A stretch of DNA of 47,514 bases from Candidatus Gastranaerophilales bacterium (lineage in GTDB: Bacteria; Cyanobacteriota; Vampirovibrionia; Gastranaerophilales; Gastranaerophilaceae), in NCBI GenBank assembly GCA_944325905.1, contig CALVBY010000004.1, positions 1 through 47,514 on the forward strand. Direction: 5' to 3'. Numbering within the stretch: position 1 is the first letter of the stretch; each line of letters begins with the position of its first letter. Made by a program: the position numbers and the translations under genes. This document shows, in pieces, positions 1-47,514 of this stretch. The notes below the pieces were generated by a model. It worked only from the letters and a program-made list of their open reading frames with translations. It did no database searches and was not told the origin of the DNA.

Positions 1-76
1 GGTCGGAACGACAGGATTTGAACCTGCGACCTCTACCACCCCAAGGTAGCACGCTACCAAGCTGCGCCACGTCCCG
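1..76 (-). tRNA. tRNA-Pro (anticodon GGG)
   Basis: On the minus strand the sequence folds as a complete cloverleaf. The acceptor stem CGGGACG pairs with CGTTCCG (one G-U), and the D stem is GCGC/GCGT. The anticodon stem CTACC/GGTAG holds the loop TTGGGGT, which puts GGG at positions 34-36. The T arm is GCAGG-TTCAAAT-CCTGT. The discriminator is A and the encoded CC follows; the last A of CCA would lie just outside the window. It should read CCC and CCU. It is transcribed leftward, downstream of the second tRNA-Pro. Confidence 0.95.
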
Positions 77-109
77 ATTAATTTTGTATAACGGCGACTA
101 CGCCTATTA
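66..109. repeat. 44-bp direct repeat, copy A (overlaps tRNA 5' end)
   Basis: These 44 bases recur exactly at 198-241, a period of 132 bp. The repeat comprises the first 11 nt of tRNA-Pro(GGG), read on the minus strand, plus 33 nt of its upstream flank. The copy at 198-241 is therefore a duplicated tRNA 5' end detached from the rest of a tRNA. Confidence 0.9.
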
Positions 110-144
110 TAACTTCTTTCTGTTCAATTTTCAATGTCGCCGTG

Positions 145-241
145 GCACGCTACCAACCTCTCGCAAAACAATACTCAATTGTTTTGCTCGGCACAGTGCC
201 ACGTCCCGATTAATTTTGTATAACGGCGACTACGCCTATTA
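145..241 (-). repeat. tRNA-Pro(GGG) 5' fragment split by a 41-nt palindromic insert
   Basis: Read on the minus strand, this is the first 11 nt of tRNA-Pro(GGG) (208-198), a 41-nt insert (197-157), and then the tRNA sequence resuming in the D loop (156-145). The insert carries a perfect inverted repeat (163-187): GCAAAACAAT and ATTGTTTTGC around a 5-nt loop. It takes the place of GCAGC in the intact gene. The rest of the tRNA is missing, so this is a broken tRNA copy. The same insert occurs at 394-434 and 494-534 within pieces of the other tRNA-Pro gene. Confidence 0.8.
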
Positions 242-268
242 CACTTGTCTCTTATTTGGTTTTCAAAA

Positions 269-345
269 TGGTCGGGATGACAGGATTTGAACCTGCGGCC
301 CCCACGTCCCGAACGTGGTGCGCTACCAAGCTGCGCTACATCCCG
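269..345 (-). tRNA. tRNA-Pro (anticodon CGG)
   Basis: The minus strand gives acceptor CGGGATG paired with CATCCCG, D arm GCGC...GCGC, and anticodon stem CCACG/CGTGG. The loop TTCGGGA has CGG at 34-36. The T arm is GCAGG-TTCAAAT-CCTGT, followed by discriminator A and an encoded CCA end (269-271 as TGG). Length is 77 nt including CCA. It decodes CCG. It lies 192 nt upstream of tRNA-Pro(GGG) in the same direction, probably in one transcript. Confidence 0.95.
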
Positions 346-545
346 AAGTTTATATATTTACCCAAAACTCTCGTTTTGGGTGGGTGCGCTACCCCTCTCA
401 CAAAACAATACTCAATTGTTTTGTTCGGCAGAGTGCTACATCCCGAAGTTTATATATTTACCCAAAACTCTCGTTTTGGGTGGGTGCGCTACCCCTCTCA
501 CAAAACAATACTCAATTGTTTTGTTCGGCAGAGTGCTACATCCCG
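335..545 (-). repeat. 100-bp tandem repeat of tRNA-Pro(CGG) 5' end, flank and palindromic insert
   Basis: Bases 335-434 recur at 435-534 with no difference that I can see, and a third, diverged partial unit runs from 535 to about 592. Each unit holds three parts: the 5' 11 nt of tRNA-Pro(CGG) on the minus strand, a flank with the hairpin CCCAAAAC-tctc-GTTTTGGG (361-380, 461-480), and a D-loop piece followed by the 41-nt insert with stem CAAAACAAT/ATTGTTTTG (401-423, 501-523). The identity of the two units suggests a recent duplication. Confidence 0.9.
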
Positions 546-658
546 AAGTTTGCTGTATTTAACCAAAATTTCCGTTTTGGCTGGATGCACGGCCCTTGAC
601 TTAACATACTTAATTACCTTGTCCGCCAGAGCATCACTTACATTCATCTGCAAAGTAA

Positions 659-687
659 ATTCTAGTACAAACCCTAATTTATATCAA
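659..687 (-). promoter_or_regulatory. sigma70-type promoter for the tRNA-Pro unit
   Basis: On the minus strand TTGATA (687-682), 17 nt and TAGAAT (664-659) match a housekeeping promoter. Nothing coding lies between it and the tRNAs, so it probably drives a transcript through the tandem repeats and both tRNA-Pro genes. Bases 593-658 hold nothing else that I recognise. Confidence 0.6.
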
Positions 688-715
688 GTAAAAAAATGAT
701 ATTTTCTTTAATTAA

Positions 716-744
716 TTGAATTTTTTTATAAAAGATTGTATAAT
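716..744 (+). promoter_or_regulatory. sigma70-type promoter of the symporter operon
   Basis: TTGAAT (716-721), a 17-nt spacer and TATAAT (739-744) lie 37 nt before the start codon at 781. This leaves a leader of about 30 nt with an SD-like AAGAGG near 764-769. Confidence 0.7.
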
Positions 745-780
745 ATTCACGTTAATTAGAATTAAGAGGTTAATGAGTAT

Positions 781-2103
781 ATGAAACTACACATGCAAAT
801 ATTAATTGCGCTTGGCTTGGGTATCAAACGCAACTGGCACATATTTTTTGGTATTATAGCAGGTATTTTTGTGGGGATATATCTCCACGGACACGGTAAT
901 GCTTTAGTCGCGAATATATTAACCTTTGTCGGACAAGTATTTATAAGACTTATTCAAATGGTTGTTATTCCTCTTGTAGTTTCAGCAATAATAATTGGTA
1001 TCACAAGTATTGGTGACAATAAACAGCTTGGAAAATTTGGAACCAAAATGGTTCTATATTACGGTATTATAACTTCAATCGCCGTAATTATAGGAGGTGC
1101 ATTGGCCCTTTTAATCAAGCCTGGTTTAGGAGCAGCACAATATATAACAGCTCACACAGCAGCATCTGTTCAAACATCTGTTGCAACTGCAATGGAACAA
1201 CAACAAGGAAACATTTTAAACCTGTTCCTTGGATTCATTCCTAGTAATCCACTTCACTCTTTTGCAGCAGGAGACATGGTTCCTATTATTGTTTTCGTTC
1301 TTATTTTTGCAATTGCATTAGCTCGTGTTGGCGATGTAAACAGACCAATTGTTTCATTCTTCGAATCAGTTTTTGCTGCAACAATGAAAATAACTGATTG
1401 GATTATGTTTTTTGCGGCACCCGGTGTATTTGCACTCACAGCATCTGCTGTTTCAAGCTTTGGTGTTGATATATTTATGAGTATTTCTAAATATTTAGGG
1501 GTACTGTTAATCGGCTTTGCTATACAAATGTTTATTGTGTACCCGCTATTTTTAAAATTTTTCTCAAAAGTTTCTGCAGCAATGCTATTTTCTGCTATCG
1601 CGGAAGCTATGATGGTTGCCTTCGGTACTGCAAGCTCTTCTGCGACATTGCCATTAACAATTGCGTGTTGCGAAAAAAGAGGTATCTCTCATAAAATTTC
1701 AAGTTTCGTATTGCCTTTAGGTGCCACATTGAACTTTGACGGAACAGCTCTATTGCAAACTGTTGCCGTAATATTCTTGGCTCAAGCCTATGGCGTTGTT
1801 TTAACTCCGTTTTTAGTAGTACAAATTGGGTTACTCGCAATTATTGCATCCAGCACTTGTGCAGGCATTCCTGGGGCAGGACTTATAACAATTGCGTTAA
1901 TTCTTAATGGTATGGGCTTAAGTCCTGAACAATTGGTTGCAGGCTTTGCCTTCTTATTTACAATTGAAAGAATTACCGATATGTTTAGAACTTTGTTAAA
2001 CGTAACTTCAGATGCTGTGGTTGCTGCTACAATTGCAGATAATGAAAATGAAATCAACTACGATTTATTGAATAATCCTGCAGCTTATGAGGAAATAGCA
2101 TAG
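781..2103 (+). CDS. Dicarboxylate/amino acid:cation symporter (DAACS/SDF family)
   Basis: 440 aa, the usual length for the family that takes up glutamate, aspartate or C4-dicarboxylates with Na+ or H+. It is strongly hydrophobic with many membrane segments. Two family signatures are visible: the TM3-like stretch FIRLIQMVVIPLVVSAIIIG near residue 55, and the serine-rich re-entrant hairpin FGTASSSATLPLT near residue 280, followed by NFDGTALLQTVAVIFLAQ where relatives have NMDGT. The start at 781 follows an AAGAGG SD; the ATG at 773 stops after three codons. The stop is 5 nt before queF, suggesting cotranscription. The substrate cannot be told from sequence. Confidence 0.9.
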   Translation: MKLHMQILIALGLGIKRNWHIFFGIIAGIFVGIYLHGHGNALVANILTFVGQVFIRLIQMVVIPLVVSAIIIGITSIGDNKQLGKFGTKMVLYYGIITSIAVIIGGALALLIKPGLGAAQYITAHTAASVQTSVATAMEQQQGNILNLFLGFIPSNPLHSFAAGDMVPIIVFVLIFAIALARVGDVNRPIVSFFESVFAATMKITDWIMFFAAPGVFALTASAVSSFGVDIFMSISKYLGVLLIGFAIQMFIVYPLFLKFFSKVSAAMLFSAIAEAMMVAFGTASSSATLPLTIACCEKRGISHKISSFVLPLGATLNFDGTALLQTVAVIFLAQAYGVVLTPFLVVQIGLLAIIASSTCAGIPGAGLITIALILNGMGLSPEQLVAGFAFLFTIERITDMFRTLLNVTSDAVVAATIADNENEINYDLLNNPAAYEEIA

Positions 2104-2108
2104 TTAAA

Positions 2109-3002
2109 ATGAATACTGACCAAATAGCTGCAACACATCTTGGCAAAAAATCAGGCGGAAGTGAATTTTACGATCCTTCGCTTTTGGTTGCCGTCCCTAG
2201 AATAGAAAACCGCAAGCAATACAATATAGACAATGAAAATTTGCCTTTCTATGGTTGGGATGTTTGGCATGCGTATGAGTTTTCTTGTTTAACAGAAAAT
2301 GGACTACCTGTTACGAGAATTTTAAAAATAAAATACAGTTGCGAAAGTGAATTTATAGTTGAATCAAAATCTTTGAAGTTGTACCTAAACTCATTCAATA
2401 TGACAAGATTAGGTGAATCAACAGGCGAGTGTTTAGAAATTTGCAAAAAAACAATTGAAAAAGATTTAAGCCAAAAACTCAAAACAGATGTTTTAATTAA
2501 TTTTTTAACAAATAATGATAAAAAAGTACAAATTTTTGATAATTTTTGCAATTTAGAAGACAAAATTAATGAAAAAACTCTAAAAATCGAAAAATTTAAA
2601 GAAGCTCCTGAAGTTTTAAAAACAGAAAAACTAGAAGAGCCAAAAACAAATTATCTGATGTTCAATTCACTTCGTTCAAACTGCAGGGTTACACACCAAC
2701 CGGATTTTGGTGACGTGTTTATATATTATAAATCACAAAACCACCTTGATGAGGCGAGCCTTGTAAAATATCTGTGCTCATTCAGGTCAGAATATCATTT
2801 TCATGAAGAATGCTGCGAGATGATTTTTAAAAGGCTTTACGACCTTTTAGATAAATATGATGAACTTTTTGTATGCGCGCTTTATACAAGACGCGGCGGA
2901 ATTGATATATGCCCTGTAAGATTCAGTAATAATTGTGAAATTAAAGATGCTGATCAACTACTAGACATCACAAGTTATGCAACCTACGGTATAAGACAAT
3001 GA
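2109..3002 (+). CDS. queF: NADPH-dependent 7-cyano-7-deazaguanine reductase QueF
   Basis: 297 aa, the long two-domain QueF form (about 280 aa in E. coli). It reduces the nitrile preQ0 to the amine preQ1 for queuosine modification of tRNA. The N-terminal half carries ESKSLKLYLNSFN, the C-terminal half LRSNCRVTHQPD with the nucleophilic Cys at residue 192, then FRSEYHFHEECCE and the closing YTRRGGIDICP. A Lys/Glu-rich linker (about residues 150-178) is less conserved. It follows the symporter by 5 nt and overlaps yraN by 4 nt (ATGA), so the three are probably one operon. No preQ1 riboswitch is evident because the gene lacks its own leader. Confidence 0.95.
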   Translation: MNTDQIAATHLGKKSGGSEFYDPSLLVAVPRIENRKQYNIDNENLPFYGWDVWHAYEFSCLTENGLPVTRILKIKYSCESEFIVESKSLKLYLNSFNMTRLGESTGECLEICKKTIEKDLSQKLKTDVLINFLTNNDKKVQIFDNFCNLEDKINEKTLKIEKFKEAPEVLKTEKLEEPKTNYLMFNSLRSNCRVTHQPDFGDVFIYYKSQNHLDEASLVKYLCSFRSEYHFHEECCEMIFKRLYDLLDKYDELFVCALYTRRGGIDICPVRFSNNCEIKDADQLLDITSYATYGIRQ

Positions 3003-3340
3003 ATAACAGACAATTCGGTAATTTTGGGGAAGAAATAGCCGTAAAATATTTGCAAGACAACGGATACAAGATTCTTGCACGCAATGTGCATTATTCAAGG
3101 TTTTGCGAGCTTGATATTATAGCTCAATACAAAAAAACAATCGTATTTGTTGAAGTCAAAACAAGAAAAAATAATGACTTTGGAACACCAATGGAAGCAA
3201 TTACAAAGACAAAATATGACAATATCAAAAAAGGTGCCCTGAATTATCTTACCGAACATCCCGCAAAAGACTACAGAATTGATATCATAGGAATTACACT
3301 TAAGCCGGATTTAAAAATTGAGCACCTACAAGGTATTTAA
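2999..3340 (+). CDS. yraN: YraN family (UPF0102) endonuclease-like protein
   Basis: 113 aa, the normal length for this widespread family with a restriction-endonuclease-like fold. It shows GNFGEEIAVKYLQDNGYKIL at the N-terminus, then ELDIIAQ and VFVEVKTRKN, which match the family's E..D...(E/Q)VK-type putative active site. The biological role of the family is unsettled (DNA processing is suspected). Its start overlaps the queF stop, and its stop overlaps the convergent recF gene by 4 nt. Confidence 0.9.
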   Translation: MNNRQFGNFGEEIAVKYLQDNGYKILARNVHYSRFCELDIIAQYKKTIVFVEVKTRKNNDFGTPMEAITKTKYDNIKKGALNYLTEHPAKDYRIDIIGITLKPDLKIEHLQGI

Positions 3341-4446
3341 TGGATTATCCGACCATTCTCAATTTTATAAATTTTGACATCTTTCAAAAATTCATCTTCA
3401 AATAATACAGTATCAACAGATGTTATAATCACTTGAATGTTTGTTTCTATTGATTTTAAGAGGTAATTTTGCCTAATATCATCAAGTTCAGCCAAAACAT
3501 CATCCAAAAGCAAGATTGGCTCATCCCCAGTCTTTTGAGTTATTATATCGAGTTCAGAAAGTTTAAGTGCCAAAACCACGGTCCTTTGTTGGCCTTGGGA
3601 TGCAAATTTGACAGCCTCATTTCCGTTTATATAAAAAATTATATCGTCTCTATGAGGACCGACACATGCCTGACAACGTCTGATTTCTTCAAGTTTTCGT
3701 TCTTCAAGTGAATATTTGAATTTTGCTGCGATTTCATCAATTTCACTCTCATAACCTTCCAGGAAAGAACAATCATACGCAATTTTTAACTCTTCTGTTT
3801 CGCTAATGGTTCTGTGTTTTTCGATAGCTATTTTTTCAATTTCTTTCAAGAATTTTTTTCTTAAATAAATTATATTGCTACCTGTAATAACAAGCTGCTC
3901 ATTATACACATCCAACAAGGTTTCGTTGGTATTTCCTGTTTTTGCAAAATCTTTCAACAGATTATTTTTTTGTATGCGGATTTTGTCGTATTTAGAAAGC
4001 CTTTCATCATAAGCCGGATAAACTTGAGAAATAGCTCTGTCAAGCCAATCTCTCCTATCTTGCGGATTTCCCCTCAACAATAACAAATCGGAAGTTGAAA
4101 AAAGAACTGTTTTTATAACCTGCTTAAAATCTTTTAATTTTGATTTAACACCATTAATTTTAACTTCTTTCGACTTTTCACGATTATAACAACACGAGAG
4201 CGAAACGTCCGTATCCAACTTGATAATATTCGCATCTATCTCAAACTTTTCCGCATCGAAACTAATCAATTCCAAGTTATTAGAAGTTCTGGGGCTTTTC
4301 CAACAGGACAAAAAATAAATACTTTCCAATATATTTGTCTTTCCTTGAGCATTTTTTCCGATAATCAAAATTTTAGCCGAATTCAAATCTAATTTTAAAT
4401 CCGAACAATTTCTATAATTTTTTAACTCCAAACCCTCAAGTTTCAT
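3337..4446 (-). CDS. recF: DNA replication/repair protein RecF
   Basis: 369 aa, full length. This SMC-like ATPase loads RecA at gapped DNA with RecO and RecR. The N-terminal KNYRNC motif leads to Walker A GKNAQGKT (residues 30-37). The ABC-type signature SQGQQRTVVLALKLSE and Walker B PILLLDDVLAELD lie near the C-terminus. It is monocistronic on the minus strand. A TATAAT box sits exactly 6 nt before the ATG and there is no SD, so the mRNA is predicted to be leaderless. It converges with yraN and is divergent from the gene at 4543. Confidence 0.95.
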   Translation of the reverse strand: MKLEGLELKNYRNCSDLKLDLNSAKILIIGKNAQGKTNILESIYFLSCWKSPRTSNNLELISFDAEKFEIDANIIKLDTDVSLSCCYNREKSKEVKINGVKSKLKDFKQVIKTVLFSTSDLLLLRGNPQDRRDWLDRAISQVYPAYDERLSKYDKIRIQKNNLLKDFAKTGNTNETLLDVYNEQLVITGSNIIYLRKKFLKEIEKIAIEKHRTISETEELKIAYDCSFLEGYESEIDEIAAKFKYSLEERKLEEIRRCQACVGPHRDDIIFYINGNEAVKFASQGQQRTVVLALKLSELDIITQKTGDEPILLLDDVLAELDDIRQNYLLKSIETNIQVIITSVDTVLFEDEFLKDVKIYKIENGRIIH

Positions 4447-4452
4447 AGAAAA

Positions 4453-4516
4453 ATTATACTACAAATACAGTATTTCTGCGTTATGTATAGACTATTGTTA
4501 AATTTTAGTATATAAT
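4453..4516. promoter_or_regulatory. Divergent promoters between recF and the pilT unit
   Basis: On the minus strand TATAAT (4458-4453) lies 6 nt upstream of the recF ATG; I see no good -35. On the plus strand TAGACT (4488-4493), 17 nt and TATAAT (4511-4516) precede the SD AAGGGAG and the start at 4543. Confidence 0.55.
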
Positions 4517-4542
4517 ACTAGGTGATAAGTTAAGGGAGAACT

Positions 4543-4794
4543 ATGCTGCCAATAATATCAGAAGAAATTGCTACACAAGCATTTAATAAAATATTTAAAG
4601 ATATGCCTTCTTGGCGGAAAGAAATGATTCATTACATAAAAGAAGAAAATCCTGAGATTAATACCGCCATAATCGAAGCGGCAAATAAAACAGACTTAGA
4701 TCCAAAAGCAGTAGCATTAGGCGCATATATGACCTACACTTTGATTGAGATGGCAACAAAAGAAAACGATGCATTAATGAACTTTGTAGAATAA
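4543..4794 (+). CDS. Small protein of unknown function upstream of pilT
   Basis: 83 aa, not recognised. It is predicted helical and acidic-to-neutral, with no signal peptide or membrane segment: it opens LPIISEEIATQAFNKIFKDMPSW and has a central DPKAVALGAYMTYTLIEMA helix. A strong SD (AAGGGAG) and its own promoter support it as a real gene. It ends 10 nt before pilT, so the two are likely cotranscribed. A role connected with the retraction ATPase is possible but rests only on position. Confidence 0.75.
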   Translation: MLPIISEEIATQAFNKIFKDMPSWRKEMIHYIKEENPEINTAIIEAANKTDLDPKAVALGAYMTYTLIEMATKENDALMNFVE

Positions 4795-4804
4795 AGGAAG
4801 ACGT

Positions 4805-5875
4805 ATGATTATAGAAGAATTATTAGAGAGATTAGTTAAAGATGGCGGCAGTGACTTACACATATCAAATGCACTACCTCCGGTTGCACGTATTGACGGT
4901 CAACTTGTACGATACGAGTCGCAACCGTTAACCCCTGAAGATGTAGAATCATTATTATTTCCAATGCTTTCTAATGAACAAAGAAGACGTCTTGAACAAG
5001 ACTGGGAACTTGACTTTTCATATGGTATTGATAATGTTGGACGTTTCAGGGTTAACTTCTACAAAGATAAAGGATGCTACGCAGGAGCTTTCAGAACAAT
5101 TAGTTCAACAGCCCCAAGACTTGAAGATTTAGGCCTGCCGGATATCGTCAGAAAAATTGCAGAAAAACCACGTGGCTTGGTGCTTGTAACCGGACCTACA
5201 GGTTCAGGTAAATCTACCACTTTGGCTGCAATGGTTGACTATATTAATAGAACAAGAGCAGAACATATTCTGACGATTGAAGACCCTGTAGAATTTGTTC
5301 ATACATCTAAAAAAAGCATTATTCACCAACGTGAACTAGGTGCAGACACAAGATCCTTCGCAAACGCATTAAGAGCTGCACTTCGTGAAGACCCTGATAT
5401 TATTCTAGTAGGTGAGATGCGTGACCACGAAACCATTGCATTGGCATTAACTGCCGCAGAAACAGGTCACTTGGTATTTGGAACACTTCACACCTCATCA
5501 GCATCTCAAACAATTGACCGTATCATCGACGTATTTCCGGAAGGTCAACAACAACAAATTCGTGTTCAGCTTGCGAACTCACTTGTTGCAGTATTTTCAC
5601 AAACACTTCTACAAAAACTACAACCTGACGGAACAAAAAAAGGTCGTGTAATGGCTCAAGAAATTATGATAGTAACACCGGCAATAGCCAACCTTATTCG
5701 TGAAGCTAAAGCGGCACAAATTTATTCAACAATCCAAACCAGCCAAGGCGTTGGCATGGAAACACTTGAAGCTTCACTTGCAAAACTATACAAAAATAAA
5801 CTTGTAACACTTGAAGATGCTCTTTCAAGATCTTCAAGACCGGATGAATTAAAAAGACAAATTCAAGGGGCTTAA
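4805..5875 (+). CDS. pilT: Type IV pilus retraction ATPase PilT
   Basis: 356 aa, the usual PilT length. It powers pilus retraction and twitching at the inner membrane. Visible features are the N-terminal PAS-like region with GGSDLHIS, Walker A GPTGSGKST near residues 130-138, the Asp box with GEMRDHETI (Walker B), the His box HLVFGTLHTSSASQTIDRIID, and the C-terminal AIANLIREAK, the PilT hallmark (AIRNLIRE in others) that separates it from PilB. No pilB, pilC or pilM-Q lies nearby; two pilin-like genes occur elsewhere in the window (30660, 40331). Confidence 0.95.
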   Translation: MIIEELLERLVKDGGSDLHISNALPPVARIDGQLVRYESQPLTPEDVESLLFPMLSNEQRRRLEQDWELDFSYGIDNVGRFRVNFYKDKGCYAGAFRTISSTAPRLEDLGLPDIVRKIAEKPRGLVLVTGPTGSGKSTTLAAMVDYINRTRAEHILTIEDPVEFVHTSKKSIIHQRELGADTRSFANALRAALREDPDIILVGEMRDHETIALALTAAETGHLVFGTLHTSSASQTIDRIIDVFPEGQQQQIRVQLANSLVAVFSQTLLQKLQPDGTKKGRVMAQEIMIVTPAIANLIREAKAAQIYSTIQTSQGVGMETLEASLAKLYKNKLVTLEDALSRSSRPDELKRQIQGA

Positions 5876-5944
5876 TTATTTATATTTAAAAGTTTGTTTG
5901 TGTTAAACTTTTGTTATAAGCACAGTTAACAAGAAGGAGAAATT

Positions 5945-7444
5945 ATGACACAACAAACTCAAGAATCCCTATCTCCGGGAGCACAAATAAGACAGACAAG
6001 AATACAAAAACTTGCAGATTTGGCTGACAAGGGCGTAAATCCGTATCCTTATGTATTTGATAAAGATGCCAATGCAGCAGACTTGCAAGAAAAATACAAA
6101 GATCTTCCTGCAGGTGAAGAAACTGAAGACTTTTATTCTGTTGCAGGTCGTGTTATGGCAATCCGTAACACCGGTATGTTTATTGATTTAATGGATGCAT
6201 CAGGCAAGATTCAAGTGTTTTCACACAAAGAAAATCTTTCAGAAGATCAAATGAAAATTTTGAAACTTCTTGATATAGGCGATATAGTAGGGTTCTATGG
6301 CTCAATCAGAAGAACTCCTCGAGGCGAACTTTCTATTAAATCGACTAAATTAAAACTGTTATCTAAGTCACTTTTGCCATTGCCTGAAAAATTTCATGGT
6401 TTGACAGACGTTGAAACAAGATATCGCCAAAGATATGTTGACATGATTATCAATGAAGACGTAAGAAAAACATTTAGAACGAGAAGTTTGATTATACAAA
6501 AAATAAGAGAATATTTAACTAAACAAGGCTTTTTGGAAGTTGAAACACCAATGCTCCACCCACAAGCAGGCGGTGCGAACGCAAGACCTTTTATTACACA
6601 CCATAACACACTGGATATGGATATGTTCTTAAGAATTGCACCGGAACTTTACCTAAAAAGACTTATGGTTGGCGGTGTTTCTGAAAAAATATTTGAAATT
6701 AACAGAAGTTTCAGAAACGAAGGTATAGATACTCGTCACAATCCTGAATTCACTATGATGGAACTTTACCAAGCATACGTTGATTACAACGAAATGATGG
6801 TATTGACAGAAAATCTTGTATCATCAATTGCGCAAGAAGTTCTAGGCACAATGAAAATCCAGTATGGAGAAAATGAAATCGATTTGACTCCACCTTGGGA
6901 TAGAAAAACAATGCTTGGCTCTGTAAAAGAAGCTACCGGCATAGATTTCAATACTGTTTTCACAGTTGAAGATGCAAAATCAAAAGCAAAATCCGTAGGT
7001 GTAAACGCCGATGACTGTGACAACTGGGGACAAGTTGTTGAAAGAGTATTTGAAGAAAAAATAGAACCTTCACTAATTCAACCAGTTCACATCATCGATT
7101 ATCCTCGTGACATATCTCCGCTTGCAAAAGTCCACAGAGATAACGACCGATTGACAGAACGTTTTGAAACCAGAATAAATGGCTGGGAAGTTGCAAATGC
7201 ATTTTCTGAATTAACAGATCCAATTGACCAAAGAATGCGTTTTGAAGCACAAATGCAGGCAAAAGCTGCGGGTGACGAAGAGGCAATGCCAATTGATGAA
7301 GATTACATCTGCGCACTTGAACACGGAGTTCCTCCAATGGGCGGATTAGGTATTGGTATCGACCGATTAATCATGTTGTTGACAAATTCTCCGTCAATTC
7401 GTGATGTAATTGCCTTCCCGACATTAAAGAAAAAAGATAACTAA
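5945..7444 (+). CDS. lysS: Lysyl-tRNA synthetase, class II
   Basis: 499 aa, full length. It charges tRNA-Lys. An N-terminal OB-fold anticodon-binding domain (about residues 60-150) precedes the class II core. Motif 1 is around FLEVETPMLHP, motif 2 is FRNEGIDTRHNPEFTMME, and motif 3 is GLGIGIDRLIMLL near the end. The start has the SD AAGAAGGAG. An extended -10 (TGTTATAAG, about 5911-5919) gives it its own promoter, and a clear terminator follows at 7447. Confidence 0.97.
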   Translation: MTQQTQESLSPGAQIRQTRIQKLADLADKGVNPYPYVFDKDANAADLQEKYKDLPAGEETEDFYSVAGRVMAIRNTGMFIDLMDASGKIQVFSHKENLSEDQMKILKLLDIGDIVGFYGSIRRTPRGELSIKSTKLKLLSKSLLPLPEKFHGLTDVETRYRQRYVDMIINEDVRKTFRTRSLIIQKIREYLTKQGFLEVETPMLHPQAGGANARPFITHHNTLDMDMFLRIAPELYLKRLMVGGVSEKIFEINRSFRNEGIDTRHNPEFTMMELYQAYVDYNEMMVLTENLVSSIAQEVLGTMKIQYGENEIDLTPPWDRKTMLGSVKEATGIDFNTVFTVEDAKSKAKSVGVNADDCDNWGQVVERVFEEKIEPSLIQPVHIIDYPRDISPLAKVHRDNDRLTERFETRINGWEVANAFSELTDPIDQRMRFEAQMQAKAAGDEEAMPIDEDYICALEHGVPPMGGLGIGIDRLIMLLTNSPSIRDVIAFPTLKKKDN

Positions 7445-7446
7445 AA

Positions 7447-7471
7447 AAAGAGCCCTTGGGGCTCTTTTTTT
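7447..7471 (+). terminator. Rho-independent terminator after lysS
   Basis: AAAGAGCCC and GGGCTCTTT form a 9-bp stem with a 3-nt loop, directly followed by a T run. The bioF start codon is only 17 nt further on. Confidence 0.9.
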
Positions 7472-7487
7472 ATGATAAAATTTATTT

Positions 7488-8603
7488 ATGTACGAATCTT
7501 ATAGCAATATATTAAAAACTCTTGAGGAACATTCGCATTTTAGGACAATCAAGGATTTTACCAAAAAAGATGAAAAGTATATCTATTTTGGAGAAAAAAG
7601 ACTTTTGAATTTGTCCTCAAACAATTATCTTGGACTCGCTGATAACAGAAGAATTACCGAAGAATTCATGAAAACTGTCGGTGGCAAATATTCCTTTGGC
7701 AGTGCTTCTGCAAGGCTGCTTACGGGTTCCTTGCCTGTTTATAAAGAACTGGAAGACCTTCTTGCAACGTTATACAACAAAGAAGCTACTCTTTTATATA
7801 ATAGCGGCTACCACGCAAATGTAGGTATATCAAGCTCTATTGCACAAAAAGATGATGTCATCTTTTCCGATAAACTGAACCATGCCAGCATCATCGACGG
7901 AATGCAACTTTCGCAGGGCAAATTTTTCCGCTATCAGCATAATGATATGCAAAGCCTTGAAAAATTGCTTGAAAGAGAAAGAAAGAACTATAAAAATGCA
8001 ATAATTATAACCGAATCCGTTTTCAGTATGGACGGAGATATCGCGGATTTAAAAACAATTATTGAGTTAAAGAAGAAATATAATTGTATTCTTATAATTG
8101 ATGAGGCACATGCGTTTGGAGTTTTTGGAGAAAAAGGGCTTGGCGTTGCTGAAAAACTGGGCGTAATAGACGATATAGATTTACTGGTCGGAACCTTTGG
8201 GAAGGCCGCAGGTTCAATGGGGGCGTTTGTCACCGGTAAAAAAGTTTTGATAGATTTTCTAATTAATAAATCTCGCTCATTCATTTTTTCAACAGCACTA
8301 CCACCAATCAATATTGCATTCACAAAGTGGATTATCGAAAACAAATTCCCGCACACCTTCGAAAAAAGACAAAACATGCTGAATATAGCTAAAAAAATGG
8401 GTAGTGAAAGCCATATTATTCCGGTTATAATTGGCGACAATCAAAAAACCGTTGAAATGTGCAATATCTTGTACGAAAACGGATATTTCACATTACCGAT
8501 ACGCCCGCCTACCGTCCCCGAGGGAACTTCAAGAATTAGAATTTCATTAACAACCGAAATAACGGAAAAGGATTTGGAAAATTTATGGAATATCATTGGT
8601 TAA
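7488..8603 (+). CDS. bioF: 8-amino-7-oxononanoate synthase BioF
   Basis: 371 aa, typical of this PLP-dependent alpha-oxoamine synthase. It condenses pimeloyl-ACP (or -CoA) with alanine in biotin synthesis. SNNYLGLAD near residue 44, the IIDEAHAFGVFG aspartate motif near 204, and GTFGKAAGS with the PLP lysine at K239 are all present. It is first of a three-gene operon, with bioG starting inside its last codons. No SD is visible. A TAAAAT hexamer lies 6 nt before the ATG, just beyond the lysS terminator, so it may be leaderless. No biotin riboswitch or obvious BirA palindrome was seen. Confidence 0.93.
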   Translation: MYESYSNILKTLEEHSHFRTIKDFTKKDEKYIYFGEKRLLNLSSNNYLGLADNRRITEEFMKTVGGKYSFGSASARLLTGSLPVYKELEDLLATLYNKEATLLYNSGYHANVGISSSIAQKDDVIFSDKLNHASIIDGMQLSQGKFFRYQHNDMQSLEKLLERERKNYKNAIIITESVFSMDGDIADLKTIIELKKKYNCILIIDEAHAFGVFGEKGLGVAEKLGVIDDIDLLVGTFGKAAGSMGAFVTGKKVLIDFLINKSRSFIFSTALPPINIAFTKWIIENKFPHTFEKRQNMLNIAKKMGSESHIIPVIIGDNQKTVEMCNILYENGYFTLPIRPPTVPEGTSRIRISLTTEITEKDLENLWNIIG

Positions 8604-9232
8604 ACCAAAATAAAAATAAAAAACTTATAGTCTTTTTTGCCGGATGGAGTTTTGATTACCACCCATTTGAAACTATTCCTGCAAAAGATTATGATGTATT
8701 GATATTCTATGATTATTCAGATCTCACAATTCCTTGTGAAATACCCAAATATGAAGAAACTATTCTAATAAGCTGGTCTATGGGAGTATATACAGCATAT
8801 CTTTTGAAAGACAAATTACCTGATTTCACTTCAAAAATAGCCGTAAACGGAACCCCTTACCCGATTGATAATGATTTTGGAATTCCTGAAAGAACTTTTG
8901 ATTTAACATTAAAATATGCCGAAAGCGGACTTCAAGGGAAATTTTACGAAAATGTATTTTCGGATAAAGAATTGTTAGAAAAATATCTTGAAAATCCTGT
9001 TAAAAGAACCATTCAAAACAGAGTAAACGAATTGCAAAGCTTGAATGAACTAATAAGGTCACAAAACATAACCTATAACGGGAATTTTTATAATAAAGCA
9101 ATTATAGGGGATAATGACAAAATTATTCCGACCAAAAACCAAATAAAAATGTGGGGCAATTCCGCAAAAATCATCAATAGCGGACACTTCCCTTTCTACA
9201 ACTACACAAGCTGGGATGAAATATGCAAATAA
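8585..9232 (+). CDS. bioG: Pimeloyl-ACP methyl ester esterase BioG
   Basis: 215 aa, matching the BioG (DUF452) alpha/beta hydrolases. These replace BioH and cut the methyl ester from pimeloyl-ACP to release the chain for BioF. The nucleophile elbow SWSMG puts the Ser at residue 65. The family's VNGTPYPIDNDFGIP segment and a late GHFPFY with the likely catalytic His are visible. It overlaps bioF by 19 nt and bioC by 10 nt, so coupled translation is likely. The gene pair bioG-bioC is a known arrangement and supports the assignment. Confidence 0.88.
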   Translation: MEYHWLNQNKNKKLIVFFAGWSFDYHPFETIPAKDYDVLIFYDYSDLTIPCEIPKYEETILISWSMGVYTAYLLKDKLPDFTSKIAVNGTPYPIDNDFGIPERTFDLTLKYAESGLQGKFYENVFSDKELLEKYLENPVKRTIQNRVNELQSLNELIRSQNITYNGNFYNKAIIGDNDKIIPTKNQIKMWGNSAKIINSGHFPFYNYTSWDEICK

Positions 9233-9960
9233 ATTCAAAATCCATAAAAAAACACTTTGAAAAAAGCATGGATAAATATAATGAAAACGCTCTTGTACAG
9301 GCAGATATGGCAAATCAACTCGTACAAGAAGTTTTGAAATACAGAAATAACTTTGATAAAATTCTGGAACTTGGCTGTGGAACAGGACTTTTGACTGAAA
9401 AAGTAATAGAAAAAATAACTTTTAAAAACTACTACGCAAATGACATTGTTGAAAAATCAAAAAATTATATTTCAAAAATTCTACCAAATTCTGAATTTAT
9501 ACATGGGAATGCACAAAGAATAAAGCCGCCTGCGGATATTGATTTGATAATTTCAAACGCAATGTTTCAGTGGTTTGTAAATCTTGAACCGGTTATAACT
9601 TATTATAAAAACTTTTTAGAAAAAGACGGTATTCTTGCCTTTTCAACCTTTGGTCTCAAAAATTTCTATGAACTAAAGGATATATCAGGCTTAGCCCTAA
9701 ACTACTTGACTTCGGAAGATGTCAAAGCTATTCTGGCAAAAAATTTCGACATATTGTATTGCCATGAATACACCGAAACTTTAGAATTTGAAACCCCATT
9801 GGCTCTTTTAGCCCACATGAAAAATACAGGTGTAAACTCGCTCACTTCAAAAACCTGGACCGTTAAAGAAGTGAAAAGTTTTTGCGAAAAATATATGGAA
9901 AAGTTTGAGAAAACAAAATTAACCTACAATCCAATAATAGTCATTGCCAAAATCAAATAA
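9223..9960 (+). CDS. bioC: Malonyl-ACP O-methyltransferase BioC
   Basis: 245 aa SAM-dependent class I methyltransferase. It methylates malonyl-ACP so that the fatty-acid machinery can build a pimeloyl chain. Motif I ILELGCGTGLLTEK (near residue 46), then NDIVEKS and DLIISNAMFQWF, fit BioC (E. coli: ISNLAVQW). It is last of the bioF-bioG-bioC unit. Together these cover the pimelate arm; bioA, bioD and bioB are not in the window. Confidence 0.88.
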   Translation: MQINSKSIKKHFEKSMDKYNENALVQADMANQLVQEVLKYRNNFDKILELGCGTGLLTEKVIEKITFKNYYANDIVEKSKNYISKILPNSEFIHGNAQRIKPPADIDLIISNAMFQWFVNLEPVITYYKNFLEKDGILAFSTFGLKNFYELKDISGLALNYLTSEDVKAILAKNFDILYCHEYTETLEFETPLALLAHMKNTGVNSLTSKTWTVKEVKSFCEKYMEKFEKTKLTYNPIIVIAKIK

Positions 9961-10083
9961 TCATCCAAATGATAAACTATTAAAATACACATTAACATGT
10001 ATTCCATTTTGTAAAAAAAAATATTATAATCTTTACATAAAAACATGTTTATTATTAAAATATGATATAGAAGGGAAACAATA

Positions 10084-10728
10084 TTGCTAAATAACTTCGA
10101 AAATTTTGATAATTCCGAGACTTCCGCAAGAAAGTCTTCCCTAATACAAGAGAGAGTTAGCCTTGTATCAACTCATATGTATAAGCAATTTTTGGATTAT
10201 CAACATGCCACTGTCAACACAAACGAGATTTTTGTAAGAATGATTGACAATCTTCAGGCTGTATCTGAAACACTTAAACAATCATTTTCTTCCCGAGGGA
10301 TCACAACCCAAAACATATATGTTGATACAGATCCTCAAAAATCCGTTGCAATAGTAAACATTTTGTGGCATAAAATAAGCTTCACAACTCGTTGTAACTA
10401 CCAACCACAAGCTCTATATAGAGAAAATGGAGAGCATCTGTTTTCCGGTCGTATTATGGCTATAAGAGGTAATTATAATGAGATTATGCAAGGTGTGCAA
10501 AATCATGATGACGAAATGGGAAGATTATTAGAAAATGAAGTAGCATCACTGTTTGTGCCTGCTGAAACAAATCAAAATACTATTTTAAAAATAAAACATT
10601 TATCTAATAGAGAGTTTTACCTAAACCAACTTGATGCACCACGTGAATTTGTACTAAAAGTTGTCGAAACCATTTGCGGCGGCGGATTTTACCACGAAGA
10701 AGGTGCTCGCAGACAATTTAATATTTAA
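10084..10728 (+). CDS. Protein of unknown function
   Basis: 214 aa, not recognised. It is predicted soluble, with no signal peptide or membrane segments. A helical N-terminal half (ARKSSLIQERVSLVSTHMYK, then a stretch to LKQSFSS) is followed by a mixed alpha/beta region and a Gly-rich end (ETICGGGFYHEEG). The start is TTG at 10084, chosen because GAAGGG lies 7 nt upstream and no in-frame ATG fits. Upstream bases 9961-10083 are AT-rich with TATAAT-like hexamers but no hairpin. Function cannot be suggested. Confidence 0.75.
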   Translation: MLNNFENFDNSETSARKSSLIQERVSLVSTHMYKQFLDYQHATVNTNEIFVRMIDNLQAVSETLKQSFSSRGITTQNIYVDTDPQKSVAIVNILWHKISFTTRCNYQPQALYRENGEHLFSGRIMAIRGNYNEIMQGVQNHDDEMGRLLENEVASLFVPAETNQNTILKIKHLSNREFYLNQLDAPREFVLKVVETICGGGFYHEEGARRQFNI

Positions 10729-10733
10729 TATTT

Positions 10734-10761
10734 TTGACATTCTTAAAAAAATGACTAATAT
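10734..10761 (+). promoter_or_regulatory. sigma70-type promoter
   Basis: TTGACA (10734-10739), 16 nt and TAATAT (10756-10761) precede the small gene at 10787; its SD AGGA lies near 10773. Confidence 0.6.
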
Positions 10762-10786
10762 ATATTTGTATAGGATGTAGGTGTAT

Positions 10787-11038
10787 ATGCGTTTAATCGA
10801 AAAATTAAAAGAGTTTGAGAATCAATATATGTTTATAAGATGGGCTACGGGAGGAGAATACGGTAAACTTGCGTACGTCGGTGAAGATTTCGTTGAATTT
10901 GAAATCATCGATGTTGAAACAATGGAATACAGCGAAACTGTACTTATTCATAGCCCATTGATACTTGAAGTATGCATTGGCGGTGCTGACGTTGCAAGAA
11001 TATTGGCAGAAATATCTTCCAAAATTTCTTTGGATTAA
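10787..11038 (+). CDS. Small protein of unknown function, beta-rich
   Basis: 83 aa from ATG 10787. A GTG two codons upstream is also open, but AGGA is spaced 10 nt from the ATG. The central part (GGEYGKLAYVGEDFVEFEIIDVETMEYSE, given by position only as residues 22-50) alternates hydrophobic and polar residues like a small beta-barrel of Sm/SH3 type. The C-terminal segment is helical (DVARILAEISSKI). No catalytic motif. It has its own promoter. The TIR-bounded element begins 9 nt after its stop. Confidence 0.75.
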   Translation: MRLIEKLKEFENQYMFIRWATGGEYGKLAYVGEDFVEFEIIDVETMEYSETVLIHSPLILEVCIGGADVARILAEISSKISLD

Positions 11039-11046
11039 TTTTGTAA

Positions 11047-11560
11047 TACATAAAAACTATTATCTGCCCCAATTTAAAACAATATTAAGTGCTGCGCGCA
11101 CGGCGGCAACTTTTGATGTCAAAAGTTGCACAAAAACCACCGCACGCTGCGTTCACTAATAACTTGTACGCCTCAACATAAAGGCGTGTAAACTCGCTAT
11201 AAATATAATCAATTTTTCAAGCCTCATATAATTTTACCGCTCAGACAGTACACGCCCCTGACATTTGTTTCGGCTACAGTTATTGTTCACTCCGCTATCG
11301 CGGAATTTTGTCAAACCGTACTTTCTCGCTCTCTCGCGTCTATAATAACGGTACGGGTGAAAACAATTCGACCTTAACGGAACGAGCAATCATTACATAA
11401 CAAAACAACAACTAAGCGAGCGTTGTTTGAGCGTAGCGAGTTTGCGAGCTCGGGTTGAGTTATAGTAATGATTAGCGAGTGCAGTTCCGGTCGAGAGTTT
11501 CTTGGGGTACTTTCTTGTCGGTACAAGAAAGTACTATATTCTTATAATAGTTTTTATGTA
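11047..11560. mobile_element. Intergenic element 1 with 17-bp terminal inverted repeats
   Basis: TACATAAAAACTATTAT at 11047-11063 is matched in inverse at 11544-11560. Inside there is no credible gene: the base and oligonucleotide makeup differs from the neighbours and hairpins are dense. Examples are GCAACTTTTGA/TCAAAAGTTGC (near 11106-11130), TCCGC..GCGGA near 11290, and GTACTTTCTTGT/ACAAGAAAGTAC (11507-11534, loop CGGT). There is also a long imperfect pair, AATCATTAC near 11388 with GTAATGATT near 11466. The same terminal repeat bounds element 2 at 38583-38939. No target-site duplication or transposase was found, so a MITE-like nature is an inference. Confidence 0.65.
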
Positions 11561-11567
11561 AATATTC

Positions 11568-11598
11568 AAAAAAAAAGTCACATCTTCTTTGTGACTTT
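11568..11598 (-). terminator. Leftward rho-independent terminator, possible sRNA end
   Basis: On the minus strand AAAGTCACA and TGTGACTTT (11598-11590 with 11582-11574) form a 9-bp stem with a 7-nt loop, followed by nine T (11576-11568). No minus-strand gene precedes it; the adjoining genes are rightward. It may end a small RNA transcribed leftward from 11600-11700, or insulate the neighbouring element. Confidence 0.7.
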
Positions 11599-11697
11599 GA
11601 ACAATAATCTTGGGAGGAGATTTGGGGATAGTTGTACATGCATGATAATTCAAGCATGCCGAATATGTTACATGCGTAGAACAAAAATTAATAATTC

Positions 11698-11726
11698 TTT
11701 ACATTTACTTGATTTTGTATTATAAT
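11698..11726 (+). promoter_or_regulatory. Promoter of aroQ
   Basis: TTTACA (11698-11703), 17 nt and TATAAT (11721-11726) stand 6 nt before ATG 11733, so transcription should begin at or next to the start codon. Confidence 0.7.
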
Positions 11727-11732
11727 ATATGC

Positions 11733-12188
11733 ATGAGAAAAAGCATGCGAATTTTAATAATTAACGGTGTTAACCTTAATATGCTTGGGTATCGGGAACC
11801 TGAGCAATACGGGACAAAAACACTTAAAGAACTTGAAAAAGAACTACACGCATATTCTTTTGGTCTTGGTATAGATATTGAAACCTTTCAAAGCAATGTA
11901 GAGGGTGAATTAGTAGAACGCATACAACAAGCCCGAGAACATTTTGACGGAATAATTCTAAATGCCGGTGCATACACACACACAAGTATAGCCATTCGAG
12001 ACGCGATTACAACTGCTGCATTGCCTGTTGTAGAAATACACATGTCTAATATTTATTCAAGAGAAGAGTTTCGACACAAGTCAATTATTGCTCCTGTCTG
12101 CATAGGTCAAATAACCGGTTTCAAAGTAGACAGCTACAAATTGGGTCTAAAAGGATTAGTTAATTATCTATCAAATAGAGAAAACTAA
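11733..12188 (+). CDS. aroQ: 3-dehydroquinate dehydratase, type II (AroQ)
   Basis: 151 aa from ATG 11733. It removes water from 3-dehydroquinate in the shikimate pathway. Family features in order are ILIINGVNLNMLGYREPEQYG (residue 6 on; usual form INGPNLNLLG..RP..YG), the FQSNVEGE segment, LNAGAYTHTSIAIRDA with conserved Asn and His, and VEIHMSNIYSREEFRHKS with the catalytic His. The -10 box lies only 6 nt before 11733, favouring a leaderless start there. ATG 11745 is the family-like alternative; TTG 11709 lies upstream of the -10 and is rejected. Confidence 0.93.
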   Translation: MRKSMRILIINGVNLNMLGYREPEQYGTKTLKELEKELHAYSFGLGIDIETFQSNVEGELVERIQQAREHFDGIILNAGAYTHTSIAIRDAITTAALPVVEIHMSNIYSREEFRHKSIIAPVCIGQITGFKVDSYKLGLKGLVNYLSNREN

Positions 12189-12202
12189 GAAATCGTTAGC
12201 AA

Positions 12203-12538
12203 TTATGCCCCATAAAACTCTTCAGCAGTACCCGCAATGATAGCACAGGCTTGTTCATAAGATAGACCTCTTTGGTCAATTAGGTAGTTAAAATAACGAT
12301 CCAAATCCTCAACATCTTTTTCGTGGGTCATTATATACTCTACATCTTTTTGATGGGCAGTCTTGGAAACTTGAGAACGACCTATAACCTCCGCAGGCAT
12401 TTTCCCTAAATCAGTAATTCCCGATTTTTCAGCAGACAAAGTATCAGGCAATACAACATCTTCCTTTAAATTTCTTGCCGGAACACCTTGAAAATTAACA
12501 TTACTAGGATTTGCTGTGTTGTTGTTTACTTCTCTCAT
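12203..12538 (-). CDS. Small protein with N-terminal F-x-G tag, unknown function
   Basis: 111 aa from ATG 12538, chosen because AGGTGG lies 7 nt upstream; the GTG at 12547 would overlap that SD. The N-terminus is Asn-rich and then reads NVNFQGVPARNL (residues 13-24). That short F-x-G-type motif resembles the starts of two other proteins in this window (22122 and 22952). The C-terminal 50 residues are charged and helical (MTHEKDVEDLDRYFNYLI, ending AGTAEEFYGA). No membrane segment. Convergent with aroQ. Confidence 0.7.
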   Translation of the reverse strand: MREVNNNTANPSNVNFQGVPARNLKEDVVLPDTLSAEKSGITDLGKMPAEVIGRSQVSKTAHQKDVEYIMTHEKDVEDLDRYFNYLIDQRGLSYEQACAIIAGTAEEFYGA

Positions 12539-12730
12539 AAGTACCACCTATCATTTCTGATTTAAAACTACGTGTTTTGTATATTTTTCATTTTAAAACG
12601 CAAACAAAATATTTTTTGCTACTTTATGCCATAAAAAATTACAAAAATTAATAATAATATATTATTAATATTCGTCATATTTTTTTATGCTATTATGAAT
12701 TATATAATAACAAAGGAACTATTGCAAATT

Positions 12731-13870
12731 ATGAACTTAGGTAATGTATTTAGAGATTTTGTATACGGCTTAAATTTTAAAAGAGTTTTAAAAAATCTTC
12801 CGGATGCCGTTTTAATTGTTGAAACTGACGGCAGGATATCTTGGGTAAATGACAAAGCAACAACAGTGTTTGAAGGTGGCAAACGTCTTTTAAAAAGCTA
12901 TCATTTTGATGACTTAGTAGACAAAGGTAGAGATAAAATAGATAAATCAATTACCACCAGAACTCCAATAATAGCGGGTGCTTTTACACCAACAGCAAAA
13001 GAATTTTTTATAGAATTGAATGCAAAATCCTACCATGGAAGCTATATTGTTACTATACGTGATATAACAGCAATGACAAACGTATTAACCAACGCAGAAC
13101 AAACCAGCCAGTTCAACAAAGAAAAAAATGCAATGTTGGTAAAATTAGCAAACGAAATAAAATCCCCAATAAACTCTATTGTTGGATTCTCTCAGGCTTT
13201 ACTAGACGGTTTGGGCGGTGAAATAACAGAAAAACAAGATAAATATGTTAAAATTATCAATAAAAATTCAAATGATTTATTGAATTTTATGGATAAATTG
13301 ATTGAATTTTCTTACGCAGAATCAACTTTATATGAGTATGATTATCAGACATTTGACATAATAAACTCTATTCAAAATATAATCAGAAGTAATGATTTAG
13401 CCGTTTCAAGCAAAGGCTTAACCGTAAATTTTGATTATGAAGAAATTGCAAAACGTGCAATATATTCCGATGAAAAAACTCTAAAAACAATAATACAGAA
13501 TCTTTTCGAAACCTCAATAAAATTGACAGATACCGGATCTATATCATTCAGAATTTTTTATCCGGATCCGGAAATGATTAGTGAGCTGAAGATTTTCGAA
13601 AACTTTAAAGAAAATTCCTTGATGCAAATAAGCATAAGCGACACCGGAATAGGCTTGCAAGAAACAGAACTTGATGGTCTATTTGAACCATATAACCAAT
13701 TGGACAAAACAAACAAGAAAAACATTGTACGTTCAATCAGCTTAGGTACTGCAAACATACTTGCAAGACGTCTAAATGGTATTGTTTGGGCAGAGTCTGA
13801 AGTAATGAAAGGTACAACCTTTAATATAATAATTCCTATTGAAAAGGATTTTATTTTAAAGCATGAGTAA
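12731..13870 (+). CDS. Degenerate (pseudo) sensor histidine kinase with PAS-like domain
   Basis: 379 aa from ATG 12731; AAAGGA lies upstream. ATG 12695 adds 12 residues but has no SD. No membrane segments. A PAS-like domain (LPDAVLIVETDGRISWVN) is followed by a DHp-like helix and an HATPase domain. The H-box reads LANEIKSPINSI, with Asn (AAC at 13151-13153) where the phospho-accepting His should be. The N-box reads NLFETSIKLT, with Thr in place of the Mg-binding second Asn. The G1 box SDTGIGL and F-box LFEPYNQLD are intact; the G2 glycines are degenerate. It probably cannot autophosphorylate and may be a regulatory pseudokinase. It overlaps the ABC ATPase gene by 8 nt. Confidence 0.85.
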   Translation: MNLGNVFRDFVYGLNFKRVLKNLPDAVLIVETDGRISWVNDKATTVFEGGKRLLKSYHFDDLVDKGRDKIDKSITTRTPIIAGAFTPTAKEFFIELNAKSYHGSYIVTIRDITAMTNVLTNAEQTSQFNKEKNAMLVKLANEIKSPINSIVGFSQALLDGLGGEITEKQDKYVKIINKNSNDLLNFMDKLIEFSYAESTLYEYDYQTFDIINSIQNIIRSNDLAVSSKGLTVNFDYEEIAKRAIYSDEKTLKTIIQNLFETSIKLTDTGSISFRIFYPDPEMISELKIFENFKENSLMQISISDTGIGLQETELDGLFEPYNQLDKTNKKNIVRSISLGTANILARRLNGIVWAESEVMKGTTFNIIIPIEKDFILKHE

Positions 13871-14852
13871 TGTTATTCTAAAAAACGTAAAGAAAATTTA
13901 TGACAAAAAAATTGTTATAAATAATGTGGATTTAGAAATAAAAGACAAGGAGTTTGTGGTTCTTGTCGGAGCTTCCGGTTGCGGTAAATCAACAATATTA
14001 AGAATGATAGCCGGATTAGAAGAGATTACAAGCGGGGAAATCTTAATAGGTGATAAAAAAGTAAATGATATACCGCCTAAAGATAGAGATATCGCCTTTG
14101 TATTCCAAAGCTATGCCCTATATCCGCATATGACAGTCAGAGAAAACATTGCCTTTGGTCTAAAAATGCGAAAAGTGGACAAAAAAACTATAGCAAAAAA
14201 GGTTCAAGAAGCTGCAGAAATTTTGGATTTGACAGAATATTTAGATAGAAAACCAAAACAGCTTTCCGGAGGACAACGTCAAAGAGTTGCGCTAGGGCGC
14301 GCAATTGTAAGGAATCCAAAGGTATTTTTAATGGATGAACCTTTGTCAAATTTGGATGCGAAACTACGTGTACAAATGCGCTCTGAAATAAAAAAACTGC
14401 ACGAAAAATTGCAAACAACTTTTATATATGTAACACACGATCAAACCGAAGCTCTTACAATGGGAGACAGAATAGTTGTCCTTAATAATGGTGTTATACA
14501 ACAAGTTGACACTCCTGAAGAAATTTACAACAACCCTGCAAATACTTTCGTTGCAGGATTTATAGGCTTACCTCAAATGAACTTCATCAAAGGTAGAGAA
14601 CTTGGACTAGACCCAAATATTACTTACGGAATAAGACCGGAAAAAATGGTGTGCGGGGGAAATATAAAAAAAGTTGTTGATATTGAAATAACTGAACTTC
14701 TAGGAAGTGAAAAAATTGCATATTTCAATATAGGGGACAAAAAATGCAGCGCAAAACTTCCGGCTGAATACAATCTCGGCAAAACTTTAGAACTTAGTAT
14801 TAAAGAATCTGATTTGTATAAATTTGATGAAACTGGAAAACGAATAAAATAA
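13863..14852 (+). CDS. ABC transporter ATP-binding protein, UgpC/MalK type
   Basis: 329 aa. Walker A GASGCGKST (near residue 37), Q-loop FVFQSYALYPHMTVRENIAF, signature LSGGQRQRVALGRAIVR, Walker B VFLMDEPLSNLDAKLR and switch His VTHDQTEA are canonical for the CUT1 group that imports sugars or glycerol-3-phosphate. GFIGLPQMNF leads into a C-terminal regulatory OB domain. At 329 aa it is shorter than the usual 360-370, so that domain is trimmed. No permeases are adjacent; a matching solute-binding protein is at 31587. Its start overlaps the pseudokinase stop by 8 nt, implying coupled expression. Confidence 0.9.
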   Translation: MSNVILKNVKKIYDKKIVINNVDLEIKDKEFVVLVGASGCGKSTILRMIAGLEEITSGEILIGDKKVNDIPPKDRDIAFVFQSYALYPHMTVRENIAFGLKMRKVDKKTIAKKVQEAAEILDLTEYLDRKPKQLSGGQRQRVALGRAIVRNPKVFLMDEPLSNLDAKLRVQMRSEIKKLHEKLQTTFIYVTHDQTEALTMGDRIVVLNNGVIQQVDTPEEIYNNPANTFVAGFIGLPQMNFIKGRELGLDPNITYGIRPEKMVCGGNIKKVVDIEITELLGSEKIAYFNIGDKKCSAKLPAEYNLGKTLELSIKESDLYKFDETGKRIK

Positions 14853-14898
14853 TAAAAATTATTTTCCACAAATCTCCAAAATACAAATCAAGATAAAA

Positions 14899-15051
14899 TT
14901 ATTCGTCTTTTTCGTCTATCCAAATAATATTTACATTAATGGGCTGAGTAAAAGGATTTGTAACTTGTGAATTAAACAAATCTTTCTTTGTTAATGCATC
15001 ATAATATGCTATTTTTTCGGATAGTTTTTTTGTATATGCAAATAAATTCAT
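14899..15051 (-). CDS. Small 50-aa protein of unknown function
   Basis: An uninterrupted 50-codon frame from ATG 15051 to TAA at 14899. It starts MNLFAYTKKLSEKIAYYDAL and ends NVNIIWIDEKDE. The composition is balanced and protein-like. AAGGA lies 9 nt before the ATG on this strand. It fills most of a 368-bp gap between the ABC ATPase and rubrerythrin genes. It is not a reverse shadow of any gene. Function unknown; the central FNSQVTNPFTQPINVN could be a beta segment. Confidence 0.6.
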   Translation of the reverse strand: MNLFAYTKKLSEKIAYYDALTKKDLFNSQVTNPFTQPINVNIIWIDEKDE

Positions 15052-15170
15052 AACTTACTTTCCTTACTATTACCTAACTATATTATGCGACTGAACATAG
15101 ACCGTTTAATCCCCATAAAGTATTGTATTTAAATCCCTATATAGACCATAAGACTAATTAAGCTTTCTAA

Positions 15171-15199
15171 TTGCAAAAATTTTAAAAAAAACTTATCAT
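15171..15199 (+). promoter_or_regulatory. Promoter of rubrerythrin
   Basis: TTGCAA (15171-15176), 17 nt and TATCAT (15194-15199) precede the SD AAAAGGAG and ATG 15221. I see no convincing PerR-type palindrome. Confidence 0.6.
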
Positions 15200-15220
15200 G
15201 ACGAAAAAGGAGCATATTAC

Positions 15221-15793
15221 ATGAAAAATCTTAAAGGCACGAAAACAGAACAAAATTTAATAAACTCATTTGCCGGCGAATCTCAAGCAAGAAATCGATA
15301 TACATACTTTGCAAAAATTGCAAAAGATGAAGGCTACGAACAAATTTCGGCAATATTTTTAGAAACAGCAGAAAATGAGAAAGAACATGCAAAATTATTC
15401 TATAAACATATAGGCAAAACTCTTGGACATGTTGATGCCACATATCCCTTTGAACTCGGCACTACCGAAGAAAATCTTGAAAGTGCAATAAATGGAGAAC
15501 ATGAAGAGTGGGAAGAATTGTATCCAAATGGAGAAAAAGTAGCACGTGAGGAGGGCTTTGACGAAATAGCAGATACATTTCACAATGTAATAATTGCGGA
15601 AAAACATCACGAAACCCGCTATAAAAAATTGCTTGAGAATATAAAAAACAACACAGTCTTTAAAAAGGATACTTCTGTAAACTGGATGTGTCGAAAATGT
15701 GGATATCTTATAAAGGGAAACTCCGCACCTGAAAAATGTCCAAATTGTCACCATCCGCAAGGGTATTTCGAAGTTTTGTGCGAAAATTACTAG
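15221..15793 (+). CDS. rbr: Rubrerythrin
   Basis: 190 aa, standard length. This cytoplasmic non-haem iron protein reduces hydrogen peroxide in anaerobes. The N-terminal ferritin-like diiron domain shows FAGESQARNRYTYFAKIAKDEG and ETAENEKEHAKLFYKHIG, with further Glu/His ligands near HHETRYKKLL. The C-terminal rubredoxin domain has CRKCGYL and CPNCHHPQGYF, giving four Cys. It has its own promoter and a strong SD. Its presence fits an anaerobe with some oxidative exposure. Confidence 0.95.
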   Translation: MKNLKGTKTEQNLINSFAGESQARNRYTYFAKIAKDEGYEQISAIFLETAENEKEHAKLFYKHIGKTLGHVDATYPFELGTTEENLESAINGEHEEWEELYPNGEKVAREEGFDEIADTFHNVIIAEKHHETRYKKLLENIKNNTVFKKDTSVNWMCRKCGYLIKGNSAPEKCPNCHHPQGYFEVLCENY

Positions 15794-15823
15794 TTGCCAT
15801 ATACATACAAATTATAATATAAT
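15794..15823 (+). promoter_or_regulatory. Promoter of the AsmA/TamB-like gene
   Basis: TTGCCA (15794-15799), 18 nt and TATAAT (15818-15823) end 7 nt before ATG 15831. No SD; predicted leaderless. Confidence 0.5.
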
Positions 15824-15830
15824 ATGAAAG

Positions 15831-18800
15831 ATGGATAATATAAGAAAATCTTTTATAATTATTACCGTTTTAACTATCCTGTACGGGATTTATTACTGGG
15901 GAGTCCCGGCCTTAATTAACATTGATAAAAGAATGCCGAACATTGAGGGTGAAGTTTATAAAAAAACGGGTTACAAGATTTCTGTAAAAGATCCTTATAT
16001 AAAAATGGGGCACCTTCCATCTGTTTGGATAATGGCAGAAAATATTTCTTTACTTAATGACGATGGTTCAAAAGCCTTGAACCTCGAACATTCCGCCTTA
16101 AAAATTTATTTATTACCTTTAATTGCCGGGAAAATCCACATTGGAAACTTTTCCAGCGATAAAATTGATATTAATTTATTCTACACAAAAGATTCAAAAC
16201 TAAAACTCGGACAGTATTTAATTGGACAAATGCCTGAATCTAATATGAGTCTGTCAAAGGCGTATTTTCGAATGGGTGACTATAAAGTAAAATTAAACGA
16301 CCAAAAACAAAATAAAAACATTCTTTTGGATGGAAACTATCTTACAATAGATGAGTTTCAGAACGACAAGAGAATCAAACTTTCAACCTTTGCAAAACTT
16401 TTTGTCGATAAAAAAGCATCAGAGATTATGGCCGATGTAGACGTAAAACTACCCATAAACAAAATTAGTGAAGATCAATTCAAAGTAAACGGCAGAATAA
16501 CCAACTTAAACTTAGCAGATTTTTCTGAATATGCAAGAGCCATACCTGAAAGTAAAATAGAATCTCTTTCGGGTATTATAAATATGATAACCGAAACAAC
16601 AAGCAAACCGGATAAACATAAAAATGTTTTCGCAAAAATAACAATAGATAATCTGGGAATCTTACAAAAAGAAAAAGCTAAATCCATCTATTGTGATAAT
16701 AAAATAGAAATAAAAACTGATATTGATACTATAAAGAATGGAATTAATGTTAGGAATTTAAAAATACTATCAAAAGGTATTGACATAAATGTCAAAGGTA
16801 AAGCATCAAAACTTGATGCAAAAAATCCAAATGTCAACATAAATGTAGCAATAAACAAATCACGCACTGAGAGTTTTATTCCTCTTTTACCTGGATATGA
16901 AAACTTAATTGAAGAAGTTAACTTCTATGCCTTAAAAAACAATTTCTTCTATGGTGATATAACAGGGAATTTAAATATTAAAGGTAAAATAGCCACACCG
17001 GATATAACAGGTAAAATTCTTATAACAGAAGGATATTTGAACAAACCACTACCAAACAACACCGAAAAAGCAACTATCAAACTTACATTTAACGGAACAA
17101 ACTTGTCTATGGATGTTAAAGTTCCCGCATCCAAAAAAGAAACCGTATTTGTAAATGGCGATGTGAATTTATATGGAAATAAAGATGCGGATCTTTACAT
17201 AAAAAGTACCCCAAATGTCGACTTGAAAATAGCTCAAACTGTTTTAAATCCTCTGCATGAAATTTTAAGATTTGACCTCGGCCCGGTTCCTATAATGAAA
17301 ATAAGCGGCAAGGGAAACATAAATCTGCATGTAACAGGTACACGAAAAAATCCACATGGCTGGGGCGAGTTTAATTTCAAAGAAACTACCGCAAGTTTTA
17401 TTGACATACATAACATGGTACTCCAAAATGGTTCTGGTAAATTGATTTTTGACGATCAGAATACCAATTTTTCAACTACAACAGCAATTTTAAACGGCAA
17501 AAATGTAGAAATTAAAGGTACATGCACACTAAAAGGTGTTTTAGACTTTAAAATTACTGCTATAGAACAAGATCTAGCTAATTTGTTAAAAATAATCAAA
17601 ACATCACCTATGCTTAACGATATACAAAAGCTTATAGCACCTATCAACTCAGCAAAAGGCATTGCAAACTTACATCTCAACATCACAGGAACTGTTGTTG
17701 ATGTGAATGATGTTGTATTTAATAAAAATATATTTGCAAAGGGTACAATTGATTTAATTTCATCATCCATAAATGCTCAAGGAATCAATCTTTCTAACAT
17801 TTCCGGAAAAATAAATTTTAATAACCTAAATGCTGATATAAATCTTAATTCCAACTTGGATGAATCAAAATTAAAAATTACAGGCAAACTTAAAGATCAA
17901 AATGCAGATATAGCAGTTGTATCAGACAAATTTGTTTTAAAAGACGGTCTGAAATTTCTCAACCTAAAGATTCCATACAGCAACGATGTAGGTAAAATTC
18001 ATACCAGTTTTATATCCAATTACTCAGGTCCTGTAGATAAAATAGATTTAAACAAATTGACAGTTAAAGGCAAAATCTATCCAAGTAAAGGTCCGAATTT
18101 AAGCGTAGGAAATTCAACTTTTGAATTAAAGAATTCCCGTTTACAACTTTCACAATTAAAGGGAATATTTAAAGGCAGTCCTTATTTTATTACTCTGAAA
18201 GCCTCTGATATTTTTGACAAAAAAATCTCTGTAGACGGCAATTTTAATATTACCAATTTTGACTTGGCAAACATAGAGGACTTAAAAAAATACATTTTGC
18301 CAAACCCTCAGGAAATCAAAAATATAAGCGGGCATATAAACTTGAATGGGCAAATCAAAGATAATGCCATTTACACAAATATACCGTTGAAAGACATAAG
18401 TTTTGTTTATACACCTGCAAATATTAAAATAACCTTCCAAAGTGGTAGTATAGGTTTACAAAAGAATACTCTTTCATTGAACAAAATAAGTTCTATGTTT
18501 GGCGAAATGCCTATTTTTGCTGATGGCAAAATATACAGTATTAATAAAAATCCATTAATTAGTTTATATGTTAATGCAAAACCAACTCAAGAATTTGCAG
18601 ATCAATTTTTTAATAATCGCTCAGTCTATCCCATAAAACTAAAGGGAGACATAAACGTTTCATCATATTTATCAGGGACATTTAATGCGCTAAGAAACAA
18701 ATCTCAACTAAAGTTGGCAGAAAATTCAAGTATATACTACATGGGTGCAACTCTGGGCTATACGGGAACTCCTGAAAACAAAACTTCAAATACGGTAAAT

Positions 18801-20261
18801 ATTATTGTTGATAGCATTATCTATCCTACCGGACTAAAAATAAACAATCTTCAGTATGACCAACTTATACCATCCCAAAACAATAAAATATATACTAAAA
18901 CACAGCTAAATGCCTCCGGTAATATAGGATTTTTGCAAAATAATGATGTAAAATTTTACAATTTCAGGGTAAAAACAAAACAACCGACTGATGCCAAAAT
19001 ATTTAATATAATTTTTAGAAAACCGTTAATGAAACAAGGTATTTTTACTTCTGATATAACGATTAACGGTACTGCAACAGCACCTGTTATTATAGGTAAA
19101 CTTAATATAAACAGTATTGATATGCCTTTACTAGATGCAACTATTAATGACATTGATTTGGATTTTAAAAAGGATTTAATATATTTAAAATCAAAAGGTA
19201 CAATACTTACAAATGATTTAAACATATCAGCAATAATAAGAAACAATCCTAAACCACCAATAATCTTTGAAGATATAAAAGTAAACTTGGCAAACTTAGA
19301 CTTGAACAAAATTATAACAACGTTCCAAGAATATGAAGCAGAAAGTTCAAGAAATCTAACTACGACGGATATTTCAACAGTGCCTGACTTTAGTTCATTT
19401 ATTGTTAAAAATGCGAACATTGATGCTCAAAATATTAAAATCAAAAATTTAAATGCTACTGACTTCACATCGAATCTTTCATTAAATAAAGACGGCCTGT
19501 TCAACGTCCATAACTTTAAATTTCATATGGCTGATGGTATTGTAAAAGGTAGTTTAAGTTATAATTTAAAAAATAGTTTTTCAAATATAGCACTGGATGT
19601 ACAAAAAGCAAATGCTCAAATAATATCTGAAACATTATTTGATTTAAAAGGTCAAATATACGGTTACCTAACAGGCGATATTAATTTATCTTGTGTAGGA
19701 AAAAATCATGATTCTTGCATGAGCACACTTCAGGGAAATACCTCTTTTGATGTTTCAGAGGGCAGAATGCCAAAACTTGGTTCACTTGAATATCTTTTAA
19801 AAGCAGGGAACTTAATAAAAGGCGGAATAACCGGATTATCAATTAATGGAATTATCGATTTAATAACACCATACAAAACAGGGAATTTTGACAGTATAAA
19901 TGGCAAAATACACATAATAAATGGTATTGCTGATGACATACAAATATTTTCAGCCGGAAAAGACTTAAATATGTACATGAGAGGCTCGTACAATTTTACA
20001 AACCTTATTGCAGACATGCAAATTTTTGGAGCACTTACAAAGAACTTCTCAACATTGTTTGGAAAGATTGGTAACGCATCATTAAACACTTTATTTAACA
20101 CAATTCCGGGAATTAATGTTTCGGAAGCTCCATCCGTAATAACTGATGATATCAAAAAAATTCCAAACAATGAAAACAATACTGCAAGAATATTTGCCGT
20201 AGATATATATGGCGATATCAACGGTGATGATTACGTCAGAAGCTTTAAATGGCTAAAATAG
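15831..20261 (+). CDS. Large AsmA/TamB-like envelope protein
   Basis: 1476 aa. One N-terminal membrane anchor (residues about 7-30, SFIIITVLTILYGIYYWGVP) is followed by over 1400 residues of repeating beta-rich, Asn/Lys-rich sequence with recurrent patterns such as GNINLHVTGT and GKLNINS. The final part (LKGQIYGYLTGDINLSCVG, then LEYLLKAGNLIKGGITGL and the segment to the C-terminus) resembles the AsmA-like C-terminal domain. AsmA/TamB/YhdP proteins form long grooves that carry phospholipids between inner and outer membranes. It supports a diderm envelope, as do bamA and skp here. The stop is 5 nt from a convergent gene. Confidence 0.75.
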   Translation: MDNIRKSFIIITVLTILYGIYYWGVPALINIDKRMPNIEGEVYKKTGYKISVKDPYIKMGHLPSVWIMAENISLLNDDGSKALNLEHSALKIYLLPLIAGKIHIGNFSSDKIDINLFYTKDSKLKLGQYLIGQMPESNMSLSKAYFRMGDYKVKLNDQKQNKNILLDGNYLTIDEFQNDKRIKLSTFAKLFVDKKASEIMADVDVKLPINKISEDQFKVNGRITNLNLADFSEYARAIPESKIESLSGIINMITETTSKPDKHKNVFAKITIDNLGILQKEKAKSIYCDNKIEIKTDIDTIKNGINVRNLKILSKGIDINVKGKASKLDAKNPNVNINVAINKSRTESFIPLLPGYENLIEEVNFYALKNNFFYGDITGNLNIKGKIATPDITGKILITEGYLNKPLPNNTEKATIKLTFNGTNLSMDVKVPASKKETVFVNGDVNLYGNKDADLYIKSTPNVDLKIAQTVLNPLHEILRFDLGPVPIMKISGKGNINLHVTGTRKNPHGWGEFNFKETTASFIDIHNMVLQNGSGKLIFDDQNTNFSTTTAILNGKNVEIKGTCTLKGVLDFKITAIEQDLANLLKIIKTSPMLNDIQKLIAPINSAKGIANLHLNITGTVVDVNDVVFNKNIFAKGTIDLISSSINAQGINLSNISGKINFNNLNADINLNSNLDESKLKITGKLKDQNADIAVVSDKFVLKDGLKFLNLKIPYSNDVGKIHTSFISNYSGPVDKIDLNKLTVKGKIYPSKGPNLSVGNSTFELKNSRLQLSQLKGIFKGSPYFITLKASDIFDKKISVDGNFNITNFDLANIEDLKKYILPNPQEIKNISGHINLNGQIKDNAIYTNIPLKDISFVYTPANIKITFQSGSIGLQKNTLSLNKISSMFGEMPIFADGKIYSINKNPLISLYVNAKPTQEFADQFFNNRSVYPIKLKGDINVSSYLSGTFNALRNKSQLKLAENSSIYYMGATLGYTGTPENKTSNTVNIIVDSIIYPTGLKINNLQYDQLIPSQNNKIYTKTQLNASGNIGFLQNNDVKFYNFRVKTKQPTDAKIFNIIFRKPLMKQGIFTSDITINGTATAPVIIGKLNINSIDMPLLDATINDIDLDFKKDLIYLKSKGTILTNDLNISAIIRNNPKPPIIFEDIKVNLANLDLNKIITTFQEYEAESSRNLTTTDISTVPDFSSFIVKNANIDAQNIKIKNLNATDFTSNLSLNKDGLFNVHNFKFHMADGIVKGSLSYNLKNSFSNIALDVQKANAQIISETLFDLKGQIYGYLTGDINLSCVGKNHDSCMSTLQGNTSFDVSEGRMPKLGSLEYLLKAGNLIKGGITGLSINGIIDLITPYKTGNFDSINGKIHIINGIADDIQIFSAGKDLNMYMRGSYNFTNLIADMQIFGALTKNFSTLFGKIGNASLNTLFNTIPGINVSEAPSVITDDIKKIPNNENNTARIFAVDIYGDINGDDYVRSFKWLK

Positions 20262-20266
20262 CAAAA

Positions 20267-21913
20267 TTATTTTTTAGAATTGGAAGAATAATCGGCTGTT
20301 CCCGGGAATTGATCTGAACCTGTTGTAACTCTTGTAATCCAATATTGTATTTTTGGAATAATAGTAGACAGGAACAATGCGGAAACTGCGAAACCAACAC
20401 CCCAGTTGAGAGTATTTTTGAACATATTGTTCTTGTATGCATTTTCTAACATTCTCAAATCAATATTAACATTAGCCTTTTCAGCCTTTTTAATAGTACC
20501 TTTTACGTATTTTCTTATATTATCAATAATTTCATCCAATTCTTTTTGAGCCACAAATTTGAATGGATTTTTGTGGTTTGCAGTCGTGACTGTTGTTTTA
20601 ACGCCGTTAACGACTTTAGTTTCTTTTTCAACACCTTTGGCAACAGTAAATACATTATCCCAGAAGTCAGGATTATTCAAAGCACCACCTTTAAATAATG
20701 CTTCCGCTTGACTTTCGGCAAGAACCGAAACTCCTTCAACTTGAGGCTGTAATTTAGACATTCGTTTTGCAAGATCTGCATATTTTGCATAATCTTCCGG
20801 ACTAAATTCTTTCTTAATAACTTCAAGGAATTTGTCAAGAGTTATAGCACCATCTTTAAATGAAGGTTTAACTTTATTCATCTTATCTGCTACATCAATA
20901 TCACCAAGCATGATTTGAGCAAATTCTTTCGGCTTAATTGATAGAGCACCGGATTTTTTGTCATGATGACCAGTATGTTCAAGAACTAATTTCATATAAT
21001 CAGTTACCTGTCTTGCTCCAACAGGATTTAATCTTGTAGGTTTGCCATGTTCGATCTTGTTCATTAATTGATTTATCAATGGCATACTAAACATATAGAA
21101 GAATATAGATGACAAGTCACGCCATAAGATTTCTATTCGTTCATGATTATTTCTTGCGCTTATAGCACGGCCACCTGATATACCAACGTCTGTTGACAAC
21201 AATTGATAAGTAGTATCATATTCAAATTTGTGTGCAAGATTAAGTAATGTTTGGGCACCACCTGTAAATGCCATTTTTTGCTTTTGTTTTTGATTTTTTC
21301 CAGAACCGTCAATATTTTCGGCCTCGTCCATAAAATAATCCATACCAAATTGAGGATTATGTCCCATAGTCCTGAATTCCTCGAAGTTTACCTGAGGATT
21401 AAATTTCTTATCGTTTGCATGGTATGCTCTTGTAATTCCTTGATTTATTTTTGGAACAACAAAACCTACCAGACCATTTGCCAACAATATACTTGTGGCT
21501 ATTTTTGTAAATTTAAATGCAGCAATTTTTGATTTAGAGATATTTTGTCCATTTTCTCTAGCCCACTTCATATAGTTTTGAAGAGGTTTACGAATAGCAT
21601 CACCTTCTGCATCAAAGTTGGTATTTTTAATACCCATAAGATGTCTTAGCAAAAAGTCATTAATTTTATTAAATACTTTTACCCCAGCAAACCAGAATGC
21701 AGCTCCGATTGATTCTTCGGTGAGACGTTCTCTACCTTCATCAAACCCTCCTCTTTTAAAGGCTTGCATAGTTCTTCCACCTGTAACAAAACACTCCAAT
21801 AAAATCAAAGGTGCAAGACCTCTGAGCTCCATTCCTCTCACAAATCTTTGAGCAGGAGTAAAGTCTTTGATAGTTTGGGGAGATAATCTTAAATTTATTG
21901 GTGAAATACTCAT
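20267..21913 (-). CDS. Large membrane-associated protein of unknown function
   Basis: 548 aa, not recognised. At least two hydrophobic segments occur: about residues 138-153 and 505-519. Each is followed by a similar tail, PKINQGITR (154-162) and PKIQYWITR (520-528), suggesting an internal repeat at the membrane. Other hydrophobic patches are LAPLILLECF near 33 and IFFYMFSMPLI near 285. The middle is charged and helical. The C-terminus is Ser-rich. It is encoded convergently to the AsmA-like gene and divergently from the unknown membrane protein at 22122. Likely lineage-specific; no function proposed. Confidence 0.75.
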   Translation of the reverse strand: MSISPINLRLSPQTIKDFTPAQRFVRGMELRGLAPLILLECFVTGGRTMQAFKRGGFDEGRERLTEESIGAAFWFAGVKVFNKINDFLLRHLMGIKNTNFDAEGDAIRKPLQNYMKWARENGQNISKSKIAAFKFTKIATSILLANGLVGFVVPKINQGITRAYHANDKKFNPQVNFEEFRTMGHNPQFGMDYFMDEAENIDGSGKNQKQKQKMAFTGGAQTLLNLAHKFEYDTTYQLLSTDVGISGGRAISARNNHERIEILWRDLSSIFFYMFSMPLINQLMNKIEHGKPTRLNPVGARQVTDYMKLVLEHTGHHDKKSGALSIKPKEFAQIMLGDIDVADKMNKVKPSFKDGAITLDKFLEVIKKEFSPEDYAKYADLAKRMSKLQPQVEGVSVLAESQAEALFKGGALNNPDFWDNVFTVAKGVEKETKVVNGVKTTVTTANHKNPFKFVAQKELDEIIDNIRKYVKGTIKKAEKANVNIDLRMLENAYKNNMFKNTLNWGVGFAVSALFLSTIIPKIQYWITRVTTGSDQFPGTADYSSNSKK

Positions 21914-22121
21914 ATTTTTACACTACTTGATGATACGTTTAAGTAATCTCAAGTTTATTTTTTGCCAAATGCACATATCACATTAATAAATTGTTACATA
22001 AGTAGTGTAAAATAAACAATAAATAATTAAGATATGTAAAAATGATTATTAAAATATTTACTATCAAGGCAATAGTTTTTTTTACGTGTTTTTGATATAT
22101 TGAAATCGAAGGTGTGTATCA

Positions 22122-22955
22122 ATGAATATTAATTCAATAGATTTAAACCGTCCGCAAAGGTTCACTCAAGATTATGAGAAAAACAAGCTTTCACAAAAAC
22201 CTGCTCCGCAATTCGGAAATACAAACGGAGAGGCAACTAGAAATGTAAAAGTTGTTGCGGCTACGAGTTCCCTCTTAGGTACGAGTATCGTTTTAGCATT
22301 ACTGGCAAAGAAACAAGGATTTTATTTAAACCCTAAAACAATAAAAAATACTCCAATAAAGGATTGGGCAATATTTAAAATAGCTAAGAAAAATGAACCT
22401 GATCGGAAATTGCTCGAAATAGAAGAGGGAGAAATAATATCCTTGGCAACAGGTTCAATTGCAGGCGGCTTGGCCGGAGGCGCCATATTTGATAAGAAAA
22501 ATATTAAAGCTAAAGGAAGAGAAGCTCTAACACAATTAGCGGGTAATGTTTTGGTACCTGTGGGATTTGTAAGCGGAGCCTCCAAATTATACAGCAAATT
22601 TGAAGACAGCATAGTGGCAGTACTTCCTCAATTATCCGGCGAAGGTAAAGTTGTAAAATTCACTAATAAATTTATAAAAGCACTTCCTGCAATGGGAATA
22701 ACTTTATTAGCGCTAGGTGCCGGAATTTGTACAGGAAGTAAAGTTACTAATTTCATAAACGAAAAACTATTTGGACAAAAACAAAAACGAGAAATTAAAA
22801 CAAGCGACTTTGCACCACATGTTGATGATCTTTGTTTGGGAATAACACTTATGGGAGCAAAAGACTCACCCGTTGTTAGTTCTATAACAAGAACTGTTCC
22901 CCTATTTTTAGCAATCCCAGGATATCAAGTAGGAAAAGCGCAAGAAAAAGTTTAA
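22122..22955 (+). CDS. Membrane protein with F-G tag, unknown function
   Basis: 277 aa, not recognised. The N-terminus is polar and contains APQFGNTNGEA (residues 28-38), similar in style to the tags of 12203 and 22952. Hydrophobic Gly/Ala-rich stretches follow: SLLGTSIVLALLA near 51, LATGSIAGGLAGGAIF near 108 (a glycine-zipper pattern) and GITLLALGAGICTG near 192. The start has the SD GAAGGTG. It is divergent from the 548-aa gene; the 208-bp spacer between them is AT-rich and I see no hairpin there. Its end overlaps malQ on the other strand by 4 nt. Confidence 0.75.
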   Translation: MNINSIDLNRPQRFTQDYEKNKLSQKPAPQFGNTNGEATRNVKVVAATSSLLGTSIVLALLAKKQGFYLNPKTIKNTPIKDWAIFKIAKKNEPDRKLLEIEEGEIISLATGSIAGGLAGGAIFDKKNIKAKGREALTQLAGNVLVPVGFVSGASKLYSKFEDSIVAVLPQLSGEGKVVKFTNKFIKALPAMGITLLALGAGICTGSKVTNFINEKLFGQKQKREIKTSDFAPHVDDLCLGITLMGAKDSPVVSSITRTVPLFLAIPGYQVGKAQEKV

Positions 22956-24952
22956 GATTTTTCTTTTAAAATTTTTGCATAATGTTCAAGACTATCCAAC
23001 ACGGGTTGTGCTTGAACATACAATTGTTTTTTATAATCAGGATCATAATTATGAGCCTTAACATCCATGTCAAGCTTTGCCTGCAAGGCTTGATGTAGCA
23101 ATTCAGGAATATTTAATGCTGTAGGATTATCACTTGCCAGATTTTCGTAATATTTTTCTTGATAATCCGGCGTTAATCTGGCACGCCAATTTTCCTTATT
23201 ATTTGTACCTGGCTTATTATAGACAACCTCCGTAATACCAAATAAATCATCAAAAGAGATTTGGAATTTTGGAGTGGTCATAAGCTCTGCAAACTTTGCA
23301 AAAACAATTGCGCTATCACTATTTTTATATAATTCTGTCAATTGCTCACGTATTTTAGATATATTTTCACGTGAATCATCCATATTCAAATAACCCGCGA
23401 GATATTCCGGAGACCATGATTCTTGTTTTCTTGTATATTCAACATCACGCCCATCACCTGATTTAGCCGTACGTCTCAAGTAAGTCATTGCAGGAGGAGT
23501 ATCATGACTACCTAAAATAAACCAATTGTTAGGTTCATTATCCTTAATATTCTCAGCCCTAACCCAATCCAAATTAGTAAGTCTTGGCAATTTTTGTTCG
23601 GAGTATACTTTCTTAAATCGTGATGGCCAAGAACAATGATCTTCCCATACAGGTAATTCTTTATCAATACCGTGCTCCTTGAAGGTTGGAAGGACAAGTT
23701 TTTCTATGAGCTTTGTATAGTCCCAATATAGGTCATACTCAATACTTTCATTATTAGGATCTTTTAGTTCTGAAATATATTTTTCATAATTTTTATTTTT
23801 TAAATTAGGAGGTTGAGTTATAAAATCGTCATCCGGAACATTCTTAGCCAATAAATATGGTTCTATCAATCCCATAACGTGATCTATACGGATATTTTCA
23901 CAAAATTCCAAAGCGGTATCTATTTTTTCTTTTAAGAATTTTCCACCATCATTTAACTCATAATCACTATTTAGAAATATTTTCTTAGGATCAATTACCG
24001 GTATATGCCATCTTTGTGAAGGTCCACCCCATTCATATGCACCCATTTCCCAATCCGATAAAAATACATCCTCATAGCGCCATGCATCCATTTTGGAGCA
24101 TCCAACTAGTAGGTCGTTTATATATTTAAAATTATTTTCATCACGCCATTTTTTATGTTCTTTTATCTGTTTTGTCAATATAAACTGTTCAAATTTATAC
24201 TGCTCGATATCGTTGTAATTAAAATCATATATTTCAATAAATCGCTCGAAAGCTTCTTCATCACCATTCCTAAGATCAGTAATTAGGGTTCTGTCTTTTT
24301 CATTATTCCAAACCGTGTAATCGTCTGTACCGTACTTATTAGATAAAACTCTAAAGACACCTTCTTCAGTCAAACGTTCATCATGGGAACTCAAGAATTT
24401 TTTATATTCTCTATTTAATTTTATTGCTTGAATCTGGTTATCCGCCAAATTAGCCAAAAATCTTCGATAAACCTCATTTAAAGCGATATCATATATCTTA
24501 TTTGCTCTGTCAAAATCAGTCATTGTATAATTTTTATCGATTTTTTTCAATGGAAGAGTTATTTCTTCGTACGTTTTTTTAGAAAGTATTTCTCCATATT
24601 TTTCACCAGTCAAAGCTTCTAAATCAATAAATAATCTGTTATGAGCAAATGCAGAAGCATTGTATGGAGAATTTGAACCCTTCTGCAGCAATCCACCAGG
24701 CCCTAATTGATTTGAATTAAAGCCATATAAAGCCAAAAATTTGTTATATTTTTTTGCAGCACGGCCATAAGGAGAACCTATCATAGTATCCCTATAGTAC
24801 GCAGGAAAACAAGCTCCATGGGTAATAACAGCACGCTCGCTCATTCCCATAAGCTCGTAAGCTTTATTTATATTTTTTTTCAAATCAGGCTCTTCCTCCT
24901 TAGTAGGCCTGCGTTGAAAATTTACTACACTACTTACCCCTGAAATTTTCAT
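22952..24952 (-). CDS. malQ: Divergent 4-alpha-glucanotransferase (amylomaltase, GH77)
   Basis: 666 aa. It would transfer alpha-1,4-glucan segments in glycogen/maltodextrin metabolism. GH77 landmarks are NQLGPGGLLQ...NSPYNASAFAHN (residues 81-105), DWEMGAYEWGGPSQRW (300-315), RIDHVMGL with the nucleophile D357, WED with acid/base E437 where relatives have GEDLG, and SHDTPP with D484. It is longer than the usual ~500 aa. The first 17 residues (MKISGVSSVVNFQRRPT) carry an F-x-type tag seen on unrelated proteins here. The Glu loop and HD motif depart from consensus, so specificity is uncertain. It lies 32 nt downstream of the FlhA-C gene on the same strand. Confidence 0.78.
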   Translation of the reverse strand: MKISGVSSVVNFQRRPTKEEEPDLKKNINKAYELMGMSERAVITHGACFPAYYRDTMIGSPYGRAAKKYNKFLALYGFNSNQLGPGGLLQKGSNSPYNASAFAHNRLFIDLEALTGEKYGEILSKKTYEEITLPLKKIDKNYTMTDFDRANKIYDIALNEVYRRFLANLADNQIQAIKLNREYKKFLSSHDERLTEEGVFRVLSNKYGTDDYTVWNNEKDRTLITDLRNGDEEAFERFIEIYDFNYNDIEQYKFEQFILTKQIKEHKKWRDENNFKYINDLLVGCSKMDAWRYEDVFLSDWEMGAYEWGGPSQRWHIPVIDPKKIFLNSDYELNDGGKFLKEKIDTALEFCENIRIDHVMGLIEPYLLAKNVPDDDFITQPPNLKNKNYEKYISELKDPNNESIEYDLYWDYTKLIEKLVLPTFKEHGIDKELPVWEDHCSWPSRFKKVYSEQKLPRLTNLDWVRAENIKDNEPNNWFILGSHDTPPAMTYLRRTAKSGDGRDVEYTRKQESWSPEYLAGYLNMDDSRENISKIREQLTELYKNSDSAIVFAKFAELMTTPKFQISFDDLFGITEVVYNKPGTNNKENWRARLTPDYQEKYYENLASDNPTALNIPELLHQALQAKLDMDVKAHNYDPDYKKQLYVQAQPVLDSLEHYAKILKEKS

Positions 24953-24984
24953 ACCATTTTAACGACCAAAAATATTTTTTTTTG

Positions 24985-26463
24985 CTATATCTCGCCCAAT
25001 ACCTCTACTTTATAATTACAACCAATTTCCTCATTTGCTAAAACAACAATATTATGAATGTATAGAGACAAAAGTCCGAAAAATAATTGTCTATATTCCA
25101 TAGGAACAAGTAATTTAGGACAATCAATACCCAACTTTTTAGACTGCTTTAAAATCTTATTAGCAATTTTTTCTGCAAATTCGCCATCAATTTTTACAAC
25201 TGAATCATCACCGTCTTCGCAACTAAGAAAAATTTCTTCAAAAGTCTTATCTGACAATTCAAATGCACTTATTGAGCCATCTTCATTTTCATATTTTTTA
25301 CAAATTTTATTTGAAAGAGCTAAACGTATCTTCTTTAATAAGTCAGCCTTAAAACTATCTTCCGCATAGTCATTGATTTTTTCAAATATATATATCAAAT
25401 CTTTTATTGAAACATTTTCTCTAACTAAACTTGTTAAAATAAATCGTAAATCAGCAAGCGAAATTACATCAGGAACCACATTTTCGACCAAAAATGGATT
25501 GTAATTATTAACCACATCTATATATTTGTCCAAATCCTCATAATCCAGAAGATCATCTACATATTTAACAGCAACATATTCAAGAGCCCTTGCAATATAT
25601 TCGGAACCCATAAGCCCATGGTACCAAAAATCTTTTGTCTTTTCTTTTTCTATCCAAACAATCTTCTTTCCGGTAATTTTATCTACATCATAAATAGAAT
25701 TTTTAATTTTCTTTTCCAAATTCAATTCATCGACATAAAACATCAAATGATTAGGATATATCATTGCTTTAAAAACTTCCATACCTCTGACTTTAATAGA
25801 AAATTCATAAGGATTAAGATTTTCATCATCCTTAAAAATAATCTTAGGAATAACATACCCCAATTCTTCTGTTAGCTTAAGTCGGGATTTTACAGTCTCA
25901 GCAATCAATTCCTCTTCTTGAGAATCTCTGTCATCATCTACATATCCCAAAAGCTCCTCGCTCAAATTTATAGATAACTTTTCTTCTCCTAATTTTGCAT
26001 ACATTACATCCGGAGATGTTGCTTTAGCCAATTTTGATTTTAAATCTTCCAACTCTTTTAAACCAGCTGAAATTTTATCATTAAGACGTTTTCGACTTGT
26101 GGAAGCAGGATCCGCACCATCCAGTTCCAATTTAATTTTGGCAATTTTTTCCTTTTGACTTCTTATTTTGGATTGCAAATCCAAACAAGTTTCATATGGA
26201 GAAAGTTTTGGTGAAAGCATTTTTTCCATCTGCGTTTTAAAATTAGAAATATTTATAACATCAGCATCTGAGCCATCGTTTAGTGCTTTTGCTTCCGTCA
26301 TAAAGATGCAATTATAAACAAAACCCTCATCGGATTCTACTTCCTGCATACTGTACAATTCCCAACCATTCATTGACATTTCATTCAACAAATTTTGCAA
26401 ATCTTGTACATTTTCACTTGAACAGGTTTTTACAATATATTGCATCTTATTTTTGTTAAACAT
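24985..26463 (-). CDS. Soluble FlhA C-terminal-domain protein (FHIPEP family) with DUF4177-like N-terminus
   Basis: 492 aa from ATG 26463, set by the SD AGGGGAAG; an upstream start at 26487 would overlap udp. A small alpha/beta domain (residues 5-60, DUF4177-like: NLLNEMSMNGWELYSMQEV) and a coiled coil (about 90-147) are followed from about 162 to the end by the cytoplasmic domain of FlhA/SctV. Evidence: EELGYVIPKIIFKDDENLNP, KVRGMEV, KKIVWIE, PFLVENVVPDVISLADLR (323-340) and LVRENVSIKDLIYIFEKI. In flagella this domain forms the ring that docks export chaperones. The 8-TM N-terminal half is absent. It lies between udp and malQ. Confidence 0.8.
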   Translation of the reverse strand: MFNKNKMQYIVKTCSSENVQDLQNLLNEMSMNGWELYSMQEVESDEGFVYNCIFMTEAKALNDGSDADVINISNFKTQMEKMLSPKLSPYETCLDLQSKIRSQKEKIAKIKLELDGADPASTSRKRLNDKISAGLKELEDLKSKLAKATSPDVMYAKLGEEKLSINLSEELLGYVDDDRDSQEEELIAETVKSRLKLTEELGYVIPKIIFKDDENLNPYEFSIKVRGMEVFKAMIYPNHLMFYVDELNLEKKIKNSIYDVDKITGKKIVWIEKEKTKDFWYHGLMGSEYIARALEYVAVKYVDDLLDYEDLDKYIDVVNNYNPFLVENVVPDVISLADLRFILTSLVRENVSIKDLIYIFEKINDYAEDSFKADLLKKIRLALSNKICKKYENEDGSISAFELSDKTFEEIFLSCEDGDDSVVKIDGEFAEKIANKILKQSKKLGIDCPKLLVPMEYRQLFFGLLSLYIHNIVVLANEEIGCNYKVEVLGEI

Positions 26464-26473
26464 TATTCTTCCC

Positions 26474-27244
26474 CTATTTCTTGTCACTTGAGATAAGAAT
26501 TTTTATGGCTTCTATTGCCGTTTTGATAGCTTTATCAGTATCATGAACTACAGGGTTTTCCAGATTTTGTTTTTCTCTTTCTTGATTTGCAACAACTAAA
26601 AATACAGAACCAACCTTAACTCTCAAGAAACTTGCAACTATAAACAATGCTGCAGATTCCATCTCTGAAGCCAAGCACCCCATACGCTTCCATGCTTCCC
26701 ACTTTTCGGTTAACTCATAACTTACAGGCATTCTATCCGGGTTATGTTGTCCATAAAAAGAATCCTTGCATTGAACTACACCTACATGTTTTTCGTATCC
26801 CAGAGCAGATGCTGCACTAACAAGAGAATTGACTATATCTAAGTTTGCTACAGCAGGATATTCAACGGGCGCATATTCTTTGCTTGTACCTTCCATTCTA
26901 ATAGCACCCGTTGCAATAACCACATCGCCACCTTTTACATCAATATCAATGCCACCGCAAGTACCTACACGAATAAATGTATCTGCACCAACATTTACCA
27001 GTTCCTCCAACGCGATTGCTGCAGACGGACCACCTATACCGGTTGAAGTTACACTAACCTTTTCTCCGCACAGATACCCGGTATACGTTGTATACTCACG
27101 GTTATCGGCTACCAATTTGGCATCGTCAAAATATTCAGCAATTTTTTTGCAACGTTTTGGATCACCGGGCAAAATAACATATTTACCCACGTCACCCTCT
27201 TTTAATCCTATATGATACTGAGTTCCATCTGCTGAATATTTCAT
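26474..27244 (-). CDS. udp: Uridine phosphorylase (PNP/UDP family 1)
   Basis: 256 aa. It cleaves uridine with phosphate to uracil and ribose-1-phosphate for salvage. [20 protein letters not shown] opens the protein. [19 protein letters not shown] and [10 protein letters not shown] form the phosphate and ribose sites, and [14 protein letters not shown] is the nucleoside-binding Met-Glu motif. Length and motifs fit Udp better than DeoD, but other nucleoside specificity is possible. The SD AGGAGAG precedes the ATG. It is third in a minus-strand series bamA-skp-udp, with 12 nt between skp and udp. Confidence 0.9.
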
Positions 27245-27256
27245 AAACTCTCCTTA

Positions 27257-27715
27257 TTAGTATTTACCATTTTTAAGCTTTTGTATAACAAGGTCAGTTA
27301 CATCCAAACCGCCAACAAATATAACTCTGTAATCAACTATAGCATCAAGTTTTTGCTCTACCATTACATCTTTTGTTGCAGCCTGAATTTTGTTATATAT
27401 TTGTTCTTCTTTTGACATTTTCAACTTCAAATAGGCTTCTTCTTTTGCCTTGAATTCGCGAGCAGTTGCATCTTCAAAATTTTTCTTTTTCAATGGCGTA
27501 TCCAAAGACTTATACTGTTTTTCTTTATCTACCATATACTGTTGAAGTTCCAAACCTTTAGCATCAACTTCTTTAACCGCTTGAATAGCAAAAGAATAGT
27601 TTTCTTGAACTTTTTGGTAGTTAACAAAACCAATACCTGCAGCCTCAACCTTCATTGAAAAAGCTGCTAAAACTGCTAATGTTGCAGTCAAGGTTGCTAA
27701 TCCTAATTTTTTCAT
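27257..27715 (-). CDS. OmpH/Skp family periplasmic chaperone
   Basis: 152 aa with a clear signal peptide (MKKLGLATLTATLAVLAAF, cleavage near VEA-AG). The mature part begins IGFVNYQKVQENYSF, the usual Skp opening, then forms a long helical hairpin rich in Lys/Glu (residues 45-120). It ends VDYRVIFVGGLDVTDLVIQKL, the family's closing motif. Skp holds unfolded outer-membrane proteins in the periplasm for BamA. It lies 17 nt downstream of bamA, the classic arrangement, with the SD AAGGAGG. Confidence 0.9.
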   Translation of the reverse strand: MKKLGLATLTATLAVLAAFSMKVEAAGIGFVNYQKVQENYSFAIQAVKEVDAKGLELQQYMVDKEKQYKSLDTPLKKKNFEDATAREFKAKEEAYLKLKMSKEEQIYNKIQAATKDVMVEQKLDAIVDYRVIFVGGLDVTDLVIQKLKNGKY

Positions 27716-27732
27716 GTTAATAATCCTCCTTA

Positions 27733-29724
27733 TTAATACAATAAATCACCTACACCAAATGTAAAGTAACCGTTTTCGGAACCATTTCTACCCGGATTGG
27801 TAAGCGGAATACCATAATCGATTGACAAAGGTCCCATTCCCGGTATATACAATTTTAAACCAACACCTGCTGATACAGCATACATAGGTCTGTCATACAA
27901 AATATCCGATACGTTCCCATCGAAAACTTTACCCGCATCAACAAACATTGTGAATCTTATGTTATTAAGAAATTTAATTCTTGTTCTATCAACAAAAGGA
28001 ATTGGCGTTGCAAACTCAGCAGAACCCATTACAAAGGCGTTACCGGTACCTACACCGCTCATTTTAAAACCTCTGATTGTGTATGGACCACCTAAACGAT
28101 ATGCCATAACTTCAGGCATATTATCACCGTGGATTTTGCCTCCGGCCTTCGCAGTAAATGATAATGATGATTTTTTACCGATAGGTATATATTGCTTAAC
28201 CATACCTGTCAATTTACCGTGAGTTTTATCAAATCCGTCAAGACCAATTTCTTCATCAAATCTTATACTTGCTAAAGTTCCATGTCTTGTAACGGTAGCT
28301 GAATCACGTGTATCGTAAATCAAAGCAGGGCTTAATGACATAAATAAACCGCCTTCAAGTTGTTTTGCACGTTCACTTATAGGAATGTTATATTTATTGT
28401 ATAAGCTTGCAATTTTATTAAAATCACCTTCTTTTACATTAATATTTTCAACACCTAAAGAAAATGTCGCATTAGCGTGTTTATTACTCTTTATACGATG
28501 TGCAACAGTAACCTCAGCACCAATTCTTTGTTCAATGGCCAACGGAACCTGATAACTACCAAAATCCCTGAAAAATACTTTCGACATCAATGAATTATCT
28601 GCATTAATAAAATAAGGCTCGTAAAAACTCAACTCTGCCTGAATATTCATATGATCCTTTACAGAAGAATCATTCAATATTACACCGGTACCAACCAAAC
28701 CATTTAATGCCAAACGTTGATTACGACCCATAAAGTTGTTATCAGCAATACCTAAAGACCCAAAAACACCGGTAACAGTATCTATACCACCACCAACCGA
28801 AACACTGGCAGTTCTCTGTTCTTCAACTTTAATAGTAACATCATAAGAATCCGGATCTTCTTCAGTTGGCTCTATTTCTCGAGTAACATCTTTAAATGCT
28901 TGAGATGCATATAACCTCACCAAATCTTCTTTAATAAGGTTTTCGTTATAAATCATGCCAGGTTCTGTCAAAACATTACGCTCGATAACATAATCTTTTG
29001 TCTTTTCGTTACCCTCAATCATGATTTTATTGATAGTACCTTCTTTTATAGCGATATTTATTGTTCCATCCGGATCGTCCGTAACAGATTCAACTCTTGC
29101 TAAAATGTAACCTTTAGAAGAATAAACATCTTGAATATCGTATATAGCTTGATTTATCTGCGCAACATTTTGCGGCTTTCCTTTCATAGGTAAAAGACAA
29201 TCCAAAATTTCTTCTGTTGAAACCACCGTATTTCCTTCAACCGTAAAATCTTTTACCGGCAAATTTTCTTCTAATATAATTTTTAAAGTAACCGTACCAT
29301 CCGGGTTATTAACAGGAATAGCTTTCATATTCTCTGAAAAATAGCCGAGTTGATATATAGCTTTCAAATCTGTTTGAACAATATCTCTGCTGTATGCTGA
29401 ACCTTTTTGCAAAGTCATTTTATCAATAATGTCTTTAGGGTCTAAAGCATTTACACCGTATAATTCAATATCTTTTATTATTTTTTGTTCTTTATTTACA
29501 GCCTGTTCCGGATTAGCTTCTTTATGTATTTCTGTTGCTTGAGTAGAAGTTTCTTCGGCTTTAGGTGCTTCCTCTTCAATTTTTTGGACTTCTTGCTTAT
29601 CCTGAACATCAGGGTCTATACTTTTTCTACCCCAAAAATCACCTATAGCAAAAGCATTAAGGGGAAATGCAAATAGCAAAAATAGGGTTACTATTAACTT
29701 ATAAAATTTTTTATGAAAAATCAA
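27733..29724 (-). CDS. bamA: Outer membrane protein assembly factor BamA (Omp85)
   Basis: 663 aa. A TTG start at 29724 follows AAGGA; I find no in-frame ATG. Signal peptide FYKLIVTLFLLFAFPLNAFA, then a Glu-rich linker (about 30-75), then about three POTRA repeats (KDIELYGVNALDPKDIIDK; VKDFTVEGNTVVSTEEIL; INKIMIEGNEKTKDYVI). A 16-strand barrel region follows, with the Omp85 signature YTIRGFKM near 550 and a terminal aromatic strand (YFTFGVGDLLY). It inserts beta-barrels into the outer membrane. Fewer POTRAs than in E. coli, as in cyanobacterial Omp85. TATAAT-type sequences lie just upstream. Confidence 0.93.
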   Translation of the reverse strand: MIFHKKFYKLIVTLFLLFAFPLNAFAIGDFWGRKSIDPDVQDKQEVQKIEEEAPKAEETSTQATEIHKEANPEQAVNKEQKIIKDIELYGVNALDPKDIIDKMTLQKGSAYSRDIVQTDLKAIYQLGYFSENMKAIPVNNPDGTVTLKIILEENLPVKDFTVEGNTVVSTEEILDCLLPMKGKPQNVAQINQAIYDIQDVYSSKGYILARVESVTDDPDGTINIAIKEGTINKIMIEGNEKTKDYVIERNVLTEPGMIYNENLIKEDLVRLYASQAFKDVTREIEPTEEDPDSYDVTIKVEEQRTASVSVGGGIDTVTGVFGSLGIADNNFMGRNQRLALNGLVGTGVILNDSSVKDHMNIQAELSFYEPYFINADNSLMSKVFFRDFGSYQVPLAIEQRIGAEVTVAHRIKSNKHANATFSLGVENINVKEGDFNKIASLYNKYNIPISERAKQLEGGLFMSLSPALIYDTRDSATVTRHGTLASIRFDEEIGLDGFDKTHGKLTGMVKQYIPIGKKSSLSFTAKAGGKIHGDNMPEVMAYRLGGPYTIRGFKMSGVGTGNAFVMGSAEFATPIPFVDRTRIKFLNNIRFTMFVDAGKVFDGNVSDILYDRPMYAVSAGVGLKLYIPGMGPLSIDYGIPLTNPGRNGSENGYFTFGVGDLLY

Positions 29725-29820
29725 GAATCCGGATTCCTTAAAACTTCTACTATCCTCAACAAAATTATATCACAAACCCCTAAAAAAACAAAGAAAAATC
29801 ATCTATTTACACGGCATTTT

Positions 29821-30633
29821 TTATAGCTCTAAAACCCGCTTGTAGACATCATTTTTATTAACATTGTAAAGCGATGATAAAATTATTGAAATTTCTTTTG
29901 CTTTAAAATTTTTATTTAGGAGAATTTTAATCTTTTCATCCAGGTCAAAATCAATATTTTCAACACTTTCACAGAACACCATGCCAACTATTTCACCTTT
30001 TATCGGATTTTTGGTGAAATGTTCAATAACATTTGTTATTTCATCCGAAATAACTTCTTCAAAAACTTTTGTTAATTCTCTACCAATAGCGACAGAACAA
30101 TTTGGCCTAATCTCTCTGATAAATTCCAATGTTTTCATAATTCTATTTGGAGATTCATAAAAAACAACATCACAGTCTTTGTTTTTTATAAAAATAGACT
30201 CAATCTGCGGCTGAGATTTGGGTAGAAAACCTACAAAGAGAAACTCTTCTGATTCTCTTGAAATCTGGGACAAAAAGGTTGCAATGGCATTTGCACCGGG
30301 TAACGCAGTAATCTTAAAATTATTTTCCCTCAATTCTCTGACAATTACAGACCCCGGGTCACATATCAAAGGGGTTCCAGCATCAGACACAAGTGCAATT
30401 TTTTTACCCTCATTTAGAATATTCAAAAACAAATCCACACGTTCCTTTTCATTAAATTTGTGATAAGAAATACATTTTGTTTTAATGCCAAAATGATTGA
30501 GAAGCTTTTGCGTAACTCTCATATCCTCGCAAGCGATGATATCCACCGATTTTAAAATATCAATGGCTCTGTTTGTAATATCACCTAAATTTCCAATAGG
30601 TGTCGGAACTACGTAGAAATCGTATTCTTTCAT
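29821..30633 (-). CDS. rsmI: 16S rRNA (cytidine-1402-2'-O)-methyltransferase RsmI
   Basis: 270 aa, tetrapyrrole-methylase fold. The hallmark VPTPIGNLGDITNRAIDIL opens it, followed by ACEDMRVTQKLLNHFGI, LVSDAGTPLICDPGSVIV, LPGANAIATFLSQIS and VFYESPNRI. It methylates the ribose of C1402 in the decoding centre. TAGAAT lies exactly 6 nt before the ATG (30645-30640) and no SD is visible, so a leaderless transcript is likely. Confidence 0.95.
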   Translation of the reverse strand: MKEYDFYVVPTPIGNLGDITNRAIDILKSVDIIACEDMRVTQKLLNHFGIKTKCISYHKFNEKERVDLFLNILNEGKKIALVSDAGTPLICDPGSVIVRELRENNFKITALPGANAIATFLSQISRESEEFLFVGFLPKSQPQIESIFIKNKDCDVVFYESPNRIMKTLEFIREIRPNCSVAIGRELTKVFEEVISDEITNVIEHFTKNPIKGEIVGMVFCESVENIDFDLDEKIKILLNKNFKAKEISIILSSLYNVNKNDVYKRVLEL

Positions 30634-30659
30634 ACAGATATTCTAACATAAATATTACA

Positions 30660-31433
30660 TCACTTTTCATTCAAATATTTAAAACTGCAACCTGCTCCGG
30701 GTGCTTCATACAAGGCATCAACAGAGCTTCCAGAAGTTTTACCAATATCAGCTGCACAATCCTGATAGCCTCTAATTTCGGTTTGTGTTCCTTCCGCACC
30801 ATAGGGTCTAAAATATAAATCTTCAATATATTGAACATTGTAATAATTTCCGCTTTTTGTCATACTTATCGCGTATACATCTTTACCTATAACATTAGGG
30901 CCACCATTAAAATTATTAACATCAACCACAATAGTCAAACCACTCCATAATCCGCCAAAATATATTGATGCACCATTTTTTAATAATACAGCTTTCTTAT
31001 TAAAATCATATGCATTTAATTTTCCACCAGCCAAAGTTGTGTACCTGGAATAAATGTTTGCTACGCCTGACCATTTATATTTAATTTGGTAATCCTTATA
31101 ATGTGCATAGTTATCACATATATTGTTATCAAAATCTTTACTTACACCACAAGTATCTACAACATGAACATGTTTTAAAATTTCCTCAATAAACTCTCTT
31201 GTTGGATCGTAATTATTGAGTTCTGATGCTACCATTTTAGGATTTTCAGCAACTGTTAATTTAAATGCATTATTTAAGATGGCGTAACATTCCTTCCATT
31301 TAACATGGAATTGGCGTTCCTGTATTTTACTAACCAATGTCGGAATTGTCATTGCTGCAACTATTCCAACAATTGCAAGTGTTATCAATACCTCTGATAA
31401 TGTAAAACCACTTTTAAAAATGTAATCCTTCAT
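30660..31433 (-). CDS. Pilin-like protein with type IV prepilin leader (1)
   Basis: 257 aa from ATG 31433. MKDYIFKSGFTLSEVLITLAIVGIVAA (by position, residues 1-27) is a prepilin leader cleaved before Phe and N-methylated, with the conserved Glu five residues on. The rest is a polar, Tyr/Asn-rich periplasmic domain with several Cys (VDTCGVS, NNICDNY, DCAADIG, GAGCSFKY) that could form disulfides. It may be a pilus or pseudopilus component retracted by PilT. A consensus promoter TTGACA-N17-TATAAT ends 6 nt before the ATG. The upstream ATG 31460 lies inside that promoter and is disfavoured. Confidence 0.85.
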   Translation of the reverse strand: MKDYIFKSGFTLSEVLITLAIVGIVAAMTIPTLVSKIQERQFHVKWKECYAILNNAFKLTVAENPKMVASELNNYDPTREFIEEILKHVHVVDTCGVSKDFDNNICDNYAHYKDYQIKYKWSGVANIYSRYTTLAGGKLNAYDFNKKAVLLKNGASIYFGGLWSGLTIVVDVNNFNGGPNVIGKDVYAISMTKSGNYYNVQYIEDLYFRPYGAEGTQTEIRGYQDCAADIGKTSGSSVDALYEAPGAGCSFKYLNEK

Positions 31434-31439
31434 AACCGA

Positions 31440-31468
31440 ATTATAATTTAACGAACTCATACTGTCAA
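31440..31468 (-). promoter_or_regulatory. Consensus promoter of pilin-like gene 1
   Basis: On the minus strand TTGACA (31468-31463), exactly 17 nt, and TATAAT (31445-31440) are a perfect sigma70 match, with the ATG 6 nt downstream. Further upstream a 9-bp inverted repeat (31488-31496 with 31512-31520) contains an SD-like AGGAG followed by an 8-codon ORF. Confidence 0.75.
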
Positions 31469-31586
31469 ACTCATCGCTATTATTAGCTAGGAGAATTGTC
31501 TTCCTTGATACATTCTCCTAATTTTATCCCATAATCATCTCTTTCAGAGTGACATACTATCATAGAATTTTGTTTTATTTAAATAA

Positions 31587-32744
31587 TCAATTAAAAAGAT
31601 ATTCAAATCTACCTTTTAGATTATCTAAAATTTCTTTATAATCAACAGACACAGGTGTTGGTTTAGAAGTTTTAATTACATCCAAAAAAACTCTCGTATG
31701 CAGCGGTTTTTTATTATCCAGAAAATAGATACTTTCTGCAACATCTTCTCTTGCAGGGACGATAAGCCCGCTTGCTGCGAATTTTTCAATACTTCTTTTA
31801 GAGGCCAAAAAATCGACCAATTTTCTAGCCTCAGGCTTATGTTTTGAAGATTTGGCAATTGCCCAACCTGACGCATCCAATGGTACTATACTACCCCTAT
31901 CGCCACTTGGGAAATTTACGACATCCCAATCAAAATCTGCCTCTTCACGATATTTTGGGACCAACCAACGACCAGAAAGCTGCATCGCAAGCTTACCTTG
32001 CAAAAACATCTGTGCCATAGTAGCACTTGCACTTTCCTCTCTCAAAGGAGCAACATGATATTTTTTGCGCAAATCAGCATAAAAGTTTAATCCCTTTTTG
32101 CTTGCGGCATCATCAATTATGAGCCTTGACAGGTCATCCGCTAAGATCCCCCCGCCCTCACTCATAAGATATGGAAGGTAGAACAAAGTATCTTCTTCAA
32201 AACTTATTCCAAATATTCCATCTCGTGTCAAAGATTTAGCCGTTTTAAGAAAATCCGAAAAAGTCCAGTTTTCTTGTGGATATTTTACCCCATACCTGTC
32301 AAAAATATCTTTATTATAGAAAATAACAAGATTAGATATATCTCTTGGCACGGCATAAAGAGTATTTCCCCAAGACAAAGCCTCTAAAGACTTTTTATAA
32401 AAATTGTTATCAGCCTGCAAAGGTTCCAACAAACCCGCATTTGCATATATCGGCAAATAATGATTATTTATAAAAATAACATCAGGCGCGGTGTTTGATG
32501 CAAACAAAAGATGAATTTTTTGAAAATAATTTTGAGGTATATGCATAAGATCAACTCTTATATCTGGATTTTCAACTTCAAATTCATCCAAAAGCGGTTT
32601 CAATATATCGACTTCTGATTTAGAACCCCAACTTGCAAATTGTATGACCGTACTATTGTCTTGATGTTTATTTTGACCAATATAAACAAAGCACAGAAAA
32701 AAAACTCCTAATATCCCTAAAATTATTAAAATCTTTTTAAGCAT
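31587..32744 (-). CDS. Extracellular solute-binding protein, family 1 (UgpB/MalE-like)
   Basis: 385 aa. An N-terminal hydrophobic segment (residues 3-22, ILIILGILGVFFLCFVYIG) lacks a good lipobox or cleavage site, so it may stay membrane-anchored. The mature part follows the family 1 pattern: TVIQFASWGSKSEVDILKPLLDEFE, APDVIFINNHYLP, LYAVPRDISNLVIFYNKDIFDRYG and LSGRWLVPKYRE. It would capture a sugar or glycerophosphodiester for a CUT1 ABC importer. The nearest ATPase of that type is at 13863; no permeases are in the window. SD GGAG 6 nt before ATG. Confidence 0.88.
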   Translation of the reverse strand: MLKKILIILGILGVFFLCFVYIGQNKHQDNSTVIQFASWGSKSEVDILKPLLDEFEVENPDIRVDLMHIPQNYFQKIHLLFASNTAPDVIFINNHYLPIYANAGLLEPLQADNNFYKKSLEALSWGNTLYAVPRDISNLVIFYNKDIFDRYGVKYPQENWTFSDFLKTAKSLTRDGIFGISFEEDTLFYLPYLMSEGGGILADDLSRLIIDDAASKKGLNFYADLRKKYHVAPLREESASATMAQMFLQGKLAMQLSGRWLVPKYREEADFDWDVVNFPSGDRGSIVPLDASGWAIAKSSKHKPEARKLVDFLASKRSIEKFAASGLIVPAREDVAESIYFLDNKKPLHTRVFLDVIKTSKPTPVSVDYKEILDNLKGRFEYLFN

Positions 32745-32760
32745 TTACACTCCGGAAATA

Positions 32761-34647
32761 CTAAAGTTCAATCAAAACGCCCATTTTGTTGTCATCTACG
32801 TCAACCAAAGATTTAAAATCACCGGCTTTTACCATATAGACATTTTCATTATCTAATCTTACCTGCATTTTATCGACATTTTCATCAAATTTTTTCAATA
32901 CAAAAATCTCATCTTTTACGCGACCAACTAATGCTGTTACACCATCCAAGCTTACAAGGTAGAAACCTTTATTATCGTCAATGTTATAACCTGATTTTAC
33001 AATCAAGCCATCCAAATAGCTTTCTTTCTGGTTTTTCAAAGAAATCGGATTGGATATAGCCTTTTTATTTTTTAGGCCGGAATTATTGCGATTCATGTTC
33101 ATAGACGGCTTAACTTGAGCCAAACTTGCTGCAACTTTTTTAGATAAATCATCACTTGACTTAGCCGTCATTTTAGATTGTTCTTTATCCAAAATTGCAA
33201 AATACTCATCCAATGATGACATTATATAATTTTGTTCACGCTCTATAATTTGAACATCATCATCATTAGGTAAATATTGGCTGCCGGTTTTTATTAAATC
33301 CGAAACCCTCAAATTTGCATCTGCAAATCTTCTTGAAGTTCTATTAAGTGGATTTTCTTGAAGTTTTACAAATTTACCTTCTTTTGCTTTAGGCAATTTA
33401 GGCAAAGGCTTTTTAACTCTGTTACGTTGAGTTGCATGAAGTGAAATTGGTTTTGCGAATGCTTTTAGTTTTATTTCTTTTATTTCATTTTGAATAGCAT
33501 CATCTTCAGAGTAAACCTCCGGCATTACACTTTCCGTCAAATCAATATCATGGTGCTCATATATTTCCGGAGTCTTTGATAGAGTATTTTCAAGTTCTAC
33601 ACGCTTTTTATCAATATCGCTCAAATCAGCATTATCAGAATTTTCTAATTCAGCTGTTTTTATAAAATTATATTTGTAATTTTTAATCTTTCCTTTTGAT
33701 TCCGCCACAAATTTCTGATAACGCTCCTGCCAATTAAGTTCGCTATTATTTATTATATCGTCATAATTTTCTTCAACGTAAGGTTTTTCTGCTAAATTTT
33801 CGGCAAACGAAGCTCTCAAAACATTAGATTTTTGAATAGAATTCCTTATCATTTTCGCAAGCAAATACAATCCTAAAAGCTGCAAAACAACCAAAGCCCA
33901 TCCGGAATGATTTGCTTTGGCTTTTTCATTCAAATTTTTAGAAATTTGCTCAATCTTTTCTACTTCTTTTATATCTAACTTATTTGATACATCAGCTTTT
34001 ACAGCTACATCGCTATTGTTAGCAACAACTTGTTTTACAGTATCAATTTTAGATGTTTCAACTGTTTTGACCGGTTCTTTTGGAGCAATAGGAACAACAG
34101 TCATTTTTTCTTTCTTAGCATTATCAGACGAGACTTTTGGAGTTTCTGCCTTTGCAACACTTGATGTAACCTTTGCCTTTTGAATTTCTTTTTTAGGCTC
34201 AACAGGTGCAACCGTCTGCTTAGGATGTGTCTTAACTTGAGCAATTATAGCTTTTGCATCTTTTTCTTCTTGAGTTAAAGGCGCAGCTTTCTGCATATGT
34301 GTTTTAATATTAACCGGTTTAGTAGTGATGAAAGTAACCTTTGTATAACCGCTCATACCATCATCGACGTTTTTTACATCGACATTCGTAATCAAATCTT
34401 TAACGGCGCTCAAATCGGGTGTAGATGTTCCAGCTCCTGCAACACTGGGCATCAATATAACATACTTGTTATTTGATTTGCGGGTAACCATCGCATTTCC
34501 GGAGGTGCCTGTAGTATAAAAAGTGACATCCACCGCACTGTCAGAAGTCTTTTTGATATCCATTTGAACCAAATTTGAAGCACCGACAGAAGTCAATGTC
34601 ATACACATCAAAGTTGCAACAGCTAATATAGATTTTTTATTAATCAT
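32761..34647 (-). CDS. AMIN-like periplasmic/transmembrane protein of unknown function
   Basis: 628 aa from ATG 34647 (GTG 34650 is directly upstream). A signal sequence (ILAVATLMCMTLTSVGA) is followed by a beta-rich segment to about residue 115 (VQMDIKKTSDSAVDVTFYT, then KYVILMPSV) that resembles an AMIN domain. Next come a long Lys/Val/Pro-rich low-complexity linker, a single membrane helix near residues 250-268 (WALVVLQLLGLYLLAKMI), and a charged, probably cytoplasmic C-terminal half. AMIN domains occur in PilQ secretins and cell-wall amidases, but no secretin or amidase part is present. It is 16 nt upstream of the solute-binding gene on the same strand. Confidence 0.7.
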   Translation of the reverse strand: MINKKSILAVATLMCMTLTSVGASNLVQMDIKKTSDSAVDVTFYTTGTSGNAMVTRKSNNKYVILMPSVAGAGTSTPDLSAVKDLITNVDVKNVDDGMSGYTKVTFITTKPVNIKTHMQKAAPLTQEEKDAKAIIAQVKTHPKQTVAPVEPKKEIQKAKVTSSVAKAETPKVSSDNAKKEKMTVVPIAPKEPVKTVETSKIDTVKQVVANNSDVAVKADVSNKLDIKEVEKIEQISKNLNEKAKANHSGWALVVLQLLGLYLLAKMIRNSIQKSNVLRASFAENLAEKPYVEENYDDIINNSELNWQERYQKFVAESKGKIKNYKYNFIKTAELENSDNADLSDIDKKRVELENTLSKTPEIYEHHDIDLTESVMPEVYSEDDAIQNEIKEIKLKAFAKPISLHATQRNRVKKPLPKLPKAKEGKFVKLQENPLNRTSRRFADANLRVSDLIKTGSQYLPNDDDVQIIEREQNYIMSSLDEYFAILDKEQSKMTAKSSDDLSKKVAASLAQVKPSMNMNRNNSGLKNKKAISNPISLKNQKESYLDGLIVKSGYNIDDNKGFYLVSLDGVTALVGRVKDEIFVLKKFDENVDKMQVRLDNENVYMVKAGDFKSLVDVDDNKMGVLIEL

Positions 34648-34741
34648 CACGTTTCCGTTGTTAAGTTACACTACACCGATGATAATATAATAACGCAGGA
34701 TAAAAAAAATTGCTAGTTTGTTAATAAATTGATACCTTTTG

Positions 34742-34750
34742 TGATATAAT
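34742..34750 (+). promoter_or_regulatory. Extended -10 promoter of era
   Basis: TGATATAAT forms an extended -10 whose last base lies 6 nt before the era ATG. No SD or clear -35. Confidence 0.55.
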
Positions 34751-34756
34751 TTTTTT

Positions 34757-35647
34757 ATGAAAAGCGGATTTACAACAATAATCGGACGTCCTAATGTAGG
34801 CAAATCAACACTATTGAACCAAATCTTGGGGCAAAAAATTGTTATAACAACTGACAAAGCACAAACAACCCGAAAAAGAATTAAGGGGATATTAACAACT
34901 GACGAAGGCCAAATAGTTTTTATCGATACTCCAGGGGTGCACAAACCACTTAATAAGCTTGGTGAATTCTTACTTGATGAAGCCAAAATTTCAATCCCGG
35001 ATGCTGATCTTATACTATTTCTTGTAGACGGTTCCGAACCGGCAGGAAAAGGTGACAAGTGGATTGCTCAAAACCTTTTGCAAACTGAAATCCCAATAAT
35101 AATTGTTATGAATAAAGTTGATAAAATAAAAAATACCGCCAAAGTTGAAGAAAATTTATTAACATATAAAACTTTATTTGATAAAAATCTTCCTGTAGTG
35201 AGAATATCAGCCAAAACCGGCCGAAACATTGACACTCTGTTGAGCAATATTTACAGAAAGCTTCCCGAAGGTTTACCAATGTACCCGGAAGATATTGTTA
35301 CGGAAGAAACTATGCGAGATGTAACAGAGGAAATTATTCGAGAAAAAATTTTGTTAAACACCTCTGATGAGATTCCTCATTCTGTAGCCGTTAAAGTTGA
35401 AAATTACTTTGAACAGGAAAATATTGACAAAATTTACGCGTCAATATTCTGCGAAACAAAAAGCCAAAAAGGTATTTTAATCGGTAAAGGCGGCAGTATG
35501 CTTAAAAAAATCGGCACAGAAGCAAGAAAAGAACTTGAAGAAATAACCGAAAAAAAAGTTTACCTTGAATTAAACGTTAAAGTAGAAAAAGATTGGCGCA
35601 AAAAACAATCATCGCTTAAAAGCTTTGGATACGAACAGGAAAACTAA
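34757..35647 (+). CDS. era: GTPase Era
   Basis: 296 aa, full length. This ribosome-assembly GTPase binds the 3' end of 16S rRNA. G1 GRPNVGKST (residues 8-16), G2 region TTRKRIKGI, G3 DTPGVHKP, G4 NKVD and G5 SAKTGRN are all present. The C-terminal KH domain shows YASIFCETKSQKGILIGKGGSMLKKIG. Start is by a -10 box 6 nt upstream, so probably leaderless. It overlaps the convergent unknown gene by 4 nt. Confidence 0.97.
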   Translation: MKSGFTTIIGRPNVGKSTLLNQILGQKIVITTDKAQTTRKRIKGILTTDEGQIVFIDTPGVHKPLNKLGEFLLDEAKISIPDADLILFLVDGSEPAGKGDKWIAQNLLQTEIPIIIVMNKVDKIKNTAKVEENLLTYKTLFDKNLPVVRISAKTGRNIDTLLSNIYRKLPEGLPMYPEDIVTEETMRDVTEEIIREKILLNTSDEIPHSVAVKVENYFEQENIDKIYASIFCETKSQKGILIGKGGSMLKKIGTEARKELEEITEKKVYLELNVKVEKDWRKKQSSLKSFGYEQEN

Positions 35648-36117
35648 GCCGGAAAACGACTAATTTCTTGCAAATAATGTTCGAGTGCCATATATCCATT
35701 ATAAATCTCATTTGATATACTTGCATATCTGCTTGCGTCAAGATATTTCAACTCTTTTACTCTTATTTCAAGTAACTTTTCAGCATCATCTTTTAGCTTA
35801 GGATCAACCGCCCATTTTTGTAAAAGAGCTAATTCTTCATACATCTGCTTCATCGTAGTGTATTCCAAAACATTGAAATCGTATTTTTTCAACAATACTT
35901 TTTCAACGTTCGAAATTCTACTCATAACAGCCTGGAATTTGAAAACTTTTTTAATAATTACATAATTATCGGCTAATTTTCTGTGGTAATACGGAATAGT
36001 ATTACGAGCCAAAAGAGCGGCATATGAGCGAGATGTGAACACATCAGACTCATTTGAAAACGTACTTTTTGATGTTAAATCAAAATTGGATTTTTTATCT
36101 AGAATGTTTTCCAGCAT
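35644..36117 (-). CDS. Helical protein of unknown function
   Basis: 157 aa, not recognised. The first 35 residues are polar and Ser-rich (NFDLTSKSTFSNESDVFTSRS). The rest is predicted mainly helical with regular heptad-like spacing (KQMYEELALLQKWAVDPKLK, then LEIRVKELKYLD), without membrane segments. SD GGAGG lies 4 nt before ATG 36117. It lies downstream of speD on the same strand but behind its terminator, so it is a separate unit. No function proposed. Confidence 0.75.
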   Translation of the reverse strand: MLENILDKKSNFDLTSKSTFSNESDVFTSRSYAALLARNTIPYYHRKLADNYVIIKKVFKFQAVMSRISNVEKVLLKKYDFNVLEYTTMKQMYEELALLQKWAVDPKLKDDAEKLLEIRVKELKYLDASRYASISNEIYNGYMALEHYLQEISRFPA

Positions 36118-36194
36118 TCGACCTCCGCATGATGATAATAGAATAACATATTTTTTTTGTCATGCCATGTTTAAATATTTTTTACATAAATTAA

Positions 36195-36222
36195 AAAAGC
36201 CGATTATTAATAATCGGCTTTT
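36195..36222 (-). terminator. Terminator after speD
   Basis: A perfect 28-nt palindrome (AAAAGCCGATTATT and its complement). On the minus strand it is followed by a T run, as expected for termination of speD transcription. Confidence 0.85.
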
Positions 36223-36244
36223 AGTAAAATTTATATTTCCAAAA

Positions 36245-36700
36245 CTAATTTTCCAATTGTTGCATAATTTCAAAAGGTTTTTCCGCAACTTTCATAGTTT
36301 CACGGTCAATAATACCTCTTTTTAATTCTGTAAATGTAGCTTTCTTAGAATTAAACATCTTTTTCAAAAATTCATAAGAAACCTTAGGATCACACTTGTC
36401 ACCACAAGTAAATAAATCAACTGCTGCATAACCTAGTTCTGGCCAAGTGTGAATCGCAAGATGGCTTTCCGATATTATAACAACACCTGAAACACCGTAT
36501 GGGTTAAACATATGGAAACATTTTTGGACAATAGTTGCACCACATTCAAGTGCGGCATCCACCATATATTTTTCTACTTTATCTAAACTGTTTAATGTGT
36601 TTGGATCACATTCAAAAAATTCTGCTAAAACATGTTGTCCTAAGTGGATTTCTTCAATTCCGCTTTCGTTGAACGCTGTAAAAGGTGAAGTTATTGCCAA
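36245..36700 (-). CDS. speD: S-adenosylmethionine decarboxylase proenzyme SpeD
   Basis: 151 aa, the class 1B form found in Gram-positives, archaea and cyanobacteria. It decarboxylates SAM to supply aminopropyl groups for spermidine. Self-cleavage in IISESHLAIHTWPE, between E78 and S79, yields the pyruvoyl cofactor at S79. LFTCGDKCDP follows. The start is TTG 36700, with AAGGAGG 8 nt upstream; the nearby ATG is out of frame and stops at once. No speE is present in the window. Monocistronic with a strong terminator. Confidence 0.95.
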   Translation of the reverse strand: MAITSPFTAFNESGIEEIHLGQHVLAEFFECDPNTLNSLDKVEKYMVDAALECGATIVQKCFHMFNPYGVSGVVIISESHLAIHTWPELGYAAVDLFTCGDKCDPKVSYEFLKKMFNSKKATFTELKRGIIDRETMKVAEKPFEIMQQLEN

Positions 36701-36911
36701 TTCATGTGCCTCCTTATAAATGTATATTTACTACTACTTTGCTATAACATATTACAATAAAAATTCGTAAATTTGTAAAATTTACACTTTTTTTTAATAA
36801 ATTTATTTTCTATCACAAAAAAATATAGCCGAAATTCAGAAATATTGTACCGTTCAGATGTACTATTTTTGTTAAGAATTATTAACCTTGTAACAGTAAT
36901 TTTTAATACTT

Positions 36912-36920
36912 TGTTATAAA
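36912..36920 (+). promoter_or_regulatory. Extended -10 promoter of the response regulator
   Basis: TGTTATAAA lies 8 nt before ATG 36929 with no SD between them, suggesting a near-leaderless mRNA. The remaining speD/regulator spacer (36721-36911) is AT-rich without a clear motif. Confidence 0.5.
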
Positions 36921-36928
36921 ATCAAATT

Positions 36929-37624
36929 ATGAACAAGATACTTGTAATTGATGATGATTCTGCGATAAACGAACTAATAAAGGTAAACCTAGAGTTATCC
37001 GGCTACAAGGTTGTACAAGCTTTTGACGGAACAACCGGATTTGCACTTTGCAAGCAAGAGCTACCCGCTCTGGTTATTTTAGACGTAATGATGCCTGAAG
37101 TGGATGGTTTTACGGTAGCCCAATGGATTCGAAAAAATGATTCAACAAAAAATATTCCAATTATTATGCTAACAGCATTGTCTCAATTGAATGATAAAGT
37201 TAACGGTTTTAATATAGGTGTAGACGATTATTTAGTAAAACCATTTGAAATGGAAGAACTACAGGTAAGAATTCGTGCACTTTTAAAGCGTACACATCAA
37301 ATTCCTGAATCTGCTTCTACAAGGGAATTATTAACTTTAGGGGACATAACTCTTCTACCTGAAACATATTCCGTCAAAATTAAAGATAAACAAGCCAAAC
37401 TAACACCAATAGAATTTGATATTTTTAATTTATTATTCCAAAATCACGGGAACATGGTATCATCAGCCCAATTATTAAAGGATATATGGGGATATTCTCC
37501 CGATGATGATATTGAAACAATACGTGTACACATTAGACATTTGAGAACCAAACTAGACAAAATTTCTGATGGTAAAAAATATATAGAAACTATTTATGGT
37601 GGAGGCTATAAACTGGTCTTATAA
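36929..37624 (+). CDS. OmpR/PhoB-family response regulator
   Basis: 231 aa. The receiver domain (residues 3-118) has the acidic pocket DDD near 8-10, the phosphoacceptor Asp in VILDVMMPEVDG near 54, the switch Thr in MLTALS and the Lys in LVKPFEM. A winged-helix DNA-binding domain follows (about 130-231), ending IRVHIRHLRTKLD and YIETIYGGGYKLVL. It resembles the cyanobacterial RpaA/RpaB/PhoB group. No cognate kinase is adjacent; the only kinase here (12731) is degenerate. A small unknown gene follows after 12 nt. Confidence 0.93.
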   Translation: MNKILVIDDDSAINELIKVNLELSGYKVVQAFDGTTGFALCKQELPALVILDVMMPEVDGFTVAQWIRKNDSTKNIPIIMLTALSQLNDKVNGFNIGVDDYLVKPFEMEELQVRIRALLKRTHQIPESASTRELLTLGDITLLPETYSVKIKDKQAKLTPIEFDIFNLLFQNHGNMVSSAQLLKDIWGYSPDDDIETIRVHIRHLRTKLDKISDGKKYIETIYGGGYKLVL

Positions 37625-37636
37625 GGAGGGTCCTTA

Positions 37637-37960
37637 ATGCTAAAACTCAGTGAAATAAAACTTGTTGACGCTACAGCACAAGACATGGCAAGAGCATTAA
37701 ATTATGCGATGCAAAAATCAAAAAAAACTGCTCACGTAATAACCGGACAACTGGATCTTTTTGGTTATGCTAAAGCGAAACATGTTCTAAAAATGTATCC
37801 AGAAGATACTTTTACAAAGGAAGGCAAATTAAATCCTTTAACACGTATGCAATTTGCTTCTGAAATGCAAAAAGTTTTCAAACATCCCAAACCAATTAAC
37901 GAGTTTAACATGATTGATTACGCGAATGCAATCATTAAATGTATTACAAAAAATGGTTAA
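37637..37960 (+). CDS. Small protein of unknown function, cotranscribed with the response regulator
   Basis: 107 aa, not recognised. Predicted helical and basic: DATAQDMARALNYAMQKSKK, GQLDLFGYAKAKHVLKMYP and a C-terminal NMIDYANAIIKCI. No signal or membrane segments. SD AAGGAGGG lies 6 nt before the ATG, 12 nt after the response-regulator stop, and a terminator follows, so the two form one operon. It could act with the regulator, but only position suggests this. Confidence 0.75.
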   Translation: MLKLSEIKLVDATAQDMARALNYAMQKSKKTAHVITGQLDLFGYAKAKHVLKMYPEDTFTKEGKLNPLTRMQFASEMQKVFKHPKPINEFNMIDYANAIIKCITKNG

Positions 37961-37981
37961 TTACTTAAAAAATCAAAACAA

Positions 37982-38010
37982 AAAAAGACAACCGTAAAGG
38001 TTGTCTTTTT
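37982..38010. terminator. Bidirectional terminator between convergent units
   Basis: A 12-bp perfect stem, AAAAAGACAACC with GGTTGTCTTTTT, and a 5-nt loop. T runs exist in both directions. It serves the response-regulator operon (plus) and rpsP (minus). Confidence 0.9.
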
Positions 38011-38031
38011 ATAAAGTTGATTTGAGCTTTA

Positions 38032-38436
38032 TTATGCTTCAGCTGGGGCTTCTTCAGAAGTTTCAGCAGCTGCAGCTTCTTCTGCTTCTTTAGCAGCTTT
38101 TGCTTCAGCCTCAGCTTGAGCTTTAGCTTCTGCTTCTGCAGCAGCTTTAGCCTGAGCTTTTTTAGAAAGTTTTACAGTTTCTTTCTTTTGATAGTTCAAA
38201 GTACCATCAGCGTTGCAATTTTTAATCAAATAAGCAACTGTTTCTGTAGGTTGAGCACCTTTTTTAATCCAGCTTTCAGCAGATGCTTTATCTAATTGCA
38301 TAACCTTAGTTTTAGGATTATAGTGACCTAATTCTTGAATAGGTTTACCTTCACGTTTTGTTGTTGAATTAATAACAATAATTCTGTATGTAGGGTTCTT
38401 CTTAGCACCCAATCTTTTTAATCTGATTTTTAACAT
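38032..38436 (-). CDS. rpsP: 30S ribosomal protein S16 with Ala/Glu-rich tail
   Basis: 134 aa. The first ~90 residues are standard S16: MLKIRLKRLGAKKNPTYRII, KPIQELGHYNP and AESWIKKGAQPTETVAYL. Residues 92-134 form an extra tail built almost only of Ala, Glu and Lys, predicted helical or disordered and ending EEAPAEA. S16 proteins are often 80-90 aa, and such tails occur in some lineages. SD AAGGA precedes the ATG. It stands alone; the common partners rimM, trmD and rplS are not adjacent. Confidence 0.95.
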   Translation of the reverse strand: MLKIRLKRLGAKKNPTYRIIVINSTTKREGKPIQELGHYNPKTKVMQLDKASAESWIKKGAQPTETVAYLIKNCNADGTLNYQKKETVKLSKKAQAKAAAEAEAKAQAEAEAKAAKEAEEAAAAETSEEAPAEA

Positions 38437-38582
38437 TTCAATTTCCTTCTTATTATTATCTTACTATTCGGAAAATCAACCGCCGCTTGCTGTTTTTCCT
38501 GAAACAAGGCTAAGAGGAATCGCCCGTTCCAAGACAATGGAAACACAAAAATATTCAATAATCAAGCCTACATTAACAAAGA

Positions 38583-38939
38583 TTACATAAAAACTATTAT
38601 TGTAAGCCTAATAGATGTGCAGTCGCGCCGTGATTATAGGCGCGGTGAAGGATTGCAAGCGGTTAGCTTGCAACGGCACGTATGTGCGCCCTTAATAGGG
38701 CTTTGCAATCCGAAGGATTGCCCAAAACGATTGCGTGTTTCTCTTTCTTTTGCCAGCGTTTTCTTTCTCTTTACCTCGCAAATAAAGAGAAAGAAAATGC
38801 TGGTTAGTAGCAATAACAATTATTATGTAAAGCGGTATTACTAATTATTGTGTTATTTGACTAATAATCATATAAGCGCTTTTATCAATTTTGTCACAAT
38901 ATGTTGTCCTGCCTCAGGCAGATAATAGTTTTTATGTAA
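38583..38939. mobile_element. Intergenic element 2 with 18-bp terminal inverted repeats
   Basis: TTACATAAAAACTATTAT (38583-38600) is repeated in inverse at 38922-38939. The right end with its inner GGCAG (38917-38938) is the exact inverse of the left end of element 1 (11047-11068), so the two copies lie in opposite orientation. The interior is non-coding and hairpin-dense: TTGCAAGC/GCTTGCAA (38653-38673), GCAATCC/GGATTGC (38705-38721), and a 21-bp arm pair CCAGCGTTTTC.../...GAAAATGCTGG (38753-38773 with 38783-38803, one G-U). The right end stops 5 nt before the fliI -35 box. Bases 38437-38582, between rpsP and the element, hold no feature that I can name. Confidence 0.65.
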
Positions 38940-38944
38940 ACAAT

Positions 38945-38973
38945 TTGTATTATTGCTAAATGTTCATTATAAT
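38945..38973 (+). promoter_or_regulatory. Promoter of the FliI/SctN gene
   Basis: TTGTAT (38945-38950), 17 nt and TATAAT (38968-38973) precede ATG 38981 by 7 nt. It directly abuts the end of element 2. Confidence 0.6.
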
Positions 38974-38980
38974 AGAGGTA

Positions 38981-40327
38981 ATGAGCGAAATTGATATATC
39001 AAGACTTGAAGAAATAAAGGGGAAAGTTCACCGGAAACTTGAGAAAACCGAACTTTACAGATACAAAGGAACGGTATCTAAACTTTTGGGATTAACAGTT
39101 GAGGTTAAACTTCCCGGACTTAAAATTGGTGACTTGTGCTACATAGAAACCAATGACGGGCAACAAAAGCCTGCTGAAGTTGTTGCCTTCAAAGGCGAAA
39201 TGGCACAATTACTATTGCTCTTGGACGGCGTTGGAATAGGACAGGGAAGTCTTGTAACTTCAACAGGCAGACCAATTATTATACCCGTAGGTGATTTTCT
39301 GTTGGGCAGACTTATTGACCCGATGGGACAACCTCTGGACGGCAGACCGCTTGATACAACAGGAGCCCAATGGCGCTCAATAGAGGGGCCGCCGCCAGGG
39401 CCGTTTGAAAGACCGATTATTACAGAAATTTTCTCAACAGGAGTCCGAGCAATAGATTCCTGTATGACAATGGGGTGCGGACAACGTTTAGGACTTTTTG
39501 CAGGTTCCGGTGTTGGTAAAAGTACTCTACTAGGTATGATAGCTAGAAACTCCGATGCAGATGTAAACGTTATGGCACTAATCGGAGAACGTGGCCGTGA
39601 GGTTAAAGAATTTATAGAAGATTCATTGGGCGAAGAAGGAATGAAAAGGTCCGTTCTTGTATGCTCTACAGGGGACAAGCCTCCGCTGATAAGGCAAAAA
39701 GCGCTTCTTGCAGCAACTGCTGTTTGTGAATATTTTAGAGATCAAGGCAAAAAAGTTTTCTTAATGACAGATACCGTAACTCGTTGCGCTATGGCGGGTC
39801 GTGAAGTAGGCTTGGCAACAGGTGAACCGCCAACAATGAAGGGATATCCGCCATCTATATTTTCTTGGCTTCAAAAAGTTTTGGAACGCGCAGGAAATAG
39901 TCCTAAAGGTTCAATTACTGCACTATACACTGTTCTTATGGAAGGTGACGATATTTCTGACCCAATTGTAGATACTGTTAGAGGTATTGTAGACGGGCAC
40001 ATTTTCCTGTCAAGAAAAGTTGCAGAAATGAACCATTATCCTGCTATTGACGTTTTAGGAAGTATCTCAAGACTTATGTCAGCAATTGCATCTCCTGAAC
40101 ATAAAGCAGCTGCTGCTAAGATGAGAACAATTCTTGCAATGTATCGGGAAAATAAAGACTTAATTGACGTCGGTATGTATCAACCGGGCTCTAATCCAAA
40201 ACTTGACATTGCAATAGAAATGATACCGCAAGTAAATGCCTTTTTACAACAGCGTGTGTCAGATAGTGTTACTATGGAAAATACCATTAATACACTTATC
40301 AATATGATGAAAAACGTTGATATTTAA
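38981..40327 (+). CDS. fliI: FliI/SctN-type ATPase of a flagellar or type III export system
   Basis: 448 aa from ATG 38981; ATG 38960 is upstream of the -10 box and is disfavoured. It is the hexameric ATPase that unloads chaperones and energises type III export. An N-terminal beta-barrel domain (about 25-95) precedes the core: Walker A GLFAGSGVGKST (about 172-182), LIGERGREVKEFIED, Walker B VFLMTDTVTRCAMAGREVGLATGEPP, and VLMEGDDISDPIVDTVRGIVDGHIFLSRKVA, with C-terminal YRENKDLIDVGMYQPGSNP. These separate it from F1-beta and Rho. No fliH, fliJ, fliF or hook genes are adjacent. Whether it serves a flagellum or another export system cannot be decided here. Confidence 0.9.
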   Translation: MSEIDISRLEEIKGKVHRKLEKTELYRYKGTVSKLLGLTVEVKLPGLKIGDLCYIETNDGQQKPAEVVAFKGEMAQLLLLLDGVGIGQGSLVTSTGRPIIIPVGDFLLGRLIDPMGQPLDGRPLDTTGAQWRSIEGPPPGPFERPIITEIFSTGVRAIDSCMTMGCGQRLGLFAGSGVGKSTLLGMIARNSDADVNVMALIGERGREVKEFIEDSLGEEGMKRSVLVCSTGDKPPLIRQKALLAATAVCEYFRDQGKKVFLMTDTVTRCAMAGREVGLATGEPPTMKGYPPSIFSWLQKVLERAGNSPKGSITALYTVLMEGDDISDPIVDTVRGIVDGHIFLSRKVAEMNHYPAIDVLGSISRLMSAIASPEHKAAAAKMRTILAMYRENKDLIDVGMYQPGSNPKLDIAIEMIPQVNAFLQQRVSDSVTMENTINTLINMMKNVDI

Positions 40328-40330
40328 CTG

Positions 40331-41104
40331 TTATTTTAAACCAACCGCATCAAGTCTTTCTTCCAAAGTTTTCCCACCAGTCTCTTTGGTCAGATACCTT
40401 TTGAAATACTGTATTCCGTCATTATTTCCATAGACGATTATTCCGTACAAATCATATCCCCACCTATTAGGACCCTTCTTGCCATTTATATCAAAGGCAA
40501 AAACAGGTCTGCCTGCCGTACTGCCAAATTGGATTATGTATGTACCATCTTGCAAGACAAAAACTGGATATCTGTTTTTAATATTGCTATCCGAAAATTC
40601 CATAGTATCAGTAACATTCTCATTATCGGGATCTTTTTCTAAAATAACTTTATCATAACCTTTTATGTCATTCGGCAAACAACCATCTGCAAGAGCATTT
40701 CCATTACAAAGTTTTGCCACCTTTAATTGCTTACTAAAAACTTCATTATAGAAGGTTCTGCATTCATCAAAACGCCCAGCGTAGTCAGAAGGAACAGGTT
40801 TACCGGTTTCACTGCAAACTTGATACTTTTTACCGTCTTCGTCTGTTACATTAACGCCTGTACAGATGCCGGCATAAGGATTATTTTGCCAATAATGACA
40901 CCTTATGGGACGACCTTCGATTGTTTGCACATTCAAAAAAGCCTGCTTGAATGTGCTATAAAACTTCTTAAATTGATTATTTAAAGTAGCTTCTTGAATA
41001 TTATGAGAAATAGTCGGAATTGTTAAAGCGGCAACAATACCAATTATTCCCAACGTTATTAATACTTCCGCTAACGTAAAACCATTTTTTAACTTATAAT
41101 TCAC
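40331..41104 (-). CDS. Pilin-like protein with type IV prepilin leader (2)
   Basis: 257 aa from GTG 41104: leader (M)NYKLKN, then GFTLAEVLITLGIIGIVAAL, a textbook prepilin peptidase site and N-terminal helix. A polar periplasmic part follows, with Cys in IRCHYW, AGICTGV, QVCSET, DECRTFY and KLCNGN. It is related in plan to the gene at 30660. TAGACA-N17-TATAAT lies 9 nt upstream, suggesting a leaderless start. A second possible start, ATG 41202, has its own promoter and the SD AGGAGG. It would be in frame only if the 9-G tract (41181-41173) had 10 G, and would then add 33 codons. Confidence 0.82.
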   Translation of the reverse strand: MNYKLKNGFTLAEVLITLGIIGIVAALTIPTISHNIQEATLNNQFKKFYSTFKQAFLNVQTIEGRPIRCHYWQNNPYAGICTGVNVTDEDGKKYQVCSETGKPVPSDYAGRFDECRTFYNEVFSKQLKVAKLCNGNALADGCLPNDIKGYDKVILEKDPDNENVTDTMEFSDSNIKNRYPVFVLQDGTYIIQFGSTAGRPVFAFDINGKKGPNRWGYDLYGIIVYGNNDGIQYFKRYLTKETGGKTLEERLDAVGLK

Positions 41105-41113
41105 TATACCAGA

Positions 41114-41142
41114 ATTATAGTTTTTATTTATAAAAGTGTCTA
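41114..41142 (-). promoter_or_regulatory. Proximal promoter of pilin-like gene 2
   Basis: On the minus strand TAGACA (41142-41137), 17 nt, TATAAT (41119-41114). The GTG start is 9 nt further. The TATAATTC core is the same as at pilin-like gene 1. Confidence 0.65.
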
Positions 41143-41172
41143 GGCGCTTGTTATTTCTACTTAGAGAAGATG

Positions 41173-41181
41173 CCCCCCCCC
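41173..41181 (-). repeat. Poly-G (9) tract within a short leader ORF
   Basis: Nine consecutive G on the minus strand, striking in such an AT-rich region. They are codons 8-10 of a 13-codon ORF starting at ATG 41202 (SD AGGAGG at 41215-41210) that ends just after the tract. With ten G the frame stays open and runs into the pilin gene. Confidence 0.85.
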
Positions 41182-41226
41182 GTTGCTGTTATTCGATTTC
41201 ATAGTTCATCCTCCTGCTATATAGCA

Positions 41227-41255
41227 ATTATAACAACTAAAATCACTTTTTGCAA
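41227..41255 (-). promoter_or_regulatory. Distal promoter upstream of pilin-like gene 2
   Basis: TTGCAA (41255-41250), 17 nt and TATAAT (41232-41227) on the minus strand, followed by the SD AGGAGG and ATG 41202. It is divergent from the zupT -10 (TGTTAAAAT, 41280-41288, plus strand). Confidence 0.6.
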
Positions 41256-41307
41256 GAATAAGTAATATTTTTTATTTTGTGTTAAAATGATTAGGCAAAG
41301 GAGAATT

Positions 41308-42105
41308 ATGAATTTACCTGAAAATTATGGAATTGCCCTATTATTAACACTATTTGCCGGTCTAACTACCGCAATAGGTGGTGGTATAGCCTTTGTTGTC
41401 AAGAAAAACAATCTAAAGGCTTTATCTGTAGGGCTAGGGTTTTCAGCCGGAGTCATGATATTCTTATCATTTAACGAAATTATACCTGAAGCTGGTCAAA
41501 TGTTGAGCGTTAACTTTCCAAATGACTACAAATGGATAGTTTATGCGGGGTTCATCGTTGGCATTGTTGTTGCAATACTAATAGATTACTTTTTACCTGA
41601 TCACATTGACACAGAAGAACTTTTGAATCCAGAGGCTCCGTGTATTCATAAACACAAACTGAAACGTGCAGGATTATTTACGGCAATAGCTATTTGTGTC
41701 CACAATTTTCCTGAAGGTATGGCGACATTCCTAACAACAACCCAAAATATAACACTCGGGCTCTCTGTTGCGCTTGCTATTGCTATCCATAATATTCCGG
41801 AAGGAATTGCTGTTGCGCTACCGATGTACCATGTAACAGGCAAAAAGCGCTATGCAATGTTATATGCAGCACTTTCTGGTATTACTGAACCAATTGGAGC
41901 TTTGGTAGGTATGTTTATTTTTGGTTTATTTTTACCTCAAGTACTTGTTGGAGCTTTAATGGCTGCTGTTGCGGGTATTATGATTTATATCTCTTTTGAT
42001 ACGTTATTGCCTCTGGCGAAGGAATACGGTAATTGGCACCTATCAATGGTAGGTATAGTTAGCGGTATTTTATTTATATGGATAAGTTTGATTCTAATTG
42101 GATAA
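41308..42105 (+). CDS. zupT: ZIP-family divalent metal transporter (ZupT-like)
   Basis: 265 aa from ATG 41308, chosen by the SD AAAGGAG; an upstream ATG at 41287 lies next to the -10. Eight or so membrane segments. ZIP signatures: FSAGVMIFLSFNEIIPEA, a His-containing loop (DHIDTEELL, CIHKHKLKRAG), and the metal-binding pair ICVHNFPEGMATF (TM4) and IAIHNIPEGIAVALP (TM5). It imports zinc and possibly iron or manganese. It is 3 nt upstream of trpD, likely cotranscribed. Confidence 0.92.
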   Translation: MNLPENYGIALLLTLFAGLTTAIGGGIAFVVKKNNLKALSVGLGFSAGVMIFLSFNEIIPEAGQMLSVNFPNDYKWIVYAGFIVGIVVAILIDYFLPDHIDTEELLNPEAPCIHKHKLKRAGLFTAIAICVHNFPEGMATFLTTTQNITLGLSVALAIAIHNIPEGIAVALPMYHVTGKKRYAMLYAALSGITEPIGALVGMFIFGLFLPQVLVGALMAAVAGIMIYISFDTLLPLAKEYGNWHLSMVGIVSGILFIWISLILIG

Positions 42106-42108
42106 GTT

Positions 42109-43134
42109 ATGAAAGATTATTTAAAAAAATTAGCTGCAAAAGAAAATTTATCATTTGAAGAAATTAACGATATAGTTACAAAAATTGCAAATAATGAAGC
42201 TTCCGAAGCTCAAATCGGGGCATTTTTAGTAGGAATTACCCTCAAAGGAGTTAATAAAGAAGAATTTTATGCATTTTCTTACGCTATGAGAAAGTTCGCG
42301 AGACGAGTTATAACTGATGAGTTTGTTGTCGACAGTTGCGGAACAGGTGCAGATTTTTCAGGAACCATAAATATTTCAACTTCCGCTGCAATAATTGCTA
42401 ATGCTTGCGGAGCAAAAGTAGTTAAGCAAACAAATTCATCAATAACAAGTGCATGTGGCAGCAGTGATTTTTTACATGCTTTAGGAATAAAAATAGTTCA
42501 AACACCAGAACAAGCTCTTGAAGAATTTCATAAAAATGGTATTGTGTTTGTGCACTCACCTTATTTTAACGATTTTGCAAAGGTTAACAATCCTATACGA
42601 CAACAAATTGGGATTAAGACAATATTTAACTACCTTGGCCCAATGATAAATCCGGCATTTCCTAATGCACAACTTCTTGGAGTATCCTCTAATGAAATGT
42701 GCTCAAAAATGGCTTACGCACTCCAAAAATTAGGCACTAAACATGCCATTGTTGTAAACGGAATTAACCCAAATATAGACGAAATAAGCCTATGTTCAAA
42801 AAGTACTATTTTTGAAGTTAAAGATAACAAAATCAATGAATACACTGTTACACCTGAAGACTTTGGCTTTAAAACCGTTGAATTAAGTGAACTTCAAGGC
42901 GGTTCCAGCGCTGATAATGCCAGAATAATAACTGAAATATTCAAAGGTGACAGAAAAGATTCAAGATACAATATGATTTGTTTAAATGCAGGCGCAATGC
43001 TATATTTGTATGGACTTGAAGACAGTATAAACTCCGGCATTAAGCTTGCTAAAAATGCGATATCTGACGGCTTAGTATATGCAAAACTTCAAGACTTACA
43101 AAAGTCATCACAAATGGCCCCGATACTAAAATAG
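42109..43134 (+). CDS. trpD: Anthranilate phosphoribosyltransferase-like protein (TrpD)
   Basis: 341 aa, normal length. It would join anthranilate to PRPP in tryptophan synthesis. The N-terminal helical domain and the PRPP loop CGTGADFSGTINIST (residues 77-91; usually GTGGD....NIST) are present, as are NYLGPMINPA, LLGV and HAIVVNG...DEIS. The usual KHGNR-S motif reads KQTNSS (106-111), so the conserved His and Arg near the anthranilate site are lost. It lies after zupT, with no other trp genes. It may be a divergent TrpD or a paralogue with another aromatic substrate. Confidence 0.75.
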   Translation: MKDYLKKLAAKENLSFEEINDIVTKIANNEASEAQIGAFLVGITLKGVNKEEFYAFSYAMRKFARRVITDEFVVDSCGTGADFSGTINISTSAAIIANACGAKVVKQTNSSITSACGSSDFLHALGIKIVQTPEQALEEFHKNGIVFVHSPYFNDFAKVNNPIRQQIGIKTIFNYLGPMINPAFPNAQLLGVSSNEMCSKMAYALQKLGTKHAIVVNGINPNIDEISLCSKSTIFEVKDNKINEYTVTPEDFGFKTVELSELQGGSSADNARIITEIFKGDRKDSRYNMICLNAGAMLYLYGLEDSINSGIKLAKNAISDGLVYAKLQDLQKSSQMAPILK

Positions 43135-43375
43135 CTTATTAAATAAGGCAAAAAAAAACAGGAAGTTTTTTCATTTCCCCCTGTTAAGATTTACACTAGC
43201 CGAAATATAAATAGCATGTTTATTATACATTTTTTTTTAATAAAAAACAAATTGTTAAGCAAAATGTAAATATTTGTTACAAAACGTATTTATTTTTTTA
43301 AAGATTTAAGCAGCAAATGCCGTCATCCAACATGAATACAAGGACTTTGTTACTAAGCAAAACGAAAGGAAAGCA

Positions 43376-44932
43376 ATGGGACTGGCGGCATCACAAGCAA
43401 GATTTCTAGCCATAACATCCAGAAAAGCATATTGTGAATTTGAATCAATGCAAATTGCACAAGAAAAGCTTTCCGTTACTCGTGACTTGGCAAAAATTTC
43501 AGAAGACTATCAAAATGCTTTAAATAAAACAAAATTAGTATGGGATTATGATGGAACGGGAACAAATCCTTATAACCTTTCTTATGGTGTTTTGATGACT
43601 CCAACAACACTTAATAACTATAACCCTTACCTCATAACAAGCAGAACCGGCTCTGTCGTATTAAACAGCCAACTTGCAGCTGCAGCATCCGTAATAAGTC
43701 CTACAGGAACAGCCACAACAGCATCTGAAAGTGGTTATAAACAATTTGTCGCTGCACTAGCTGCAAACGGTGTAATACCCGAATCGACAGCGGAGGATAT
43801 TTCTGATACTGAAACCTTACCTTACAGCAAAGATGCAGGCTATGGCGGCACTCCACTAAACAAGAATGGCGCAAGTGCTTCAAATATAGTCGGACTAACT
43901 TATGCAGTAAAAGACATAAATATTGGTAGTATTTTATCTGAGTTGATTGACTCAAGTGGTAAATTATCAAATGATAATACTCTAAAAGTAACTGTAAATG
44001 GCACTGACCTATCTAAAGACCAACTTGCCGAATTAACTCTTGATGAACTTTTGACAAATGATGTCATCATTAGAGAACAAGGCGAAGATAGTGAAGATAG
44101 TTATTCAGATTTTGCTCTGGCAGATATACTAAAACAATTTTTTGAAGAAGTTAATGAAGGATTTAAAGGAATTTTAGGTACTGACGAAGTATCAAAACAA
44201 TCTCTAAATATTGCAAAAGATTTAACATACAAGAATTTCAGTGAAGTAAAAAACATTGATGCAGACAAAATTTCAAATACAGCTTCGTGGAATAGAGCGA
44301 AAGAAAATATTGGATATAACCAAATAGTATTCGTCAAAAATAGTGGTAAAAAGAACAATTCTACAGTTGGTGTAAGCTTAAGCAATATGATTTCATACTA
44401 TTTGACAGAATTTGAACTATTGCTAAACGGTTATAATTCTAGTTACAGCTTAGGACAAACCGCCGATTCATCAAACTTCGTCACTGATGATCCTTACTAT
44501 AATTATGTAATGAAAGATAGTGATTCTGTAGACAGTGTAACTGTTATGCAGGCAGACTTTTATATGCAATTATATAACAATATCTGTGCAAATGGTTGGA
44601 CACAAAATGACAATATTGAAGATAATAATTATCTTGAAAACGCCTTAAAAAATGGAACTTACTTCATAACATCACTTAATGAAGATGGTTATTTCTATCA
44701 AGGCAGATATAATGAAGAAGATTGCATAATAGAAATTAAGGATGAAGATGCAATAGCTCAAGCAGAAGCTGAATTTAGCACTAAAAAGACACAATTAACA
44801 TACAAAGAAGATAAATTGGATCTAGATATGAAAAATTTAGATACTGAAATTTCTTCTTTGACAACCGAGTACGACTCTGTTAAGAACCTGATTAGCAAAA
44901 ACGTAGAAAAAGTGTTCACAATGTTCCAATAA
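43376..44932 (+). CDS. Protein with conserved helical termini, possible export substrate, unknown function
   Basis: 518 aa. The first ~55 residues form an amphipathic helix (MGLAASQARFLAITSRKAY, then MQIAQEKLSVTRDLAKISE), and the last ~65 a coiled coil (IAQAEAEFSTKKTQLTYKED to NLISKNVEKVFTMFQ). The middle is Ser/Thr/Asn/Asp-rich, low in Cys, and more variable in character. No signal peptide. Such helical ends around a variable core recall flagellin, hook-associated and type III filament proteins, but no family motif proves this. SD AAAGGAA precedes the ATG. Bases 43135-43375 upstream are AT-rich with no clear signal. It lies 3 kb from fliI. Confidence 0.7.
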   Translation: MGLAASQARFLAITSRKAYCEFESMQIAQEKLSVTRDLAKISEDYQNALNKTKLVWDYDGTGTNPYNLSYGVLMTPTTLNNYNPYLITSRTGSVVLNSQLAAAASVISPTGTATTASESGYKQFVAALAANGVIPESTAEDISDTETLPYSKDAGYGGTPLNKNGASASNIVGLTYAVKDINIGSILSELIDSSGKLSNDNTLKVTVNGTDLSKDQLAELTLDELLTNDVIIREQGEDSEDSYSDFALADILKQFFEEVNEGFKGILGTDEVSKQSLNIAKDLTYKNFSEVKNIDADKISNTASWNRAKENIGYNQIVFVKNSGKKNNSTVGVSLSNMISYYLTEFELLLNGYNSSYSLGQTADSSNFVTDDPYYNYVMKDSDSVDSVTVMQADFYMQLYNNICANGWTQNDNIEDNNYLENALKNGTYFITSLNEDGYFYQGRYNEEDCIIEIKDEDAIAQAEAEFSTKKTQLTYKEDKLDLDMKNLDTEISSLTTEYDSVKNLISKNVEKVFTMFQ

Positions 44933-45043
44933 TAAAGCTTTAGGATTTTGCTGACTACGGAAATATTAATTATTCCTTAAGAAATACCAATTCTTTTATG
45001 TTCATGGTACGATTGACATAAAAGAAAACTTTGGAGAGGAATA

Positions 45044-47514
45044 ATGTTAAGTTTGTTATTAAAAATATTAGGGGACCCTAACGAGAGAAAAATCAAAAAT
45101 ATGATGGGCATTGTAGAGCATATAAATGCTTTAGAACCTCAATTTGAAGCCCTTTCGGATGAAGAACTAAGAGCAAAAACTGATGAATTCAGGGCAATCT
45201 TAGCAGAGCGCCCCAAATCTGATGATTTTAAGACAGACAGAAAACTTGAAAAAGAAGCTCTGGATAAAATTCTACCCGAAGCATTTGCAACTGTAAGGGA
45301 AGCCGGCAAAAGAGTTTTGAATATGCGCCACTTTGATGTGCAGTTGATTGGCGGATACTTTTTACACAACGGACATATTGCAGAGATGCGAACAGGTGAA
45401 GGTAAAACTTTGGTAGCAACATTACCTGCATACTTAAATGCACTTACCGGAAAAGGTGTCCATATCATTACCGTTAACGATTATTTGGCAAAACGCGACA
45501 GTGAGTGGATGGGGAAAATCTACAAATTTTTAGGACTTTCCGTCGGAGTTATTTTATCAGGTGGCAGGAATGCAGAGGATTTTGAAGCGAAAAAAGCTGC
45601 TTATAACTGCGATATCACTTATGGTACAAATAATGAATTTGGATTTGACTATTTAAGAGATAATATGGCTGGGAGTCAAGAAATGCTTGTTCAACGCCCT
45701 TATAATTACGCGATTATCGATGAAGTTGACAGTATTTTGATAGATGAGGCAAGAACCCCTCTTATTATAAGCGGAAGACTTGAAAAATCCGCTGAAACAT
45801 ACAAGTTGATGGCAAAAATTGCACCCCAAATGACAAAAGATGCTGACTATGAAGTTGATGAGAAAAACAAAAACATAATTTTGACTGAAGACGGCATTGA
45901 TCACGCACAAGAATTATTAGGAATAAACGACCTTTTTGATATTAATACACAATACGCGCACCATCTTTTACAAGCACTAAAGGCAAAAGAATTGTTTGTA
46001 AAAGATACAGATTATGTTATCAAAAATGGCGAAGTAATGATTGTTGATGAATTCACAGGAAGATTAATGGAAGGAAGACGCTGGTCTGACGGACTTCACC
46101 AAGCAATCGAAGCAAAAGAAGGCGTTCAAATTCAAGACGAAACACAAACTTTAGCAAGCATAACTTTCCAAAACTTATTCAGACTCTATCCTAAGTTAGC
46201 AGGTATGACAGGTACTGCTATGACAGAGGAAGCAGAATTCGGCAAAATTTATAACCTTGAAGTAACAACAATACCTACAAACAAACCTGATATAAGAATA
46301 AATTATCCGGATGTGATTTATAAAACAGAAAGACAAAAATACCTTTCAGTAGTTGACGACATTATTCAAATGCATGAACTTGGAAGACCGGTTCTTGTTG
46401 GTACGATAAGCATTGAAAAATCCGAATATGTTTCTGCATTATTGAAAAAACGCGGTATAAAACATAATGTTTTGAATGCAAAACAACACGAAAAGGAAGC
46501 TTACATTATCGCACAAGCCGGCAGAGTAGGTGCTGTAACAATTGCAACAAATATGGCCGGACGCGGTACTGATATTCTTTTGGGTGGTAATGCTGAATTT
46601 TTGGCAAAAGAAGCTCTTGACAATAAAGGCATTACACCTGATAACCCAAATTATGAAGAAGAAAAAGAAAAAGCACTTGCTGAAGCAAGAGCATTAACTG
46701 AAGAAGAACACAAAAGAGTCGTAGAAGCAGGCGGCCTTCACGTAATCGGTACAGAAAGACATGAATCAAGACGTATCGATAACCAGTTGAGAGGGCGTGC
46801 TGCAAGACAAGGTGACCCTGGGTCTACAAGATTTTTCTTATCTCTTGAAGATAACTTAATGAGAATATTCGGTGGCGACAAAATTACGTCACTTATGGAT
46901 ATGCTGAATGTCGATGAGACAATGGCAATTGAATCACCTTTAATTACAAGACAAATTCAATCTGCACAGAAAAAAGTGGAAACATATCACTTTGATATAA
47001 GAAAGAGCGTTTTGGAATACGACGACGTTATGAATATACAACGTGAAAAATTCTACGCTCAACGTCGCAAAGTTCTTGCAGGCAAAAACCTCAACGAAGA
47101 TATTCAATTTATGATTGAACGTGAAGTTGACAGAATTTTAAGAAGTTATATTGCTCCAGATATGCATGTTGAAGATTATATCTACGATGATCTTGTTACA
47201 ATGATTAAAGAACTACATTCATACATACCGCAACTTTCGCACTTTGAAGTCGCTGACATTCAAAATATGCGATTTGAGCCTATGTATGACAAGGTAAAAG
47301 ATTTTGCACTTCAAGCATATAGAGATCACGAAACTGAAATTATAAACTTCTATAATAACGTTATCTCTCAATATGAACCCAATTTTGTTCCGCAAGAACC
47401 TTTTGCCAATAATAACGTTATGAGAGATCTTGAAAAAGATATTCTGTTAAGAGTAGTAGATAACAAATGGATAGATCATTTGCATAACATCGATATGTTG
47501 CGTGAAGGAATTGG
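45044..47514 (+). CDS. secA: Preprotein translocase ATPase SecA (3' end outside window)
   Basis: Open from ATG 45044 (SD GGAGAGGA) to the window edge, 823 codons, no stop. SecA pushes preproteins through SecYEG. Visible: [17 protein letters not shown] (Walker A), [51 protein letters not shown] (Walker B), the preprotein cross-linking region, [36 protein letters not shown] and [26 protein letters not shown]. The helical scaffold domain continues off the end at 47514. It is the general secretion route for the signal-peptide proteins in this window. Confidence 0.97.

Follow-up and report, generated by a model that had tools for sequence, protein, structure and literature searches.

The element described here lies in a stretch of 47,514 nucleotides (the window) from the 92-contig, 1.6-Mb genome of a Candidatus Gastranaerophilales bacterium (G000), with a small gene (10781-11038) on one side and, on the other, a gene which, going by its protein sequence, we take to be aroQ-like (11709-12188). 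The two ends of this copy (copy 1) are inverted repeats that agree in 17 of 17 nucleotides and are separated by 480 nucleotides. With up to three mismatches allowed, the window contains 10 matches to the 17-mer, four of which are exact, compared to 0.93 expected from shuffled sequences. This excess, together with genus-wide paired copies set against a reversed control, rules out a chance palindrome as the source of the ends. The interior is strongly self-complementary, displaying folding z scores of −6.7 and −6.6 relative to shuffled sequence for the plus and minus strands, respectively. No open reading frame of 80 or more amino acids is contained in copy 1, and one mechanically called frame (11468-11725) overlaps its end; triplex-type three-stem motifs are absent from it by the rules applied. 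A preliminary description of this DNA had reported the perfect ends, the same ends around a second spacer 27 kb away, a 12-bp stem with a CGGT loop and a non-coding, stem-packed interior of 0.5 kb, all of which were borne out, with the qualification that the second spacer is built of different modules (Table 1). Across the genus, the leader upstream of aroQ (window 11567-11730, AAGTCACATCTTTGTGACTTTGAACAATAATCTTGGGAGGAGATTTGGGGATAGTTGTACATGCATGATAATNCAAGCATG) hardly varies, unlike the sequence immediately preceding it; the leader is possibly an uncharacterised regulatory one.

Table 1. Coordinates of the two elements and their parts in the window.
Feature	Position	Strand	Remark
Copy 1, whole element, 514 bp	11047-11560	.	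ends matched; absent at the aroQ site in relatives
Copy 1, left terminal inverted repeat	11047-11063	+	exact 17-mer TACATAAAAACTATTAT
Module A, nested hairpins	11089-11308	-	reverse-oriented relative of module B (kinship judged by eye)
Copy 1 hairpin, 11-bp stem GCAACTTTTGA/TCAAAAGTTGC	11106-11129	.	
Module B, structured, with family-wide conservation	11367-11534	+	
Module B, mirror-like conserved tip GTTTGAGCG-TA-GCGAGTTT	11425-11443	+	REP-like hairpins here in many other copies
Hairpin with 12-bp stem and loop CGGT, 3' end of module B	11507-11534	.	
Copy 1, right terminal inverted repeat	11544-11560	-	complement of TACATAAAAACTATTAT
Copy 2, whole element, 355 bp	38584-38938	.	between rpsP and FliI/SctN-type ATPase gene
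Copy 2, ends	38584-38600 / 38922-38938		same exact 17-mer pair as copy 1
Copy 2, potential intrastrand triplex hairpin	38738-38798	+	pyrimidine-type (class IV), 15-nt stem
End module, ~109 bp spacing	38813-38938	-	between degenerate and exact end repeat

The genes on either side of copy 2 are presumably rpsP and a FliI/SctN-type ATPase gene, names that we assigned on the basis of their protein sequences. Copy 2 shares its ends with copy 1 and its interior is not a copy of the copy 1 interior; it folds with z = −7.5 relative to shuffled sequence, and its end module recurs beside other elements. At the rpsP site, an element is present in six of the 15 genomes that have the gene (G000, G002, G004, G011, G012 and G013) and in none of the other nine. 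The g1 end variants TTACATAAAATATGTTAT, found at the rpsP site, and TACATAAACAATATTAT, found on contig C2, are each matched within their own element. About 100 nucleotides upstream of rpsP (window 38440-38560, minus strand; ..TTCCTCTTAGCCTT..CAGGAA..CAAGCGGCGGTTG..) are conserved in nearly all of these 15 genomes and contain no Rfam match at the gathering threshold.

The end repeats form a family of TACATAAANANTATTATCGGAAG-like sequences. In G000, the 17-mer occurs in six exact and four one-mismatch copies (the reversed control occurs once), and partial copies of the copy 1 interior are found on contigs C2, C10, C61, C13, C32, C67 and C5. Exact copies were present in 12 of 59 genomes including G000, that is, in 12 of 16 genomes of its genus and in none of the 43 others, and the reversed pattern of the exact 17-mer was absent from all 59. 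Five genomes (G002, G009, G010, G011 and G013) carry 17-28 exact 17-mers each, many of which form facing pairs 0.3-0.7 kb apart, and the remaining ones stand alone owing to a contig that ends inside the element or to a decayed partner end. Forty-four elements with both ends were read, those with only one end found having been left out. In G002, G009 and G010, contigs often break off 60-200 bp into an element; the elements break assemblies, and the copy counts are therefore lower bounds. A 22-base query taken from the start of one type of end matched 16 stretches of named genomes, all of them in metagenome-assembled genomes (MAGs) labelled Candidatus Gastranaerophilales bacterium or, for one assembly, uncultured bacterium. 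An 18-mer is also found in 16 viral contigs, in which it is essentially unpaired and represents an unpaired background: a possible partner end with two mismatches lies 112 bp away in one contig (L164), the other 15 have no partner in range, and the module core is absent from all 16. As plasmid and phage collections gave no match in the distant mode of blastn either, a phage or plasmid origin was rejected.

The aroQ site is variably occupied. No end with up to three mismatches was found upstream of aroQ in any of the 15 relatives, 13 of which are informative (in G006 and G009 the contig stops within 0.2 kb). The left-hand gene is still located just upstream in at least five relatives (G003, G007, G008, G012 and G015), and the joined flanks of copy 1 align without interruption across the junction in G007, G008 and G012. 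The copy 1 interior is present at full length (86%) in G012, where it occupies a different position, that of the C5 element of G000. Presence/absence polymorphism at homologous sites is displayed by both the aroQ and the rpsP sites. Several element sites are common to diverged species, and our claim of mobility therefore stops short of present-day movement.

Joined-flank queries revealed no clean target duplication. The sole near-clean empty site, that of C10 in G009 and G011, may have arisen by loss: bases that adjoin the occupied site of G000 and G012 are missing from it. In most of the 44 elements a T adjoins both ends, and the letters outside TACATA are no more complementary than in shuffled pairs, on which ground a longer terminal inverted repeat (TIR) was rejected; the TA at the ends could either belong to the repeat or have been duplicated. 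The preliminary description had proposed a non-autonomous mobile or structured repeat family, against which a 17-mer scattered without pairing or an element fixed in synteny would have spoken. Within the genus the 17-mers are not scattered unpaired, and the paired copies, the empty aroQ site and the G012 interior at another position favour mobility, whereas copy 2 is partly fixed and the comparison of occupied and empty sites did not demonstrate a target duplication. That description is right about the repeat family; it foresaw neither the swapped and inverted interiors nor the family-wide structured module that we describe below.

The interiors of the 44 elements are composed of interchangeable palindromic blocks: REP-like hairpins, triplex-type hairpins and two related structured modules, of which module A was found in 19 copies among the loci examined. 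In many copies, the tip between GAGCG and AGCGAG is occupied by REP-like hairpins (such as GATCCCGCAAYAARTGCGGGATGACG). Using our own version of the triplex rules given in PMC4666352, with loops of up to 8 nucleotides, we found 34 motifs in 22.0 kb of elements; the flanks (43.8 kb) contained one, and five sets of shuffled element sequences gave 0-2. Such a motif is present in 27 of the 44 elements, including copy 2, whose class IV hairpin was found with loops of up to 12 nucleotides. Some elements that occupy the same site in neighbouring species have only a half or a third of their interiors in common (L118/L131, L121/L129).

Interiors also differ in orientation. Among 31 pairs of elements at the same site in different genomes (12 sites by our own count, with both flanks matching and orientation taken relative to the flanks; the pairs are not independent), the interior is inverted in 13, has the same orientation in 10 and is mixed or unassignable in eight, and inversion is seen in at least one comparison at eight of these sites. 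For G011 against G013, with flanks that are mostly 95-100% identical where they were compared, five pairs are inverted and three are the same. The clearest inversion is found at the ahcY-terC site, where the 548-bp element of G011 (L117) aligns over its whole length, inverted and at 96.5%, with the 623-bp element of G013 (L133), and the flanks are 98% identical. Misassembly of repeats in MAGs could create some of the inversions, yet the ends are only 17-23 bp long and the assemblies are separate.

Furthermore, element sites coincide with breaks in gene order. An element of G002 (L101) combines the left flank of one G011 element (L121) with the right flank of another (L120), and in G011 a distance of 47 kb separates these two. 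The rpsP element of G004 (L253) is joined on its far side to the terC flank, and in the same genome the terminal part of ahcY, as read by eye, is found upstream of aroQ (L065); G000 has elements at all three sites involved in these joins. The flank sequences suggest that element sites serve as chromosome breakpoints in element-mediated rearrangement, and the elements are likely hot spots of genome rearrangement.

Module B extends beyond the genus. In an alignment of 15 sequences, three of them from other genera, 14 of 51 pairs show two-sided changes. At the class level, a covariance model built for the module has matches in 104 of 289 genomes, spread over 18 of 89 genera; at the phylum level, it has matches in 97 of 386; every genome among the matches listed belongs to the same bacterial family, and copy numbers are lower bounds because fewer than about ten candidates were scored per genome. 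In 51 matches from other genera (48 distinct; 30 loci picked by us, with the alignment fitted to the model), 93.6% of cells pair, compared to 34-40% when partners are slid, and 44 of the 51 pairs show two-sided change. In other genera the module lies inside other shells, and its model often matches an adjacent inverted partner. Three elements read in genus g8 have ends such as AAATTATATTATCGGAAG, which resemble the g1 form TACATAAAAACTATTATCGGAAG; within each element the two ends show 91-92% complementarity, though the ends differ between elements.

The composition of the pairs bears on how this complementarity is maintained. The G.U share of standard pairs is 0.9%, 2.5% and 1.3% in helices 3, 4 and 7, respectively, all of which covary heavily; we therefore infer that the palindromes of module B stay complementary through processes acting on DNA, template switching being one example. 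Helices 5 and 6, with 44-51% G.U, span the mirror-like tip and are unlikely to be genuine. Outside these two, G.T exceeds A.C by 39 to 9, which hints at selection on one strand and is a caution against DNA-level matching. At E ≤ 5, none of 10 element loci gave an Rfam match that reaches gathering and the whole window yielded two tRNAs only, so a known RNA family was rejected. A literature text search for the module-core 12-mer GAGCGTAGCGAG returned occurrences only in works unrelated by title.

With a probability of about 0.6, we read copy 1 as one insertion of a genus-wide, non-coding, TIR-bounded, MITE-like family of Gastranaerophilales, in which recombination or template switching turns over, exchanges and homogenises the inner palindromes. 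The flipping could instead be the work of a dedicated invertible-DNA system, a multi-site inverton or shufflon in which a site-specific recombinase acts on the 17-23 bp ends and flips interiors within a population at about 10-30 sites per genome, perhaps controlling neighbouring genes. Such a system would fit the 13 inversions among 23 assignable same-site pairs, the five among eight between G011 and G013, and the identical ends at many sites; we nonetheless hold it to be distinctly unlikely, as both orientations between inverted repeats are known between species only (13 of 31 same-site pairs) and, given long times, orientation can become random without a dedicated enzyme. Serine recombinases (PF00239), moreover, are encoded by 11 of 16 genomes of the genus, are absent from element-bearing G000 and G009 and are present in element-free G003; a serine invertase was rejected, PF00239 being uncorrelated with copy number. 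Quite improbable, in our view, is movement of single-stranded hairpin elements by an IS200/IS605-like transposase of the HUH/Y1 class (RAYT- or TIRYT-type), with ends that are REP-like and not classical. Perfect symmetric TIRs are not known to be typical of IS200/IS605. The hairpin-rich anatomy and the presence of Y1_Tnp (PF01797) in seven of 16 genus genomes agree with this proposal, and RAYT genes flanked by long TIRs, as well as repeat families of such TIRs, are described in PMC3733652. Against it, the element-rich genomes G002 and G009 have no Y1_Tnp gene, and none of the six Y1_Tnp loci read is flanked by paired ends, two of them showing just 25-30-nucleotide matches to DNA adjoining one element; as these genes are not adjacent to elements, a RAYT mobiliser was rejected. 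An IS630-type partner was dismissed too, PF13358 being found in 0 of 16 genomes of the genus, and no transposase lies beside the unpaired ends read. Within the three families searched (PF13358, PF01797 and PF00239), no mobilising enzyme was found and none tracked copy number. Two RAYT-like Y1_Tnp genes, L261 (G011:C9) and L264 (G013:C2), are preceded by a REP-like palindrome that is repeated within the reading frame (TTGGGCAAGTATGCCCAAC; GTCGGCTTGGTAAAGCCGAC).

Module B might also be conserved as a structured non-coding RNA or mRNA element under selection. Its family-wide covariation, its conserved tip sequence and the excess of G.T over A.C argue for a role of this kind. We consider it very improbable, however, given that (i) the module occurs in multiple dispersed copies, which form tandem or inverted pairs and lie in shells that vary, (ii) both strands fold equally well, (iii) G.U is very rare in covarying helices 3, 4 and 7, and (iv) Rfam offers no match at gathering.

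Returning to the reading of a MITE-like family, we propose the following model. A transposase acting on the ends would have carried the shell to intergenic sites rich in T/A, possibly of the form TT-TA-AA and with duplication of the TA. Once inserted, the element would persist as nested palindromic DNA; its short inverted ends may recombine or switch template and thereby turn the interior over. The same events would maintain the match between the two ends and between the arms of each stem. Recombination between modules common to several copies could swap interiors and rearrange the chromosome, and REP-like hairpins would be added at the tips. The element probably has no fixed regulatory role and is mainly selfish and rearrangement-prone. 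A bolder version, which we regard as unlikely, is that the family represents a new class of mobile DNA in which the TIR shell is a docking site for reshuffled palindromes that are flipped or exchanged by a recombination activity, with stems matched by template switching and not by RNA selection, amounting to a non-coding, genome-wide shufflon at dozens of fixed intergenic sites in Gastranaerophilales.

Invertons and shufflons offer a parallel in that inverted repeats surround a segment present in both orientations; here, however, the orientations were compared between species, and no recombinase, promoter or gene cargo was identified. Bacterial MITEs, which include Correia/NEMIS, RUP, ERIC and Nezha (listed in PMC3733652), are closer: they are short and non-coding, with 15-30 bp TIRs, dispersed intergenic copies and strong secondary structure, and the present family consists likewise of short non-coding TIR elements in many dispersed copies (44 with both ends). 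It differs in being longer (0.3-0.7 kb), in having interiors that are mosaics of palindromes and not homologous between copies, in the inversion and swapping of these interiors at fixed sites, and in that neither a partner transposase of the families searched nor a target duplication was found. REP, BIME and REPtron sequences are palindromic extragenic repeats in mosaic arrays, with GTAG- and CGTC-tagged types of REPs, and the REP-like hairpins at the module tips are of the CGTC type; unlike our elements, REPs are 20-40 bp long and have no long TIR shell, and no RAYT gene adjoins the elements here (PMC3733652). The three-stem mirror/inverted motif of BoxC, PIT and TM-ECO, in its C/G-rich class II and pyrimidine class IV forms, is of the same kind as that found here, and PMC4666352 links such intrastrand triplex motifs to rearranged loci in E. 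coli, an association that our elements share; in the present family, by contrast, the motifs sit inside a TIR-bounded element, and copy 1 has none.

Our searches found no literature on repeats, transposable elements or insertion sequences in Gastranaerophilales, nor on invertible MITEs and nested palindromic elements. The MITE-like kind is already known, and the unusual part is the mosaic, flipping interior more than the insertion itself. The family provides 12 comparable natural sites at which flipping, swapping and chromosome breakage by short inverted ends and nested palindromes can be measured. Module B, whose structured DNA covaries strongly and has no Rfam match at gathering, is a marker for an entire family of gut bacteria, most of them uncultured, and the near absence of G.U intermediates would make palindrome correction by template switching testable from sequence. 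Module B also occurs in direct tandem arrays of two or three units about 280-450 bp apart (L307 in G028:C2 and L302 in G174:C5), the latter of which is bounded by GGTGCGTC-type hairpins and adjoins the RNase P RNA gene.

Follow-up and report, generated by a model that had tools for sequence, protein, structure and literature searches.

The locus described here raises the question of what the cytoplasmic domain of an export-gate protein, made without its membrane half, does in a member of the Gastranaerophilales, gut bacteria with a relationship to cyanobacteria, and to which apparatus, if any, it belongs. The gene lies in a contig stretch of 47,514 nucleotides, which is referred to below as the window; its product, P0001, is a soluble paralog of the cytoplasmic domain of FlhA (FlhA-C).

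A complete FlhA cytoplasmic domain without the membrane half

The gene and its parts are the following:
24985..26463, minus strand: soluble FlhA-C paralog (P0001), coding sequence; 492 aa, ATG at 26463, stop codon at 24985-24987
26469..26475, minus strand: Shine-Dalgarno-like AGGGGAA, 5 bases upstream of the ATG, read from the sequence
26293..26463, minus strand: N-terminal domain, residues 1-57, beta-alpha-beta-beta, weakly DUF4177-like
26020..26199, minus strand: helical hairpin, residues 89-116 and 122-148
24988..26013, minus strand: FlhA cytoplasmic domain, residues 151-492, linker remnant followed by D1-D2-D3-D4
25309..25545, minus strand: D3 subdomain, residues ~307-385, the best-kept part

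That P0001 contains the FlhA cytoplasmic domain from start to end and lacks the membrane half forming the export gate, as the earlier note on this DNA had proposed, is confirmed. The Pfam family FHIPEP matches with an E value of 3.6e-48, residues 142-482 aligning with positions 312-654 of the 657 in the profile, and positions 1-311, the membrane half, have no counterpart in P0001. A single-sequence search of the PDB (phmmer) found FlhA (3mix) at 1.5e-23, a profile of the P0001 family found FlhA/SctV cytoplasmic domains at 1.2e-49, and every significant PDB match is such a domain. An AlphaFold2 model (46 sequences; mean pLDDT of 82) gave FlhA-C (6ch1) as the best Foldseek match, the comparison that the note had recommended, with an E value of 2.0e-23 and a TM-score of 0.82 normalised to the target. 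Hydropathy analysis found no transmembrane segment in P0001, the peak being 1.59 against a threshold of 1.6; among 57 orthologues, four exceed the threshold in one window. When the full-length FlhA of the same genome was compared to the window with tblastn, the sole match was at 24988-26085; the membrane half is encoded neither upstream of P0001 nor elsewhere in the window.

The missing membrane half is the one feature that P0001 shares with a truncated, frameshifted or decaying flhA. However, the reading frame is intact in 57 of 57 orthologues, and P0001 and one of these differ at 66, 29 and 225 first, second and third codon positions (190 synonymous and 67 nonsynonymous codons), which argues for a real gene under purifying selection. 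Together with the conserved additional N-terminus and an intact, separate FlhA, this leaves such decay practically no probability. A missing FHIPEP match, or membrane helices in a frameshifted upstream frame, had been named in the note as grounds for rejection; with the profile and structure matches, the hydropathy, the tblastn result and the codon differences, neither was encountered.

Less of the proposed N-terminal half could be retained as it stood. A small domain is indeed present and is predicted as beta-alpha-beta-beta at residues 7-57, with L26, N27, M29, W34 and F54 invariant, but its identity as DUF4177 (PF13783) falls below the threshold (14.2 bits; Pfam gathering score 25); a match at E <= 0.01 is obtained for 5 of 46 homologues, 3e-4 being the best, and the fold has no match in the PDB at E <= 1e-3. 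It is followed by a low-confidence, probably flexible stretch (residues ~58-85) and by a helical segment which had been taken for a coiled coil and is predicted to be a hairpin of two helices, in which K111 and N128 are invariant. No match to FliJ or YscO was found for the hairpin in Pfam, the likeness being that of two helices in general.

A second flagellar-type export system

The neighbourhood in which P0001 is encoded had been described as bamA-skp-udp-malQ and not flagellar. For the immediate neighbours this is correct; further away, the window holds a type III secretion ATPase of the FliI type:
22952..24952, minus strand: malQ-like 4-alpha-glucanotransferase, downstream of P0001
26474..27244, minus strand: uridine phosphorylase-type gene (udp), just upstream; the P0001 gene starts 10 nt past its stop codon
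27257..27715, minus strand: skp/OmpH-like (Pfam)
27733..29724, minus strand: bamA, POTRA plus Omp85 (Pfam)
38960..40327, plus strand: FliI/SctN-type ATPase of the class-B system (see below), 455 aa

Two further neighbours (20267-21913 and 22122-22955) have no Pfam match and are conserved and syntenic in close relatives.

The genome from which the window derives (G000) encodes two FHIPEP proteins, P0001 (165 bits) and a full-length FlhA (725 bits; contig C9, 13640-15616). The gene of the latter (L063 13592-15685) is the last of a run fliE-fliF-(FliG position)-fliH-flhA (L063 13592-19440). FliO, FliP, FliQ and FliR are encoded on contig C2 (L120) together with a protein containing two FliM/N C-terminal domains, FlhB is encoded on contig C58, and contig C77 encodes FlgC- and FlgF/G-like proteins. 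The ATPase of the window (Pfam T3SS_ATPase_C, 4e-27) is 80% identical to the product of the fliI beside the corresponding flhA in another genome (G138); it lies 12.5 kb from the P0001 gene, and a similar spacing of ~13 kb is found in G054 and G001, whereas in G064 and G058 the two genes are on different contigs, so that this linkage is not kept in all lineages. The view of P0001 as a rewired FlhA therefore holds for the gate-free fusion; it does not hold for a stand-alone FlhA, as a full-length member of the same subfamily is encoded in its own operon.

FHIPEP genes are present in every one of the 286 genomes of the order, and their full-length products fall into two classes. Class A (~860-890 bits) is found in ~115 of the 286 by our count from the result table, about 60% of the genomes being without it; its gene adjoins fliP-Q-R-flhB and, in G138, also FlgI/J/K/L-like genes, which were named by eye. 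Class B (~730 bits), about 36-39% identical to class A, is present in nearly all 286 and is mostly the top match where class A is absent. Among 11 genomes compared, carriers of class A have two FliF, two FlhB and two FliP, the others one of each; two FliI were found in both class-A genomes checked. Since the gene sets are doubled with class A and single without it, class B is a complete, divergent second export system of the flagellar type and not the leftover of a flagellum.

By the criteria applied, neither of the known systems accommodates it. From a canonical flagellum class B differs in the scores of FlhA (698.5 bits; equivalog cut-off 772.1) and FliI (568.4; cut-off 629.8), in the protein at the FliG position, which has no match to FliG, and in the hook, the Flg_bbr_C proteins of the genome being FlgC- and FlgF/G-like only; from an injectisome it differs in the scores against SctV (584.1; cut-off 692.25) and SctN (552.2; cut-off 604.75). 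The ATPase of the window is below the cut-off of every NCBIfam FliI clade and of the SctN equivalog. With 160.8 bits P0001 itself stays far from the equivalog cut-off of FlhA (772.1), and with 90.8 bits it does not reach that of SctV (692.25). The class-B system is present in essentially all Gastranaerophilales; its loci (L063 13592-19440, L120 7884-11759, L125, L127) also encode a FliM/N protein, rod-like proteins (FlgB, FlgC, FlgF/G) and a lytic transglycosylase.

Distribution and ancestry of the soluble paralog

A search of the order for the same fusion, as the note had suggested, recovered full-length, collinear orthologues in 190 of 192 sampled genomes, with identities of about 33-87%; the full-length FlhA in the same genome, also to be looked for, is the 725-bit protein described above. 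The arrangement had been considered unusual; conserved as it is across the order, P0001 represents a paralog of long standing and no isolated curiosity. No orthologue was found in G135 (98% complete) and G028 (83% complete), and as G135 has the class-B fliE-FlhA cluster, the soluble paralog is not strictly required. The named relatives of P0001 are metagenome-assembled genomes of gut Candidatus Gastranaerophilales. In other orders of the class no orthologue was recognised, the matches being FlhA C-domains of ~700-aa proteins or shorter paralogs of other architecture. P0001 was also considered as a mobile or phage gene and this was rejected; viral contigs contain no relative, 80% coverage of the query is reached by none of the plasmid records, and those plasmid matches that carry a name are SctV genes.

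A tree calculated from 115 C-domains places the soluble paralogs (57 of 57; support 0.906) and class-B FlhA (26 of 26; support 0.984) in one clade each and joins the two against class A with a support of 1.0; the soluble paralogs are monophyletic, and class-B FlhA is their sister group. Pairwise comparison agrees, P0001 being about 30% identical to class B (~150 bits) and reaching ~60-90 bits with class A. The mean clade depth is 1.19 for the soluble paralogs and 0.25 for class B, i.e., the former evolve about 5 times faster. The soluble paralog co-occurs with class-B FlhA irrespective of whether a flagellum-type system is present; this association is statistically weak because both genes are near-universal.

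Retained and altered residues

The nearest relative of the P0001 C-domain is thus found in the same genomes and differs from it in being full length with a membrane half, in its fliE-F-G-H operon and in evolving much more slowly. To see which parts have diverged, the limits of D1-D4 in Salmonella FlhA were transferred by their numbering through the P0001/PDB alignments. Mean identity between the soluble and the class-B proteins is highest in D3 (0.40), followed by D1a (0.33), the linker (0.27), D4 (0.18) and D2 (0.16). A P-x-x-M-Y motif in the linker is common to both.

In FlhA of Salmonella, a dimple containing F459 and T490 binds chaperones and the linker region around W354 is needed for ring formation and stability (PMC8166844), and the GYXLI motif has been implicated in an open-close switch (PMC9431611). 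The position of F459 is aromatic in 58 of 58 FlhA-A/B proteins; of 57 soluble paralogs, 41 have T and 11 have S, and no aromatic residue was tallied. At the position of T490 all 58 have T or S and the soluble proteins mostly R, K or E, the following His (H491 position) being lost as well. The GYXLI glycine (G368) is conserved in 58 of 58 and is S in 54 of 57 soluble paralogs, while the D at the D456 position is retained in 55 of these 57.

With respect to the FlhA/SctV family (FHIPEP, PF00771; TIGR01398, TIGR01399), P0001 therefore has the whole D1-D4 fold, the end of the linker and the VSIKD motif of D3; unlike the family it has no membrane gate, the dimple and GYXLI residues are replaced, and an N-terminal domain and a hairpin are added. 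From the subdomain identities and these substitutions it is deduced that scaffold and ring-side parts are kept, with docking and switching parts changed.

Possible function

The best explanation, to which we assign a probability of about one half, is that P0001 serves the class-B export apparatus as an accessory subunit in the cytoplasm, which docks onto the FlhA-B ring or inserts into it and is not itself an export gate. We infer this function, the association with the class-B system being a genomic one. In this view P0001 would be a paralog of the class-B FlhA cytoplasmic domain that is dedicated to such a task and has no gate function; it would dock through the retained D3, D1 and linker contacts, those via D3 being plausible because this subdomain is retained, and the N-terminal domain with the hairpin would present a new surface for a substrate, a chaperone or a FliJ/FliH-like partner. 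Its role would then be that of a sorting adaptor or ring regulator rather than of a canonical chaperone receptor. Several observations do not fit easily: the immediate neighbours are housekeeping genes, linkage to fliI is broken in two genomes, G135 has the class-B cluster alone, and the co-occurrence carries little weight as both partners are near-universal. Further, CdsO, a FliJ homologue, docks at D4, which in P0001 is among the least conserved parts.

It is also conceivable, if unlikely, that P0001 acts off the ring as a free cytosolic receptor or shuttle, which binds substrates or chaperones via its N-terminal domain and hairpin and delivers or titrates them, the FlhA-C part serving as a scaffold without ring assembly. 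It has no membrane anchor, the stretch between N-terminal domain and hairpin (residues 58-85) is flexible, and the altered dimple makes new partners likely; however, a pure shuttle would not need the ring-forming D3, which is the part kept best. Equally doubtful is a co-option outside secretion, where the FlhA-C fold would be reused, either for regulation or for envelope biogenesis in connection with bamA-skp. Of 18 contexts examined, 8 have the gene of the soluble paralog no more than a few kb from bamA-skp; these represent several genera of one family (f1; window 27257-29724, L067-L070, L129, L130, L139). The fast evolution of the soluble paralog relative to FlhA-B would fit as well, but the other families examined do not show this linkage, and the sister relationship to class-B FlhA and the order-wide co-occurrence with the class-B system speak against it. 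Very little favours a component of the class-A flagellar system: in family f7 (G007; L124 8888-13107) fliJ, fliK, flgD and the hook-like flgE lie downstream of the gene and may belong to a flagellum, an arrangement also at odds with an accessory class-B subunit. Yet P0001 or its orthologue is present in the genome of the window and in most genomes lacking class-A FlhA, the second FliF and the second FlhB, which renders this role highly improbable, and its presence without class A rules out that it is part of a flagellum only.

Candidate substrates and other free FlhA-C modules

A protein which may be exported by the class-B system is encoded in the window:
43376..44932, plus strand: 518-aa protein with an architecture like that of flagellin or hook proteins; candidate for export by the class-B system

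Related proteins are encoded beside other class-B clusters (L120 11844-13658, L064 4658-5917, L208 6778-7287). The four have ~45 N-terminal and ~50 C-terminal residues in common, with an N-terminus of the form MGxAAxQAR and conserved terminal helices, and variable middles; conserved ends with a variable middle are the layout of flagellin/hook-type axial proteins. The 518-aa protein and its relative on L120 align throughout (34% identity). The family, which has no match in Pfam, is a plausible candidate for exports of the class-B system, judging from architecture and gene position.

In other genomes, free FlhA-C modules are tied physically, by operon or fusion, to the class-B apparatus. A genome from another order of the class (G311) encodes a 289-aa FlhA-C paralog (FHIPEP, 3e-16) directly behind flhA-B of its fliE-F-G-H-flhA operon (L366 5997-6866). 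In G041 and G049, fusions of ~593 aa (L352 1498-3279, L353 391-2169) join the N-domain of the FliG-position protein (hmm E values 1.6e-21 and 1.1e-25, respectively) to an FlhA-C without D2; they have apparent membrane helices, as seen by eye, and adjoin a hybrid histidine kinase. Shorter D1-D3 forms without D2 are found in G016, G084, G128, G158 and G187. More short FlhA-C paralogs, many without D2 (chaperone-dimple), occur on L356, L357, L359, L360, L361 and L362-L365.

The FlhA/SctV export gate is regarded as a homo-nonamer built from one protein; a separate FlhA-C with altered docking residues throughout an order suggests that a sorting platform can combine more than one protein. Rather tentatively, it may be proposed that Gastranaerophilales and relatives run a non-motor secretion machine of the flagellar type, kept after flagella were lost, in which free FlhA-C paralogs join the FlhA-B ring, making the platform hetero-oligomeric, and retune the substrates it accepts, among them the new axial-like family. 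P0001 would be the order-wide paralog of this kind and the others patchy, some of them lacking D2 or joined to the N-domain of the FliG-position protein.

While the FlhA-C domain as such is known, a separate, rebuilt and order-wide FlhA-C is undescribed in the literature searched, which contained no relevant paper about soluble paralogs of FlhA, nor any about type III secretion by Gastranaerophilales. FlhX, a paralog of the C-terminal region of FlhB in Campylobacterota, resembles P0001 in principle, as in both cases the cytoplasmic portion of a protein of the export gate exists in an additional, free copy; it differs in deriving from FlhB instead of FlhA and is not known to have an added domain. 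It has been named as a secretion protein (PMC9321776). Flagellum-less Gastranaerophilales are described as keeping part of the flagellar gene set, with no functional flagellum expected (PMC4040986; PMC3787301); our data indicate that what was reported as “incomplete flagella” in these gut bacteria (PMC4040986) is for the most part an intact second export system which has outlived the flagellum. Di Rienzi et al. (2013) list two flhA among 13 flagellar genes common to four genomes, one of which is filament-less (PMC3787301); the second of these (ACD20_26563.5896.13G0002), called flhA there, may be an orthologue of P0001.
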